Shown here one piece after another: positions 1 to 64,000 of a stretch of DNA of 64,000 nucleotides. A program made the position numbers and the translations under genes. The DNA comes from Hymenobacter piscis (GTDB lineage: Bacteria > Bacteroidota > Bacteroidia > Cytophagales > Hymenobacteraceae), in assembly GCF_018760735.1 (NCBI RefSeq), contig NZ_JAHHZN010000018.1, positions 1 through 64,000 on the forward strand. The letters run 5' to 3'. Position 1 is the first letter of the stretch, and each line of letters opens with the position of its first letter. The notes under the pieces were generated by a model. The model saw nothing but the letters and a program-made list of their open reading frames with translations, made no database searches and had not been told where the DNA came from.

Positions 1-37
1 GTCTGCGCCCACACCTGCGCCTCGCCAAAACCGGTAG
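1..37 (+). CDS. Possible C-terminal end of a truncated upstream gene
   Basis: A reading frame open from the window edge ends with a TAG at 35-37 and gives a Pro/Ala-rich tail (SAPTPAPRQNR). The hairpin at 76-103 lies just downstream, as expected for a gene end. Too little is visible to assign a function. A minus-strand ATG at 47-45 is an alternative reading of the same bases. Confidence 0.25.
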   Translation, partial: SAPTPAPRQNR

Positions 38-71
38 AAATGCTCATGCCCGCAAGCTACCCACCGGCCAC

Positions 72-107
72 AAAAAAAGCGCTGACCCACTGGTCAGCGC
101 TTTCTGA
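72..107. terminator. Intrinsic terminator hairpin
   Basis: A perfect 12-bp stem (76-87 with 92-103, loop CACT) is flanked by a run of seven A on the left, which is a U-tract on the minus strand, and by a weaker T-rich stretch on the right. It probably ends the gene lying left of the window and isolates uvrB. Confidence 0.7.
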
Positions 108-286
108 GTTTTGGGTAAGGACAAGCTTCTTTCACTGGGGGCGGGCTTTTCGCTTTTCTGAACAGCCCGCCGTAAATCACGGTCTACTGCTGCGGAAAAC
201 CTGTTTGCGCCGGTAAAACAATATCCCGAAGCGCCCGAACCAACAGCCCCCGAAACCGGTTACCAGAGGCTACCTATCTTCCCCGC

Positions 287-2317
<2,031 letters not shown>

Positions 2318-2347
2318 CGCCCTTAGCATCTCGCAGTCATCCTATCG

Positions 2348-2404
2348 GCTGCCCGTAACCGGAGTGCCCACACTGGGCTATCTGGTTGCGGGCAGCTGTT
2401 TTTT
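2348..2404 (+). terminator. Rho-independent terminator of uvrB
   Basis: A 13-nt arm at 2348-2360 pairs with 2384-2396 with one mismatch, followed by TGTTTTTT at 2397-2404. It lies about 30 bp after the uvrB stop. Confidence 0.85.
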
Positions 2405-2426
2405 ATGCGCCTTTCAGTAAATCGGC

Positions 2427-2434
2427 TAGGTTTG
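2427..2434 (+). promoter_or_regulatory. Bacteroidota -7 promoter element (TAGGTTTG)
   Basis: Exact match to TAnnTTTG, placed 30 bp before the ATG at 2464. It excludes the in-frame upstream start at 2386, which would lie ahead of the promoter. Confidence 0.6.
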
Positions 2435-2463
2435 TCCCGCTACTTCACCACATCACGTGTATC

Positions 2464-3021
2464 ATGTATCAAAAAGTAACCCGTATCCTGCTGCTCTGCC
2501 TGTTGGTTGTAGGCACGCACGCGGCCGTAGCCCAGAGTAAAGTCGCGTATCAGTACATGCAGCTCTTCTACTACGGAAGCAAAACCATGGCCGGTCCCGT
2601 GGGCCATTTCAGCCCGGCCCTGCGCGGGCAAACGGACATTGCGCTGGCCAGCCCTACGGCCTATATGAAGCTGATAACAGCCCGGATGGAAGGGCCATCC
2701 GCAACCACGCAGCTACAGGCCGATACCGATACTGCCTCTGGTGAGAGGGTTGCCCTTACGGTGATTGACCTGACCAAAATGACCCCGGCCCAGCGGAAGC
2801 AATATGCGGAGCAGGAACGCAAACGTGAAGAGCAAGAGCAGCTGGAGCGGCGGCAGAATCTGGAGGAATTCGCCCGTCTGACCACTGACCACACCAAAGC
2901 CCTCACCGATAAAGTGACGCAGAGCCTGAACGCGGCGGCCGCGGATGGGTGGGAAGTGGTGCAGATGAGCAGCTTCGGGGCTGAAGGGGGCGTGGTGTAC
3001 CTACTGCGCAAAGCCCGCTAG
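2464..3021 (+). CDS. Secreted protein of unknown function
   Basis: The 185-residue product begins with an SPI signal peptide (hydrophobic stretch, cleavage about VAQS near residue 24). A short region rich in Tyr and Met follows, then a strongly charged Arg/Glu/Gln helix (about 115-145) that may be coiled coil. The C-terminus ends with a small hydrophobic motif (GGVVYLLRKAR) resembling the DUF4177-type fold, where a repeated DGWEVVQ is common; DGWEVVQMSS is present here. The start at 2464 is chosen because the signal peptide begins there and the promoter box lies just upstream. It is monocistronic and convergent with the HAD gene two bases away. The function is not known; a DUF4177-like C-terminus is only suggestive. 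Confidence 0.75.
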   Translation: MYQKVTRILLLCLLVVGTHAAVAQSKVAYQYMQLFYYGSKTMAGPVGHFSPALRGQTDIALASPTAYMKLITARMEGPSATTQLQADTDTASGERVALTVIDLTKMTPAQRKQYAEQERKREEQEQLERRQNLEEFARLTTDHTKALTDKVTQSLNAAAADGWEVVQMSSFGAEGGVVYLLRKAR

Positions 3022-3022
3022 C

Positions 3023-3727
3023 CTATCTCAGCGCCTGCAGCCAGGCCGGCAGTTCGGCCAGGGAGGCCAGCTCGTGGAAGGTGGCGCCGGCCAGGTCGGC
3101 TTCCGAAACGCGCTCCATCACCCAGGTGGTGTGGTAGGGCACGTAGGCGGCCCGGCCGCCCAGGCGGGCCACCGGCAGCACGTCCGACTTGAGCGAGTTG
3201 CCCACCATCACGAACTCCGCGGGGCGCACGCCGTGCCGACGGAGGATGCGCTGGTAGGTGGCTTCGTTCTTCTCACTCACGATTTCCACGTGGTCGAACA
3301 GGTCGCCGAGGCCGGAGCGGGCCAGCTTGCTTTCCTGATCGAACAGGTCGCCCTTGGTGAGCAGCATCAGGGGCAGGCCGCGGGCTTTCACGGCGGCCAG
3401 GGCCTCGGGCACGTGGGGCAGCAGGTCGATGGGGTAGTCGAGCAGGCGCTTGCCGTGGTCGAGCACGTGCTGGATTTCCTCGCCCCGCGCGCCGCCGTTG
3501 GTGAGCTCCAGCACGGTTTCGATCATCGAGAGCATAAACGACTTGGCCCCGTAGCCGAACAAGGACATGTTCTGGCGCTGCACCCGCAGAAACTCCTCGC
3601 TGAACTCGGCCGGCGTGCCGTAGTGGGCCAGCAGCTCGTAGAGGCGGGCTTCGGCCACGTCGAAGTGGGGTTGGTTGGGCCAGAGCGTATCGTCGGCATC
3701 GAAGGCAAGGAGGCGGGGCGCGGGCAT
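3023..3727 (-). CDS. HAD-superfamily hydrolase (phosphatase-like)
   Basis: A 234-residue soluble phosphohydrolase of the haloacid dehalogenase superfamily. Motif I is FDADDTLW, with nucleophile Asp10 and acid Asp12. Motif II is MLLTKGD with Thr124, motif III is Lys153 in SEKNEATYQ, and motif IV is GNSLKSD (176-182). A helical cap insert of about 80 residues follows motif I, as in subfamily I enzymes. The substrate cannot be inferred. The gene is divergent from the CAT-like gene across 54 bp that hold a minus-strand TAACTTCG box about 40 bp upstream. Confidence 0.9.
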   Translation of the reverse strand: MPAPRLLAFDADDTLWPNQPHFDVAEARLYELLAHYGTPAEFSEEFLRVQRQNMSLFGYGAKSFMLSMIETVLELTNGGARGEEIQHVLDHGKRLLDYPIDLLPHVPEALAAVKARGLPLMLLTKGDLFDQESKLARSGLGDLFDHVEIVSEKNEATYQRILRRHGVRPAEFVMVGNSLKSDVLPVARLGGRAAYVPYHTTWVMERVSEADLAGATFHELASLAELPAWLQALR

Positions 3728-3781
3728 GGCGGCAGAGCAAAGCAGGCAAACAATGGCGCGAAGTTACCGAACTTGCGCCCC

Positions 3782-4414
3782 ATGAAACACCGCCTTGACC
3801 TGGCCGCCTGGAACCGGCGGGAGCATTTTGCTTTCTTTTCGCAGTTTGAAGAACCCTTTTTCGGCGTGGTGGCCGACGTGGACGCCACCCGGGCCCACGC
3901 CCGCCACCGGGAGCTGGGCGTCTCGTTCTTCCAGCTCTACCTGCACGCCACGCTGGCCGCCGTGCAGGAAGTGGAAAACCTGCGCTACCGCATCGCCGAC
4001 GACGGTCAGATAGACTGCTACGACCGGATTCACGCCTCGCCCACCCTGGCCCGGCCCGACCATACGTTCGGCTTCGGCTTTGTGCCCTACGCCCCGGATC
4101 TGGCCGAATTCGGCACCGGCCTGGCTGCCGAAATCGAGTGCGTGCAGCAGAGCACCGGCCTGTGCCTGGGTCCCAAAACAGCCCGGCCCGACGTTATCCA
4201 CTTCTCGGCCATGCCCTGGGTGGCCTTCACCGGCCTCACCCACGCCCGCAGCTTCTCCCACCCCGACAGCATCCCCAAAATATCGGTCGGCCGCCTGCGC
4301 TCCGAGGGTAACCGCCAGCTCATGTCGGTGTCCCTCAACGTCCACCATGGCCTGGCCGACGGTTACCACGCGGGCCTGTTTCTGGCGGAGCTGCAGCGGC
4401 GGCTGGATGGGTGA
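3782..4414 (+). CDS. Chloramphenicol acetyltransferase-like acyltransferase
   Basis: The 210-residue product has the CAT family fold signature. The C-terminal HHGLADGYH motif contains catalytic His189 and structural Asp193, and SFFQLYLHAT and PKISVGR match conserved CAT core segments. The family transfers an acetyl group from acetyl-CoA in trimers. Many chromosomal members in Bacteroidota have no proven antibiotic substrate and the context offers none, so resistance should not be assumed. The start is the ATG at 3782; the frame is open much further upstream, but only across the antisense of the HAD gene. Divergently transcribed from the HAD gene. Confidence 0.88.
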   Translation: MKHRLDLAAWNRREHFAFFSQFEEPFFGVVADVDATRAHARHRELGVSFFQLYLHATLAAVQEVENLRYRIADDGQIDCYDRIHASPTLARPDHTFGFGFVPYAPDLAEFGTGLAAEIECVQQSTGLCLGPKTARPDVIHFSAMPWVAFTGLTHARSFSHPDSIPKISVGRLRSEGNRQLMSVSLNVHHGLADGYHAGLFLAELQRRLDG

Positions 4415-4436
4415 GGGTGTAGTGCCGGTGGGGAAA

Positions 4437-5159
4437 TCAGGAAATCCAGGTTCGCTGGGCCTGCCGGATGTGCCACCGGCCGTTGGTTTTCTCTACCAGC
4501 AATACCTCCCCAAAACCGCAACGGCCCCCGCATTGCCAGCCGTAACTCAGGAGGGCTTGGTCTTGATCGGCATTGAAAACGACCTCTGATAGGCTAATTA
4601 TTCCCGCTCCCGTAGTCCACCACTTCTGCCCATCTTGCAGCGGCTGCAAACGGGCGGTGCAGAGTTGGAATTCTTCCGCCCGCATGTCCGTCTGAACGCG
4701 ATTCAGCCTATCGAGCGTCGCCTGGGGCTGGTGAGGCGCGAAACTTGTCAGCAGAGACGCAACATCGTAACTGGCCTCCAGTGTGGAAAAGGAGTCCGGT
4801 AACTCGGCCAGCCGCATCGTGTTCCGCTTGGGCATTGTATCCAGATAGAAGGTCTGGAAACGGGCAGAATCCCGGAATAACTGGTTCTGGAGACGGGCGT
4901 TCTGGGCGTGGTGCCACGCGGAATCCTTGGGACCAGAACTACCCGCATGGTCTATCTGCGCAAAATGCTTATTGAGTTCCTCCTGCTCCTTATCGGGTAG
5001 ATACGCGTTGTAGAAGCGCCGTTCAATCAGCTCGGTTACGATATCGTTATAGAGCTGCTTGGTCGGGTCGGTGTGCAGGTTGGGGCACTGGCGAAACGAG
5101 GGCGACTGACAGGCACCAGATAGCAAGAGCAAGGCAGCTAGCATCAGGCGAATTGACAT
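4437..5159 (-). CDS. Lipoprotein of unknown function
   Basis: A 240-residue protein with an SPII signal peptide and lipobox LSGAC (Cys17), so it is probably anchored in the outer or inner membrane on the periplasmic side. The mature part is rich in Gln and charged residues. The C-terminus has a compact GWQCGGRCGFGEVLLVEK segment with two cysteines that may form a disulfide and resembles small beta-sandwich tails. No family is recognised. It is convergent with the CAT-like gene 22 bp away, with no obvious terminator between them. Confidence 0.75.
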   Translation of the reverse strand: MSIRLMLAALLLLSGACQSPSFRQCPNLHTDPTKQLYNDIVTELIERRFYNAYLPDKEQEELNKHFAQIDHAGSSGPKDSAWHHAQNARLQNQLFRDSARFQTFYLDTMPKRNTMRLAELPDSFSTLEASYDVASLLTSFAPHQPQATLDRLNRVQTDMRAEEFQLCTARLQPLQDGQKWWTTGAGIISLSEVVFNADQDQALLSYGWQCGGRCGFGEVLLVEKTNGRWHIRQAQRTWIS

Positions 5160-5244
5160 TGCTTTGTAATATGGCGACTGATTATGCGGTAGAAGGCTGG
5201 TATAGATAAGTAAATCCCGCGTAATCCGACAAGTAAACCGTCAA

Positions 5245-5279
5245 TAAAAAAGCCACTCGCCCCGGAAGGCAAGTGGCTG
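5245..5279 (-). terminator. Terminator of tRNA-Gly(CCC)
   Basis: The stem AGCCACTCGCC / GGCAAGTGGCT (5251-5261 with 5268-5278) has one mismatch and is followed on the minus strand by six T. It lies 12 bp after the tRNA end. Confidence 0.8.
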
Positions 5280-5289
5280 ATTTCTGCTG

Positions 5290-5362
5290 AGCGAGAAACG
5301 AGGTTCGAACTCGCGACCCTCAGCTTGGGAAGCTGATGCTCTACCAACTGAGCTACTCTCGC
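5290..5362 (-). tRNA. tRNA-Gly (anticodon CCC)
   Basis: A 73-nt cloverleaf: acceptor GCGAGAG pairing with TTTCTCGC-type 3' strand, D-arm GCTCAGTTGGTAGAGC, anticodon loop TTCCCAA (CCC, reads GGG), T-arm GTTCGAAC, discriminator U. CCA is not encoded. A TTG-N19-TACTTTTG promoter lies immediately upstream and a terminator downstream, so it is a single-tRNA unit. Confidence 0.95.
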
Positions 5363-5377
5363 GGGGGTTGGTGCAGG

Positions 5378-5407
5378 CAAAAGTACACCGCTAAAATCAA
5401 AATCCAA
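5378..5407 (-). promoter_or_regulatory. Promoter of tRNA-Gly(CCC)
   Basis: On the minus strand TTG (5407-5405), a 19-bp spacer and TACTTTTG (5385-5378) match the Bacteroidota sigma-A consensus TTG-N(19-23)-TAnnTTTG. The predicted start is about 10 bp before the tRNA. Confidence 0.75.
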
Positions 5408-5560
5408 CCAAGCTGCGTATCGGAGGCAGCGGCGGTGGCGCTCCGGCCCCGGATTGGCTGGCCCACCGGCCCGTTTTGGCGCTTTGGCGGCGGGCGGCGT
5501 ATTTTAGGCGGCTACGTTCCCCGGTGTTCCAGTCTTTTCCCTTTTTTTCTCTGCCCCGCT

Positions 5561-5803
5561 ATGCCCTGGCCCCTTCCTCCCGCTACCCGTCGCCTCGTGG
5601 CCTGGCTGTTTCTGACGGCCGGATTTCTGCTGCTGCTGGGCGTGGGCTTGCAGCTTTGGGTGATGTACGCCGAATACCAGCGCCTGGGTAACGCCGCCCT
5701 GAGCTCCACGGCCCTGGTGGTGCGCCTGATAATGCTGGTCGCCGCCGTGATGATGCTGCGCTACGGCTGGCGCGAGCGGCGCGGCAACGACACGGTGGAT
5801 TAG
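5561..5803 (+). CDS. Small two-helix membrane protein
   Basis: The 80-residue product has two predicted transmembrane helices (about 12-34 and 51-67) joined by a short loop, and an Arg-rich C-terminal end (WRERRGND). No family is recognised. The ATG at 5561 is chosen because the longer frame would run back into the promoter of the divergent tRNA. It is followed by the 24-bp inverted repeat at 5808-5867. Confidence 0.7.
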   Translation: MPWPLPPATRRLVAWLFLTAGFLLLLGVGLQLWVMYAEYQRLGNAALSSTALVVRLIMLVAAVMMLRYGWRERRGNDTVD

Positions 5804-5807
5804 CCCT

Positions 5808-5867
5808 GGGCGGCCGCTCTGTCGGCCAGGGTCGCGCCGGCGGCCCTGGCCGACAGAGCGGCCGCCC
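5808..5867. repeat. Perfect 24-bp inverted repeat (possible terminator or REP)
   Basis: Arms 5808-5831 and 5844-5867 are exact reverse complements around a 12-nt GC-rich loop. The arms contain the NotI-like core GCGGCCGC. There is no T-run, so it is not a classical terminator. It begins 5 bp after a stop codon and may act as a transcript-end stabiliser. Confidence 0.8.
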
Positions 5868-5923
5868 CCGGATTCCCTGCCTACCTTTGCAGCGGTTCGC
5901 ATACTCAGGACCGCTCTGTTGCT

Positions 5924-6460
5924 ATGACGTCTCCCCTCCGCATCACCGTTGCCAAACGCACACCCGCCACGGCCGCCCAATTGGCGGAAATGGGCCAGCG
6001 CATGTTCCACGATACCTACGCGGCCCAGAACCGGCCCGAGGACATGGCCGCCTACGAAGCCGCTACCTTCGGCCCCAAGCTGCAGCTGGCCGAGCTTCAG
6101 GACCCGAACACCGTGTTTCTGCTGGCCCAGATGGTGCAGGAGGTAGTCGGCTATGCCAAGCTGAAAATCCGCTCCACCCTGGGCCTCGACCCGGATAAAA
6201 CCCCCGAAGACCGGCTGGAGATCGAGCGGCTCTACGTGGCCGAAGACTGGATTGGCACCGGCCTGGGCGCGGCCCTCATGCGCCGGGCCGTGGAGGAAGC
6301 CCGCCAGCAGAAGTGCCGGGCCGTGGTGCTGGGGGTCTGGGAAAAGAACGAGCGGGCCCGGGTGTTCTACCAGCGTTTCGGCTTCCGGCCCATCGGGGAG
6401 CATACGTTCACCATCGGCACCGACGTGCAAACTGACCTTATCCTACGCAAGGGGCTGTAA
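5924..6460 (+). CDS. GNAT-family N-acetyltransferase
   Basis: A 178-residue GCN5-related acetyltransferase. Motif A is visible as the strand IERLYVAEDWIGTGLGAAL with the acetyl-CoA pyrophosphate loop at 109-115. Motif B follows, with the usual late Asn142 and a Tyr149 (VFYQRFGF) positioned as general acid. The acceptor is unknown; RimI- or ribosomal-like variants and polyamine acetyltransferases look similar. It stands alone between two repeat elements. Confidence 0.9.
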   Translation: MTSPLRITVAKRTPATAAQLAEMGQRMFHDTYAAQNRPEDMAAYEAATFGPKLQLAELQDPNTVFLLAQMVQEVVGYAKLKIRSTLGLDPDKTPEDRLEIERLYVAEDWIGTGLGAALMRRAVEEARQQKCRAVVLGVWEKNERARVFYQRFGFRPIGEHTFTIGTDVQTDLILRKGL

Positions 6461-6493
6461 GCAGCGGGTAAAAACCAGGGTGACGAGTGAGGC

Positions 6494-6592
6494 AGTAGAG
6501 ACGCGACCCTGCGCGTCTCGTTGTTGAACGACCGGGACACCGTCGTCTGCACAACGTCAGCATCGACGCGCCGCGAAAGGTCGCGTTGCGGC
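6494..6592. repeat. REP-like palindromic element
   Basis: Starts with GAGACGCG/CGCGTCTC (6498-6505 with 6512-6519). A second, imperfect, complementary copy (ACGCGACC in the reverse direction) ends near 6592, giving a nested palindrome. It lies in the gap between the GNAT gene and the next lipoprotein. Confidence 0.55.
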
Positions 6593-6639
6593 AGCCAGCC
6601 GTTCTTTCACCCGCCAACCCCCGTTCTGTTTCAGTCCGT

Positions 6640-6647
6640 TACCTTTG
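6640..6647 (+). promoter_or_regulatory. -7 element TACCTTTG
   Basis: Exact TAnnTTTG match 27 bp before the GTG at 6674. It supports that start over the upstream in-frame codons. Confidence 0.6.
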
Positions 6648-6673
6648 CGGCCCCTTCACTTCCCCTTCCGATA

Positions 6674-7774
6674 GTGCGCCTGATTTGCTTCCAGTTCGTT
6701 GGTTTTGCCTGCCGGAGTACGCTCCTGGCCGCGGGGCTGCTGCTGAGCGCCTGTTCCGACAACGCCAGCTCGGAGGCCAACCGGGCCGTGCCGCCGCCCA
6801 CGGGCCACTACGAGGGGCCCGTCAGCTACCAGGGCACGGAGCTGCGGGTGGCGCTGGAACTGCGCGAAACCCGGCCCGGTCAGCTCTCGGCATCCGTCAG
6901 CTTTCCTCAGGTGCCGGGCCTGGAGTTCGACGCCCTGACCGCCCGCTACCGCGCCCCTCAGCTACTGCTGGAGCAGCAGCCCGGCCAGGCGGCCAGCCTC
7001 ACCATTCAGGCCGTGCGGGAGGGCGACTTCCTGCGGGGCGTGATGCACTGGGACAGCGTGCAGGCTGATTTCGTGTGGGTGCGCCGGGGCGAGGCGGCCG
7101 CGTCGGGCTACCGCGAAACCACGCTGGCCGTGGGCACCCAACGCCTGCGTCTGCTGCTGCCCGACGACACGCTGGCCCGCCACCCGGCCCTGGCCCTGCT
7201 GATGCCACCGGCCGCCACGGCCGCCGCCGCCAGCCGCGCCACCTACCTGGCCCGCCACGGCATCGTGACGTTGCTGGTGCCGGTTGCGGCTCCCGCGCCG
7301 TTAGCTGCCGAGGGGCCTGATTCGGTTGCTCTGCAAGTGCCGGTGGCCGCGCTGGCGGGTTTGCGGCGGCAGGCGGCCGTTGATTCGGGGCGGGTGGGCT
7401 ACTGGGGAAGTGGGGCCACCGCCCGGCAGGTGGCGGCCGCTGCGGGCCGGTTGCCCCGCCCCGATTTTGTGGTGCTGGAGGCCGTGCCCGCCGCTACCCG
7501 CGAGCAGGCGCAGCCCTATCAGGTGCTGAACCAGCTCCGCATTCCGGCCCTGGCCTACTACGCCGGCCTCGATACTACCGCGCCGGCCACCGCCAGTGCC
7601 CGCCGCCTGCGCCCGGCCCTGGGCTACCGCCGCGGCACCCAGATCCGCGTGATTCCGCAGGTAACGGCCGGTTTCCTCAAGCCCGCCCGCACCGGCCCCG
7701 ATGGCCAGTGGCAGTGGCCCCAGCCCGCTCCCGAGTACTGGACCGGGCTGGTAGACTGGCTCAAGGAACGGTAG
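6674..7774 (+). CDS. Lipoprotein with a degenerate alpha/beta-hydrolase-like domain
   Basis: The 366-residue product from the GTG at 6674 has an SPII signal with lipobox LLSAC (Cys27). A beta-rich N-terminal domain of about 130 residues resembles the module found before many secreted Bacteroidota alpha/beta hydrolases. The C-terminal half follows a hydrolase pattern (alternating LLL/VLE strands and Ala-rich helices), but the nucleophile elbow position reads GYWGSGATA rather than GxSxG. The fold assignment is inference from pattern only, and the protein is probably not a classical serine esterase. No partner gene is evident. Confidence 0.65.
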   Translation: MRLICFQFVGFACRSTLLAAGLLLSACSDNASSEANRAVPPPTGHYEGPVSYQGTELRVALELRETRPGQLSASVSFPQVPGLEFDALTARYRAPQLLLEQQPGQAASLTIQAVREGDFLRGVMHWDSVQADFVWVRRGEAAASGYRETTLAVGTQRLRLLLPDDTLARHPALALLMPPAATAAAASRATYLARHGIVTLLVPVAAPAPLAAEGPDSVALQVPVAALAGLRRQAAVDSGRVGYWGSGATARQVAAAAGRLPRPDFVVLEAVPAATREQAQPYQVLNQLRIPALAYYAGLDTTAPATASARRLRPALGYRRGTQIRVIPQVTAGFLKPARTGPDGQWQWPQPAPEYWTGLVDWLKER

Positions 7775-7788
7775 GGAATGTAGACTCT

Positions 7789-7867
7789 TGTCATCCTGCG
7801 CTTGCGAAGGACCTTGTACCGCATTCACTGCTGATGGTACAAGGTCCGTCGCAAGCGCAGGATGACA
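7789..7867. repeat. Long palindromic intergenic repeat, GTCATCC type
   Basis: Two 32-nt arms (7789-7820 and 7836-7867) are complementary except for one position, around a 15-nt loop. It lies between two convergent genes and may end both transcripts. The arm start GTCATCCTGCGC resembles the arm GTCATTCCGAGC of the palindrome at 17805-17905, suggesting one family. Confidence 0.85.
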
Positions 7868-7877
7868 GTATTAATTC

Positions 7878-10160
7878 TTACAGCACCAGCAGCCCCTTTT
7901 CCCGCAGCAGCTCCCAGGCCGGCGACTGGAGGAACTGCTCGAAGCTCAGGCCGCCGGCGGGGAAGGTGGCGGCAGCTTCCTTGAGCAGCAGTTTGGTGTC
8001 GTAGTCGGTGCTGAGGCAGGTGAGCAGCTCCAGGAGCCACTGGCCGATGGCGGGCGTGGTTTTGAGCTCGAAGTCCTCGGCCTGCTCGTAGAATACCAGC
8101 GTGGCCCGGGCCCCGGGCCGCGTATCGAGGGGAAGCAGCTCGGGGGCGTTGCCCAGCCAGAACAGGCGCAGGTTCTGTTTTGCGAAATCGGGCTTGCCGG
8201 GCTCCTGGAGGGCTTTCTGGATGAGCTGGCGGGGTACGGTGGTTTTGGGCACCCGGAAATCAAACCAGAAGCTCAGCGGCTCCTGCAGGGCTACGCCGTG
8301 CAGATAGTTGTAGAGGGCCTTGGCCAGACCCGGGCCGAAGGCCTCGTGGTCGGTGCCGGTGGGGTCCTCGTGCCAGAGGTCGTTCCAGGCGAAGGGGCCG
8401 GGCTCGGGACCAATGGCGGCCACTTTATACTTCGCCGGATTCTTGCCCACCGGGGAGTGGGCCGTCATCGAGAAGCGGTGCCAGTAGCCGCTCTGCACGA
8501 TGCCCGCCTGGAACAGCTGGCGCACCACTTCCAGCGAATCCACGGTTTCCTGGGCCGTTTCGGTGGGGAAGCCATACATCAGGTAGGCGTGCACCATGAT
8601 GCCGGCCCGGGTGAAGCCGTCCGTCACGCGGGCCACCTGGGCAATGGTCACGCCCTTTTCCATGAGGGCCAGCAGGCGGTCGGAAGCCACCTCCAGGCCC
8701 CCGCTCACGGCAATGCAGCCCGCGGCGGCCAGCAGGCGACACAAATCGGGCGAGAAGGTTTTCTCGAAGCGGATGTTGCCCCACCACGTGATGTTCACGC
8801 GCCGTTTCAGCAGCTCCACGGCCAGGTCGCGCAGGGCCAGGGGCGGGGCAGCCTCGTCCACGAAGTGGAAGCCGGTCTGCCCGGTCTGGGCCACAATTTG
8901 CTCGATGCGGTCCACCAGCAGCGTAGCCGGGGCCGTTTCGTAGCGGCCGATATAGTCCAGCGTCACGTCGCAGAAGGAGCAGCGCTTCCAGTAGCAGCCG
9001 TGGGCAATGGTGAGCTTGTTCCAGCGCCCGTCGCTCCAGAGCCGGTGCATGGGGTTGAGCACCTCAATCACCGACAGGTACTCCGTCAGCGGCAAATCGG
9101 AATAATCCGGCGTGCCCACCTCCGGGTGCGGAATATCCGGCCCCGGGTGGTTAACGTACTCCACCTCGCCCGCCGCGTTGCGCAGGAAAGTGCGTTGGAG
9201 TGTGTCAGTTGTCAGTTGCCAGTTGTCAGTTGTCAGTTCGTTCTCGAGTTGGCCTGGCTGATGGGTTTGACCATTGGCAACAGCCTGACAGCTAACAACT
9301 GGCAACTGGCAACTCAGCGCCTCCAACAGCCGCAGCCAGGGGCCTTCGCCGTCGTCGAGGGTCAGGAAGTCGATGTAATCGAAGAAGCGGGGCTCCCGGA
9401 TCTGGCGCAGCTCCGTGTTGGGGTAGCCGCCGCCCATGCTGGTAAGGGTACCGGGGCGGGTCTGCTTGACGCGGGCGGCCAGGCGCAGGGCGCCGTAGAG
9501 GTTACCGGGGAAGGGCACCGTGAAGCCCACAATGTCGGGCTGGGTGCGGTCGAGCAGCTCGTCGAACAGCTCCAGCAGCATCCGGTCCAGCAGGTTGGGC
9601 GGGGCCTGCAGGGCCTCGTGCAGCGGGTCGAAGGTGGTGGCCGACATGGCCAGCTTCTCGGCGTAGCGCGAAAAGCCGAACTGGGGGCCCACGGTTTCCT
9701 TGATCAGGTCGCCCAGGTCTTCGAGGTAGAGCGTGGCCAGGTGGCGGGCCTGGTCGGTGAGGCCCATGGTGCCGAAGGCGGTTTCCAGGTCGGCCACGTT
9801 GTCGAAGCGGCTGGCTTCGGGCAAAAACCGGCTGTGGCAGATGCGGGGCGCGAGGGTGCTGTCCTTGTTCTGCAGAAACCGGACGACCGGCTCCACCGTG
9901 CTCAGGTAGCTGGTGCGCAGGCGCAGCATCCGGCGGGCATTGTCGCTGAGCTCGAACGCGCCGGCCTCAATTTCGGCGAAGACCCGCGTCAGGCCAGCCT
10001 TCGAGAACAGCTTCAGCACCAGTTCCAGGCCCAGGTCGGCCTGCCGGATGTGGTAGCCGCGCGCGCCCAGGAACCCCTTCAGGTAGGCCGTGGCCGGGTA
10101 GGGGGTGTTGAGCTGCGTGAGCGGCGGGGTGATGAGCAGGATGCGGGGCGAAACGGACAC
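7878..10160 (-). CDS. B12-binding-type radical SAM protein
   Basis: A cytosolic 4Fe-4S radical SAM enzyme of 760 residues, with an N-terminal cobalamin-binding-like Rossmann domain (strand IVGFTVPFPGN and MGGGYPN around 220-260) and a central radical SAM barrel. The cluster cysteines are C389, C394 and C397 in GCYWKRCSFC, spacing CX4CX2C instead of the usual CX3CX2C; this variant is seen in some B12-dependent subfamilies. The reaction is unknown. The GTG at 10160 is preferred because a TATCTTTG box at 10192-10185 lies inside the longer TTG-initiated frame. About 38 residues (282-320, bases 9203-9316) are encoded by a low-complexity inverted repeat inserted in frame, ahead of the cluster motif. 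It shares its upstream region with the divergent UPF0173 gene. Confidence 0.88.
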   Translation of the reverse strand: MSVSPRILLITPPLTQLNTPYPATAYLKGFLGARGYHIRQADLGLELVLKLFSKAGLTRVFAEIEAGAFELSDNARRMLRLRTSYLSTVEPVVRFLQNKDSTLAPRICHSRFLPEASRFDNVADLETAFGTMGLTDQARHLATLYLEDLGDLIKETVGPQFGFSRYAEKLAMSATTFDPLHEALQAPPNLLDRMLLELFDELLDRTQPDIVGFTVPFPGNLYGALRLAARVKQTRPGTLTSMGGGYPNTELRQIREPRFFDYIDFLTLDDGEGPWLRLLEALSCQLPVVSCQAVANGQTHQPGQLENELTTDNWQLTTDTLQRTFLRNAAGEVEYVNHPGPDIPHPEVGTPDYSDLPLTEYLSVIEVLNPMHRLWSDGRWNKLTIAHGCYWKRCSFCDVTLDYIGRYETAPATLLVDRIEQIVAQTGQTGFHFVDEAAPPLALRDLAVELLKRRVNITWWGNIRFEKTFSPDLCRLLAAAGCIAVSGGLEVASDRLLALMEKGVTIAQVARVTDGFTRAGIMVHAYLMYGFPTETAQETVDSLEVVRQLFQAGIVQSGYWHRFSMTAHSPVGKNPAKYKVAAIGPEPGPFAWNDLWHEDPTGTDHEAFGPGLAKALYNYLHGVALQEPLSFWFDFRVPKTTVPRQLIQKALQEPGKPDFAKQNLRLFWLGNAPELLPLDTRPGARATLVFYEQAEDFELKTTPAIGQWLLELLTCLSTDYDTKLLLKEAAATFPAGGLSFEQFLQSPAWELLREKGLLVL
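9203..9316. repeat. In-frame low-complexity inverted repeat inside the radical SAM gene
   Basis: The left arm (about 9203-9240) consists of tandem CAGTTGT/CAGTTGC words, and the right arm (about 9283-9316) carries the complementary ACAACTGGCAACTGG words. The repeat is 114 bp, a multiple of three, and has no stop codon in the reading frame. The encoded segment is Gln/Thr/Cys-rich and unlike the flanking enzyme. Confidence 0.85.
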
Positions 10161-10184
10161 GGTACTACAACAACGGGCGAGCCG

Positions 10185-10192
10185 CAAAGATA
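10185..10192 (-). promoter_or_regulatory. -7 element TATCTTTG for the radical SAM gene
   Basis: Exact TAnnTTTG on the minus strand, 25 bp before the GTG start at 10160. It faces a TATCTTTC box at 10237-10244 for the divergent hydrolase. Confidence 0.6.
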
Positions 10193-10249
10193 CGGCAAGC
10201 CCCAACGATGCGCCGCCCCGGTTGCGTTCCGCCGCGTATCTTTCGCCCC

Positions 10250-10999
10250 ATGACCACCCCCGCCCGTACCCGCCTGCAGCTGCTGGGCCACGCCACCTTC
10301 AAGGTGACCACGCCCGAGGGGCACGTTATTCTCATTGACCCCTGGCTGCGCGATAATCCCTTCATTCCGGCCGAACACCGGAGCCAGCCCCGCATCGACC
10401 TGATGCTCATCACCCACGGTCACGAAGACCACTGCGACCCGCAGCTGCCGGCCATCGTGGCCGAAACCCGGCCGGTGCTGGTGGTCAATAATATAGTGCG
10501 CTGGTTTCTGCTGGCCCAGCAGGTGCCCGAGGCACTATTTGAGCCTATGAACCTGGGTGGCACTACGGCGGTGCTGAACGGTGCCGTCAGCGTCACGATG
10601 GTCAACGCCTTCCACGTCTCGCACGTGCAGTGGCCCGACGGGCGCATCGACCTGCCCCACCAGGCCGTGGGGTTTGTGCTGCGCTGCTCCGACGGGGCCA
10701 CCATCTACTTCGCCGGTGACACGTCCGTGTTCGGCGACATGCAGCTCATCGGGACCCTGTACTGCCCCACGCTGGCCGTGCTGCCCATCGGCGACCGGTA
10801 CACCATGGGCCCGCTGGAAGCCGCCCACGCCATCCGTTTGCTGGGCGTGCGCCATGTGGTGCCTTTTCATTACGGTACGTATCCCTCCCTCACCGGCACC
10901 CCCGCGCAACTGGCCACGCTGACGCAGGATGTGGCCGGATTACAGATTCACGCCCTGCAGGCCAGCGAAACGCTGGATATGGCGGAAGTGACGGGCTAG
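10250..10999 (+). CDS. Metal-dependent hydrolase, UPF0173 (UlaG-like beta-lactamase fold)
   Basis: A 249-residue metallo-beta-lactamase-fold hydrolase. The metal site HxHxDH is at 56-61 (THGHEDH). Further ligands are the His in NAFHVSH, the Asp in FAGDTSVF, and the His in PFHYGTYP. Length and motif order fit the UPF0173/UlaG-like group, which includes L-ascorbate-6-phosphate lactonase relatives; most members are uncharacterised. Start ATG 10250 sits about 6 bp after a promoter-like TATCTTTC, so the message may be nearly leaderless. Convergent with the next gene with 2 bp between stops. Confidence 0.9.
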   Translation: MTTPARTRLQLLGHATFKVTTPEGHVILIDPWLRDNPFIPAEHRSQPRIDLMLITHGHEDHCDPQLPAIVAETRPVLVVNNIVRWFLLAQQVPEALFEPMNLGGTTAVLNGAVSVTMVNAFHVSHVQWPDGRIDLPHQAVGFVLRCSDGATIYFAGDTSVFGDMQLIGTLYCPTLAVLPIGDRYTMGPLEAAHAIRLLGVRHVVPFHYGTYPSLTGTPAQLATLTQDVAGLQIHALQASETLDMAEVTG

Positions 11000-11001
11000 C
11001 C

Positions 11002-12460
11002 CTACATCCTCATCTTGCCCATCTTCATCATCGAAGGGTTCAGGCGCAGATACACCTGGGCCGAAACGGGCGTGGAGCCATACAGGTACTTCAGTCCTGC
11101 TTCGGGGCGGTACACGGTGGCCTGGGCACCGAGGGTGAAATCAGTATTGGCTACCTGAGCCACGCGGTAATTCGCCCCCAGCGTGAGGGCGTGGACGTTG
11201 AAGTCCTGGTGGTAGGGTGGGAAGTCGCGGGACGGCAACTGTAGCTCCTCGTCGGATTTCTGCACGAATTCGTAGCGCCCGTACACGGCGGGCTTGCCCA
11301 GCTGCACGTTGGTTTCGGCCAGCACGGAGTGAGAGGCGGCGTCGGTGTGGCCGTCTTCCACGTGCTGGTTCATGCCCCAGACCAGGGCCGAGGTGATATA
11401 GCGCCCCTCGCCCCACTGGTTGCTCTGGATAACGGAGGCCGTGGTGCGTTTCACATCCTCATCGGCGTGCAGCTGCTCGGGGCTCTTGATGAAGGCCCGG
11501 CTGACCTGCAAGGCCAGGGCGGGGGTGGGGTTCCAGTTCAGGCGGCCCGCCCAGGAGTCGGCCCGGGGCCGGTCGAAGCCGTAGCGGTGCTCGTCGGGCT
11601 CCCGGCCGGTAAAGTTGGAGCCTTCCAGCTTGAACTGCTTGTAGCGCAGTCCCACGGTGGCCACCCCGAAGGTGATGTGGGTGGCATCCTGCCAGTGGTG
11701 GCCCAGGGCGGCATCAGGGTTGGGCAGGGCCGAAATCCGGTGCATAAAGGTCACCAGCCCGATGGCCGGCTCGCCGGGGTAGCCCACTGTACACACTCAG
11801 GTCTACATCCTGGGAAAACGCGTGCGTGTAGCCGATGCTGAGCGAAGAAAACAGGTCGTGGGGATGCTGGCGGTCCACCAGCGGCTCTCCCTTATACGCC
11901 TCCCCGCTCTGGAACAGCAGCGGGTAGCCGTTGCCGCCCTCCGTGAGCGGGTCGAGCGAAATCATGGCCGTGAGGTTGAGCAGGCCTTTCTCGCCCACCG
12001 GGCGCTGGGCCATGGTCATAAACCAGTTGGGCGCGTCGAAGGTGCTGCCCCCGCGCTGCCCATCATTGCGACCCAGATTCTGGCGGGTGTAGCGGGGCGT
12101 GATGGCGCCGTGGTTCATAATCATCCACTGCCCTTTGTGGTGCATCCACATGTACATGGGCATGTTATCGGGATTCCAGGCCGTGCCCGAGCCGTTACGG
12201 CTCATGGGCAGATTCCGCGAGTAGGCGTGGCTTATGTCGTCCATTCCTGCATCCGTCGAGCCGTGCTCCATGCCGGCCATGCTGCCCATCTGGTGACCGG
12301 CGTGGTGCATGCCCGGCAGTGGCTGGCGGGTAGTATCAGCCGGGGCCGGACTCTGAGCAGGCATGGTATGGCCGGCGTGCGGGGTGGCGGGCTGCTGGGC
12401 CAGTACCGGCAAAGTGAGCAGCGTGGCGGCCAGCACGGCCAGCGGAGTAAATGCGTGCAT
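11002..12460 (-). pseudogene. Frameshifted Met/His-rich outer-membrane-like protein
   Basis: Two minus-strand frames form one protein: 12460 down to about 11789, and about 11788 down to 11002. The join reads ...DVDLSVY then VGYPGEPAIG..., restored if the single A at about 11788 is removed; the whole span is 1459 bp, one more than a multiple of three. The N-terminus has an SPI signal peptide and a Met/His-rich segment (repeats such as AGHxM and GMEHG, about 25-75), typical of copper-handling proteins. The rest alternates beta-strands and ends like a beta-barrel. The neighbouring HMA-AraC regulator supports a metal role by inference. A sequencing error could equally explain the shift. Confidence 0.75.
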
Positions 12461-12592
12461 CAGGGGTAAGGGGAAATGGTCAGTAGTAAGACTCCGATGG
12501 AGGCCGCGGAGTTATACGCAAAACGGGCCGGCTACGTGCAATATCAGGTGGTGCGTAGCAGAACACGAGTTGCCCGGGCCGGCCGGAAAGCA

Positions 12593-12649
12593 TACAAGCC
12601 GAAGCCGCTCAACCAGCCCTTGTGGGTGATGGAGCGGCTTCGGCTTGTA
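12593..12649. terminator. Strong hairpin after the HMA-AraC gene
   Basis: Perfect 18-bp stem (12593-12610 with 12632-12649) around a 21-nt loop, 25 bp after the regulator's stop. It lacks a long T-run, so it may attenuate rather than fully terminate transcription into the outer-membrane gene. Confidence 0.65.
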
Positions 12650-12673
12650 CGCTTCTGAATCTTTCCAGACCGG

Positions 12674-13246
12674 TTAGGCCAAGTGGTCGAGGGACAGGCG
12701 GCGGGGCATCAGGTCGCGGCGGAATTCGCTTACCGAGCGGCCGGTTACCTGGCGGAATTGGTTGCTCAGGTGCTGGCCGGAGCTGTAGCGCATCTTCTCG
12801 GCAATTTCGCTCAGCGTCATTTCATTGTAGCTGAGCATTTCCTTTACGCGCTCAATCTTGAGGCGAATCAGGTATTTCTCGATGGTGAGGTTGGCCGTGC
12901 GCGAAAACACCTTGCTCAGGTGCGAGTAAGTGGCCGCGAACCGGTCGGTGAGGAAGGCCGAAGTGGTCAGGGGCATGCGCGCCGTGCGCAGGTGCTCCAG
13001 ATATTCGACCAGCGCCGTTTTGATTTGCTCCGTGAGCTGATCGGCCCGGCCCATTACCACGTCGAAGCCGGCTTCACGCAGCAGGGGCGCCACGGCGGCG
13101 GGGTCAACGGGCGTCTCGTCGTCGAGCTGGGCCTGCCCCAACTGCACGTTGGTGGGGGTGTAGCCGGCCTGTTCGAGGAGGTTGCGCACGGCATCAATGC
13201 AGCGTGGGCAAACCATGTTTTTGATGTGGAGGAGCGTAGTTTTCAC
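12674..13246 (-). CDS. HMA-AraC fusion regulator (metal-responsive transcription factor candidate)
   Basis: A 190-residue protein. Residues 1-70 form a heavy-metal-associated-like domain with the binding loop MVCPRC (Cys13, Cys16). Residues about 90-190 are an AraC/XylS helix-turn-helix pair (SLSEIAEKMRYSS-like recognition helix and FRQVTGRSVSEFR). Such fusions are common in Bacteroidota beside copper-resistance genes and are thought to sense Cu(I); this is family knowledge, not shown here. The GTG start overlaps the stop of the upstream membrane gene by 4 bp (GTGA), implying translational coupling. The metal identity is not proven. Confidence 0.88.
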   Translation of the reverse strand: MKTTLLHIKNMVCPRCIDAVRNLLEQAGYTPTNVQLGQAQLDDETPVDPAAVAPLLREAGFDVVMGRADQLTEQIKTALVEYLEHLRTARMPLTTSAFLTDRFAATYSHLSKVFSRTANLTIEKYLIRLKIERVKEMLSYNEMTLSEIAEKMRYSSGQHLSNQFRQVTGRSVSEFRRDLMPRRLSLDHLA

Positions 13247-13596
13247 GGGTGTTGAGTTGGGTTCAGCCGCGCAGTAGCACGCGCGGGTTTACGGGGTACA
13301 GGGGGAACCGGAAGCGGACGCTTGCGCCGGGTGGGAGCCGCTGCCGCATCAGACCAGGATGCTCCGAACCAATGGGTCGCTGCCCAGGTAACGAAGGGCA
13401 CCGCTCCGAGGAACGTAACGGCCAGTAGCCAGAAAAATACGAAAAAAGCACCGAACAACCGGCTAAAGAACTGATCCTGGGTGTCGAACAGATAAGCAGT
13501 AAGCAGCAGGGCCAGCAGAAAGCTGATTCCCGCCAGTAGCGCCACGCGCCGCAGCAGCGGTTGGTAACGAACAGGCTGGGTGGACGGTTGGTTCAT
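13243..13596 (-). CDS. Small membrane protein coupled to the HMA-AraC gene
   Basis: The 117-residue product has two strong transmembrane helices (about 17-39 and 47-70), then a basic Pro/Arg-rich tail (KRPLPVPPVPRKPARATAR). No family is recognised. The ATG at 13596 is chosen over the longer frame because a TATCTTTG box lies at 13624-13617. Its stop overlaps the regulator's GTG by 4 bp, so it is the first gene of a two-gene operon. Confidence 0.7.
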   Translation of the reverse strand: MNQPSTQPVRYQPLLRRVALLAGISFLLALLLTAYLFDTQDQFFSRLFGAFFVFFWLLAVTFLGAVPFVTWAATHWFGASWSDAAAAPTRRKRPLPVPPVPRKPARATARLNPTQHP

Positions 13597-13616
13597 AGCA
13601 GCGCGTACGGGGTCAG

Positions 13617-13624
13617 CAAAGATA
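13617..13624 (-). promoter_or_regulatory. -7 element of the membrane protein/HMA-AraC operon
   Basis: TATCTTTG on the minus strand, 20 bp before the ATG at 13596. Confidence 0.6.
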
Positions 13625-13835
13625 AGCCGGGGGTCTGACTCGGTGCCGGGCAGCGGGCAGCGGGAAAAGCTAAGTACAGAATTGTGATGTAAACAAGCAA
13701 ACACAACCGCAATAAGGCGCGGCAATGGCCTGTTCGGAGGCATTGCGAAGGGTATACGCAAAAACCAGCCGCGCGGCCAGCCGTAGAGCCAATAAGTACG
13801 TTTCGCTGTCTTCCCTGTTCGTTTAGGTATCTGTC

Positions 13836-14111
13836 ATGAAAAGAATTCTCTCCCCACTCCGCTTTTCTCTCGCGGCCCTGCTGCTCACCGGCCTGCTCGC
13901 AGCCTGCAACACTGGTACTGACACCGGAGCCACCAACGTAGAGCGCGGGGCCGACAAAAGCCTCGACCCTGCCGCGCTCCGCCCCAGTAACCCCGGAGCC
14001 GATTCGGCTACGGCCGGCTTGCAGGCCGACAGCAACCGCACCACCGGCCGCCAGCAGTACGAAAAATCCGGCAGTGCCAAAGACCGTAACCACGACGGCA
14101 TTGCTGACTAA
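13836..14111 (+). CDS. Small lipoprotein with EF-hand-like tail
   Basis: A 91-residue protein with an SPII signal peptide and lipobox LLAAC (Cys24). The mature part is Gly/Asp/Ser-rich and ends with DRNHDGIAD, a partial calcium-binding EF-loop or dockerin-like motif. No known family. It is closed by a hairpin at 14127-14170 that also serves the convergent btuG-like gene. Confidence 0.75.
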   Translation: MKRILSPLRFSLAALLLTGLLAACNTGTDTGATNVERGADKSLDPAALRPSNPGADSATAGLQADSNRTTGRQQYEKSGSAKDRNHDGIAD

Positions 14112-14126
14112 CCGGCTTGCCTCCAA

Positions 14127-14172
14127 CTAAACCGGCCCGTCTCCCTATCGTAGGGAAGCGGGCCGGTCTAGT
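14127..14172. terminator. Bidirectional terminator hairpin
   Basis: The arms ACCGGCCCG (14131-14139) and CGGGCCGGT (14159-14167) carry an inner stem CTCCCT/AGGGAA and flanking CTAA/TCTAG bases. It sits between two convergent genes. Confidence 0.75.
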
Positions 14173-14212
14173 TTCATAGCTTCAGGAAGACTCAGGCGTA
14201 GGCAGCAGCGGG

Positions 14213-15298
14213 TTAGTAGAATACGAAGCCGTTGGGCCCGATGCCGACCGTAAACGAGTCGAGGGGGGCGCCGGTGCTCCGGTAGCGAATCACCTTGTCG
14301 GCGGCCGTGAACGAGCCGATACCGCCGTAAATGGTTCCGTCCTGCGGATCGACGCCCAGGCCGTAAAACCGGCGGCGGATGAGGGGCGTGGCGGGCAGGG
14401 CTGCATCGGTAATGGCCAGCGTGTACACGCCGCCCTGGTACGTGTAGTAAAGCTGATTGCGGCTGCCGTTGATGGTCAGGCGGTCGGGGGCGCTGCGGTT
14501 GGAATCCAGTTCCCGGGTGGCGGCCGTAAGCTGGCCGGGCACAATCATCGACAGGCTGCCTTTGGTGGTACGACTGTAATCCACCGAGTAATCGGCGTTA
14601 TACGCTACATTTCCCCCGCTCAGCACCCACACGTTGCCGGCTTGGTCTACCTGCACGCTGTTGGGCGAGTCGCCCACCGGAATGGTGCCTTCCACGGCAT
14701 CCGTGGCGGTGTTGATAACCGTGACGGTGTTGCCGCCGCTGTTAGTCACGTAGAGCCGGGAGCCCGATACGGCCAGGCGTTCGGGCTGCACGCCCACGGC
14801 AATGGTTTTGATGAGGGTGTTGGTCTTCAGGTTGATCACGGAAACCTGGCCGTTGCTGCCGTCATACGTTACGGTCTCGGTTACGTAGCCCTTATCCGAC
14901 GAAGCTGCCACAAAATAGCGGGGCAGTTTCAGGCCGCTGATGGTCGCCTTCGAGCGGAACTTCGCCAGGGATACCACCTCCAGCTTGTTGCTGTTGTTGA
15001 CCACGATATAGCCCAGCGAGTCGCGGATGGCCATGCTCTGGGCTACGTCGCCGAGACTGCGGCCGTTAGCCGAGTTGAACAGGGCTTTGCTGGTAACCGT
15101 GCCGGAGGACTTGCTGAATTGACTGATGTCGGCGTTGGAGCGCAGGAAGTTTCCTTCGTTCACCACAAATACGCTGTTGGTGGTAAGGGTAACCGGTTCG
15201 GGGTCGTTGTCGGGGTCGCAGGCCAGCAGGGCGAAAGCGGCGGCGCTGCCCAGCAGCAGGCGGCCGTAGGCGCTGGTGAAAGCGGAAAATGGTTTCAT
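14213..15298 (-). CDS. YVTN-type beta-propeller lipoprotein, candidate BtuG-like cobalamin-binding protein
   Basis: The 361-residue product has an SPII signal with lipobox LLAC (Cys27) followed by DPDNDP, an acidic surface-export-type signal of Bacteroidota. The mature part repeats blades of about 40 residues with motifs like GRSLGDVAQSM, GVQPERLAVSG, LYVTNSGGNTVTVIN and VGDSPNSVQVD, typical of YncE/YVTN seven-bladed propellers. It is 35 bp downstream of a TonB receptor under the same cobalamin riboswitch. BtuG of Bacteroides is a surface propeller lipoprotein that hands B12 to BtuB. The role here is therefore inferred from architecture and position, not from binding residues. Confidence 0.82.
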   Translation of the reverse strand: MKPFSAFTSAYGRLLLGSAAAFALLACDPDNDPEPVTLTTNSVFVVNEGNFLRSNADISQFSKSSGTVTSKALFNSANGRSLGDVAQSMAIRDSLGYIVVNNSNKLEVVSLAKFRSKATISGLKLPRYFVAASSDKGYVTETVTYDGSNGQVSVINLKTNTLIKTIAVGVQPERLAVSGSRLYVTNSGGNTVTVINTATDAVEGTIPVGDSPNSVQVDQAGNVWVLSGGNVAYNADYSVDYSRTTKGSLSMIVPGQLTAATRELDSNRSAPDRLTINGSRNQLYYTYQGGVYTLAITDAALPATPLIRRRFYGLGVDPQDGTIYGGIGSFTAADKVIRYRSTGAPLDSFTVGIGPNGFVFY

Positions 15299-15333
15299 CG
15301 TGCGTAAAGGGTTTAGGAAAAGAAGGTGACGAA

Positions 15334-17304
15334 TTAATGCCAGAGCACGCGCAGGCTCAGGCTGCCATGGCGCAGGGGCAGGGCGCGGTTCTGGTAGCTC
15401 TGGTACTCTTTGTTGGTGAGATTGTAGCCCTGGGCCAGTACCAGCAGCCGCCAGCCCGGCCCCACGGCCAGCGTGTGGCCCACCGAAGCGTTCAGCAGCA
15501 GGTACTGGGGCAGAAAATCGGTGGCCGAAGCATCGGTGTAGCGGTGGCCGGTGAAGGTGAGGGTGGTGCCCAGCTGCCAGCCGCGCCAGGCGTGGTCGGT
15601 GCTGAAGGCCGCCGAATGCAGGGGCACGAAGGGCAGCTGCCGGCCTACCGGGTCGGTATCGGCGGCCGTGCCCCGCGTTTTGCGCGACTGGGTGTAGGCG
15701 TAGGCACCCCGGGCCGTGAGGTGGTACGCGCCCGCCTGCCAGGTGAGGGTGCTGCTGGCTTCCAGGCCCTGGGCCCGCACCTGCCGCAAATTGCGCGGCG
15801 ACCAGTACGAAGCCCCCGGCGTCCACTGCACCCAGTTGTCCACCAGCTGGCGGTAAGCCGTCAGCTCGGTTTGCAGCAGCACGTGATTGGGCTGACTGGT
15901 GAATGTGTGCACCAGGCCGCCTTCGTAGCCGATGCTTTCTTCGGGCAGCAGGTCGGGGTTGCCGCCGGGCCGCCAGTACCGCTCGTTGAGGGTGGGGGCG
16001 CGGTAGCTCCGCGAGGCGCTGGCCTTCAGGCTCAGGGCCTGGGGGCCGCGTTGCAGGGCCAGCCACTCGGCCCCCAGGGTGGGCGTGAGCGGGGGGCGCC
16101 GGCCCGGCAGCACCGCCTGGCGCAGGTTGAGGGAGAGTTGCAGGCGCGGGCGCGGGTCGTAGCGTAGCAGCAGGAAGCCGGAGTAGCGGTTTTCGGTGCG
16201 CGGGGCGGCGCCGTAGCCGTCTACTTGCGCCGCGAAGTGCTGGGCTTCGGCCCCCAGCCGGGCCGAGGCGTTGGGCGCCAGCTGCCACGTGTGCTCCGCC
16301 TGGGCCTGGGTAGTCCGGACCGTGGATTCGCTCAGGCCGTTGAGGTCGTCGCGGTAGTTGATAACGTCCTCGAACCAGGCCGCCCGGGCCGTCCACTCGT
16401 GGCGCAGACTCACGCGGCGGTAGCTGGCCAGCAGACGGCGGCTTTGGTCACGCTCCCGGGCGTGGGTGTTGTTGGTGCCAAGACCGGGCTGAATCTGGCG
16501 GTCGGCATCGGTGAGCCAGATGGCGGCGGCCACCTCGCTGCGCTGGCCCAGGCGCAGGGTCACGTCCTGGGTGAAGCTGGCCTGGCGGAGGGCGGCGTTT
16601 TCCTGGCGGTGCTGCACCCGTCCCCCGGCCTCGCGCCGGTAGTAGGGGAAGTCGTTGTCGGCCTGGCGGTAGCCGGCGCTGGTGCGCACCGCTACGTTCT
16701 GGTTGCTGAAGCCAACCGTCAGCAAACCCGCCCGCAGTCCGAAGCTGCCGTAATCGGTCTGGGCGGTGCCCTGCCAGCCCCGGCCCCAGGTAGCTGCCGC
16801 CGCCCCCGACGAGAGCAGGACCGTGCCGCCCACCGCGCCGTTGCCGTAGGTGGCCGCCGCCGGGCCCGGCTGCACGGTTACGGCCGTCGTGCCGCTTACC
16901 GGCAGCAGAGAGAAATCGGCCTCGCCCAGGGAAGGCAGGTTGATGTTGACGCCGTTCCAGAGCACGGCCGTGTGCCGGGCCGACGTGCCCCGCAGCGCGA
17001 TGGAAGCCAGCTGGCCGGGGCCGTAATTCTTGAGGTAGAGGGCCGTGCGGGCGCTGAGCAGGTCGGTGAGCGTGCCGGAGCGGTAGTTGCTGAGGGCCAG
17101 CGAATCAAGGGTGAGGCGGCGGCTGCCCACGCTGAACCGCTCGGCCCGCACCCCGGCCACGCGCACGGCGGGCAGGTGCTGGCCAGCCAGCGTATCGGCG
17201 GGCATCTGCTGCTGGGCCAGAGCCGGGCCGGCCAGGCCAGCCAGCAGCCCGGTGCCAACCAGTATTCCCCGACGGCCGGGCCGCCGGAAGCAAGAGAAAC
17301 GCAT
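15334..17304 (-). CDS. btuB: TonB-dependent cobalamin receptor
   Basis: A 656-residue outer-membrane transporter with an SPI signal peptide (cleavage about ALAQQ). The plug domain is in roughly the first 150 residues (LALSNYRSGTLTDLLSARTALYLKNYGPGQLASIALRGTSARHT in two visible parts), then a 22-strand barrel with a C-terminal SLRVLWH terminal strand. Family-wide it moves substrate using TonB energy. The B12 assignment rests on the cobalamin riboswitch in its 380-nt leader and the adjacent BtuG-like lipoprotein. The ATG at 17304 is preferred to a TTG 12 bp upstream. Confidence 0.87.
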   Translation of the reverse strand: MRFSCFRRPGRRGILVGTGLLAGLAGPALAQQQMPADTLAGQHLPAVRVAGVRAERFSVGSRRLTLDSLALSNYRSGTLTDLLSARTALYLKNYGPGQLASIALRGTSARHTAVLWNGVNINLPSLGEADFSLLPVSGTTAVTVQPGPAAATYGNGAVGGTVLLSSGAAAATWGRGWQGTAQTDYGSFGLRAGLLTVGFSNQNVAVRTSAGYRQADNDFPYYRREAGGRVQHRQENAALRQASFTQDVTLRLGQRSEVAAAIWLTDADRQIQPGLGTNNTHARERDQSRRLLASYRRVSLRHEWTARAAWFEDVINYRDDLNGLSESTVRTTQAQAEHTWQLAPNASARLGAEAQHFAAQVDGYGAAPRTENRYSGFLLLRYDPRPRLQLSLNLRQAVLPGRRPPLTPTLGAEWLALQRGPQALSLKASASRSYRAPTLNERYWRPGGNPDLLPEESIGYEGGLVHTFTSQPNHVLLQTELTAYRQLVDNWVQWTPGASYWSPRNLRQVRAQGLEASSTLTWQAGAYHLTARGAYAYTQSRKTRGTAADTDPVGRQLPFVPLHSAAFSTDHAWRGWQLGTTLTFTGHRYTDASATDFLPQYLLLNASVGHTLAVGPGWRLLVLAQGYNLTNKEYQSYQNRALPLRHGSLSLRVLWH

Positions 17305-17485
17305 CTTCCGAACCAAATTTTCGCAATCGAAAAATTCAGTTCAAAACCCTGCCGGATGCCCGCGCCGAAGCACGATGATCCACCAAAGCCGAGCTTGAAA
17401 ACAGAAGGGTACTTCACGGCTCCGCAGAGCCGTACCTGCATTCATTCTCCGCCTTTCCTCCGAAGGCGCTGAACATGGGGAAACG

Positions 17486-17690
17486 CAAAGGCAGGTCTCC
17501 TGGCTTGCTCCGGGTGCGTCGCCTTCCCATTTCGGCAGCCCTTTCTGGGGAAAGAAAGAACCAAACGGAAACAGTGGCTGGTGATGACGCGCCAACTCCT
17601 GAAGCGTACAGTTGCGGGGACAGCTCCGGATTTCAACCGGATTCCCTTTTCAGCCTCGCCCCCCAATCGGGGTCCGGCCACCTTTACAGC
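17486..17690 (-). promoter_or_regulatory. Cobalamin riboswitch
   Basis: Reading the minus strand, the classic B12-box core is present: AAAAGGGAATCCGG, then GAAATCCGGAGCTG, CCCCGCAACTGT, a variable arm, GGGAAGGC, and the 3' P1 strand CAGGAGACCTGCC (plus strand 17489-17502). It lies between a TATCTTTG promoter and btuB and should repress receptor synthesis when adenosyl- or methylcobalamin is bound. The btuB start lies about 180 nt after the aptamer. Confidence 0.95.
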
Positions 17691-17692
17691 CG

Positions 17693-17700
17693 CAAAGATA
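17693..17700 (-). promoter_or_regulatory. -7 element TATCTTTG of the btuB leader
   Basis: Exact TAnnTTTG just upstream of the riboswitch, giving a start about 17686. Confidence 0.75.
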
Positions 17701-17804
17701 GGGCAAGAAGTTGGGAAGTAGGCGAGGGGTGAGGTAGTGAGGAGGCGATGGGGTTATGGGGTGAGGAAGTGACGGACCAAGAAGGCAAGACAGTAGCACA
17801 AGAG

Positions 17805-17905
17805 AACGTCATTCCGAGCGGAGCCGAGGAATCTCGCGTGCTGATGTTGGAATGGTAACTCAACGTCAGCACGCGAGATTCCTCGGCTCCGCTCGGAATG
17901 ACGTT
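17805..17905. repeat. 45-bp palindromic intergenic repeat, GTCATTCC type
   Basis: Arms 17805-17849 and 17861-17905 match except one position that still allows a G-U pair; the loop is 11 nt. It is embedded between low-complexity flanks (GGTGAGG-rich at 17722-17770, CACCTCACCACC at 17939-17952) that are also mutually complementary. It sits in the gap between the divergent btuB leader and the glycosylase. Confidence 0.88.
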
Positions 17906-17952
17906 CCTTTTGCCCGCGGTTCCCGTACTTCCACTTCACCACCTCACCACCA

Positions 17953-18537
17953 ATGAAGCTTCCCGCCGAGTTTTACCGCCGCCCCGACCCTGTACAGATT
18001 GCCCGGGAACTGCTGGGCAAGCACGTATTCTCGCGGGTCGATGGCCAGCTGACGGGTGGGCGCATCATCGAAACCGAAGCCTATTCCCACCGCGGCGACG
18101 ACTCCATGCAGCTCCACCTGAAGCGGCGCGGCCGCCACGGCCAGGCCCTGCGTGAGCCCGGCGGCCGGGCCTACCTCTACACCGTGTACCGCCAGCACAC
18201 CCTGTTCAACATCGTCACCAACGCCGCCGACAAAACCGACACCGTGCTGCTGCGCGCCATTGAGCCGCTGGTGGGCCTGGAGGTTATGGAGCAACGGCGC
18301 GGCCGGACGGTGAAAGACCCGCACAAGCTCACGGCCGGCCCGGCCATGCTCACCCAGGCCCTGGGCCTCACGCGCGCCCTCTCCGGCACCGACCTGCAAG
18401 GCGACCTGCTCTGGCTCGAAGACCCTGGTGTCATCATCCCTGATGAGCACATTCTGGCCGGACCCCGCATCGGCCTCGACTACGCCGGCCCCGAAGCCGC
18501 CAATCTGCCCTGGCGCTTCCTGGTTAATCACAGATGA
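17953..18537 (+). CDS. DNA-3-methyladenine glycosylase (AAG/MPG family)
   Basis: A 194-residue monofunctional base-excision repair glycosylase that removes alkylated purines. Visible are the core GGRIIETEAY with the catalytic Glu, GGRAYLYTVYRQHTLFNIVTN carrying conserved Tyr/His/Asn, and LTAGPAMLTQALGL. Residues around DDSMQLHLKRRGRHG differ from the usual DDxASHA-type sequence, a variant known in related Cytophagales. The start is ATG 17953, directly after the low-complexity flank of the 45-bp palindrome. Its last two residues and stop come from the repeat at 18528-18615. Confidence 0.88.
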   Translation: MKLPAEFYRRPDPVQIARELLGKHVFSRVDGQLTGGRIIETEAYSHRGDDSMQLHLKRRGRHGQALREPGGRAYLYTVYRQHTLFNIVTNAADKTDTVLLRAIEPLVGLEVMEQRRGRTVKDPHKLTAGPAMLTQALGLTRALSGTDLQGDLLWLEDPGVIIPDEHILAGPRIGLDYAGPEAANLPWRFLVNHR

Positions 18538-18615
18538 GGCAGATGATGGGAGGTCGCAGATTGTAACCGGCTTGACTGCATCTGCGACATCCCTTTTACC
18601 TGCATCATCTGTGAT
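18528..18615. repeat. Inverted repeat supplying the ends of two convergent genes
   Basis: The element opens with TCACAGATGA and closes with its reverse complement TCATCTGTGA, with more imperfect pairing inside (CAGATGATG-like words). The left arm forms the codons CAC AGA TGA of the glycosylase, and the right arm gives the same His-Arg-stop to the methyltransferase on the opposite strand. Confidence 0.9.
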
Positions 18616-19801
18616 CCAGCTTCTCGCATACCAGCGCCATGAGCTTGCCTTCGAGGTTGGTGGTGGCGAAGATGTACAGCTCGCCGCCTTCGCGGATGCC
18701 GGTGCGGTGGCGGAATTCGGCTACCGTATCGGGGAAGTTGCGGGTGGTCACGTGCGCCCGGACTTCGGGGCCGAGGTGGGCACGCAGGGCCGGACCATCG
18801 TACTTCTCCACCGCCCGGATGCGGAAGGTGCGGCCCGGAAAATCGGGGCGCAGGGTGTCGGAGGTATAGAGGTGACTGTGCTGGTGCAGCTTGAGCAGCT
18901 CGAACGCCGTGCCTACGCTCTTGAAGCCGCCCGCCTTGAGCACGGCCACGTTGGGTTCATAGAGGAACTGCTGGGGCTCGGCGTAACGGGCCACGGCCCG
19001 GCCTTCACGGGCCCGGTTCAGCCGGAACTCCTGCTGGGTGCCGTCGCGGCGCAGGTTCACGGTGTAGCGCTCCGGGTCGATGGCCGGCTCGGGGCCCAGC
19101 TCGTAGAGCACTTCCTTGCATTCGTTGTCCACAGCCACCACCCACAGTCGCCGCACCTGGCGCAGCTCCTGAATGGCCTGTTCAATATCGAGCATAGGGG
19201 AGGTTTTGAGCAGTACACTCCGGCCCTTGTGCAGCAGCAGGGGCAGCAGGCGCAGCACGTCGGGCTCACAATCCTGAAGGCGGAAAATTTTCTTGGCCGC
19301 CGTGTCGCGCCGGGCGGGGTCGAGGTAAATCCAGTCGAACGTATCGGGGGTGCTGCGCAGAAACTGCACGGCGTCGCCGGTGTGGCACTGCACGTTTTCG
19401 ATGCCCAGCTGGGCCAGGTTGAACCGCACTACATCGGCCAGGGCCGCGTTGCGCTCCACGTACTGCACTTCTGTTACGGTAGCGGCAAAGTGGGCGGCAT
19501 CCACGCCGAAGCCGCCCGTGAGGTCGGCCAAGCGCTGGCCCTGCACCAGGGAGGCCTTGAAAGCCGCCGTACGGTCGGAGGAAGCTTGCTCTACCGAGAG
19601 CGTGGGCGGAAAAACCAGGTCGGGGTTAGCGGCCCAGGTCGGGATTTTGGTGCGGGCTTTCTGGCGGGCCTGAATCTGCCGGACCAGGTCGGGCACGGGC
19701 AGGCCGGGGTAGCGGCGGGCTTGCAGGGCGAGTTGGGCGGGGTCGTCGTGCAGGTGCTCGGCAACGTATTGCCGGGCCGCCGTGGGCAGCGGGTATTCCA
19801 T
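18605..19801 (-). CDS. SAM-dependent methyltransferase with THUMP-like domain
   Basis: A 398-residue class I methyltransferase. The SAM-binding motif I is LADLTGGFGVDAAHFA (about 115-130), followed by YVERNAAL and the post-motif DPARRD, characteristic of the THUMP-like group in Bacteroidota that probably modifies RNA. The C-terminal half holds the THUMP-like segment. The RNA target is unknown. The ATG at 19801 is chosen; the longer frame is open but GC-poor and unlikely. Convergent with the glycosylase, sharing the palindrome at its end. Confidence 0.85.
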   Translation of the reverse strand: MEYPLPTAARQYVAEHLHDDPAQLALQARRYPGLPVPDLVRQIQARQKARTKIPTWAANPDLVFPPTLSVEQASSDRTAAFKASLVQGQRLADLTGGFGVDAAHFAATVTEVQYVERNAALADVVRFNLAQLGIENVQCHTGDAVQFLRSTPDTFDWIYLDPARRDTAAKKIFRLQDCEPDVLRLLPLLLHKGRSVLLKTSPMLDIEQAIQELRQVRRLWVVAVDNECKEVLYELGPEPAIDPERYTVNLRRDGTQQEFRLNRAREGRAVARYAEPQQFLYEPNVAVLKAGGFKSVGTAFELLKLHQHSHLYTSDTLRPDFPGRTFRIRAVEKYDGPALRAHLGPEVRAHVTTRNFPDTVAEFRHRTGIREGGELYIFATTNLEGKLMALVCEKLDHR

Positions 19802-19947
19802 GCGGAAAACTACGAAAAACGGGCCGGGTCCGGACGCAGGCCCAGTCCCGGCCGGGACGGAAGGCGTGATCAAACCTAAGCAGGAATCCGGCAAAATGCC
19901 GAAAATCAGACTTCGGAGCGAAACCGCCACAGAACAAAAAAACGGCG

Positions 19948-20002
19948 GCGGCGGCGCTTTCAGCTACCTTCCCGGAGGAAAGTTCGCTGAAAGCGCCGCC
20001 GC
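19948..20002. terminator. Terminator-like hairpin
   Basis: A perfect 16-bp stem (19948-19963 with 19987-20002). It lies downstream of the minus-strand gene ending at 20027. Confidence 0.7.
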
Positions 20003-20026
20003 AACGACGTATAAACTACGAGTGGC

Positions 20027-20647
20027 CTAGCGCAGGTTCCAACTCAGCGCCAGCAAAGGGCGCCCCGTGGCACTAGCCGCCAGTCCCACCGTGCTGGGGC
20101 GCAATTGATACAGTACGCCCGTACGAGCGGCGGGCAGGCCGGCATTATGCGCTTCCACGGCCCGCTGGAAGTGGGAGTTGGTGTTACGCGAGATAAAGAT
20201 GTTGCTCAGCAAACTGAAGGCGGCTACCCCAATGGCTGCTTTCTGAGTATTGTTAAAGTATTGCTGCTTTTCATCCAGCGCCAAAACCTGCTGACCATAC
20301 AGACCCACAGCGCCCACGAAGGTCAGACGCTCGGCCAGGAACAGCCACTTCTGCCGGCGGTAGTCGTTGAGGTTAGCCAGGGCCTCCTGATTACCCGCCA
20401 GGTAGGGCCGCAACCGTTGGCCGAAGAAGCCGGCATTGCGATACTCCGGATTGCTGGTACCTGTTTCGGTGGTGAAAAAGAAGTTTTTCTGCATGCCGTT
20501 CAGGCCCCGTTCCTGATCCTCGGGAGCCAGCCGGATGATGGTGGACTGTTGGGCCTGGGCCCCCATACTTAAACCTGCGCAGCAGGTAAGGGCCAAAACA
20601 GAGCGGCGTAGGACACGGGCGAAGGCAGAAGAAGACAGTTGGGACAT
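20027..20647 (-). CDS. Exported protein of unknown function
   Basis: The 206-residue product has an SPI signal peptide (about residues 1-32, ending GAQAQQ). One or two hydrophobic segments follow (FLAERLTFVGAVGLYGQQV and AAIGVAAFSLLSNIFIS), with several Arg/Gln-rich stretches. The composition suggests a small membrane-associated periplasmic protein. No family is recognised. It is monocistronic. Confidence 0.7.
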   Translation of the reverse strand: MSQLSSSAFARVLRRSVLALTCCAGLSMGAQAQQSTIIRLAPEDQERGLNGMQKNFFFTTETGTSNPEYRNAGFFGQRLRPYLAGNQEALANLNDYRRQKWLFLAERLTFVGAVGLYGQQVLALDEKQQYFNNTQKAAIGVAAFSLLSNIFISRNTNSHFQRAVEAHNAGLPAARTGVLYQLRPSTVGLAASATGRPLLALSWNLR

Positions 20648-20793
20648 ACCGGCAAAGCTACGGGTAGTTGAATCAGCTTACTAAGCCACCGGACGAGAAA
20701 AAAGTGCAATTCATCGAAGGAAAGTTTAAGTGAGCGCTCAACAAAACCGGCAGGGTATTCGTTGTGGCAGTCAATTCACCCTAACCCTGCCCT

Positions 20794-21549
20794 ATGAAAA
20801 CGCTGACTTCCATCTTCCGCCCGACTGCGCTGCTGCTTACCTTGCCCGCCGTGCTGGCTTTTTCGGCTTGCTCCAACGACGACGATACGCCGGCTCCTGA
20901 TAGAGGACAGGTGTTGTTCTCCCACGCCGCTGCCGCTTCGGCGGTACCCGTGAAAGCCCTGATCAAGGGCGGTGAAGTAGGCTCGCTGAACTACGGCAAC
21001 AGCACGGGCTACCTCACTACCAACGCCGATACGGCCACCGTCCGGGTGAACGTAGCGAGCAGCGGGCAGGGAGCCGCCAAAACCAGTTTCCGCATCGAAA
21101 AGGATAAAAACTACTCCGTATTTGCCTACTCGCCCAGCGCGTCGTTCGGCAGCGTGGCCCTCAAACAGTTTACCGATGATCTGACGGCCCCGGCTGCTAA
21201 CCAGGCCAAGGTGCGGATTGTGCACCTGGCCGTTGGCGTACCGAGCCCGGTGCGCCTGACGGTGCCGTCCGTTATACCCGGCACTGCCGGTAGCGACATC
21301 ACGCCGGACGTAGCTTTTGGCAATGCCTCCGAGTTCTTTGCGGTCAACGCCGGAGCTGCTAATTTGGTCATCACGGCTGGTAGCCCCGTCCGGACGCAGG
21401 TGCTGGCGGTAGGCGACGGGTCGGGTTCCGGTACGGGCACCAAAACCTTTGAGGCCGGCAAAATCTACACTATTGTAGTACGCGGCATTGCCGGCGCCAC
21501 CGTGCCGGCCGACCAGCAGCCCAAGGCCGTTATCATTCAGAACAAGTAA
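20794..21549 (+). CDS. DUF4397 lipoprotein
   Basis: A 251-residue lipoprotein with lipobox FSAC (Cys26) followed by SNDDD, an acidic lipoprotein export-type signal. The mature region has the DUF4397 pattern: AKVRIVHLAVGVPSPVRLTV with a later FGNASEFFAVNAG repeat, immunoglobulin-like strands. DUF4397 proteins are surface or periplasmic, of unknown function. Monocistronic. Confidence 0.85.
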   Translation: MKTLTSIFRPTALLLTLPAVLAFSACSNDDDTPAPDRGQVLFSHAAAASAVPVKALIKGGEVGSLNYGNSTGYLTTNADTATVRVNVASSGQGAAKTSFRIEKDKNYSVFAYSPSASFGSVALKQFTDDLTAPAANQAKVRIVHLAVGVPSPVRLTVPSVIPGTAGSDITPDVAFGNASEFFAVNAGAANLVITAGSPVRTQVLAVGDGSGSGTGTKTFEAGKIYTIVVRGIAGATVPADQQPKAVIIQNK

Positions 21550-21579
21550 GCGGGCCGCCCGCCGGCCGGAAGCCCCTGA

Positions 21580-21611
21580 GAAGCCCGCCCCGCAGATCCG
21601 GAGCGGGCTTC
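21580..21611 (+). terminator. Hairpin after the DUF4397 gene
   Basis: A nine-bp stem GAAGCCCGC / GCGGGCTTC, without a clear T-run. Possible transcript end. Confidence 0.45.
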
Positions 21612-21661
21612 CTGGTGTAAGTGCCTGATGGCCAAGGCTGGATTTAGCGTAACAAATTGAA

Positions 21662-21669
21662 TATCTTTG
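21662..21669 (+). promoter_or_regulatory. -7 element TATCTTTG of ahcY
   Basis: Exact match 30 bp before the ATG. The short leader leaves no room for an SAH riboswitch. Confidence 0.7.
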
Positions 21670-21698
21670 CGGTTTAGTAAAGAAAAATCTGATTTACC

Positions 21699-23018
21699 AT
21701 GGTGGATACCAAGACCACGGCCTACGTTCCGTACAAAGTGAAAGACATGAGCCTCGCCGAGTGGGGCCGCAAGGAAATCCGTCTGGCCGAGGCTGAAATG
21801 CCGGGTCTGATGGCCCTGCGCGAGGAATATGGCACCAGCCAGCCGCTGAAAGGTGCGCGTATTGCTGGCTGCCTGCACATGACCATCCAGACGGCTGTGC
21901 TCATCGAGACGCTGCAGGCCCTGGGTGCCGAGGTAACGTGGTCGTCGTGCAACATCTTCTCCACGCAGGACCACGCGGCGGCTGCCATTGCGGCGGCTGG
22001 CACGCCGGTTTACGCCTGGAAAGGCCTCAACGAGGAGGAGTTCAACTGGTGCATCGAGCAGACGCTGTTCTTCGGCGAAGACCGTCAGCCCCTGAACATG
22101 ATCCTCGACGACGGTGGCGACCTGACCAACATGGTGCTGGACCAGTATCCTGAGCTGGCCGCTGGCATCAAAGGTATTTCCGAAGAAACCACCACGGGTG
22201 TGCTGCGCCTGCTGGAGCGGGTGAAAGCCGGCACCCTGCCGCTGCCCGCCTTCAACGTAAACGACTCGGTAACGAAGTCGAAATTCGACAACAAATACGG
22301 CTGCAAAGAGTCGGCTGTGGATGCTATCCGCCGCGCCACTGACACGATGATGGCTGGTAAAGTAGCCGTAGTAGCCGGTTACGGCGACGTAGGAAAAGGC
22401 ACGGCTGCCTCGCTGGCTGGTGCCGGTGCCCGCGTTATCGTCACCGAAATCGACCCGATCTGCGCCCTGCAGGCGGCCATGGACGGTTTCGAGGTGAAAA
22501 AGATGGAAAACGCCATTCCGCGCGCCGACATCGTCATCACCACCACCGGCAACTGCGACATTATCCGTGAGGAGCATTTCCGCGCCCTGCGCGACAAAGC
22601 CATTGTCTGCAACATCGGCCACTTCGACGACGAAATCGACATGGCCTGGCTGAACAAAAACTACGGCCACACCAAAGACACGGTGAAGCCGCAGGTTGAC
22701 ATCTACAATATCGAAGGCAAAGAGGTAATCATTCTCGCCGAAGGCCGCCTCGTGAACCTGGGCTGCGCCACCGGCCACCCTTCGTTCGTCATGTCGAACT
22801 CGTTCACCAACCAGACGCTGGCCCAGCTGGAGCTGTGGCAGAACGCCGACCAGTACGAAAACCAGGTGTACACCCTGCCCAAGCACCTCGATGAGAAGGT
22901 GGCCCGTCTGCACCTCGCCAAAATCGGCGTGGAGCTGGACGAGCTGACGCCCAAGCAGGCCGACTACATCAAGGTGCCCGTAGAAGGCCCGTTCAAGTCG
23001 GACCTGTACCGCTACTAA
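21699..23018 (+). CDS. ahcY: Adenosylhomocysteinase
   Basis: Catalyses reversible hydrolysis of S-adenosylhomocysteine to adenosine and homocysteine, clearing the product of methyltransferases. The 439 residues are the normal length. The NAD-binding loop GYGDVGKG is near 227-234, with the catalytic Lys/Asp region in the conserved SVTKSKFDN. The C-terminal KSDLYRY anchors the NAD of the neighbouring subunit. It is a single-gene unit bounded by a strong promoter and terminator. Confidence 0.97.
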
Positions 23019-23040
23019 GCGGCTCCGGCCTCCCGAATAG

Positions 23041-23078
23041 AAAAACCCCGCTCGGCATTGCGCCGGGCGGGGTTTTTG
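23041..23078 (+). terminator. Rho-independent terminator of ahcY
   Basis: Stem AAAAACCCCGC/GCGGGGTTTTT around CGG-rich bases, with a T-run. It ends about 60 bp after ahcY. Confidence 0.9.
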
Positions 23079-23098
23079 TTGTTTTCAAGAGTAGTGGG

Positions 23099-23593
23099 TT
23101 ATTTGACAACGGGCGCCATACCCGTGTATTCTTCGCTGCTTATATACAAGCCAATGCCTAGTAGCTTCCATTCGTGGCTTAAGAATACCTCGTAGGAAAC
23201 GCCCTGCTTCTTGGCATGCGCCATACCGGCCAGCGGCTTCCATTCGTGGCCCAGCACCAAGCCCGAAACGCCGCTGTACATTCCCTGAATCCGTAAGGTG
23301 GAATCTGTGCGGACACCCTCAAACCGCAGGTGCAGCTTGTTGTTGGGGCTGAGCGCAACACTGGCGCTACTGCCCCAGTTGCCTATCGGATGCTCCAAAC
23401 GTCCGTTTTCCAGCAGATTCCTGGCTTTGGTGTTCGACGTGGAGCTGCTGCCTCTGAGCGTCAGACTGAGCATAAACAGCACCGTCAATCCTAGGCCGAT
23501 TTGCCGGCGCAGCACCTTGAACACCCGAAACCAGGCATACGCAATCAGCAGTAGCAGTAAAATGTTCAGACCAGTCCAGAGTAGCGCAGGCAT
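23099..23593 (-). CDS. Membrane-anchored protein of unknown function
   Basis: The 164-residue product starts with two hydrophobic helices (about 4-25 and 34-48) separated by a basic loop FRVFKVLRRQ. A soluble domain of about 110 residues is rich in Gly and Ser and contains two repeats of the word HEWK. No family is recognised. The start at 23593 avoids an upstream run through a poorly coding stretch. Confidence 0.65.
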   Translation of the reverse strand: MPALLWTGLNILLLLLIAYAWFRVFKVLRRQIGLGLTVLFMLSLTLRGSSSTSNTKARNLLENGRLEHPIGNWGSSASVALSPNNKLHLRFEGVRTDSTLRIQGMYSGVSGLVLGHEWKPLAGMAHAKKQGVSYEVFLSHEWKLLGIGLYISSEEYTGMAPVVK

Positions 23594-23695
23594 AGCGTAA
23601 AGCAGGATATAAGATGGCGTCAAATTAGCAAGAAAATGCTGTCCGCCCACGCTCGGCGTTAGTTGCCGGCTAGCGCCTGCCACCACGCTCAACAA

Positions 23696-23725
23696 AAACG
23701 GCCAACTCCTCAGGAGCTGGCCGTT
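23696..23725 (-). terminator. Terminator of the SDR gene
   Basis: Stem AAACGGCCA-CTCCT / AGGAG-TGGCCGTTT, followed by TTTTTG on the minus strand, right after the SDR stop. Confidence 0.8.
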
Positions 23726-23747
23726 TGCGTGTTTACGAGAACGGGTG

Positions 23748-24623
23748 CTATTCCGCGAAAAACGGCTGCCCTACCAGCTGCTCCGACTGTTGCCAGAGCT
23801 GCTGCACATTAGCAACTGTATTGAAGTCTGACTTCACTGGCTCGGGCTTCTTCTTGGCGAAGTAGCCGCCGCTGATGCTGGCTACTTCGGGCGAGGTGGC
23901 GAGGTAGATGCTGGTTTGGGCGCCGTCTTCGGAAGAAGTCATGAAGGGCGCGGCCGCTTTGTAGAAAGCCCGCGTGAGCCACGTGGAGTTGCTGCCGAAG
24001 TTGCTGGCCACCACGCCCGGGTGCAGGCTGTTGGTAGTGATGTTAGAGATGCCGCGCTGGCGCAGCTGCCGGGCTAGCTCCTGCGTGAACAGGATGTTGA
24101 ACAGCTTGGAATTGGCGTAGGCCCGCATGGGCGAGTAGCTGCGGATAGCGTTGAGGTCGGCCAGGTCGGGCTTGGCGAACTTGTGGGCCATGGAGGCCAC
24201 GTTGACGATGCGGGCAGCCGCGCTTTGGCGCAGCTTCGGCAGGAGCAGGCTGGTAAGCAGAAACGGCCCGAGGTGGTTGGTGGCCAGCGTCATTTCGTGG
24301 CCGTTGACGGAGGTTTCTCGCTCGGCCCCGAATACCAGTCCGGCGTTGTTCACCAGCACGTCCAGCCGGGCGTAGCGCTGGTTAAACTCCTCGGCCGCCC
24401 GGCGCACCTGGCTCAGGTCCGACAGGTCGCAGAGCAGTACATCGACGCGGGTGCCGGGCTGGGCAGTCTGTTGTAGCTGCTGGCGGGTGCGGGAGGCCTT
24501 CTCAGCGTTGCGGGCCAGCAGCACTACGTGGTAGCCTTGCAGGACCAGCTCGCGGGCGGTAACTTCACCGATGCCCGATGTGGCACCCGTAACAAGGGCA
24601 ATCTGCTGTGGTACTTCGCTCAT
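23748..24623 (-). CDS. Short-chain dehydrogenase/reductase
   Basis: A 291-residue SDR with a classical Rossmann fold: cofactor motif TGATSGIG (12-19), NNAG (92-95), Ser144 and the YxxxK pair Tyr169/Lys173. It resembles the retinol dehydrogenase/WW-domain oxidoreductase-type group. The substrate is unknown and NADP use is likely only by analogy (no acidic residue after the first strand's end: LLARN). The short minus-strand unit is closed by a terminator. Confidence 0.92.
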   Translation of the reverse strand: MSEVPQQIALVTGATSGIGEVTARELVLQGYHVVLLARNAEKASRTRQQLQQTAQPGTRVDVLLCDLSDLSQVRRAAEEFNQRYARLDVLVNNAGLVFGAERETSVNGHEMTLATNHLGPFLLTSLLLPKLRQSAAARIVNVASMAHKFAKPDLADLNAIRSYSPMRAYANSKLFNILFTQELARQLRQRGISNITTNSLHPGVVASNFGSNSTWLTRAFYKAAAPFMTSSEDGAQTSIYLATSPEVASISGGYFAKKKPEPVKSDFNTVANVQQLWQQSEQLVGQPFFAE

Positions 24624-24689
24624 AAGAAAAAGGACTGAATGGCTGGGCGGCTATACGCAGCCTTGGGGGCGAGGTTGATAGCGCACCAG

Positions 24690-25511
24690 CTAGTGCGCTA
24701 CCTGTAGGCGCAGCGTGGTGGGCCTGGCTGCGCTGGGAGCCTGCACGCGCAGCAGGTAGGCGCCATCGGGCAGGTCGGCTACCGGGACGATAAGCTGCGC
24801 AGCGGCCACCGGGTACGACTGCAGCCGCTGGCCCAGCTCGTTGCAGAGCGCCACCTGCCGGGCGCCTGCCGCCCCAAAATCTACGGTGGCCGTGGTCTGG
24901 GCGGGGTTGGGATAGAGTTTCGGCCATGGCATAGGAGCCGCGGCCGCCGCGGCTGGCCTGGCTGCTGTCCTGACCTGCGGTACGGAAGCCAATCGGTACA
25001 CGCTGAAGCTGTCGACTTCGGCGGCATAAAAGGCCCGGAGCTGCTGCCGGTCGAAGCGCAGGCGCAGACTGTCGCCGCTCAGGGCGCGGAACCGCACCAA
25101 TGCAGGCCAGCGCCCCTGTCGGGTGCCGTTACTCACGGCCAGCATCTGCGCATAGCCGCTGCCCAGCCCCTGCACCCGGCCGCGCCGGATGCGCACGGCA
25201 TGCACCCAGCAGCCGGAGTCCGGCCGTTCCTCTACCAGATAATACAGCCCCCGAAACCGAAACGCCCGGGCTGTGAACCACTCTTCTTGGACTGAGTCGC
25301 CGGCCAAGGAAAAGGTGGTGAAGCCGGTGGCAGGATCAAACCGCAGGCGCAGCGCCAGGGTGTCCTGCTCGCCCAGCAACACCGGCGCCGGGCCCAGCAC
25401 GCGGGCCATGTTCACGGCGCGCGGCAATGGGAAAGCATCAAACTCCGTGGTAGGAGCCTCGCAGCCGGTCAGCAGAGCCACCAGCAGAAACAATAGCAAA
25501 ACTGGACGCAT
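24690..25511 (-). CDS. T9SS-sorted lipoprotein of unknown function
   Basis: The 273-residue product has an SPII signal with lipobox LLTGC (Cys17). Its last 75 residues match a type A T9SS C-terminal sorting domain: LYPNPAQTTATVDF, ELGQRLQS, DLPDGAYLLRV, and a final TTLRLQVAH. The middle section is beta-rich with a Tyr/Val-rich ladder. Combining a lipid anchor with a T9SS domain is unusual, since T9SS cargo normally has an SPI signal. Its function is unknown. Confidence 0.75.
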   Translation of the reverse strand: MRPVLLLFLLVALLTGCEAPTTEFDAFPLPRAVNMARVLGPAPVLLGEQDTLALRLRFDPATGFTTFSLAGDSVQEEWFTARAFRFRGLYYLVEERPDSGCWVHAVRIRRGRVQGLGSGYAQMLAVSNGTRQGRWPALVRFRALSGDSLRLRFDRQQLRAFYAAEVDSFSVYRLASVPQVRTAARPAAAAAAPMPWPKLYPNPAQTTATVDFGAAGARQVALCNELGQRLQSYPVAAAQLIVPVADLPDGAYLLRVQAPSAARPTTLRLQVAH

Positions 25512-25616
25512 AACGGGTTAGAGAAATAGGTGAAACGATATTCTTCATGCGGCTGCCCACCGCCAGGTAACCCACGGCCGCGGCCTCCCCGGCAAAACCC
25601 CGATATTTGCCGGCCT

Positions 25617-26378
25617 ATGCCAGCCGTTCCACTCTCCATCGTCATCATCACCTTCAACGAAGAAGTTAACATCGGCCGCTGCCTGGAGGCCGTGCGAGGC
25701 CTCTCCGACGATGTAGTGGTGGTGGACAGCTTCTCCACCGACCGCACCGTGGCCATCTGCCGGCAGCTGGGCGCCCGTGTGGTGCAGCATGCCTTCGAGG
25801 GCTACGTGCAGCAGAAAAACTACGCCACCGCCCAGGCCCGCCACGACTACGTGCTGCAGCTCGACGCCGACGAAGTGCTGACCGAAGAACTGCGCCAGAG
25901 CATCCGGCAGGCCACCGCCAGCTGGCAGGGTGGGGGCTACACCCTGGCCCGCCTCACCAACTACTGCGGCAGCTGGGTGCGTCACGGCGGCTGGTATCCC
26001 GACCGCAAATTGCGCCTCTACGACCGGCGCCTGGGCCGCTGGGAAGGGTTGTTGCTGCACGAGCGGTACGAAATGCAACCCGGACAGCTGGTTTCCACTC
26101 TGCAGGGCGACGCCCTGCACTACTCCTACACGTCGGTGGAGCAGCATGTGCAGCAGCTCAACCGCTTCACCAGCATTGCCGCCGACGAGCTGTGGCTGCG
26201 CGGCCGCCGCCGCGTTACGCTGTTTCATTTGCTGCTCAAGCCCTGGTGGAAGTTTGTGCACGGCTATTTTTTCCGGCTGGGCTTCCTCGACGGGTTTGCC
26301 GGCCTGAGCATTGCCGTCATTTCGGCCTGGGGCGTATTTCTGAAGTTTGCCAAGCTGAAAACCAAAGCCGCCGCATGA
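25617..26378 (+). CDS. GT2-family glycosyltransferase (WaaE/KdtX-like)
   Basis: A 253-residue GT-A inverting glycosyltransferase. SIVIITFNEE at the start holds the nucleotide-sugar site, and VLQLDADEVL carries the DxD-like metal motif. RPxLPD-type C-terminal features include a hydrophobic region around FLDGFAGLSIAV. It resembles WaaE/KdtX-type LPS core enzymes. The ATG at 25617 is preferred because the longer frame overlaps the T9SS gene's upstream region. Its TGA overlaps the next gene's ATG (ATGA), so the two form one operon. The sugar is not assigned. Confidence 0.88.
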   Translation: MPAVPLSIVIITFNEEVNIGRCLEAVRGLSDDVVVVDSFSTDRTVAICRQLGARVVQHAFEGYVQQKNYATAQARHDYVLQLDADEVLTEELRQSIRQATASWQGGGYTLARLTNYCGSWVRHGGWYPDRKLRLYDRRLGRWEGLLLHERYEMQPGQLVSTLQGDALHYSYTSVEQHVQQLNRFTSIAADELWLRGRRRVTLFHLLLKPWWKFVHGYFFRLGFLDGFAGLSIAVISAWGVFLKFAKLKTKAAA

Positions 26379-27418
26379 GTCGCACCTTTCTGATCAGCCG
26401 GACCGATGCCATCGGCGACGTGGTACTTACGCTGCCGGTGGCGGGCCGCCTGAAACAGCTGTATCCGGGCTGCCGGGTGCTGTTGCTGGGCCGCACCTAC
26501 ACTCAGGCCGTTGCCGACGCCTGCCCCTGGCTCGACGGCTTCCTCAACCTTGATGAGTTGCTGCCGCTGCCCGCCGCCGGCCAGCTAGCTGCCCTGCGCG
26601 CCACCGCCGCCGACACCATCCTGCACGTCTTCCCCCACAAAACGGTGGCCCGGCTGGCCCGCCAAGCCGGCATCCGGCACCGCGTAGGCACCCGCAGCCG
26701 CTGGTTTCACTGGCTTACCTGCAACCAGCTGGTGGCTCTCAGCCGCCGTCACTCGCCGCTGCACGAAGCCCAACTGAACCTGCAGCTGCTGCAGGGATTG
26801 GGGCCCGCCGATGCACTCAGGCTGCCCGAAGTAGCACAATTAGTGCGGCTGCGGCCCGTTGTAGCGTTGCGGCCGGCTCTGCAGGAGCTGCTGGTGGCCC
26901 GTCAACCCGGTCAGCTCAACATCATTCTGCACCCACGCAGCCGCGGCAGTGCCCGCGAGTGGGGATTACCGCATTTCGGGGAGCTGGCCCGGCTGCTGCA
27001 CCAGGCCGGGCACCGCGTTTTCATCACCGGTACTGCTGCCGAAGGCGAAGAGCTACGCGAATGGCTGCAGGAGCACCGGCCTTATCTGGCTGCCGACCTT
27101 ACCGGGCAGTTAACCCTGCCGGAGTTCCTGGCCTTTATTGCGGCCGCCGATGGGCTGGTAGCGGGTAGCACTGGCCCGCTCCACCTGGCGGCGGCGCTGG
27201 GCCGGCACGCGCTGGGGCTTTATCCCCCCATCCGTCCCATGCACCCCGGCCGCTGGGCACCGCTGGGGCCGCGCGCCGAGTACGTGGTGTTCGACCGGCC
27301 CGACTGCCAGGACTGCCGCCAACAGCCAGCGGCCTGCACCTGCATCAAGGCTTTGGCGCCGCTCCAGGTGCTGAGTCGGGTGCAGCAGTGGCGCCCCTTG
27401 CCGCTGCTGGCCCGATAA
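26375..27418 (+). CDS. GT9-family glycosyltransferase (heptosyltransferase-like)
   Basis: A 347-residue GT-B inverting transferase: N-terminal SRTDAIGDVVLTLPV, matching the heptosyltransferase/LPS core signature, and C-terminal LTLPEFLAFIAAADGLVAGSTGPLHLAAALG, the donor-site motif of the GT9 family. It acts on lipid A-core oligosaccharide in known members, from ADP-heptose. In Bacteroidota the donor may differ. Overlaps the GT2 gene by four bases, forming one translationally coupled LPS/outer-glycan operon. Confidence 0.9.
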   Translation: MSRTFLISRTDAIGDVVLTLPVAGRLKQLYPGCRVLLLGRTYTQAVADACPWLDGFLNLDELLPLPAAGQLAALRATAADTILHVFPHKTVARLARQAGIRHRVGTRSRWFHWLTCNQLVALSRRHSPLHEAQLNLQLLQGLGPADALRLPEVAQLVRLRPVVALRPALQELLVARQPGQLNIILHPRSRGSAREWGLPHFGELARLLHQAGHRVFITGTAAEGEELREWLQEHRPYLAADLTGQLTLPEFLAFIAAADGLVAGSTGPLHLAAALGRHALGLYPPIRPMHPGRWAPLGPRAEYVVFDRPDCQDCRQQPAACTCIKALAPLQVLSRVQQWRPLPLLAR

Positions 27419-27850
27419 ACAACGTTGCCTGCTGCGCCCCTTCCTTCCGATCTTGGTTCTTATTCCGGCTGTTCTTCAGGCCCCTGCCGGACTGGGCGGC
27501 AGAAGCAGGAGGGTTACGGGGCGTTTGCACCCATTGCTGTAAGACCGGGTGCTGGTGCCGGCCAACTGAGGCATGGTTCAATGCCGCCATCCGCTGGCAG
27601 GAGAGGGGGATGAAACGGTTGGATGCGTGGCGGTCAGCATCACTGGCTTATTGGTACAACCCAGCCAGCAACAGAACCCGTACGTATATCAATTCCTGCT
27701 AATACACGCTCTCCCTGTGTTCGTGGATTCGCTGCCGGAGCCTCAAATGGACTACATCCTGTTCATGTTCCCGGATAGCTTCCCCGCGGCTGCGACGGAG
27801 CGGCCGCCACGAGCCCGGAAAACCTTCTTTTCCCGGTGCGGTATAAGCAG
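27419..27850. other. Gap without a recognisable gene
   Basis: Between the GT9 gene and the sigma-factor promoter. Short frames of 60-105 codons exist on both strands, but none has a recognisable family, a promoter box or a consistent start. The sequence is less GC-biased at its right end (AT-rich at 27851-27905). Confidence 0.5.
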
Positions 27851-27858
27851 TACATTTG
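27851..27858 (+). promoter_or_regulatory. -7 element TACATTTG of the sigma-factor operon
   Basis: Exact TAnnTTTG match 48 bp before the ATG. Confidence 0.65.
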
Positions 27859-27905
27859 TCTAACAGCGGTATTTTTTTAATATTCAGCCGCAATTTACAG
27901 CGTTC

Positions 27906-28544
27906 ATGAGCGATTCTCCCGAGCGGGTGCCCAAACTGAGCAAAGAGGAAAAAGACCGGCGCTTTCAGGCCGAGTTAATGCCCGTGCTCGACCCCCTGTA
28001 CAACTTTGCCTTCCGCCTCACTCTCGATGAAGATGATGCAAATGACTTGGTGCAGGAAACTTATCTGAAAGCATATCGCTTCTTTGAGTACTTCGAACAA
28101 GGAACAAACGCCAAAGCGTGGCTGTTTCGCATCCTGAAAAATTCGTTCATCAACGATTTCCGCAAGAAAAGTAAGCAGCCCGCCAAGGTTGACTACAGCG
28201 AAATCGAAGGATACTACAACTCGGAGGAAGTAGAAGCTGACAGCGATGCGGGTACTACCTCTTCCGACATGCGGCAACAGGCCGTACGTGACCTCATCGG
28301 TGATGAAGTAGCGCGAGCCCTGAATTCGCTGCCCGTGGATTTCCGCACGGTTATTATCCTCTGTGACCTGGAAGGGTTCACCTACGAGGAGATGGCCAAG
28401 GTGCTGGACATCCCCATCGGAACGGTGCGCTCCCGCTTGCACCGGGCACGTAATTTCCTAAAAGAGAAACTGGAAAAGTACGCCAAGTCAATGGGGTACG
28501 GTGCCAACGGTGCCGGGCCCGACGAAGACGAAGACCTCACCTAA
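27906..28544 (+). CDS. RNA polymerase sigma factor, ECF-type
   Basis: A 212-residue group IV sigma factor. Region 2 is LYNFAFRLTLDEDDANDLVQETYLKAYRFFEYFE in two halves, and region 4 is LPVDFRTVIILCDLEGFTYEEMAKVLDIPIGTVRSRLHRARNFL in pieces. It would direct RNA polymerase to its own promoter set. It is followed after 41 bp by a putative zinc anti-sigma factor, then gmk and nadD. The regulon is unknown. In Bacteroidota most such pairs are conserved and often essential-linked, so this may be a housekeeping-linked sigma. Confidence 0.92.
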   Translation: MSDSPERVPKLSKEEKDRRFQAELMPVLDPLYNFAFRLTLDEDDANDLVQETYLKAYRFFEYFEQGTNAKAWLFRILKNSFINDFRKKSKQPAKVDYSEIEGYYNSEEVEADSDAGTTSSDMRQQAVRDLIGDEVARALNSLPVDFRTVIILCDLEGFTYEEMAKVLDIPIGTVRSRLHRARNFLKEKLEKYAKSMGYGANGAGPDEDEDLT

Positions 28545-28585
28545 CTGCAGCCTGCAATTACTCCTCTCAACGCCAAGCACCCGCT

Positions 28586-28873
28586 ATGGAACGTACTTCT
28601 ACTACACCAACTAACCAGAGCGAAGCCCCTCTCAACGGGCCCGACTGTGAACGCGTGAATACGATTCTTGACCAAATTATTGTGGGGCAGGACCCCACGG
28701 CAGAGGATGAAGATTACTTCATGAATCATGCCGAAGATTGTTCTCCCTGCTTCGACAGCATTGAAAAGCAGAACATCTTCATCGACTTTCTGGCCCAGCA
28801 TGTAGGCCGCAAAGGAGCCCCGGCGAAGCTTTCCCACACGATTCTTGCGAAACTTCAGGCAGAAATGGCCTAA
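28586..28873 (+). CDS. Small zinc-binding anti-sigma-factor-like protein
   Basis: A 95-residue protein with motif HAEDCSPC, an HxxxCxxC arrangement characteristic of ZAS-type anti-sigma factors (Cys/His zinc clamp). It directly follows the sigma gene and is cotranscribed with it. No transmembrane segment is seen, so it would be a soluble cytoplasmic anti-sigma. The binding partner is inferred from position. Confidence 0.75.
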   Translation: MERTSTTPTNQSEAPLNGPDCERVNTILDQIIVGQDPTAEDEDYFMNHAEDCSPCFDSIEKQNIFIDFLAQHVGRKGAPAKLSHTILAKLQAEMA

Positions 28874-28882
28874 TTTTGCCCC

Positions 28883-29467
28883 ATGCAGGGTAAAATCATC
28901 GCCTTTTCCGCTCCTTCTGGAGCAGGTAAAACCACCATTGTTCATCGGTTGCTGGAACGGATTCCGGAGCTAAGCTTCTCTATTTCAGCCTGTACGCGTG
29001 ACAAACGCGGCCGTACCGAGGCCAACGGCAAGGACTACTACTTCATCTCCGTACAGGAGTTTCAGGAGAAAATCCGCCACGACGAATTCGTGGAATGGGA
29101 GGAAGTGTATGAGGGGGCATTCTACGGTACGCTCAAGTCGGAGGTAGAACGCATCTGGGACAGTGAGCACCATGCCGTGCTGGATGTGGATGTGAAGGGT
29201 GGCCTCAGCATCAAGGAGTTTTACAAGGACCGGGCTCTGGCCGTGTTCGTGAAGCCTCCGTCGCTGGAAGTGCTGGAACAGCGTCTGCGTAAGCGCGCCA
29301 CCGACTCGGAGGCCAGCATCTCAGCCCGGATTTACAAGGCCAATTTCGAGCTTACCTTCGAAGACCGCTTCGATGTGGTTATCGTGAACGATGACCTTGA
29401 ACGGGCTCTGGACGAAGCTGAAAAGCTGGTTCGAGCGTTCATCAGACCAGAATCCGGTATTCTATGA
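28883..29467 (+). CDS. gmk: Guanylate kinase
   Basis: Phosphorylates GMP to GDP with ATP. The P-loop PSGAGKTT is at 11-18. The GMP-binding region around the STRxKR-type stretch (SACTRDKRGR) and the lid RLRKRATDSEASISAR are both visible. The 194 residues are normal length. It overlaps nadD by four bases (ATGA) and follows the anti-sigma gene by ten bases, so it is probably in the same operon. Confidence 0.96.
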   Translation: MQGKIIAFSAPSGAGKTTIVHRLLERIPELSFSISACTRDKRGRTEANGKDYYFISVQEFQEKIRHDEFVEWEEVYEGAFYGTLKSEVERIWDSEHHAVLDVDVKGGLSIKEFYKDRALAVFVKPPSLEVLEQRLRKRATDSEASISARIYKANFELTFEDRFDVVIVNDDLERALDEAEKLVRAFIRPESGIL

Positions 29468-30063
29468 GCAGCCCTGCTTCCGTCCGTTCCGGCCGGAAAG
29501 TGGGGCTGCTTTTTGGTTCCTTCAATCCGGTGCATACCGGCCACCTGATTCTGGCCAATTTCATGGCCACCCATACTGATCTGGCGGAAGTCTGGCTAGT
29601 GGTTTCGCCCCAAAGTCCGTTTAAAGTGGGGCAGAAGCTGCTGGCCGAACAACTGCGCCTGGATCTGGTGCAGCGTGCCATTGCCGGCAATGACCGGCTG
29701 CGGGCCCTCGACGTGGAGTTTTCCCTGCCCCAGCCCAGCTACACCATCGATACCCTGGAACTGCTGCGGGCCCGGTATCCGGCGTACCAGTTCGTACTCC
29801 TGATGGGCGGCGATAACCTGCCGGGACTGTCGGGTTGGAAAGCGGCGAACCGCATTCTGGCTGAATTTGAAGTGTACGTATACCCTCGCCCGGGCTATGA
29901 GCTGCCCGCGCCATTGCCGCCGGCCGTGCGGGTAGTGGAGGCGCCACTGCTGGATATTTCGGCTACTTTTCTGCGGCAGTGTCTGCACCAGGGCCGCTCC
30001 ATCCGCTACTTGGTGCCCGAAGCCGTGGAGGACCGAATCCGGGATCAAGGCTATTACCGCTGA
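29464..30063 (+). CDS. nadD: Nicotinate-nucleotide adenylyltransferase
   Basis: Makes deamido-NAD+ from NaMN and ATP in NAD biosynthesis. The nucleotidyltransferase signature is GSFNPVHTGHL (HxGH), the second motif is ISATFLR (SSTxIR-type), and the 199-residue length fits. It starts within gmk's stop codon. The hairpin at 30091-30156 follows. Confidence 0.95.
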   Translation: MSSPASVRSGRKVGLLFGSFNPVHTGHLILANFMATHTDLAEVWLVVSPQSPFKVGQKLLAEQLRLDLVQRAIAGNDRLRALDVEFSLPQPSYTIDTLELLRARYPAYQFVLLMGGDNLPGLSGWKAANRILAEFEVYVYPRPGYELPAPLPPAVRVVEAPLLDISATFLRQCLHQGRSIRYLVPEAVEDRIRDQGYYR

Positions 30064-30090
30064 TTTTTTAGCAGCAGAACAGCAAATGAG

Positions 30091-30156
30091 AAGAGGTGCG
30101 ATGCTCCCGCTGGTGACCGGTAAGACCGGGTCGCCAGCGGGAGCATCGCACCTCTT
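30091..30156. repeat. 28-bp inverted repeat after nadD
   Basis: Arms 30091-30118 and 30129-30156 differ at one position; the loop is 10 nt. The arm sequence AAGAGGTGCGATGC differs from the GTCATNC family. It lies between convergent nadD and frr, probably terminating both. Confidence 0.85.
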
Positions 30157-30182
30157 TTCGCGTGGTATTCGGGGCTGAAAAA

Positions 30183-30746
30183 TCAGATAGTCATGATTTC
30201 GGATTCCTTCTTGCCGAGCAGCTCGTCTACCTTGCTGATGTAGGTGTCGGTGAACTTCTGCACCTTGGCCTCTGCGTCCTTCACGGCATCCTCGGAGGCC
30301 CCTTCCTTCTGGAGCTTGCGCAACGACTCGTTCACATCCTTGCGGATGCCTCGGATGCGCACTTTGCCGTTCTCGGATTCTGCCTTGGCCTGTTTCACCA
30401 GATCACGCCGACGCTCCTCCGTCATGGGCGGAATGTTCAGGCGTACCCCTTCCGCATCCGACTGGGGGTTGAGGCCTAGGTCACTGTTTTTAATGGCCTT
30501 GGCAATCTCGCTGATCATGTTCTTTTCCCAGGGCTTAATGAACAGCGTACGGGCATCGGGAGCAGCAACGTTGGCCACGTTTCCGATGGGCGTGGGGGTG
30601 CCGTAGTAGTCCACCCGCAGGGAGTCGAGCATGGCCGGGGAGGCTTTGCCGGCGCGGATGCGCGCAAATTCCACTTGCGTGTGGTCGAGGGCTTTGCCCA
30701 TCGACTCCTCGGCCTCGTCCAGGTAAAACTTGATTTCTTCGTCCAC
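30183..30746 (-). CDS. frr: Ribosome recycling factor
   Basis: A 187-residue two-domain tRNA-mimic that splits post-termination ribosomes with EF-G. The family signatures ARIRAGKASPAML, LNIPPMTEERR and VRIRGIRKDVN-type core are present. It is encoded downstream of pyrH on the minus strand with about 60 bp between them, the usual pyrH-frr order. Confidence 0.96.
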   Translation of the reverse strand: MDEEIKFYLDEAEESMGKALDHTQVEFARIRAGKASPAMLDSLRVDYYGTPTPIGNVANVAAPDARTLFIKPWEKNMISEIAKAIKNSDLGLNPQSDAEGVRLNIPPMTEERRRDLVKQAKAESENGKVRIRGIRKDVNESLRKLQKEGASEDAVKDAEAKVQKFTDTYISKVDELLGKKESEIMTI

Positions 30747-30804
30747 TTCTGAAAGGTTACGTGTTGAAAACTAAAGGTTTTGGTGTTGTAGGAACCGGCC
30801 CCGG

Positions 30805-31575
30805 CTAGCGGGCACTGCCCGTGGCGGGCTGCAGGCTGGGGGAAGCCGTAGCGGCATCATCGGTGGGGTGCATGCTCACCAGCGTACCGATGCTTTCCCC
30901 GCTGAGCAGGCGCTGGAGGTTGCCATCCGTGTTCATATCGAACACGATGATGGGCAGGTTATTCTCCTTGCACAGGGTGAAGGCCGTCATGTCCATCACG
31001 TTGAGGTTTTTGGCCATCACCTCGTCGAAGGTAATGTTGGAGAAGCGCACGGCTTCCGGGTCTTTCTCGGGGTCGGCGGTGTAAATGCCGTCTACGCGGG
31101 TGCCCTTCAGCACCACGTCGGCTTCAATCTCTATGGCGCGCAGGGAGGCGGCGGAGTCGGTGGTGAAGTAAGGCGAGCCAATTCCGGCCCCGAAGATAAC
31201 CACGCGGCCTTTTTCGAGGTGGCGCATGGCCCGGCGACGGATATAAGGCTCGCAGACCTGCTGAATGGTGAGGCCCGAGAGCAGGCGGGTTTTTACGCCC
31301 AGCTTCTCCAGGGCGCTCTGCAGGGCCATGGAGTTGATAACGGTGGCCAGCATGCCCATGTAGTCGCCCTGCACGCGGTCGAGGCCGAAGGCTTCGGCCT
31401 GTACGCCGCGGTAGATGTTACCTCCCCCGATTACCACGGCCACCTGCGTTCCGGTGGCGGCCGCTACTTTGATTTCTTCGGCGTACTGCATGAGGCGCGA
31501 GGCATCAATGCCATACTGTTGCTGGCCCATCAGGGCCTCGCCGCTCAGTTTCAGCAGAATTCGGTTGTATTTCAA
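30805..31575 (-). CDS. pyrH: Uridylate kinase
   Basis: Phosphorylates UMP to UDP. The 256-residue product contains LLKLSGEAL with the usual N-terminal phosphate loop, the GGGNIYRG nucleotide motif, [13 protein letters not shown], and a late VDGIYTADP. No ATG exists near the conserved start, and the TTG at 31575 places [12 protein letters not shown] at the standard position; the longer frame also starts with TTG. It precedes frr. Confidence 0.92.
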
Positions 31576-31682
31576 AACGAGAGGGTTAAGCGTGGAACGC
31601 GTTGGTACGTAGGAAGGCCGTAAGCGGGTCCCGGGGGCCAAACCGCCGGGTGCCCGTTACGGCCCGGGCAAACAAAAAAGGA

Positions 31683-32192
31683 CTAGCTGAACTGAATCAG
31701 CACCTGTCCTTTGGTGACGTTGTCGCGCAGGGCCACCTTGATGGCGGCTACCGTGCCTTCGCCGGGCGCTTTGAGGATGTTCTCCATTTTCATGGCTTCG
31801 AGCACCAGCAGCGGGTCGCCCTTCTGCACCGTCTGGCCCACCGCCACCCGGATATCCACAATCAGGCCCGGCATAGGGGCTTTGAGTTCGTTAACCTTGG
31901 TGCTGACCGCTGCGCTCATGCCCAGCTTGTCGAGTAGCAGGTCGAAACGGTCCTTGGCCTGGAGTTCCAGGCGCTGTCCGTTGAGCTGAAGCACCATGGT
32001 TTTGGCGGTGTAATCGGCCTCCAGCAACTGCGCCGAGTAAGAGCGGCCCTGGTAGAGCAGGTGGTAGCGGTTGTTGCCCAGGGCCGCCAGATCCCACTCG
32101 AAGGGCTGGCCGTTAAGGGTAGTCACGCCGTTGGGGTGATAGTCAACCTCCCAGACGTGTTCGGGAGCGGCGGCAGTACGGACCTGGAGCAT
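31683..32192 (-). CDS. Biotin carboxyl carrier-like protein
   Basis: A 169-residue protein with a C-terminal biotinyl/lipoyl domain. The biotinylation motif EAMKM is at 132-136 with Lys135, preceded by ALKAPMPGLIVDI-like beta-strands. The N-terminal half is unlike typical AccB and suggests a carrier of a propionyl- or methylmalonyl-CoA-type carboxylase. The rest of the carboxylase is not in the window. A promoter-like TATCTTTA lies 35 bp upstream. Confidence 0.85.
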   Translation of the reverse strand: MLQVRTAAAPEHVWEVDYHPNGVTTLNGQPFEWDLAALGNNRYHLLYQGRSYSAQLLEADYTAKTMVLQLNGQRLELQAKDRFDLLLDKLGMSAAVSTKVNELKAPMPGLIVDIRVAVGQTVQKGDPLLVLEAMKMENILKAPGEGTVAAIKVALRDNVTKGQVLIQFS

Positions 32193-32226
32193 GGGCAGAA
32201 GGGCAGGGGTGGGGCGGAAAAGGGCT

Positions 32227-32234
32227 TAAAGATA
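32227..32234 (-). promoter_or_regulatory. -7-like element of the carrier gene
   Basis: TATCTTTA on the minus strand, one mismatch to TAnnTTTG. Confidence 0.4.
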
Positions 32235-32291
32235 GGCCAATTCTGAAATAAATTCGGAACTTGACCCTCCAATATCCTTGTACTACTCGGC

Positions 32292-34892
32292 ATGAAATAC
32301 CCGGTTCTCGGTGCCCTTACGCTGGTGCTGCTCAGTCAGTTTCCGGCATCCGCTCAGGTAGTTAAATCCACCCGTGGGGTACCCGCGGCCAACCACCCGG
32401 CGCGCAAAAAGGCCCCCGAGTCGGTCCCGGCCGACTTGGCACCGGCGTCGGCGGCGCCCGTGCCCAACTGGCTCCCCGCCACCAATCCGCTCCAGCCCTC
32501 CGCTACTCTCCTCCACGACCTGGTGGATACCAAGCTGGACGTGCGCTTCGACTGGCCCCGGCAATGGCTGCTGGGGGTGGCCACCCTCACCCTGCGGCCG
32601 CATTTCTACCCGCAGAACCAGCTTGTGCTCGATGCCAAAGGCTTTGACGTCAGGAGCGTGGAAATGCTCAGTGGCGGCAAAAAGGGCCGGGACCTGAAAT
32701 TCAGCTACGATAAGAAGAAGCTGACTATTACCCTCGACCGCAGCTACCAGCGCACCGAGCAATATCAGCTGCGGATTCAGTACGTGGCCAAGCCCAACGA
32801 ACTGCCCAAAGGGGGGAGCGACGCCATCACCGAGGCCAAAGGGCTGTACTTTATCAATCCGCTGGGCAATGAGAAGGGCAAGCCCCGCCAAGTCTGGACC
32901 CAGGGCGAGACCGAGGGTAGCTCCTGCTGGTTTCCGACCATTGACCGGCCCAACCAGCGCATGACCCAGGAAATCAGCCTGACGGTGGAAGCGGGGCAGA
33001 AAACGCTGTCGAACGGGCTGCTGGTGTCCTCGCGCCGCAACCCCGATGGTACCCGCACCGATACCTGGAAGCAGAGCCAGGCCCACGCGCCGTACTTGGC
33101 CATGTTGGCCGTAGGGGAATTTGCCGTAGTGACGGATACATGGCGGGGCAAGCCAGTTGACTACTACGTCGACCCTGCCTACCAGTATACAGCCAAGCAG
33201 GTATTCGGTAACACGCCCGAAATGCTGGAATTCTTTTCCCGCAAGCTCGGGGTGGAATATCCTTGGGAGAAATACGCCCAGGTGGCCGTTCACGATTTCG
33301 TGTCGGGAGCGATGGAAAATACCTCTGCCTCCACGTTTCAGCAGCAACTGGTGCAGTTTACTCCCCGCGAGCTGGCCGATGTAGCCTACGACGCGTCCGA
33401 ATCGGTTATCGCCCATGAGGTGTTCCACCAGTGGTTCGGCGACTACGTGACGACGGAATCCTGGGCCAATCTGCCCCTGAACGAGTCGTTCGCCGATTAT
33501 TCGGAGCTGCTCTGGGCTGAGCACAAGTATGGCCCCGATGCCGCCGCCCTCGTGCAGCAAACGAAGCTGCGCAACTACCTCGACGAGGCCCAGACCAAGC
33601 GTGAGCCCCTCATTCGGTACCGTTATGCCGACCGGGAAGACATGTTTGACCGCCACTCCTACGACAAGGGGGGGCGGGTGCTGCACATGCTGCGTAATTA
33701 CGTCGGCGACGAGGCCTTCTTCGCTTCCCTCAACCGCTACCTGACCCAGCACAAGTTTTCGGCAGTTGAAATTGCCAAGCTGCGCATCGCCTTTGAAGAA
33801 ACCACGGGCGAGGACCTGATGTGGTTTTTCGACCAGTGGTTTTTGCAGCGCGGCCACCCGCAACTGCGCGTTACCCACAGTTATGAGAACAACCAGGTGT
33901 TGGTACGGGTACAGCAGGTGCAGGACACCTTGTACCAGCCGGTATACCGGCTGCCGGTGAGCGTGGCCACCTGGAGTAGCAACAACCAATCTACCGAGCA
34001 CCGCATCCTCGTCACCAAAGCCGACCAGACCTTTCGTCTACCCGCCAGCGCCAAGCCAGCGTTGGTTAAATTCGACAATCCTGGGGTGCTGCTGGCGGAT
34101 ATTGACGAGGTGCAGTCGCAGGAAGAATTACTCTACCAGTTGAATCATGCTTCGGGTTACCTGCAAAAGTACCAGGCCATTCAGGGGCTGCGCTCTAAAT
34201 CGGGCGACTTGCTGGTGAGTGCGTCTTTCCGCACGGCCCTCAATGACCCGTTCTGGGGTACGCGTAAAGCTGCCTTGGAAGGTTTGCGGCGGTATCGGGG
34301 AGCCGAGGGCAGCGCCGTACGAAAGGATTTGCAGCGGGTGGCCCTCAACGAGAAACGAGGCGCCGTGCGCGCTACGGCCATCAGCGTGCTTTCTTCCTTC
34401 CCCAACGAGGATTTTAGTGAAGTCTACAATCTGGCACTCCAGGATAGCTCTTACGTTGTGGTAGGAGCAGCCGTGGAAGCATTGGCCAAGGCTCCCACCA
34501 CCTCGACCCGCAGCCAGATTGCCGCACTTCAGAAAACGCGTAATCCCGGCCTGCTCACGGCTCTGTCGAATTACTACGGCATCAATGGGACGCTCGACGA
34601 TTACCCGTGGTTTCTGCAGCGTAGCCAGGACGCCCCGCCGGAGGTGCTGTATGTACTGCTGGAAAACTTTGGGTTGCTCATGAACCGCATTCCGCCTATC
34701 GAGCGGGAAAAGGGCATTCAGCGCCTCGAAACCCTGGCCCGGACCCACCCCCAGATTCACGTGCGCCTAGGGGCTTACAAAGGCATGCGGGAGTTGGTGA
34801 CGAGTATGCCGTCCCTGAAAACTACCCTGCAGGACATCCGCAACAAGGAGAAGGATAACGACCTGAAAGCGATGTACGCCCTGCTCCAGTGA
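32292..34892 (+). CDS. M1-family metallopeptidase (aminopeptidase)
   Basis: An 866-residue exported zinc aminopeptidase. The SPI signal peptide ends about SAQ. The substrate-recognition motif GAMEN is at 339-343, and the zinc site HEVFH is His375/Glu376/His379 with Glu398. A C-terminal region of about 300 residues has HEAT-like alpha-helical repeats (for example LAKAPTTSTRSQIAALQK). Likely periplasmic. The promoter TATCCTTG, one mismatch, lies at 32273-32280. The substrate is unknown. Confidence 0.93.
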   Translation: MKYPVLGALTLVLLSQFPASAQVVKSTRGVPAANHPARKKAPESVPADLAPASAAPVPNWLPATNPLQPSATLLHDLVDTKLDVRFDWPRQWLLGVATLTLRPHFYPQNQLVLDAKGFDVRSVEMLSGGKKGRDLKFSYDKKKLTITLDRSYQRTEQYQLRIQYVAKPNELPKGGSDAITEAKGLYFINPLGNEKGKPRQVWTQGETEGSSCWFPTIDRPNQRMTQEISLTVEAGQKTLSNGLLVSSRRNPDGTRTDTWKQSQAHAPYLAMLAVGEFAVVTDTWRGKPVDYYVDPAYQYTAKQVFGNTPEMLEFFSRKLGVEYPWEKYAQVAVHDFVSGAMENTSASTFQQQLVQFTPRELADVAYDASESVIAHEVFHQWFGDYVTTESWANLPLNESFADYSELLWAEHKYGPDAAALVQQTKLRNYLDEAQTKREPLIRYRYADREDMFDRHSYDKGGRVLHMLRNYVGDEAFFASLNRYLTQHKFSAVEIAKLRIAFEETTGEDLMWFFDQWFLQRGHPQLRVTHSYENNQVLVRVQQVQDTLYQPVYRLPVSVATWSSNNQSTEHRILVTKADQTFRLPASAKPALVKFDNPGVLLADIDEVQSQEELLYQLNHASGYLQKYQAIQGLRSKSGDLLVSASFRTALNDPFWGTRKAALEGLRRYRGAEGSAVRKDLQRVALNEKRGAVRATAISVLSSFPNEDFSEVYNLALQDSSYVVVGAAVEALAKAPTTSTRSQIAALQKTRNPGLLTALSNYYGINGTLDDYPWFLQRSQDAPPEVLYVLLENFGLLMNRIPPIEREKGIQRLETLARTHPQIHVRLGAYKGMRELVTSMPSLKTTLQDIRNKEKDNDLKAMYALLQ

Positions 34893-35033
34893 AAAAAAAA
34901 TAAATTTTTTTTTCGGGCGCCCGGCTTCTGCCTGCTGAGTGCTTGTGCTAGGTAGTCAGTCAATTACCTGGAGACCCCTGCCGCAACCAGCGAAAAAAAC
35001 AGTCGGTCAGAAAAAAGCTTTTTGCCGCAGGGC
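34893..35033. other. AT-rich gap with A/T tracts
   Basis: An A9/T9 stretch (34893-34916) follows the aminopeptidase stop and can form a poor hairpin. Apart from the tRNA promoter downstream, nothing recognisable is seen. Confidence 0.6.
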
Positions 35034-35063
35034 TTGACTTACATCAGAAACCCTCTAATTTTG
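35034..35063 (+). promoter_or_regulatory. Promoter of the tRNA-tuf operon
   Basis: TTGAC (35034-35038), 19 bp, TAATTTTG (35056-35063): the full Bacteroidota consensus. It lies about 85 bp before tRNA-Tyr. Confidence 0.85.
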
Positions 35064-35146
35064 CAGCTCCAATCCACACAACAACGGCCTCGGCCAAGCG
35101 TGTAAGGGGCGGAACGGCGAGGCAAGCGGCCTCGCAAATACAAGCC

Positions 35147-35229
35147 GGGGGGGTTCCAGAGCGGCCAAATGGGACAGACTGTAACTCTGTTAGCGTAAGC
35201 TTTCGAAGGTTCGAATCCTTCTCCCCCCA
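35147..35229 (+). tRNA. tRNA-Tyr (anticodon GTA)
   Basis: An 83-nt class II tRNA: acceptor GGGGGGG with TCCCCCC, long variable arm, anticodon loop CTGTAAC (GTA), T-arm with GTTCGAATC. CCA is not encoded. Confidence 0.95.
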
Positions 35230-35242
35230 CGGTTTTTTAAGT

Positions 35243-35322
35243 TGGAAGATTTTGAAAGTTGAGAAGCCAGACTACTTGATCGTTGGGTCAGGGAAATAAC
35301 TTCTCAACTTTCAGAATCTCTT
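35243..35322. repeat. Inverted repeat between two tRNAs
   Basis: The arms around AGATTTTGAAAGTTGAGAAG (35247-35266) and its reverse complement (35300-35319) differ at one G-U-compatible position. The words are low complexity. It may separate tRNA-Tyr and tRNA-Gly or mark RNA processing. Confidence 0.75.
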
Positions 35323-35336
35323 ACTTTACCTCACAC

Positions 35337-35409
35337 GCGGGAGTAGCTCAGCTGGTAGAGCGGCAGCCTTCCAAGCTGCAGGTCGCGGGTTCGAACCTCG
35401 TCTCCCGCT
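35337..35409 (+). tRNA. tRNA-Gly (anticodon TCC)
   Basis: A 73-nt cloverleaf with acceptor GCGGGAG/CTCCCGC-type pairing and anticodon loop CTTCCAA (TCC). No encoded CCA. Confidence 0.95.
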
Positions 35410-35459
35410 CGATGCTCAGTAATGGGCAGGTAGCAACTGCTCCGTTACGGGGCTGGTAA

Positions 35460-35484
35460 TTGTTCTTCACCTGTCGTATCTTTG
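35460..35484 (+). promoter_or_regulatory. Promoter of tRNA-Thr/tuf
   Basis: TATCTTTG at 35477-35484, with TTG at 35460-35462 (14-bp spacer, short). It would allow tuf to be transcribed separately from the two upstream tRNAs. Confidence 0.6.
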
Positions 35485-35500
35485 CTGAAATTAACTATAA

Positions 35501-35572
<72 letters not shown>

Positions 35573-35740
35573 CAGAATTACGAGTACCAACGGGGCAGCG
35601 CGACTGCACCGTTCGGAACTGTCAGCCAGGAAAAGCGACGTGCAGTCCCCTACTAAACGGAGCTGCGTTTCGCTTTCTTACTGTATAGTCAAGTCGCGTT
35701 TCCCCCTCTTCACCTCAAAATTCCTCTTAATCTCTTTACA

Positions 35741-36928
35741 ATGGCTAAAGAAAATTTTGACCGGTCCAAGCCGCACGTAAACATCGGCACGATTGGTCAC
35801 GTGGACCACGGCAAGACTACCCTCACTGCCGCCATCACCATGGTTCTGGCGAACAAGGGTCTGGCTGCCAAGCGCGACTTCTCTTCGATCGACAATGCTC
35901 CCGAAGAAAAAGAGCGTGGTATCACGATCAACACGTCGCACGTAGAGTACGCTACCGCCAACCGTCACTATGCTCACGTTGACTGCCCCGGTCACGCTGA
36001 CTACGTGAAGAACATGGTAACGGGTGCTGCCCAGATGGACGGTGCTATCCTCGTGGTAGCTGCTACCGACGGCCCAATGCCCCAGACGCGTGAGCACATC
36101 CTGCTCGCTCGCCAGGTAGGTGTTCCCCAGCTGGTGGTGTTCATGAACAAAGTAGACATGGTGGATGACCCCGAGCTCCTCGAGCTGGTGGAAATGGAAA
36201 TCCGTGAGCTGCTCTCGTTCTACGACTTCGACGGCGACAACATCCCCGTAATTCAGGGCTCGGCTCTGGGTGGCCTGAATGGCGATGCCAACTGGGTTCC
36301 CAAGATCGAGGAGCTGATGGACGCTGTTGACTCCTTCATTCCAATTCCTGCTCGTCTGACCGACCTGCCCTTCCTGATGCCCGTAGAGGACGTGTTCTCT
36401 ATCACCGGCCGTGGAACTGTAGCTACCGGCCGTATCGAGCGTGGTATCATCAACTCGGGTGAGCAGGTTGACATCCTCGGCATGGGTGCCGAAGGTCTGA
36501 AGTCGACCGTAACCGGGGTAGAGATGTTCCGCAAGATCCTCGACCGTGGCGAAGCTGGTGACAACGTAGGTCTGCTGCTCCGTGGTATTGAAAAAGAAGC
36601 CATCCGTCGTGGTATGGTTATCTGCAAGCCCGGTTCGGTGAAGCCTCACACCAAGTTCAAGGCTGAGGTGTACGTGCTGTCGAAAGAGGAAGGTGGCCGT
36701 CACACGCCGTTCTTCAACAACTACCGTCCTCAGTTCTATTTCCGCACCACCGACGTAACCGGCATCATCACGCTGGCCGAGGGTGTAGAAATGGTAATGC
36801 CCGGCGACAACGTAACTATCACGGTTGAGCTGATCAACTCGGTAGCTATGGAGAAAGGCCTGCGTTTTGCTATCCGTGAGGGTGGTCGGACGGTAGGTGC
36901 CGGTCAGGTAACCGAAATCACCGAGTAG
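35741..36928 (+). CDS. tuf: Elongation factor Tu
   Basis: The GTPase that delivers aminoacyl-tRNA to the ribosome. The 395-residue product contains the P-loop GHVDHGKT (19-26), DCPGH, NKVD and three domains, and is full length. It is the only tuf in the window; the str region has none. It is followed by a perfect terminator hairpin and then the tRNA-Trp/secE unit. Confidence 0.99.
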
Positions 36929-36957
36929 TTTTCCTTGGAAAATTGACTAAATAAGCG

Positions 36958-36994
36958 AATCCGCTCCCGAAAATTTCGGGAGCGGATTTGTTTT
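36958..36994 (+). terminator. Terminator of tuf
   Basis: A perfect 15-bp stem (36958-36972 with 36974-36988) followed by a T-run. Its end overlaps the -33 element of the next promoter. Confidence 0.9.
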
Positions 36995-37017
36995 GTTTAA
37001 AGAGTTCCATACATTTG
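36988..37017 (+). promoter_or_regulatory. Promoter of tRNA-Trp/secE/nusG
   Basis: TTG (36988-36990), 19 bp, TACATTTG (37010-37017). Confidence 0.8.
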
Positions 37018-37056
37018 CAGTCCCAATCCAGCACCTTGGCTGACGGGGACGCATCC

Positions 37057-37130
37057 ACGGGCGTAGTTCAAGGGTAGAATAGAGGTCTCCAAAACCTTTG
37101 ATGGGAGTTCGAATCTCTCCGCCCGTGCCA
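37057..37130 (+). tRNA. tRNA-Trp (anticodon CCA), 3' CCA encoded
   Basis: A cloverleaf with acceptor ACGGGCG/CGCCCGT, anticodon CCA in TCTCCAAAA, discriminator G, and genomic CCA at 37128-37130. The other tRNAs here lack the encoded CCA. Located between tuf and secE, as in E. coli. Confidence 0.93.
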
Positions 37131-37189
37131 CCTAGACTGACGGCTGCTTCGGCAGCCGTCTCTTTAAACACCTAATCGGTGCCACTATC

Positions 37190-37384
37190 ATGAGCAAGCT
37201 GAGCAAGTACATCCAGGAGACTTCCGAAGAGATGCGCTACAAAGTGACGTGGCCTTCGCTGGAAGAACTACAGAAGAGCGCTGGTCTGGTGCTGCTGGGT
37301 TCGTTACTGTTTGCGGTAGTGGTAGGGGTGATGGATGTGATTTTTAAGGAGGGCCTGGAAGCCTTCTATAATTCGTTCCTTTAA
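37190..37384 (+). CDS. secE: Preprotein translocase subunit SecE
   Basis: A 64-residue single-helix subunit of the SecYEG channel. It has an N-terminal amphipathic helix with EMRYKVTWPSLEEL, the conserved cytoplasmic SecE signature, then one transmembrane helix. In the secE-nusG pair. Confidence 0.93.
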   Translation: MSKLSKYIQETSEEMRYKVTWPSLEELQKSAGLVLLGSLLFAVVVGVMDVIFKEGLEAFYNSFL

Positions 37385-37405
37385 TCGGCAGCAGACACGA
37401 CGACA

Positions 37406-37972
37406 ATGGGCGAATTGAAATGGTACGTAGTCCGCTCGGTTAGCGGACAGGAGAAAAAAGCCAAAACCTACCTGGAAACCGAAATCGGCCGCCACGGGCT
37501 GTCGGATCTGGTTCCGCAGGTACTGATTCCGGTGGAGAAGGTGTTCGAGATGCGCAACGGCAAGAAGCGCGTGCGTGAGCGGAACCTGTACCCCGGCTAC
37601 ATCATCATTCACGCCGACCTGACCCACGGCGAGGTAGACCACATCATCACCAGCACGCCTGGTATCATTGGCTTCCTCTCCGATAAAGAAGGCAAGGCGG
37701 CCAACCAGAACACTAAACCGGTGCCCCTGCACATTTCGGAAGTCAACCGCATCCTCGGGATTGTGGACGAAGCCGAAGAGCAGACGGCCACGCTGGAAAC
37801 CCCGTTTGTGGTTGGGGAATTGGTGAAAATCGTGGATGGCGGTTTCGCGGGGATGTCGGGCACGGTGTCCGAAGTATTCGAGGAGCGCAAGAAGCTGAAC
37901 GTGATTGTGAAAATCTTCGGCCGTAGCACTCCCATGGAGCTCAGCTACACCCAGGTTGAGAAAGAAGTATAA
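37406..37972 (+). CDS. nusG: Transcription termination/antitermination factor NusG
   Basis: A 188-residue factor that binds RNA polymerase and couples to the ribosome via S10. An NGN domain with KWYVVRSVSGQEKK at the start and a C-terminal KOW domain with LVKIVDGGFAGMSGTV are visible. It heads toward rplK after a repeat-bearing gap of about 190 bp. Confidence 0.96.
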   Translation: MGELKWYVVRSVSGQEKKAKTYLETEIGRHGLSDLVPQVLIPVEKVFEMRNGKKRVRERNLYPGYIIIHADLTHGEVDHIITSTPGIIGFLSDKEGKAANQNTKPVPLHISEVNRILGIVDEAEEQTATLETPFVVGELVKIVDGGFAGMSGTVSEVFEERKKLNVIVKIFGRSTPMELSYTQVEKEV

Positions 37973-37973
37973 T

Positions 37974-38048
37974 GGTTTATAGTTGATCGTTGTTGGTTTT
38001 TGGGCTGTTCTAACCGGACCAAAAACTAACAACGACCAACCAAAAACC
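37974..38048. repeat. Imperfect inverted repeat between nusG and rplK
   Basis: The left arm 37974-38003 and right arm 38019-38048 match at 26 of 30 positions; the words are GTTGTTGG and CCAAAAAC-like. It is one of several low-complexity repeats between r-protein genes. Confidence 0.8.
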
Positions 38049-38166
38049 AGCCATAAAACGTCATCGGTTATCCGCTCCGGACCGGTGGTGCTTCCACTTT
38101 CAGGAGCAATCAAAAAACTGAGGAGGCAGCGTGTTACGATGCTGAATCCGAAGCCTTACAAACCAA

Positions 38167-38610
38167 ATGGCCAAGGAAATTAGAGGTTATCTGAAGCTTC
38201 AGATAAAGGGAGGCGCCGCAAACCCTGCGCCGCCGGTTGGACCTGCACTTGGTAGCAAAGGCCTTAACATCATGGAATTCTGCAAGCAGTTCAATGCTCG
38301 CACCCAGGATAAGGCCGGCCAAGTTTGTCCTGTACTCATCACCATGTACACCGACAAGTCGTTCGACTTCGTGGTGAAGACCCCCCCCGTGCCGGTTCTG
38401 CTCATGGAAGCTGCCAAGCTCCAGAGCGGCTCGAAAGAGCCAAACCGTAACAAGGTTGGGTCGGTATCATGGGACCAGGTTCGCACCATTGCCGAAACCA
38501 AAATGCCCGATCTCAACGCCTTCAAGGTGGAGTCGGCCATGAAGCAGGTGGCTGGTACGGCGCGCAGCATGGGCATCACCGTGTCGGGCGCTTCTCCTTT
38601 TGCTGAATAA
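38167..38610 (+). CDS. rplK: 50S ribosomal protein L11
   Basis: The 147-residue protein of the GTPase-associated centre. The N-terminal [11 protein letters not shown] motif and FCKQFNART are conserved. The N-terminal half binds 23S rRNA with L10/L12. First gene of rplKAJL. Confidence 0.98.
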
Positions 38611-38628
38611 TTTAACAACGGAGAAGAC

Positions 38629-39321
38629 ATGGCAATTAGCAAAAAACGCAAGGAAGCCCTTGCCAAGCACGACCTGACCGAAGTTCGGAATCTGGTGGAG
38701 GCTGCCAAAGTTGTGAAGGACATCACCTACACGAAATTTGACGCCTCGGTCGACATCGACGTTCGTCTGGGCGTTGACCCCCGCAAAGCCGACCAGATGG
38801 TACGTGGCGTAGCCACGCTGCCCCACGGCACCGGCAAAACCGTTCGCGTTCTGGCCCTCGTGACGCCCGACAAAGAAGCCGAAGCTACTGCAGCAGGTGC
38901 CGATTACGTTGGGCTGGACGACTACATCGCCAAGATCGAGAAAGGCTGGACTGACATCGACGTTATCATCACCATGCCGGCGGTAATGGCCAAAGTGGGT
39001 CGTCTGGGCCGTGTGCTCGGTCCCCGCGGTCTGATGCCGAACCCGAAGTCGGGTACGGTAACGACCGACGTTGCCAAAGCGGTGCAGGAAGTGAAGGCTG
39101 GTAAAATCGACTTCAAAGTTGACAAAACCGGTATCATTCACTGCTCGGTTGGCAAAGTGTCGTTCGATGACCAGAAACTGGCTGAAAACGCCATCGAAGT
39201 AATTCAGACCCTGATTCGTCTGAAGCCTTCGTCGGCCAAAGGCACGTACATCAAGAGCATCACGCTCTCGAGCACGATGTCGCCCGCCGTTCCGGTTGAC
39301 ACCACGGTAACTTCCGCCTAA
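38629..39321 (+). CDS. rplA: 50S ribosomal protein L1
   Basis: A 230-residue L1-stalk protein that binds 23S rRNA and, in other bacteria, autoregulates the rplKA message. [10 protein letters not shown] and the two-domain length fit the family. Confidence 0.98.
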
Positions 39322-39340
39322 TTTTAATCAACACGACGAT

Positions 39341-39895
39341 ATGATCCGGGAAGACAAACAAGCCCTCGTCGACGAGTTGAGCGAGAAGTTCCAATCGCAC
39401 AACGCGTTCTACATTGCCGATGCATCGGGAATGTCGGTGGCGAAAATCAACGAATTCCGCCGTCTGTGCTTCACCCGCGGCCTGGAGTTCAAAGTGTACA
39501 AGAACACGTTCATCCGTAAGGCCCTCGATACCCTCGAAGTGGACACCACGGAGATGGACGCAGCGCTGAAAGGCCAGTCGGGTATCCTGTTCTCGAAAGA
39601 GTCGGGTAACGCGCCGGCCAAACTGCTCCAGGAGTTCCACAAAGCCCAGAACTACAGCAAAACTGCCGTAGTACGTCCGGCTCTTAAAGGTGCTTACGTA
39701 GATGCCAGCATCTACCTGGGCCACGAGCAACTGAGCACCCTCAGCACGCTGAAAGGCAAGACGGAACTCATCGGTGAAATCATCGGTCTGCTCCAGTCGC
39801 CCGCCAAGAACGTTATCTCTGCTCTGTCGAGCGGCGGCAACAAGCTGGCTGGCATCCTCAAAACGCTTTCCGAAAAAGAAGAGGTTGCAGGCTAA
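39341..39895 (+). CDS. rplJ: 50S ribosomal protein L10
   Basis: A 184-residue stalk base protein that anchors L7/L12 dimers through its C-terminal helix. Its length and KRKLSTFVE-type core fit L10. Confidence 0.97.
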   Translation: MIREDKQALVDELSEKFQSHNAFYIADASGMSVAKINEFRRLCFTRGLEFKVYKNTFIRKALDTLEVDTTEMDAALKGQSGILFSKESGNAPAKLLQEFHKAQNYSKTAVVRPALKGAYVDASIYLGHEQLSTLSTLKGKTELIGEIIGLLQSPAKNVISALSSGGNKLAGILKTLSEKEEVAG

Positions 39896-39959
39896 CCGCT
39901 GCTCATCTTTTTCAACTTCAATTTCCTTCAACAACCCCCCTTTTTAACAATCTACAGAA

Positions 39960-40337
39960 ATGGCAGATTTGAAAGCATTCGCCGAGCAGCTCGTTAGCCT
40001 GACGGTAAAAGAAGTAAACGAACTGGCTACCATCCTGAAGGATGAGTACGGCATCGAGCCCGCTGCTGCTGCTCCCGTAATGATGGCTGGTGGTGGCGCT
40101 GCCGCCGCTGACGCTCCCGAAGAGAAGACTTCGTTCGACGTGATCCTGAAAGCTGCCGGTGGCCAGAAACTGGCTGTTGTGAAGCTGGTGAAAGACCTGA
40201 CCGGTCTGGGCCTGAAAGAAGCCAAAGAACTGGTTGACGGTGCCCCTAAGGCCCTGAAAGAAGGTGTTGCCAAAGACGAGGCTGAAGGCCTGAAGAAGCA
40301 ACTGGAAGAAGCCGGCGCTGAAGTAGAGATTAAGTAA
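39960..40337 (+). CDS. rplL: 50S ribosomal protein L7/L12
   Basis: A 125-residue stalk protein. N-terminal dimerisation half, an Ala/Gly-rich hinge ([17 protein letters not shown]), and a C-terminal GTPase-binding domain with [31 protein letters not shown] in segments. Confidence 0.98.
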
Positions 40338-40373
40338 TTTCTGCTGCCTGCTCTAACAACCAGCAAATTAGGA

Positions 40374-40405
40374 GAGGCCTGGCAACTAAGCCAGGTCTTT
40401 TCCTG
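40374..40405 (+). terminator. Attenuator-like hairpin between rplL and rpoB
   Basis: The stem CCTGGC/GCCAGG, with flanking G-C pairs, is followed by TCTTTTCCTGTTT. It is likely the partial terminator/attenuator known between these genes in many bacteria. Confidence 0.65.
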
Positions 40406-40610
40406 TTTGTAGGCAACAACTCACTCGGAAGTCCGTTTACGCGCCGCTTTGCGGCTTTTCGCGGCTACGGACGGGCCAGCGCAAAGTGCTACTAGTATTG
40501 CTTTGCGCTTCGGCGTGTCCGAGAAAATCCGATATCATTTGCCAAGCACCGCGCTTTGCACCGTGCCTGGCCTGGATTCTCCAAGTATCCATTTCCTAAC
40601 CCCACATACA

Positions 40611-43600
40611 TTGGCTACACCGAAAGCACAGACCGGCCTGCAAAAATTGCAGGCAGCTGACGAGCGGATCAACTTCGCCAAGATTAAAAAGGTTATTGAG
40701 TACCCGGACTTCCTGGACGTGCAGGTTCGCTCGTTCATGGACTTCTTCCAGCTGGAAACCGCTGCCGAGAACCGGACCGATGAAGGCCTTTTTAAAGTAT
40801 TTGCCGAGAATTTTCCGATTTCGGACTCGCGCGAAAACTTCGTGCTAACCTTCATGGACTACCATGTTGACCCGCCGAAGTACTCCGTTGACGAGTGCAT
40901 TGACCGGGGCCTGACCTATTCCGTGCCGCTGAAGGCCAAGCTCCGGCTGGTCTGCAACGATTCGGATAACGAGGACTTCGAAACGATTGAGCAGGAAGTG
41001 TTCCTGGGAAATATTCCCTACATGACCGAGAAAGGCTCGTTCGTTATCAACGGCGCCGAGCGCGTTATTGTATCGCAGCTGCACCGCTCGCCGGGCGTGT
41101 TCTTTGCCCAGAGCAAGCACACCAACGGCACCAAGCTGTACTCGGCCCGCATTATCCCGTTCAAAGGCTCGTGGATTGAATTCGCCACGGACGTGAACAA
41201 CGTGATGTACGCCTACATCGACCGGAAGAAGAAATTCCCGGTTACGACGCTGCTGCGCGCCATCGGCTACGGCACCGACAAAGACATCCTCGACCTGTTC
41301 GGGCTGTCGGAAGAGGTAAAGGCTGACAAGAAGAACCTCAAGAAAGCCGTTGGCCGCAAGCTGGCTGCCCGGGTGCTGCGCACCTGGACCGAGGACTTCG
41401 TGGATGAGGACACCGGCGAAGTGGTGTCGATTGACCGCAACGAGGTGCTCATGGAGCGCGACTCGGAAATTGCGGAAGAGGATATCGACATCATCCTTAA
41501 CGCCGGCGCCAAGTCGGTGATTCTGCACCGCGAGAACGTGAATATTGCCGACTACGCAATCATTTACAACACGCTGCAGAAGGACAACTCCAACTCGGAG
41601 AAGGAAGCCGTGGAGCAAATCTATCGTCAGCTCCGCAACACGGAGGCTCCCGATGAAGAGACGGCCCGCGACATCATCCAAAAGCTGTTTTTCTCGGATA
41701 AGCGCTACGACCTCGGGGACGTAGGCCGCTACCGTATCAATAAGAAACTGGGTATCGACACCGGTTGGGACGCCCGCGTCCTGACCAACGAGGACATCGT
41801 TCTCATCGTGAAATACCTGATCGGTCTGATCAACTCGAAGGCCATTGTCGATGACATTGACCACTTGAGCAACCGCCGCGTGCGCACCGTGGGTGAGCAG
41901 CTGTACTCGCAGTTCGGCGTAGGTCTGGCCCGCATGGCCCGGACCATTAAGGAGCGCATGAACGTGCGCGACAACGAGGACTTCAAACCGGTGGACCTGA
42001 TTAACGCCCGCACCCTGTCGAGCGTGATTAACTCGTTCTTCGGCACCAACCAGTTGTCGCAGTTTATGGATCAGACCAACCCGCTGGCCGAGGTGACGCA
42101 CAAGCGTCGCGTATCGGCACTGGGGCCGGGAGGTCTGTCGCGTGAGCGCGCTGGTTTCGAAGTACGGGACGTTCACTACACCCACTACGGCCGCCTTTGC
42201 ACCATCGAAACGCCGGAAGGACCGAACATCGGTCTAATTTCGTCGCTGTGCGTGCACGCCCGCGTGAACTCGATGGGCTTCATCGAAACGCCCTACCGCA
42301 CTGCCGTGAACGGCAAAGTGGACATGACGGAGAACGTGAAATACCTGACTGCTGAGGAAGAGGATACCCACCACATTGCCCAGGCCAACGCCCTGATTGA
42401 TGAGGATGGTAACTTCATCAAGGAGCTGGTGAAAGGCCGCTTCGAAGGTGACTTCCCCGTGGTAGGCCCTGAGGAGTATAGCTACATGGACGTGGCCCCG
42501 AACCAGATTGTATCGGTGGCTGCTTCGCTGATTCCGTTCCTGGAGCACGACGACGCCAACCGGGCCCTGATGGGTTCGAACATGCAGCGCCAGGCAGTTC
42601 CGCTGCTCAAGGCTGAGGCTCCCATCGTGGGCACCGGCCTCGAAGGCCGCGTAGCTACCGACTCGCGCACCCTCGTGGTAGCTGAAGGCGACGGCGTAAT
42701 TGACTACGTAGATGCCAACCGTATCGTGGTGAAGTACGACCTGACCCCGGACGAAATCCTGGTAAGCTTCGACGCTGAAAAGATTTCCTACGACCTGATC
42801 AAGTTCCGCCGCACCAACCAGGATACCTGCATCAACCTGACGCCACTCGTGAAAACGGGTGAGCGGGTGAGCAAGGGCCAGGTACTGTGCGAAGGCTACG
42901 GCACCAACAAAGGCGAGCTGGCCCTGGGCCGGAACATGCAGGTGGCGTTCATGCCGTGGCAGGGTTACAACTTCGAGGATGCTATTGTCATCTCCGAAAA
43001 AGTAGTGCGCGACGACATCTTCACCTCGATTCACATTGAGGAGTTCGAGCTGGAAGTGCGCGAAACCAAGCGCGGCGAAGAAGAGCTGACCTCGGAAATT
43101 CCGAACGTGAGCGAAGAAGCCGTGCGCAACCTCGACGACAACGGAATTATCCGTCTGGGCGCCGAGGTGAAGGAAGGCGACATCCTGATCGGCAAGATTA
43201 CGCCCAAGGGCGAAACCGACCCGACTCCGGAAGAGAAGCTGCTCCGCGCCATCTTTGGTGACAAGGCCGGCGACGTGAAAGACGCCTCCCTCAAGGCGCC
43301 ACCGTCCCTGCAAGGGGTCGTTATCGGCACCAAGCTGTTCTCACGTCCAAAGAAAGACAAAAACCTGCGGGCCAAGTCGAAGAAGGAAGTAGAAGAGCTG
43401 AAGGAGTCGTACGCCCGCGAGCTGCGCGGTATCAAAGCCGTAATGGTGGAGAAGCTGACCCAGCTGCTGGAAGGCAAAACCTCCCAGGGCGTGAAGCACA
43501 AGTTCGGTGACGAAATCATCACGAAAGGGGTGAAGTTCGGCAAGAAGAACGTGGCCGAGAACCTCTTCCCCGAGAAGAACCCCTACAAGGACGAGAGCAA

Positions 43601-44513
43601 CTACGCCGTGCCCGAGGAGGTGAATATGTTCAAAGACCTCGTGCTGGAAGGCTGGACTGCTGACGCCCGCGTGAACGGCATGGTGCTGGACCTGGTGAAG
43701 AACTACGCCAAGAAGCGCAATACCATTACGGCCCGCTTCAAGCGCGACCGGTTCACGCTGGAGGTTGGCGACGAGCTGCCCGCCGGCATCGTGCAGCTGG
43801 CCAAAGTGTACATCGCCAAGAAGCGCAAGCTGAAGGTGGGTGACAAGATGGCTGGTCGTCACGGTAACAAAGGCGTTGTGGCCCGCATCGTGCGCGATGA
43901 GGACATGCCCTTCCTGCCCGACGGCACCCCGATGGACATCGTGCTCAACCCGCTGGGGGTACCAAGCCGGATGAACATCGGTCAGATCTACGAAACCGTA
44001 CTCGGCTGGGCCGGTCTGAAAATGGGCCGTACCTACGCCACCCCGATTTTCGACGGAGCAACCGAGGACGAAGTCGCCAAGGAGCTGACCGAAGCCGGTC
44101 TGCCCGACTGGGGCCGTGCTTACCTGCACGACGGCCTGACGGGTCAGCGCTTCGACCAGCCGGTAACGGTGGGTGTTATTTACATGCTGAAGCTGGGTCA
44201 CCTGGTGGATGACAAGATGCACGCCCGTTCTATCGGACCGTACTCCCTCATTACCCAGCAGCCGCTGGGTGGTAAGGCCCAGTTCGGTGGTCAGCGCTTC
44301 GGCGAAATGGAAGTGTGGGCGCTGGAGGCCTTCGGTGCTTCCAACGTGCTGCAGGAAATCCTGACCGTGAAGTCGGATGATGTGGTAGGTCGCGCCAAGG
44401 CGTACGAAGCCATTGTAAAAGGTGACGTGCTGCCCAAGCCGAATATCCCCGAGTCGTTCAACGTACTCATCCACGAGTTGCGCGGTCTGGCCCTGGAAAT
44501 CACGCTTGACTAA
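40611..44513 (+). CDS. rpoB: RNA polymerase subunit beta
   Basis: The catalytic core subunit of transcription. The 1300-residue length is typical of Bacteroidota. Rif-region and catalytic residues are visible around [31 protein letters not shown] and RHGNKGVVA. The TTG at 40611 starts the conserved N-terminus ([12 protein letters not shown]); the longer frame starts in a leader with a GC-rich hairpin at 40479-40510. The leader is 273 bp long after rplL. No conserved upstream extension is known. Confidence 0.95.
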
Positions 44514-44520
44514 GGTTTGA

Positions 44521-44562
44521 AAGTGGTGGCTGCTGGTGCTTCGGGACCGGCAGCCACTTTTC
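44521..44562 (+). terminator. Terminator-like hairpin after rpoB
   Basis: An imperfect stem AAAGTGG-GGCTGC / GCAGCCACTTTT around a CTTCGGG loop, followed by TTTT. It seems too strong for a simple rpoB-rpoC junction. Confidence 0.65.
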
Positions 44563-44835
44563 AGGTCTTTGCAAATAGATTCAGTAGTTAACACTATCGG
44601 CGTCGTTCCGAGATATGGTCCGAACGGCAAAAACCCGCTAGTGGAAGCTGCTACCCCGCTCAGCATGCTGAGCTGCCCGATTACCAGACCTGGCGAAGAC
44701 CTACTGCGCGGCGTACCTATCCGACCCGCAGAGCACTTTTCGCAGAGTCGAACTGTTACGTTCTTTCTGACCCGTCTTAAGGCAGGCAGAACCAACGGAC
44801 AGAAAAAAGCCACCAGCTAACAACAGCTACCCTAC
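44563..44835 (+). other. Long rpoB-rpoC intergenic region without a clear gene
   Basis: No TAnnTTTG match is present; the nearest is GGTCTTTG at about 44566-44573. A 94-codon plus frame (from a GTG at 44536) has no recognised family. Nothing else recognised. Confidence 0.6.
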
Positions 44836-47800
44836 ATGGCGTTTGCAAAAAACAAGAAACTGGTACAGGACTTCTCGAAAGTTACCATTTCGCTGGCCTC
44901 GCCCGAATCCATTCTGGAGCGGTCGAACGGGGAAGTAGTAAAACCCGAGACGATCAACTACCGCACCTACAAGCCCGAGATGGGCGGTCTGTTCTGTGAG
45001 CGGATTTTCGGTCCCGTGAAGGACTGGGAATGCCACTGCGGCAAATACAAGCGCATCCGCTACAAGGGCATCATCTGCGACCGGTGCGGCGTGGAGGTGA
45101 CCGAGAAGAAAGTTCGCCGGGAGCGCATGGGCCACATCGAACTGGTGGTGCCCGTAGCGCACATCTGGTACTTCAAGTCCCTGCCCAATAAAATCGGCTA
45201 CCTGCTGGGCCTGCCCACCAAGAAGCTTGACCAAATCATTTACTACGAGCGCTACGCCGTAGTGCAGCCGGGCGTTCTGGCTGAGGAAGGCGTGCAGCAA
45301 CTCGACTTCCTGACCGAGGACGAATACCTCGACATCATCGACAAGCTCCCCCGGGAGAACCAGATGCTGCCGAACGACGACCCGAACAAGTTCATTGCCC
45401 GGATGGGTGCCGAGGCGCTGCAAATGCTGCTCGAGCGCATCAACCTCGATGAGCTGAGCTACTCGCTGCGGGATTCCGCCGCCCACGAAACGTCGCAGCA
45501 GCGCAAGGCCGAGGCCCTGAAGCGGCTGCGCGTAGTGGAAGCTTTCCGTGACGCTGCTACCCGCGTGGAGAACAAGCCCGAGTGGATGGTTATCCGCATG
45601 GTGCCCGTGATTCCGCCGGAGCTGCGCCCCCTCGTTCCGCTCGACGGTGGCCGTTTCGCCACGTCCGACCTGAACGACCTGTACCGTCGCGTGATCATCC
45701 GTAACAACCGCCTCAAGCGCCTGATCGAAATCAAGGCGCCCGAAGTGATTCTGCGCAACGAGAAGCGCATGCTGCAGGAAGCTGTAGACTCGCTCTTCGA
45801 CAACTCGCGCAAGGTGAATGCCGTGCGCGCCGAAGGCAACCGCGCCCTGAAGTCGCTGTCCGACATGCTGAAAGGCAAGCAGGGGCGCTTCCGTCAGAAC
45901 CTGCTCGGTAAGCGGGTCGACTACTCCGGTCGTTCGGTTATCGTTGTAGGCCCCGAGCTGAAGCTGCACGAGTGCGGTCTGCCCAAGAACATGGCCGCCG
46001 AGCTGTTCAAGCCGTTCATCATCCGCAAGCTCATCGAGCGCGGCATCGTGAAAACGGTGAAGTCGGCCAAGAAAATCGTGGACCGCAAGGACGCCGTTGT
46101 CTGGGACATCCTGGAAAACGTGCTGAAAGGCCACCCCGTGCTCCTGAACCGGGCTCCTACGCTGCACCGTCTGGGTATCCAGGCGTTCCAGCCCCGCCTC
46201 ATCGAGGGCAAGGCTATCCAGCTGCACCCCCTCGTTTGTACGGCCTTCAACGCTGACTTTGACGGTGACCAGATGGCTGTGCACGTGCCCCTCGGGCCGG
46301 CCGCTATCCTGGAAGCCTCCATGCTCATGCTGGCCTCGCATAACATCCTGAACCCGGCCAACGGCGCGCCCATCGCGGTACCGTCGCAGGACATGGTTCT
46401 GGGCCTGTACTACGTAACCAAGGGCAAGCGTACCACGCCCGAGGAAACGATTCAGGGCGAAGGCATGGTGTTCTACTCCGATGAGGAAGTAGTGATTGCC
46501 ATCAACGAAAACCGCCTCTCCAAGCACGCCTACATCAAGGTGCGCACCCAGATTCGCGACGAGGACGATAACCTCGTGACGAAGATTGTGGAGACTGTGG
46601 CTGGCCGCGTGCTGTTCAACCAGCTCGTACCCGCCGAGGTAGGCTTCGTGGATGAGCTGCTCACCAAGAAGAAGCTCCAGCAGATCATTTCGATGGTCTT
46701 CAAGCGCACCGGCATGGCCCGCACCGCGCAGTTCCTCGACGACATCAAGACGCTGGGCTTCCAGTCGGCTTACAAAGGTGGTCTGTCGATGGGTCTGGGC
46801 GACATCCAGATTCCGAAGGAGAAGGATGAGCTGGTACTGCAGGCGCAGAACGACGTGAAGGCGGTAACCCAGAACTACCAGATGGGTCTGATTACCGACA
46901 ACGAGCGTTACAACCAGGTTATCGACATCTGGACCCGCATCAACAACCAAATCACTGAAACCCTCATGGGTCGCCTCGAAAAGGAGAACCAGGGCTTCAA
47001 CTCGATTTACATGATGATGCACTCCGGAGCCCGCGGTTCGCGCGAGCAGATCCGTCAGCTCGGTGGTATGCGGGGTCTGATGGCCAAACCGCAGAAGTCG
47101 CTCCAGGGTTCGGTTGGCGAGATTATCGAAAACCCGATTCTGTCCAACTTCAAAGAAGGCCTGGACGTTATCGAGTACTTCATCTCGACCCACGGTGCCC
47201 GGAAAGGTCTGGCCGATACCGCCCTGAAAACGGCTGACGCCGGCTACCTGACCCGTCGTCTGGTAGACGTATCGCAGGACGTTATCGTGAACGAGCCCGA
47301 CTGCGGCACGCTGCGCGGTATCGAAACCTTCGCTCTGAAAGACAACGAGGACATCGTGGAGCCCCTGGCCGAGCGGATCCTGGGTCGCGTAGCCGTTCAC
47401 GATATCATCGATCCGCTTACGGAGGAAGTTATCCTGACGGCCGGTGACGAAATCACGGAGGAAGTAACCCGCCGCATTGATAACACGAGCATCGAGTCGG
47501 TGGAAATCCGCTCGGTACTGACCTGCGAAAGCAAGCGTGGTATCTGCGCCAAGTGCTACGGCCGGAACCTGTCGTCGGGCCGCATGGTCCAGAAAGGGGA
47601 AGCTGTTGGCGTAATTGCTGCTCAGTCCATCGGCGAGCCGGGTACCCAGCTCACGCTGCGTACCTTCCACGTAGGTGGTACGGCCTCCAACATTGCCGTA
47701 GAAGCCAGCATCCGCGCCAAATTCGCGGGCGTTATCGAGTTCGAAGACATCCGGACCGTGGAAACCGCCAACGCCGATGGCGAGCCGGTGAACGTGGTAA

Positions 47801-49185
47801 TGGGTCGCTCGGGCGAGGTACGTATCGTGGAGAAAGGCACCGGCAAGGTATACATTTCGAACCACGTGCCGTACGGCTCCTTCCTGCTCGTGAAAGAGGG
47901 TCAGGAAGTAGAGAAGGGCGACGAACTGAACAACTGGGACCCCTACAACGCCGTTATTCTGGCCGAGTTTGATGGTACCATTCAGTACGACGCCATCACC
48001 GAAGGCATCACCTACCGCGAGGAGTCGGACGAACAGACCGGTCACCGCGAGAAAGTGATTATCGAATCGAAGGCCAAGGACCAGAACCCGGCCATCATCG
48101 TGCGTCCCGGCAAGAAGGGCGACATGGAAGGTGCGAAGAACTACAGCATCCCCGTGGGCTCCCACCTGAACGTGGAGAACGGCGAAAAAATCAAGGCTGG
48201 TCAGATTCTGGCCAAGATTCCGCGTGCCGTGGGCAAAACCCGCGACATTACCGGTGGTCTGCCCCGCGTGACGGAGCTCTTTGAAGCCCGGAACCCCTCG
48301 AACCCGGCCGTAGTGGCCGAAATCGACGGCGTGGTAACCTACGGTACCGTGAAGCGTGGTAACCGGGAAATCTTCGTGGAGTCGAAAGACGGCGTCAAGA
48401 AGAAGTACATGGTGCCGCTGTCCAAGCACATTCTGGTGCAGGACAACGACTTCATCCGCGCCGGCTCGCCGCTGTCGGATGGGGCCATCACGCCTTCCGA
48501 TATCCTGAGCATTCAGGGCCCCGGTGCCGTGCAGGAGTACCTCGTGAACGAGATTCAGGAAGTGTACCGCTTGCAGGGTGTGAAAATCAACGATAAGCAC
48601 ATCGAGGTGGTTGTTCGCCAGATGATGCAGAAGGTGGTGATTCTCGACGCTGGTGACACGTCGTTCCTCGAACATCAGGTAATCGACAAGATTATCTTCA
48701 TGGAAGAGAACGATACCATCATCGACATGAAGGTGGTCACCAACGCCGGGGATTCCAGCAACCTGAAGCCCGGCCAGATTGTAACGGCTCGTCGCCTGCG
48801 CGACGAGAACAGCAGCCTGCGCCGCCGCGACCTGCAGCTGGTGGAAGTGCGCGACGCCCAGCCTTCGGTTTCGCGTCCGACCCTCCAGGGTATCACCCAA
48901 GCTTCGTTGGGCACCCAGTCGTTCATCTCGGCCGCTTCCTTCCAGGAGACGACCAAGGTGCTGTCGGAAGCCGCCATCCGTGGCAAGGCCGACGAACTGC
49001 TGGGCCTCAAGGAGAACGTAATCGTTGGTCACCTCATTCCGGCCGGTACCGGCCTGCGCGAATACACGCGTCAGGTGGTAGGTTCGAAAGAGGAGATGGA
49101 AGCCGCTCAGGCGGCTAAGGCCGAGGAAGCCGCTACTCCCGTCAAGCGCGCTTCGCGTGCCAAGCGTGAAGTTTCGGCAGAGTAA
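44836..49185 (+). CDS. rpoC: RNA polymerase subunit beta'
   Basis: The 1449-residue catalytic subunit. The N-terminal zinc ribbon is [13 protein letters not shown] with IICDRCG. The Mg-binding NADFDGD motif is at 472-478. The C-terminal zinc motif is [11 protein letters not shown]. The C-terminal tail is Lys/Ala/Glu-rich ([20 protein letters not shown]). ATG 44836 gives the known N-terminus. Confidence 0.98.
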
Positions 49186-49206
49186 TCTGCGAAAGTGATT
49201 AAATGG

Positions 49207-49246
49207 AAAAGCCGACCGGAGCAATCCAGTCGGCTTTTTCTTTTTT
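49207..49246 (+). terminator. Terminator after rpoC
   Basis: Stem AAAAGCCGAC-GG / CC-GTCGGCTTTTT with a T-run. Confidence 0.85.
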
Positions 49247-49248
49247 GG

Positions 49249-49256
49249 TAGCTTTG
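49249..49256 (+). promoter_or_regulatory. -7 element TAGCTTTG of the DUF3467 gene
   Basis: Exact match 49 bp before the ATG at 49305. Confidence 0.6.
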
Positions 49257-49304
49257 ATTCCTGCCGCAAACAACGGTGAGTCCCCCTTTTACGTCTTCTC
49301 TCCT

Positions 49305-49652
49305 ATGAACCAACCCACCGAACCCCAGAACACCGACGCGGCCCAGCCGCAAGACCCGAACGCCATCAACATTGAGCTGTCGGAAGAAATTGCCGAGGGC
49401 GAGTACGCCAACCTGGCCATGATTGCCCATAGCAGCAGCGAGTTCGTGATTGACTTTATCCGGCTGATGCCAGGTCTGCCCAAAGCCAAGGTGAAGTCCC
49501 GTATCATCCTCACGCCCGAACACGCCAAGCGTCTGCAGGCGGCGCTGGCCGAGAACATCGAGCGGTTCGAGCAGGCCCACGGCAACATCAAGCCCCAGCA
49601 GGATACCCCGGCTTATCCGATGGGCTTCGGCGGTACGATGGGAGAGGCGTAG
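49305..49652 (+). CDS. DUF3467 protein
   Basis: A 115-residue acidic protein with the DUF3467 core IAEGEYANLAMIAHSSSEFVIDFIRLMPG. It is conserved between rpoC and rpsL in Bacteroidota, but its function is unknown. The start at 49305 follows the promoter and avoids the terminator of rpoC. Confidence 0.88.
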   Translation: MNQPTEPQNTDAAQPQDPNAINIELSEEIAEGEYANLAMIAHSSSEFVIDFIRLMPGLPKAKVKSRIILTPEHAKRLQAALAENIERFEQAHGNIKPQQDTPAYPMGFGGTMGEA

Positions 49653-49679
49653 GCTTACCCCAGCATCATGATGTAATGG

Positions 49680-49712
49680 CAGCGGCATTTTCCCGGTGGG
49701 AGAGTGCCGCTG
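49680..49712 (+). terminator. Terminator-like hairpin before the str operon
   Basis: Eight-bp stem CAGCGGCA/TGCCGCTG, with a weak T-run. Confidence 0.55.
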
Positions 49713-49775
49713 TTGCTGTCTGAAAGGGCTGGGAGTTACCTCGGGCGAGGTCTAAAACAAACTATCTCAACCGGT

Positions 49776-49806
49776 TTGCTATTTGCCCACATCTTTTCTA
49801 CCTTTG
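49776..49806 (+). promoter_or_regulatory. Promoter of rpsL-rpsG-fusA-rpsJ
   Basis: TTG (49776-49778), 20 bp, TACCTTTG (49799-49806). Confidence 0.75.
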
Positions 49807-49854
49807 CAAGCCTAATTTTTGGGAGAGAACCCTCCTTGACAAAACATTCCGTAA

Positions 49855-50277
49855 ATGCCTACTATCAACCAGTTAGTACGAAAAGGCCGCGAGAAGCTGA
49901 CGACCAAGTCGAAGTCGCCGGCCCTGGATTCGTGCCCGCAGCGCCGTGGCGTTTGCACCCGTGTGTACACCACCACGCCTAAGAAGCCGAACTCGGCTAT
50001 GCGTAAGGTAGCCCGCGTGCGCCTCACCAACGGCAAAGAAGTAAACGCCTACATTCCCGGTGAAGGCCACAACCTGCAGGAGCACAGCATCGTGCTGATT
50101 CGTGGTGGTCGGGTGAAAGACTTGCCCGGCGTGCGTTACCACATCATCCGCGGTGCCCTCGATACTGCCGGTGTAAACGGCCGTACCCAGCGTCGTTCGA
50201 AGTACGGTGCCAAGCGTCCGAAGCCCGGCCAGGCAGCCGCTGCCGGCAAAGGTGCTCCCGCTAAGAAGAAAAAGTAA
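49855..50277 (+). CDS. rpsL: 30S ribosomal protein S12
   Basis: A 140-residue decoding-centre protein. The [12 protein letters not shown] loop, which carries streptomycin-resistance sites in other bacteria, is intact. Heads the str operon. A basic, Lys-rich C-terminal tail is present. Confidence 0.98.
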
Positions 50278-50284
50278 TTGAAGC

Positions 50285-50352
50285 CGAGTGAGGTAGTGCG
50301 AAGTGCTGGATAGCACATGGTTCTTATCCCACTGGCCCGCTACCTCAACTCA
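50285..50352. repeat. Imperfect inverted repeat between rpsL and rpsG
   Basis: Left GAGTGAGGTAGTGCG-like and right GCTACCTCAACTC-like arms pair with bulges. It is one of the low-complexity junction elements. Confidence 0.55.
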
Positions 50353-50363
50353 ATTCTACCTCC

Positions 50364-50831
50364 ATGAGAAAGTCAAAACCAAAGAAGCGCATCCTCCTGC
50401 CCGACCCCAAGTACAAGGAGACGCTGGTAACCCGGTTCGTCAACTACATGATGTATGACGGGAAGAAAAACCTGGCCTACACCATTTTCTACGATGCCTG
50501 CGAACTAGTTGAGCAGCGCACCAAGGAGAGCGGCGTGGAGATGTGGCGCAAAGCCCTGAACAACGTGATGCCGACCGTAGAAGTAAAGAGCCGCCGCGTA
50601 GGTGGTGCTACCTTCCAGGTGCCGATCGAAGTTCGTCCCGACCGTCGTATCGCCGTTGGCTCGAAGTGGCTGATTCAGTACGCTCGTCGTCGTGGTGAGA
50701 AAACCATGAAGGACAAGCTGGCCGGCGAAATCATTGCCGCCGCTAAAGGGGAAGGTGCCGCCGTGAAGAAAAAGGACGACACGCACCGGATGGCCGAAGC
50801 CAACAAGGCCTTCTCGCACTTCCGTTTCTAA
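50364..50831 (+). CDS. rpsG: 30S ribosomal protein S7
   Basis: A 155-residue head-assembly protein that contacts tRNA at the E-site. The N-terminal RKSKPKKR and the MYDGKKNLA-type core fit S7. Confidence 0.98.
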
Positions 50832-50834
50832 GCA

Positions 50835-50926
50835 GTGAATGAGCGGATGAGTGAATGAGCGAAAGTTCCTCTTCGGGAATTATTCGTCCGTCTCACTCAT
50901 TCACCAATTCACTCATTCACTCATTG
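50835..50926. repeat. Inverted repeat of TGAATGAG words between rpsG and fusA
   Basis: Left arm copies of GTGAATGAGCGGATGAGTG (50835-50861), right arm copies of CACTCATTCAC (50892-50926). Tandem plus inverted architecture. Confidence 0.8.
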
Positions 50927-50931
50927 AACCA

Positions 50932-53076
<2,145 letters not shown>

Positions 53077-53097
53077 TCCGCTTTCTCATTACTAGAC

Positions 53098-53403
53098 ATG
53101 AACCAGAAAATTCGCATCAAACTCAAATCCTACGACCACAACTTGGTGGACAAATCGTCGGAGAAGATTGTGAAGGCGGTGAAGGCTACCGGCGCTATCG
53201 TAAGCGGCCCTATTCCCCTGCCCACTGAGAAGGAAAAATTCACCGTGCTCCGTTCCCCCCACGTGAACAAGAAGAGCCGGGAGCAATTCCAGCTGTGCAC
53301 CTACAAGCGTTTGGTGGATATCTATTCGACTTCGTCGAAGACGGTAGATGCCCTCATGAAGCTGGAGCTGCCGAGCGGTGTTGACGTAGAAATCAAAGTC
53401 TGA
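53098..53403 (+). CDS. rpsJ: 30S ribosomal protein S10
   Basis: A 101-residue protein that also binds NusB/NusG. It directly follows fusA, without tuf between them, and is closed by its own terminator instead of leading into rplC. Confidence 0.97.
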
Positions 53404-53432
53404 GGACCGGTTTCCGTTAGCTGATTAGCCTG

Positions 53433-53474
53433 ACGCCCCACCAACTCTCCGGAGTTGGTGGGGCGTTTTGCATT
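53433..53474 (+). terminator. Terminator after rpsJ
   Basis: The 15-bp GC-rich stem ACGCCCCACCAACTC / GAGTTGGTGGGGCGT is followed by TTTTG. It is strong. Confidence 0.88.
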
Positions 53475-53626
53475 GCCGTAAGTCCCGCAGGCTCTGATGT
53501 CGGGCGGCGGTTTGCCGGGTGTGGAAGGACAGGAAAGGGGGGAAGATGGACCTATAATTCTGATAGCTAACTACGTGGTTCTGAAAATATTTCAGAGGGG
53601 GCTTAGATATTACCGGAACATTTTCC
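53475..53626. other. Gap before rplC
   Basis: No gene is seen between the rpsJ terminator and the rplC promoter. The right end is AT-rich (53560-53610). Confidence 0.6.
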
Positions 53627-53634
53627 TAGCTTTG
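53627..53634 (+). promoter_or_regulatory. -7 element TAGCTTTG before rplC
   Basis: Exact match, 66 bp before the ATG. It would restart the S10 cluster after the rpsJ terminator. Confidence 0.65.
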
Positions 53635-53699
53635 CACTCCATTTCCGAAAATGCCACTCGGGCGTTTTCAAGTGTGTCTTTTTCTAAAACCCCAATCGA

Positions 53700-54320
53700 A
53701 TGCCTGGCATCATCGGTAAAAAAATCGGTATGACAAGCCTCTTCACTCCGGACGGGAAGAACATTCCCTGCACGCTCATCGAAGCGGGTCCGTGCGTAGT
53801 GACGCAGGTTAAGACCATCGAAACGGACGGCTACTCGGCCATCCAACTCGGTTACGGCGAGAAAAAAGCGAAGAACACCACCAAAGCACTGGCTGGTCAC
53901 TTCGCAAAGGCCGGCACCACCCCCAAGCGCAAACTCGTTGAGTTCCGTCTGGACGAAGTAAGTGAGTTCACCGCCGGCAGCGAAATCAACACGTCCCTCT
54001 TCGAGGAAGGTGAGTTCGTTGACGTAGTGGGCACTTCCAAAGGCAAAGGTTTCCAGGGCGTTGTAAAGCGTTACAACTTCGCCGGTGTTGGTGGCCAGAC
54101 CCACGGCCAGCACAACCGTGGTCGTCACCCCGGTTCTATCGGTGCCTGCTCGTGGCCTTCGCGCGTATTCAAAGGAATGCGCATGGGTGGCCGCATGGGC
54201 AACGACCGGGTGAAAGTGCAGAACCTGAAGGTTATGCGCATTGTAGCCGACAAAAACCTCATTGTGGTGAGCGGCTCAATTCCCGGTGCCAAGAACTCTT
54301 TCGTGGTCCTGGAAAAATAA
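53700..54320 (+). CDS. rplC: 50S ribosomal protein L3
   Basis: A 206-residue protein at the peptidyl transferase centre. The core [13 protein letters not shown] and the conserved HGQH region are visible. First gene of the L3-to-secY unit. Confidence 0.97.
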
Positions 54321-54329
54321 CCTAGTAAG

Positions 54330-54968
54330 ATGGAACTGTCAGTAATCAACATCAAAGGCGAAGACACCGGCCGTAAGGTTACCCTGTCCGACGCCATCTT
54401 CGGCCTCGAGCCGAACGAGCACGTGATGTACCTCGACGTAAAGCAGTACCTGGCCAACCAGCGCCAGGGCACGCACAAGTCGAAGCAGCGCAACGAAGTG
54501 CACGGCACCACCAAGAAGCTCAAGAAGCAGAAGGGTACGGGCGGCGCCCGCGCCGGCTCCATGAAGTCGGGTGTGTTCGTAGGTGGCGGCCGGATTTTCG
54601 GTCCTCAGCCCCGCGACTACGGCTTCAAGCTCAACAAGAAAACCAAGCGTCTGGCCCGCCTGTCGGCTCTGTCGTCGCTGGCTAAAGACGGCAAGGTATC
54701 GGTAGTGGAAAACATTGCCATGACCGCCGTAAAGACCAAGGAATTCGCCGCCATTCTGGCTGGCCTGAAGCTGAACAACGGCAAGAAAACCCTGCTCGTA
54801 ACTGGCGCGGTTGACAAGAACGTGGTTCTCTCGGCCCGCAACATTCAGCGCGTGAGCGTGGCTACCCCCGTAGCCCTCAATACGCACGATCTGCTGAACA
54901 CTGACACGCTGCTGCTGTCGGAGGATGGGTTGAGTGCATTGGAACAACTCTATACCACTGCTGAGTAA
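54330..54968 (+). CDS. rplD: 50S ribosomal protein L4
   Basis: A 212-residue protein lining the exit tunnel, also an autoregulator of S10 operons in E. coli. The extended loop KQKGTGGARAG is present. Confidence 0.97.
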   Translation: MELSVINIKGEDTGRKVTLSDAIFGLEPNEHVMYLDVKQYLANQRQGTHKSKQRNEVHGTTKKLKKQKGTGGARAGSMKSGVFVGGGRIFGPQPRDYGFKLNKKTKRLARLSALSSLAKDGKVSVVENIAMTAVKTKEFAAILAGLKLNNGKKTLLVTGAVDKNVVLSARNIQRVSVATPVALNTHDLLNTDTLLLSEDGLSALEQLYTTAE

Positions 54969-55255
54969 TGAGCATTCTCAAGAAACCCATCGTAACTGAA
55001 AAGGCTACGGGCCTCAACGACAAAGGCCAGTACGCCTTTGAAGTGGCTATCGACGCCAACAAGGTTCAGATCAAGAAAGAGATTGAGCAGCTGTACGGCG
55101 TGACGGTTCTGGGCATCAGCACCATCCGCACCATCGGCAAAGTGAAATCCAAATTCACGAAGGGCGGCTCCATTTCGGGTCGTCGTCCGCATGGCAAAAA
55201 AGCCATCGTGACCGTCAAGGAAGGCGATATCATCGACTTCTACAACGGCTTGTAA
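54968..55255 (+). CDS. rplW: 50S ribosomal protein L23
   Basis: A 95-residue exit-tunnel-rim protein that docks SRP/trigger factor. It starts on the last base of the rplD stop (TAATG). Confidence 0.97.
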   Translation: MSILKKPIVTEKATGLNDKGQYAFEVAIDANKVQIKKEIEQLYGVTVLGISTIRTIGKVKSKFTKGGSISGRRPHGKKAIVTVKEGDIIDFYNGL

Positions 55256-55295
55256 GCCTGCTTTCCCGCCAAGAATTTTTTCCTAAGCAAGAGTA

Positions 55296-56123
55296 ATGGC
55301 ACTCAAAAAACTAAGACCAACATCACCGGGTCAGCGCTTCCGCATCGCCCCGGCCTTCGACGAAATCACGTCGTCGACGCCGGAGAAGTCGCTGTTGGCA
55401 CCCATGAAAAACTCCGGTGGCCGTAACAATTCGGGTAAAATGTCTAACCGCTACATCGGCGGCGGACATAAAGCCAAGTACCGGATCATCGACTTCAAGC
55501 GTGACAAGGCTTCGGTGCCTGCCACGGTGAAGACGATTGAGTACGATCCGAACCGCACCGCGCGCATTGCTTTGCTGCAGTACGCCGATGGTGAGAAGCG
55601 CTACATCATTGCTCCCGCCGGTCTGGTGGTAGGCAACGAAGTGGTGTCGGGTTCGGGCGTTGCGCCGGAAGTTGGCAATGCCCTGCCCCTGCGCGAGATT
55701 CCCCTGGGTACCATTGTGCACAATATCGAGCTGATGCCCGGTAATGGTGCCGCAATGGCCCGCTCGGCCGGAACCTACGCGCAGCTGGTAGCCCGCGAAG
55801 ACAAGTACGCCACCCTGAAACTGCCCTCCGGTGAAATGCGCATGGTACTCGTTACCTGCATGGCCACGGTAGGCACCGTTTCCAATGGCGACCACATGAA
55901 TGTTCGCCTGGGTAAGGCTGGCCGCAACCGTTGGTTGGGTCGTCGTCCGCGCGTTCGTGGTGTTGCTATGAACCCAGTGGATCACCCAATGGGTGGTGGC
56001 GAAGGCAAGTCGTCGGGTGGTCACCCACGCAGCCGTAACGGTATCTTCTCGAAAGGTCAGAAGACCCGGAACAAGAACAAGTATTCCGAGCAGCTCATCG
56101 TTAACCGTAAAGGCAAGAAGTAA
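55296..56123 (+). CDS. rplB: 50S ribosomal protein L2
   Basis: The 275-residue core 23S rRNA-binding protein. [15 protein letters not shown] and [20 protein letters not shown] are intact. Confidence 0.98.
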
Positions 56124-56126
56124 GCA

Positions 56127-56405
56127 ATGGCACGTTCACTAAAAAAAGGGCCGTACATTGACTTCCGGCTCGAGAAGAAAGTAACGGCAATGGATGAGTC
56201 CGGCAAAAAGTCGGTGGTGAAGACCTGGTCTCGCCGCTCGATGATTTCGCCCGATTTCGTTGGCCACACCTTCGCCGTGCACAACGGCAATAAGTTCATC
56301 CCGGTGTATGTAACGGAGAACATGGTAGGACACAAACTCGGTGAGTTTGCCCCCACCCGGAACTTCCGCGGCCATATCGCCAAGAAAGATAAAGGCAAGC
56401 GCTAA
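56127..56405 (+). CDS. rpsS: 30S ribosomal protein S19
   Basis: A 92-residue head protein. [10 protein letters not shown] and [13 protein letters not shown] fit the family. Confidence 0.97.
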
Positions 56406-56406
56406 T

Positions 56407-56886
56407 ATGGAAGCAGTAGCTAAACTCCGGAACGTGCCCACCTCGCCGCGCAAAATGCGCTTGGTGGCCAACCTGGTCCGCGGTCAGAAAGTGACCCGGG
56501 CATTGGGCCTGCTGAAATTTGAGGCCAATTCGGGTGCTCCTAAAATCGAGAAACTGCTCCTGTCGGCTCTGGCCAACTGGCAGCAGAAGAACGAGGACGA
56601 GCGCATCGAGGATGCTAACCTCTACATCAAAGAGATTTTCGTCGATGAAGGCCGCATGCTGAAGCGTCTGCGCCCCGCCCCCCAGGGTCGTGGCCACCGC
56701 ATCCGCAAGCGGAGCAACCACGTGACGCTGATCATCGACTCGAAAGTAGAACCGCTGGGCAGCAAAGCTGCCGCCAAGCAGGCTGCTGAGACCAAAGGCA
56801 CCGAGGCTACGGCCGAAGCCAAGCCCAAGGCCGCGCGTCGGAGCTCGAAGAAATCAACTGAAACCAAGGCAGAAGCCACCGCATAA
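56407..56886 (+). CDS. rplV: 50S ribosomal protein L22 with Lys/Ala-rich tail
   Basis: A 159-residue exit-tunnel protein. The core (about 1-115) has [17 protein letters not shown]-type signature. About 45 extra C-terminal residues are Ala/Lys/Thr/Glu-rich low complexity ([23 protein letters not shown] in pieces). The start ATG 56407 lies just after rpsS. Confidence 0.95.
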
Positions 56887-56891
56887 GCACT

Positions 56892-57746
56892 ATGGGACAG
56901 AAAGTAAATCCGGTTGGCTTCCGTCTGGGCGTCATTAAAGGATGGGACTCGAACTGGTACGGCGGCAAGGACTTTGCCGACAAACTGGTGGAGGACGAGA
57001 AAATCCGCAAATACATCAACGCTCGTATCCCGAAGGGTGGCATCAGCCGCATCGTGATTGAGCGCACGCTCAAGCGCGTGACCATCACCATCAACACGGC
57101 CCGTCCGGGCGTAGTGATTGGCAAAGGCGGCGCCGAAGTGGACAAGATCAAGGACGAACTGAAGCAGATTACCGGCAAGGACGTTCAGATCAATATCTTC
57201 GAGATTAAGCGCCCCGAGCTGGACGCGAAACTGGTTGGCGAAAGCATTGCGCAGCAGCTCCAGGCTCGTATCTCCTTCCGTCGGGCCATGAAGATGTCGA
57301 TTCAGGCCGCTATGCGTGTTGGTGCCGAAGGCATCAAGATCCAGTGCGGTGGTCGTTTGGGTGGGGCTGAGATTGCTCGTTCCGAGCAGTACAAAGAAGG
57401 CCGCACTCCCCTGCACACGCTGCGGGCTGACATTGACTATGCCCTCTCGGAAGCCCAGACGGTGTATGGCAAAATCGGCATCAAGGTGTGGGTAATGCGT
57501 GGCGAAGTGTTCGGCAAGCCGGACCTCTCGCCTAACCAGCAGCCCGCTGGCACGCAGGGTGGCGACAGCCGCAACGACCGTGGCCCACGCAGTGAGCGTG
57601 GCCCGCGCCGCGACCGGAACGACCGGGGCGGTGACAGCCGTGGTGGTGACCGGGGCGGCGACAGCCGTGGTGGTCAGCGCCGGGGTCCCGGTGGAGCCGG
57701 TGGCCAAGGTGGTCAGAACCGAGGCGGTGGCGCACCGCGCCGCTAG
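56892..57746 (+). CDS. rpsC: 30S ribosomal protein S3 with Arg/Gly-rich tail
   Basis: A 284-residue protein of the mRNA entry site. The KH domain and C-terminal S3 domain occupy about 1-210. The last about 70 residues are an RG/RD/Gln-rich tail with repeats such as [10 protein letters not shown]. The tail is atypical and lies where mRNA enters the ribosome. Confidence 0.96.
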
Positions 57747-57785
57747 TTCTCTCCCTTTCTCTCGAATTTTAAGACAGTATAACTC

Positions 57786-58211
57786 ATGTTACAACCGAAA
57801 AGGACCAAGTATCGCAAGATGCAAAAGGGTCGCATACATGGCTTAGCCCATCGCGGCAGCTCCATCGACTTCGGTTCGTTCGCTATCAAGTCGCTGGAAC
57901 AGGCTTGGATTACGGCTCGCCAGATTGAGGCAGCTCGTATTGCCATGACCCGCGCCATGAAACGCGAAGGTCAAGTTTGGATCCGCATCTTCCCCGACAA
58001 GCCCATTACCAAGAAGCCTGCTGAAGTGCGGATGGGTAAGGGTAAAGGTTCGCCCGAGTACTGGGTAGCCTGCGTGAAGCCCGGCACGATCATGTTTGAA
58101 TCGGATGGGGTAACGCTGGAAGTGGCTCAGGAGTCACTGCGTCTGGCCGCTCAGAAACTGCCGGTACGGACGTCGTTTGTTGTTCGTCGTGACTACGTAG
58201 ATAACAAGTAA
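57786..58211 (+). CDS. rplP: 50S ribosomal protein L16
   Basis: A 141-residue protein near the A-site and peptidyl transferase centre. The core [11 protein letters not shown] and [12 protein letters not shown] fit. Confidence 0.97.
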
Positions 58212-58212
58212 G

Positions 58213-58425
58213 ATGAAGAACGCCGAAATCCGTAACCTCTCCCTGGAGGACCTCAAAAATCAATTGAAGACCGAGCAGACCTCGGGCCAGACCATGCGCT
58301 TCGCGCACGCCATCTCGCCGCTGGAAAACCCGCTCCGTCTCAAGCAAGCCCGCAAAAATGTCGCCCGTCTGCTGACCGAGTTGAAGCGTCGCGAGAACGA
58401 GCAGGCTACTAACACTGCTAACTAA
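58213..58425 (+). CDS. rpmC: 50S ribosomal protein L29
   Basis: A 70-residue exit-tunnel-side helical protein starting next to the rplP stop. LKNQLKTEQ and [11 protein letters not shown] fit. Confidence 0.94.
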
Positions 58426-58427
58426 CG

Positions 58428-58718
58428 ATGGCAAGCAACGAAGAACAGCAGGCTGCTGCCGCCACTGAGCGGAACCTGCGCAAAGAAATCATCGGCCGCG
58501 TTTCCTCCTCCAAAATGGACAAGTCCATCACGGTAGTTGTGGAAAGCAAGATGAAGCACCCTATCTACGGCAAGTTCGTTTCCAAGTCGACCAAGTTCAT
58601 GGCCCACGACGAGAACAACGAGTGCGGCGAAGGCGATACGGTTCGCATCATGAGCACCCGTCCGCTGAGCAAGAACAAACGCTGGAGATTGGTAGAAATC
58701 GTAGAACGCGCCAAGTAA
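58428..58718 (+). CDS. rpsQ: 30S ribosomal protein S17
   Basis: A 96-residue 16S rRNA-binding protein. An N-terminal extension ([15 protein letters not shown]) precedes the OB-fold core that starts at [18 protein letters not shown]. Confidence 0.95.
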
Positions 58719-58719
58719 G

Positions 58720-59088
58720 ATGATACAGCAAGAATCCCGTCTGACCGTCGCTGATAACAGCGGCGCCAAAGAAGTTCTCTGCATTCGTGTCCTCGGTGGC
58801 ACGGGCAAGAAATACGCCAGCGTAGGCGACAAGATTGTAGTAGCCATCAAATCGGCTATTCCTTCCGGCAACGCTAAAAAAGGCACTGTATCGAAAGCAG
58901 TTGTCGTTCGCACCAAGAAAGAAGTTCGTCGTAAGGACGGCTCTTACATCCGGTTCGATGACAACGCGGCCGTACTGCTCAACAATAACGACGAGCCCCG
59001 CGGTACCCGCATCTTCGGCCCCGTAGCCCGCGAGCTGCGCGAGCGCCAGTTCATGAAGATCGTTTCGCTGGCTCCTGAAGTTCTCTAA
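58720..59088 (+). CDS. rplN: 50S ribosomal protein L14
   Basis: A 122-residue subunit-interface protein. The [18 protein letters not shown] start is the classic L14 N-terminus. Confidence 0.97.
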
Positions 59089-59091
59089 GCA

Positions 59092-59355
59092 ATGGCAACG
59101 AAAACCAAAGCAACGCCCGCGAAACTGCACGTGAAAACCGGTGACACCGTTCTGGTGATTGCCGGCGACGAGAAGGGTAAAACCGGCACCATTAAGTCGG
59201 TGAACCGTTCGACGCAGCGTGTTATCGTGGAAGGCCTGAACCTGGCAACCAAGCACAACAAACCCAGTGCGAAGAACCCCCAGGGCGGCATCACCAAGAT
59301 CGAGGCCCCGATTCACGTGAGCAACGTGAAGCGTGTGGACTCGGCCAACGCCTAA
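59092..59355 (+). CDS. rplX: 50S ribosomal protein L24
   Basis: An 87-residue KOW-type assembly initiator protein. The core KTGDTVLVIAGDEKGKTG is seen. Confidence 0.95.
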   Translation: MATKTKATPAKLHVKTGDTVLVIAGDEKGKTGTIKSVNRSTQRVIVEGLNLATKHNKPSAKNPQGGITKIEAPIHVSNVKRVDSANA

Positions 59356-59367
59356 CCGCTCCCGACC

Positions 59368-59928
59368 ATGGCTCGACTCAAAGAAAAATATCAGAAAGAA
59401 GTAGTACCCGCGCTCCAGGAGAAATTCCAGTTCAAGAGCATCATGCAGGTACCGCGCATCACCAAGATCTGCATCAACCGCGGCATCGGATCGGCAGTAG
59501 CCGATAAGAAGCTGGTGGACAATGGCGTGGACGAACTGACGACCATTACCGGTCAGAAGGCCGTTCCGACCATCGCCAAGCGTTCGGTGTCGAACTTCAA
59601 ACTGCGTGAAGGTATGCCCATCGGAGCCCGCGTAACCCTGCGTGGCGCTCAGATGTACGAATTCCTGGATCGTCTGCTGACGGTAGCACTGCCCCGCGTA
59701 CGTGACTTCAAAGGCATCAACGATAAGGGCTTCGACGGCCGCGGTAACTATACCCTGGGCGTAAAAGAGCAAATCATTTTCCCGGAAATCTCGATCGACA
59801 AGATCAAGGCTATTGCCGGTATGGACATCACTTTCGTGACGACCGCCGAAAACGATGAGCAAAGCTACGAGCTGCTCAAGGCCTTCGGTATGCCGTTCGC
59901 TAACGCCAAGAAACAAAACAATGGCTAA
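59368..59928 (+). CDS. rplE: 50S ribosomal protein L5
   Basis: A 186-residue 5S rRNA-binding protein. Motifs [14 protein letters not shown] and [16 protein letters not shown] fit. Its stop overlaps the rpsN start by 8 bp. Confidence 0.97.
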
Positions 59929-60190
59929 GGAAAGCATGAAAGCACGGGAACGGAAGCGTATCGCTACCGTTGCCCGTTACGCCGAGAAGCGCAAGGCCCT
60001 GAAAGAGGCCGGCGACTACGAAGGTCTGGACAAGCTGCCCCGCAATGCGTCGCCCGTACGTCTGCACAACCGCGACAAAATCGATGGCCGTCCTCGTGGT
60101 TATATGCGCAAGTTCGGCATCAGCCGGGTGCGTTTCCGCGAAATGGCTCTCGCCGGCAAAATCCCCGGCGTAACCAAGTCGAGCTGGTAA
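59921..60190 (+). CDS. rpsN: 30S ribosomal protein S14 (zinc-free type)
   Basis: An 89-residue head protein without the four-cysteine zinc site, thus the C-minus form. The core [28 protein letters not shown] fits in pieces. Starts inside rplE. Confidence 0.95.
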
Positions 60191-60196
60191 GTTGAT

Positions 60197-60300
60197 CTAG
60201 TACAGAGTAGTTAGTATTGAGTAATTAGCTGAAGTTCGGTAGTCCGTTTAGGATTTCTTGCACTTAGCCTTCCTACTCAATACAAACTACTCGCTACTAG
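60197..60300. repeat. Inverted repeat between rpsN and rpsH
   Basis: The left arm CTAGTACAGAGTAGTTAGTA and the reverse complement of the right arm (ending 60300) share about two thirds of positions; words like GAGTAGTTAG recur. It precedes a hairpin and promoter. Confidence 0.75.
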
Positions 60301-60372
60301 AGCAAAATTTGGCAGGTTGCCGAAAGAAACCATTGGCCGAGCCTTAACAAGTCGAGCCGAGTAGTCTTAACC

Positions 60373-60411
60373 GAAAATTTCGCTGACCCTTTCCGGGCCG
60401 GCGAAATTTTC
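60373..60411 (+). terminator. Hairpin upstream of the rpsH promoter
   Basis: A perfect 11-bp stem GAAAATTTCGC / GCGAAATTTTC, no T-run of its own beyond the stem. Confidence 0.6.
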
Positions 60412-60412
60412 A

Positions 60413-60420
60413 TATCTTTG
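60413..60420 (+). promoter_or_regulatory. -7 element TATCTTTG before rpsH
   Basis: Exact match, 39 bp before the ATG of rpsH. Suggests an internal promoter of the spc cluster. Confidence 0.7.
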
Positions 60421-60458
60421 CGGCTCCCTAAAAATGGGCGCTGCCTTTTCACAATCGA

Positions 60459-60857
60459 ATGAACACAGATCCAATTGCCGACTACCTGACCCGGGTACGC
60501 AATGCCATCAAGGCAAACCACCGGGTGGTGGAAATTCCGGCCAGCAACATCAAAAAGGAGATTACGAAGGTGCTCTATAAGAAGGGCTACATTCAGAGCT
60601 ACCGGTTTGATGATGCCGCCGTACAGGGCACGATTAAAATCGCCCTCAAGTACAACCCCACCACGAAGGTGCCGGCCATCACGAAACTGCAGCGCGTGAG
60701 CACGCCTGGTCTGCGTCAGTACGCACACGTGGGCAACATGCCCCGCGTACTCAGCGGCCTGGGTATTGCCATTCTCTCCACGTCGAAGGGCGTGATGACG
60801 GAGAAGGAGGCGAAAGCCGAGAATGTGGGCGGCGAAGTGCTGTGCTACGTTTACTAA
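60459..60857 (+). CDS. rpsH: 30S ribosomal protein S8
   Basis: A 132-residue 16S rRNA-binding protein. The start MNTDPIADYLTRVRNAIKA is typical. It may also bind its own message in other bacteria. Confidence 0.97.
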   Translation: MNTDPIADYLTRVRNAIKANHRVVEIPASNIKKEITKVLYKKGYIQSYRFDDAAVQGTIKIALKYNPTTKVPAITKLQRVSTPGLRQYAHVGNMPRVLSGLGIAILSTSKGVMTEKEAKAENVGGEVLCYVY

Positions 60858-60877
60858 TCTGAAAGGAAAACGAAACT

Positions 60878-61432
60878 ATGTCACGCATTGGTAAACTGCC
60901 CATCAGCCTGCCCGACAACGTGCAGATTGAAGTGAGCAACGAAAACAAGGTAACCGTAAAGGGTCCGAAAGGCACGCTGGTGGTTCCCGTTGACCGCGAC
61001 ATCACCGTGGCCACCGAAGACGGCCAGTTGGTGGTAACCCGCCCCACGGAGCAAAAGCGCCACAAAGCCATGCACGGCCTGTACCGTTCCCTGCTCAACA
61101 ACGCCGTTAGCGGCGTGAGCAACGGACTGGAGGAGAAGCTGGAGCTGGTTGGTGTAGGTTACAAAGCCTCCATAGCTGGTACTACGCTGGAGCTTTCCCT
61201 GGGCTACTCGCACAACATCTTCTTGGCTCTGCCAGCTGAGGTTACGGCTACCGCCCTGACGGAGAAAGGTAAAAACCCCATCGTTACCCTCACCAGCATC
61301 GATAAGCAGTTGCTGGGCCAGGTAGCTGCAAAGATTCGCTCGTTGCGCAAAGTGGAGCCTTACAAAGGCAAAGGTGTGCGCTTCGTGGGTGAGCAGATTC
61401 GTCGTAAGGCTGGTAAAACGGCTTCGAAATAA
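60878..61432 (+). CDS. rplF: 50S ribosomal protein L6
   Basis: A 184-residue protein near the factor-binding site. MSRIGKLPI and KPYKGKGV-type C-terminus (EPYKGKGVRFVGE) fit. Confidence 0.97.
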   Translation: MSRIGKLPISLPDNVQIEVSNENKVTVKGPKGTLVVPVDRDITVATEDGQLVVTRPTEQKRHKAMHGLYRSLLNNAVSGVSNGLEEKLELVGVGYKASIAGTTLELSLGYSHNIFLALPAEVTATALTEKGKNPIVTLTSIDKQLLGQVAAKIRSLRKVEPYKGKGVRFVGEQIRRKAGKTASK

Positions 61433-61441
61433 TAACGCATC

Positions 61442-61792
61442 ATGGCTTTCGATAAAGCAACTAGAAGAAAACGGATCCAGCGCATCATCCGCACTAAGGT
61501 GGCTGGCACGTCCGAGCGTCCGCGTTTGTCGGTGTTCCGCAGCAATACGGGCATTTATGCTCAGATTATTGACGACACTACCGGCCACACGCTGGCGTCT
61601 GCTTCCTCGAAGCACGTTTCGGTGGAAGGGGGCAACGGAGTCGCCCTCGCTGCCGCAGTCGGCAAAGAGCTTGCCGCCCGTGCTACTGGAAAAGGAATTT
61701 CGAAAGTGGTATTTGACCGTTCCGGTTACCTCTACCACGGCCGCGTAAAATCATTGGCAGAAGGAGCCCGCGAAGGCGGCCTCAATTTCTAA
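61442..61792 (+). CDS. rplR: 50S ribosomal protein L18
   Basis: A 116-residue 5S rRNA-binding protein. The RPRLSVFRS and [15 protein letters not shown]-type motifs fit. Confidence 0.97.
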
Positions 61793-61801
61793 TTCATCAT
61801 C

Positions 61802-62410
61802 ATGGCAGAATTCAACAACGGCCCTCGTGGTGGCGGTAACGACCGCGGCGGCAACGACCGTCGTGGTGGTGGCAATGACCGTCGCGGCGGCAACGACCGT
61901 AATAAAGAAAACGACTCGCGCACCGGCGACTCCGATCTGAAAGAGAAAGTAGTAGCTATCAACCGCGTTGCCAAAGTGGTGAAGGGTGGTCGTCGCTTCA
62001 GCTTCTCGGCTATCGTGGTGGTAGGTGACGGTAACGGCACCGTAGGCTACGGCCTCGGCAAAGCCAACGAGGTAACCGACGCCATTGCCAAAGGCATTGA
62101 CGATGCGAAGAAGAACCTGGTGAAGGTGCCGCTGTATAAGCACACTGTTCCCCACGTAATGGAAGGTAAGTACTCGGGTGGTTTCGTGCTGGTTCAGCCG
62201 GCTGCCGCTGGTACGGGTGTAATTGCGGGCGGTGCTATGCGCGCCGTATTCGAAAGCGCCGGTATCAAGGACGTACTGGCCAAGTCGAAAGGCTCGTCGA
62301 ACCCCCACAACGTGGTAAAGGCGACCTTCGATGCCCTGCTGAAAATGCGCGACCCGATGCAGATTGCTCAGGCCCGCGGCATTACCCTCGCTCAAGTTTT
62401 TAACGGTTAA
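61802..62410 (+). CDS. rpsE: 30S ribosomal protein S5 with Arg/Gly-rich N-terminal extension
   Basis: A 202-residue protein of the mRNA entry channel and helicase centre. The first about 45 residues are an RGG/ND-rich stretch ([18 protein letters not shown]). The core from [23 protein letters not shown] is normal. It pairs with the RG tail on S3. Confidence 0.96.
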
Positions 62411-62416
62411 GAGACG

Positions 62417-62596
62417 ATGGCGCAGATCCAAATCAAACTCGTAAAAAGCGTTATCGACCGCCCCGAGCGTCAGAAGCGCACTGTGCAGGCCCTGGGCCTC
62501 GGCAAGATGAACAGCTCGAAAACTGTTGAGGGTACGCCCGCAGTTGTCGGCATGATCAAAGCCGTTCAGCACCTGTTGGAAGTAACCGAACTCTAG
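62417..62596 (+). CDS. rpmD: 50S ribosomal protein L30
   Basis: A 59-residue protein too short to be found by many length filters. It starts AQIQIKLVKSVIDRP and ends HLLEVTEL, the normal L30 pattern. It lies between rpsE and rplO as usual. Confidence 0.95.
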   Translation: MAQIQIKLVKSVIDRPERQKRTVQALGLGKMNSSKTVEGTPAVVGMIKAVQHLLEVTEL

Positions 62597-62609
62597 GAAT
62601 CTCCCGAAA

Positions 62610-63053
62610 ATGAATCTCAGCAATCTCCAACCCGCCGCCGGCTCGACTCGCAACATCAAGCGTATCGGTCGGGGTACGGGTTCCGGCCGCGGCGGCACGT
62701 CGACGCGCGGTCACAAAGGTGCCAAGTCCCGTTCGGGTTACTCCAAGAAGTCGGGCTTCGAAGGCGGTCAGATGCCTCTGCAGCGCCGGGTGCCTAAGTT
62801 TGGCTTCAAGAACATCAACCGTGTAGAGTACAAAGCCATCAACATTGATGTGCTGGCTGCTCTGACTGATAACGGCACCACTACGCTGGATGCTGCTTTC
62901 TTTGTAACGGCTGGTCTGGCTTCCAAAAGCGCCAAGATCAAGGTTCTGGGCCGTGGCGAAATCACCAAGGCACTGGAAGTACACGCTCACGCTTTCTCCA
63001 AGTCGGCTGTAGAAGCCATTGAGAAGGCCGGTGGCAAAGCCGTGACGCTGTAG
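62610..63053 (+). CDS. rplO: 50S ribosomal protein L15
   Basis: A 147-residue assembly protein. The GRGTGSGRGGTSTRGHKGAKSRSG-type basic N-terminus (in parts) fits L15. Confidence 0.97.
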   Translation: MNLSNLQPAAGSTRNIKRIGRGTGSGRGGTSTRGHKGAKSRSGYSKKSGFEGGQMPLQRRVPKFGFKNINRVEYKAINIDVLAALTDNGTTTLDAAFFVTAGLASKSAKIKVLGRGEITKALEVHAHAFSKSAVEAIEKAGGKAVTL

Positions 63054-63066
63054 CACCTACGAAGCA

Positions 63067-64000
63067 ATGAAAAAACTTATCGAACAGATAAAGAATATTT
63101 TTGCGATTGAAGATCTGCGTACGCGGATCTTCAATACGCTTTTTTTCATTGCCATTTACCGGCTGGGCTCCTATGTAGTGCTGCCGGGCGTTGATCCTAC
63201 GCGGCTCAAGCAGGGCGCTTCCGGCGTTCTGGGTATCTTGGATACACTGCTGGGTGGTGCTTTCAGCCATGCTTCCATCTTCGCGTTGGGCATTATGCCC
63301 TATATCTCGGCCTCTATCGTATTGCAGCTGCTGACCATCGCAGTGCCGTACTTCCAGAAGCTGCAGAAAGAAGGGGAGTCCGGCCGGAAGAAGATCAACC
63401 AGTACACCCGCATCCTGACGATTCCTATTGTGGCCCTGCAATCAGTCGGCTTTATTGCGACTATCAACGCGGAGGCTATCATAAATCCAGGCGTATTCTT
63501 CACAATCTCCACGGCTATTATTGTAACGGCGGGTACGCTGTTCTGCATGTGGTTGGGTGAGAAGATTACGGATAAGGGCATTGGCAATGGTATTTCGATG
63601 CTGATCATGATCGGTATTGTATCTCGTCTGCCCGGTGCCCTGATTGGGGAAGCTACGGCCCGCACTATGCGTGGCTCGCTGATTTTCCTGATTGAAATGG
63701 CCGTGCTGTTTCTTGTTGTGATGGCCGTTATCATCCTCACGCAAGCCGTGCGGCAGATTCCGGTACAGTACGCCAAGCAGATCGGAGGAGCCGCTTCGCT
63801 CAGCTCCCAGCGCCAGTACATCCCGATGAAAGTGAATGCAGCCGGTGTAATGCCGATTATCTTCGCTCAGTCGCTGATGTTTGTGCCCGCTATTGCGGCC
63901 TCGGCCTGGAACAAAAACAGCGACGCAGCCATGATGATCGGGACATGGTTCCAGCCTAATCACTGGGTCTACAACGTGGTATTCGGCCTGCTCATCATCA
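63067..64000 (+). CDS. secY: Protein translocase subunit SecY (5' part)
   Basis: The first 311 codons of the SecYEG channel subunit; the gene continues past the window. Visible are MKKLIEQIKNIFAIEDLR, helix I RIFNTLFFIAIYRLGS, the plug region and several hydrophobic helices. The reading frame is intact. It follows rplO by 13 bp as in spc operons. Confidence 0.97.
   Translation, partial: MKKLIEQIKNIFAIEDLRTRIFNTLFFIAIYRLGSYVVLPGVDPTRLKQGASGVLGILDTLLGGAFSHASIFALGIMPYISASIVLQLLTIAVPYFQKLQKEGESGRKKINQYTRILTIPIVALQSVGFIATINAEAIINPGVFFTISTAIIVTAGTLFCMWLGEKITDKGIGNGISMLIMIGIVSRLPGALIGEATARTMRGSLIFLIEMAVLFLVVMAVIILTQAVRQIPVQYAKQIGGAASLSSQRQYIPMKVNAAGVMPIIFAQSLMFVPAIAASAWNKNSDAAMMIGTWFQPNHWVYNVVFGLLII

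Follow-up and report, generated by a model that had tools for sequence, protein, structure and literature searches.

The window, by which we mean the whole 64,000-nt stretch of Hymenobacter piscis DNA that was analysed, carries on its minus strand a gene for a radical SAM protein with an inverted repeat of 7-bp words (heptads) inside its reading frame. The features of this locus are:

7878..10205, minus strand: radical SAM gene, a 775-aa ORF that starts at TTG; its conserved part begins near 10142
9198..9338, minus strand: hypervariable insertion site, codons 290-336 (WLRLLE...DTL), 141 nt here versus 51 nt in empty orthologues
9201..9314, minus strand: heptad palindrome read as SCQLPVVSCQAVANGQTHQPGQLENELTTDNWQLTTDT (inverted-repeat and word searches)
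9292..9314, minus strand: 5' arm, AGTTGCCAGTTGCCAGTTGTTAG in the coding sense, peptide SCQLPVV (inverted-repeat search)
9237..9291, minus strand: loop that separates the two arms, approximately CQAVANGQTHQPGQLENE (inverted-repeat search)
9206..9236, minus strand: 3' arm, CTGACAACTGACAACTGGCAACTGACAACTG in the coding sense, peptide LTTDNWQLTTD (inverted-repeat search)
8970..8996, minus strand: iron-sulphur cluster motif CYWKRCSFC, codons C404 to C412 (orthologue alignment)

The plus-strand word of the insert is CAGTTGT (7 bp), and the tandem 7-bp unit gave a lag-7 match of 19/21, compared to at most 10 at the other lags tried (4-6 and 8-10). An earlier note on this DNA had described an inverted repeat of such words at about 9203-9316, and this repeat is real, with arms and word matches that exceed those of shuffled sequences. 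Its inverted arms at 9194-9236 and 9285-9327 are 43 nt long and match at 81%, and the inner arms at 9214-9236 and 9292-9314 are 23 nt long and match at 91%. The heptad 13-mer CAGTTGTCAGTTG (at most one mismatch) occurred five times in the window, always within 9206-9308 and nowhere in its remainder, whereas the shuffled controls had a mean of 0.09 matches and a largest count of 2. The same note had the frame kept open through the repeat, in agreement with the unbroken 775-aa ORF at 7878-10205. It had also let the repeat add 114 bp, or about 38 residues; there is such an addition, but the site spans 9198-9338 and the net gain is 90 nt, or 30 residues. Its cluster motif C389/C394/C397 had the right spacing, CX4CX2C, but has to be renumbered to C404/C409/C412 (775-aa numbering). 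Finally, it had called the similar elements of the window intergenic, which is true of the two strong palindromes checked (7789-7867 and 17804-17906), but these are not of the same kind and belong to other repeat families. The window also contains five weaker palindromes. The stretch at 17804-17906 is a near-perfect palindrome (GAACGTCATTCCGAGCGGAGC...) between ORFs with a CGTC-tagged look, and that at 7789-7867 (TGTCATCCTGCGCTTGCGAAGG...), also between ORFs and immediately downstream of the radical SAM gene, belongs to a different repeat family.

By the genetic code, the repeated 7-base word encodes an identical cyclic peptide, QLSVVSC, in all three frames and without a stop, and its opposite strand reads TTDN(TGA)QL, with one stop per 21 nt. 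In the 3' arm, TGG occupies the slot where the plain word would give TGA, and in other orthologues with heptad inserts this slot holds TGG, CAA, CAG, CGG, CAT or TCG (loose pattern). In the 19 non-coding two-armed heptad copies of the same genome, only 18 of 114 frames were open. The low number of open frames among non-coding copies, together with the filled stop slots, indicates that the coding heptad copies are a filtered subset.

The host protein matched the Pfam Radical_SAM model (E 1.2e-11, 45.5 bits, cut-off 29.5) and, weakly and in its N-terminal half, the B12-binding model (E 3.5e-5, 24.1 bits, below the cut-off of 32.1), and a search of NCBIfam models gave none above cut-off. The best fold matches of the 775-aa protein were OxsB, TsrM, MgmA, CysS and AprD4 (TM-scores 0.29-0.48), and its predicted fold is similar, at low TM-scores of 0.3-0.4, to those of OxsB and TsrM, which are cobalamin-dependent. 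The cluster cysteines of radical SAM proteins are usually spaced CX3CX2C. The motif at 8970-8996 has the spacing CX4CX2C instead, and C404, C409 and C412 were invariant in the 54 orthologue rows aligned. Outside the insertion site, the remainder of the protein is strongly conserved in the orthologue alignment. An AlphaFold2 model of a 754-aa construct had a mean pLDDT of 73 and a pTM of 0.74, a confidence that is moderate overall, and therefore only the placement of the loop was taken from it. The insert corresponds to residues 281-307 of the construct (pLDDT < 50), between a helix (266-277) and a strand (318-321); it is thus predicted to occupy a disordered loop that runs from helix to strand and lies between the two halves of the protein, B12-binding-like and radical SAM.

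We compared the site in 119 genus loci (the window included), 117 of which span it; L147 and L148, whose contigs end before the site, and G093, which gave a weak match only, were left out. Twenty loci from other genera of the family (20 of 84 genomes read at the site, none of them from g2) completed an alignment of 137 rows. Here the genus and g2-g6 are computed groups, and some species in g5 carry the name Hymenobacter at NCBI (H. edaphi). All 117 genus loci were in frame across the site in a test that allowed any frame and covered the genus loci only, and no stop codon fell within the site in any of the 137 rows, the extraction of which required one frame. The segment is missing in 18 of the 117 genus orthologues and in 14 of the 20 from other genera, always in favour of an empty form of exactly 51 nt (12/12 loci in g3, g4 and g6, but 2/8 in g5, where the other six loci hold inserts). 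This bears out the view of the earlier note that a new segment has been tolerated in the protein; the single insertion that it envisaged is instead a recurrent hotspot, filled in 99 of the 117 genus loci with 66-306 nt, and four further proteins carry in-frame copies. The empty form is conserved, with 17 codons in 32/32 empty rows and Gly at codon 10 in 30 of them, which suggests that the empty alleles are ancestral.

The 137 sites were sorted by rule and by hand into 57 REP, 27 heptad, 21 other and 32 empty ones, with nine inserts of lag-7 scores 14-16 moved into the heptad class and seven weak matches kept in the REP class. A significant inverted repeat (z >= 3, 40 shuffles) was present in 74 of the 99 filled genus sites (heptad 22/25, REP 46/53, other 6/21) and in none of the 18 empty ones. 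As 21 of the 137 sites are of the other class, and 25 of the 99 filled genus sites had no significant inverted repeat (z < 3, 40 shuffles), a palindromic origin is apparent in many inserts but not in every one. The heptad inserts are built of several different words among the orthologues. The main non-heptad family begins CGTCATGCTGAGC and is CGTC-tagged and REP-like; its members show a two-armed arrangement. CGTC-tagged REPs in general are defined by a CGTC end tag followed by AT, a stem of 8-9 bp, a loop of 4-5 nt, a CCA-like tail and head-to-head dimers. One 42-nt consensus fitted both arms in 25 of the 57 REP-class inserts, 15 of which had CGTCAT in both arms; the remainder of the 25 vary in one or both arms. 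In the 137-row alignment the variance of insertion length was 460 at the site compared to 0.8 at the next internal site, and no other internal position gained more than three residues (counted relative to one empty reference, at sites filled in at least three rows). The loop is a genus-wide hotspot that is used by several unrelated palindrome families. In four loci (L138, L141, L145 and L125), the same loop holds protein tandem repeats of PPPALVQPALGQVL, PSPAMAGEHFT, GQSAP and TPAEAS types, with no heptad or REP palindromes.

The words of the inserts are dispersed in the genomes. The exact heptad 13-mer had 88 partly overlapping matches in about 50 clusters of its own genome, compared to 0 for the word read backwards, in agreement with the earlier note's view of a repeat that the genome holds elsewhere. 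Within the genus, the 13-mer was present in 69/120 genomes (backwards control 3 matches), a second word, AGCTRTT, in 67/120 (control 0) and AAGCTGC in 45/120 (control 1), and exact copies of a 26-nt core of the CGTC-type family were present in 117/120 (control 0). In g3, a genus of the same family, the heptad word was at chance level (5 matches in 50 genomes versus 3 backwards), and the site was empty in all five g3 rows read. The family of the insert also followed the genome in which it was found: the median number of heptads elsewhere was 15 in genomes with a heptad insert and 3 in those without (p 3e-6), and that of REPs was 37 with a REP insert and 17.5 without (p 1.5e-4), in tests that subtracted the insert's own matches and treated genomes as independent, ignoring shared ancestry. 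Furthermore, inserts made of AGCT words were found in genomes rich in AGCTRTT (p 7e-4, ancestry ignored; 22 of the 25 genus heptad rows, as L037, L040 and L074 have CTGGTT words and were left out).

Among the 50 own-genome heptad clusters in the pieces fetched (cluster G000:C4:103673-103692, which lies at the cut edge of a piece, was left out of this survey), five lay in frame inside Pfam-domain proteins, namely the radical SAM protein, an M14 peptidase, a D-Ala-D-Ala ligase (Ddl), UvrA and a PD-(D/E)XK nuclease. The UvrA and Ddl copies were checked across relatives, where empty orthologues exist; the nuclease and the peptidase were seen in the own genome only. For UvrA and Ddl we used the best 30 loci of 120 genomes each, a choice that favours query-like alleles, and could parse 23/30 for UvrA, 27/30 for Ddl site 2 and 8/30 for Ddl site 1. 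A short form of UvrA (KMDEETR or near) was present in 6 of the 23 parsed loci from these best 30 and clear heptad peptides in 7, while Ddl site 2, again in the best 30, had a short GPDGK-like form in 19 of 27 and a longer one in 8. Both sites are likely to be surface turns. L029 (G000:C4:15936-18948), which is D-Ala-D-Ala ligase-like and about 950 aa long, contains two separate heptad-derived stretches and looks duplicated.

The states of the site were then mapped on a tree built without it (a quick search with no bootstrap, in which 41 of 134 inner branches scored below 80). The least numbers of state changes were 20 for heptad, 29 for REP and 11 for empty, and branches with SH-aLRT >= 95 alone forced at least 14, 19 and 9 changes, respectively. 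Assuming that empty is ancestral and that nothing was lost, the present tree has 25 gains. Supported sister pairs in different states include L050 (heptad) with L116 (empty; support 98) and L074 (heptad) with L109 (REP; support 99). Several of the clades with gains contain heptad as well as REP inserts, so that inserts must also replace or nest in one another.

In ten orthologous insert pairs, pN/pS was 0.37 in the insert and 0.07 in the next 900 nt, and without a pseudogene pair the values were 0.37 and 0.04. The ratio of replacement to silent change in the insert was 5.6 times that of the flank for the ten pairs and about 9 times without the pseudogene pair. Judged from these substitutions, the inserts change faster at the protein level than the flank, yet slower than neutral sequence. 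The excess of silent over replacement change argues for its being read as protein (binomial test against neutral proportions, p 9e-9, transition bias uncorrected), and the insert appears to be translated as an extra protein segment. The radical SAM protein probably keeps its activity despite the insert. An intron, an intein or a bypassed insert is opposed by the unbroken frame and by a pN/pS below 1. One radical SAM orthologue, L108 (G082), has several stops after the site and is probably a decaying gene.

We consider it very probable that the insert is an in-frame copy of a genome-resident heptad palindrome that landed in a loop of a conserved enzyme and became part of its translated sequence, the tolerated copies having been selected. 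The mechanism that we propose starts from the numerous palindromic repeats, belonging to several unrelated families, that Hymenobacter genomes contain; copies that enter genes would persist only if they are tolerated, i.e. in frame, free of stops and in a surface turn. The radical SAM protein would offer one permissive loop where independent insertions could pile up, the inserting family being whichever is abundant in each lineage, and after landing the inserts would decay via point mutation and in-frame indels. Most likely, an insertion process would bring the copies in, as opposed to their being built in place, and the loop would be permissive rather than actively targeted. Regarding the mover, the earlier note had called the repeat mobile-like, and the dispersed distribution from which mobility can be deduced is there, but no transposition signature was found. 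A Y1/RAYT transposase was sought by its association with the repeats and rejected: in the 30 Y1_Tnp loci fetched, four fixed patterns detected a heptad within about 1.5 kb in one and a CGTC repeat in one, and 9 of 31 genomes had no Y1_Tnp match, including two that have heptad inserts (G004 and G050) and one that has a REP insert (G110). This lack of an associated Y1 transposase agrees with the absence of a dedicated transposase for CGTC repeats that is reported in excerpts of PMC3733652.

There is a small but real chance that the palindromes were made in place: a small quasi-palindrome in the loop would undergo replication slippage and template switching, by which words are expanded and one arm is copied to the other, with no arriving element. 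Of fourteen sister pairs listed, nine had both members among the 25 two-arm REP inserts, and in three independent pairs (L047/L048, L064/L071 and L128/L130) one position each had undergone the identical change in both arms (L061/L064 repeats the L064 change), which fits this reading and suggests that arm-to-arm copying is occasional. As a general rule, arm-to-arm conversion was rejected since most changes were one-sided and only these three pairs were concerted. Unusual words matched in both arms, e.g. CCGGTTG in L050 and CCCGTTG in L035, also favour an origin in place, and so does the result for target-site duplications, none of which was convincing in a by-eye comparison of 13 pairs, of which 10 were empty/filled and 3 filled/filled; the filled alleles in this comparison had their original loop codons largely replaced or eroded. 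However, an origin in place does not fit the way in which the insert family tracks the genome's own dispersed copies, the occurrence of AGCT-word inserts in AGCTRTT-rich genomes (p 7e-4), or the single 42-nt consensus in both arms of 25/57 REP inserts with its 26-nt core in 117/120 genomes.

It is unlikely, in our judgement, that the site is an active target, with an insertion machinery that prefers its DNA or a hairpin-prone empty sequence beyond mere protein tolerance. A single internal position does take every long insertion seen in the radical SAM gene, and different families use it, but the UvrA and Ddl sites differ in their empty sequence, and no common motif was recognised in an unsystematic comparison. 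We regard as very unlikely that the hairpin is retained for a function, be it to slow translation between the domains at the mRNA level or to serve as a useful linker. Such a role would suit the 99/117 filled genomes, the insert pN/pS of 0.37 and the position in a predicted loop ahead of the radical SAM half; the family and length (66-306 nt) nevertheless vary widely, 25/99 filled sites lack a significant inverted repeat, 18/117 genomes lack an insert, and the raised replacement/silent ratio (5.6 times the flank, about 9 times without the pseudogene pair) and the same words at unrelated sites of other enzymes speak against it as well. That repeats often break assemblies, and that L108 has internal stops after the site, might point to a pseudogene or an assembly artefact; this is barely credible and was rejected because each of the 117 readable genus loci keeps the frame, and, in addition, some of the genomes are single contigs and conservation is strong in the remainder of the protein.

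Insertion of repeats into genes as such is already known from the Rickettsia palindromic elements (RPEs) and from intragenic REPs, including those in uvrA. RPEs are inserted in frame in unrelated conserved genes (excerpts of PMC10969869), and their arms lose identity over time (a remark in excerpts of PMC6649704). The Hymenobacter repeats are likewise dispersed, in frame in unrelated conserved genes and absent at the same place in relatives, a likeness of kind only, drawn by description with no RPE sequence aligned. They differ in that Rickettsia belongs to another phylum and that the Hymenobacter repeats are heptad-built, with one loop struck repeatedly by several families genus-wide. For CGTC-tagged REPs, excerpts of PMC3733652 (2013) report families also in Bacteroidetes, no dedicated transposase, intragenic copies in uvrA, recB and other repair genes, and, for two Xanthomonas species, REPs that differ but occupy roughly one and the same position in recB. 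Our main family of non-heptad inserts is also CGTC-tagged, and UvrA is also a target in Hymenobacter (of the heptad). In contrast to the genus-wide hotspot in Hymenobacter, the closest case in the excerpts of PMC3733652 is recB of the two Xanthomonas species, and the main text of that paper has 0 occurrences of Hymenobacter. RAYT-mobilised REPs (GTAG type) differ in having a repeat-flanked RAYT/Y1 gene, an association that was not found here beyond 2/30 Y1_Tnp loci with either repeat nearby. The STRR sequences of cyanobacteria are heptamer repeats. TAACTGA-type heptamers are tandem 7-bp words dispersed in Cyanobacteria, Beggiatoaceae and five Bacteroidetes, mostly between genes; some lie inside ORFs, and the coding copies are mainly at the protein periphery, with one exception (excerpts of PMC4679880). 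Both kinds of heptamer repeat share the tandem 7-bp unit with the Hymenobacter insert, whereas the Hymenobacter copies are palindromes with two arms and lie within conserved enzymes. In Nematomorpha mitochondria, inverted repeats occur in coding sequence and arm-to-arm conversion is discussed (excerpts of PMC6649704); there, both arms encode conserved protein, while the Hymenobacter palindrome adds sequence to a variable loop. Among the literature matches listed, we found neither Hymenobacter palindromes inside genes nor heptad palindromes as coding inserts in conserved enzymes, nor one loop struck by several families genus-wide.

Whether repeats make new protein segments in bacteria is an old question, with Rickettsia as the best-known case. 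Here, a single orthologous loop provides natural alleles within one genus, 99 filled and 18 empty, with several families and measurable decay, and thus a natural record of repeats becoming protein. As Hymenobacter is free-living and culturable, tolerance, arm conversion and possible function are directly testable. Hypervariable inserts in Hymenobacter proteins, among them UvrA and D-Ala-D-Ala ligase, can consist of repeat DNA and need not be adapted domains. More tentatively, and with less than even confidence, we suggest that core enzymes might have fixed landing loops in which unrelated palindrome families replace one another, so that the loop sequence would be a readout of the dominant selfish repeat, and that heptad palindromes might represent a novel class of mobile repeats that code for protein, from which the would-be stop per 21 nt is removed on domestication.

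Composite elements were observed at L165:1501-1675, L176:1353-1527 and L023:1331-1527, where a CGTCATTCC- or CGTCATCC-type repeat lies inside a heptad cluster; in these, the repeats seem to nest in one another.
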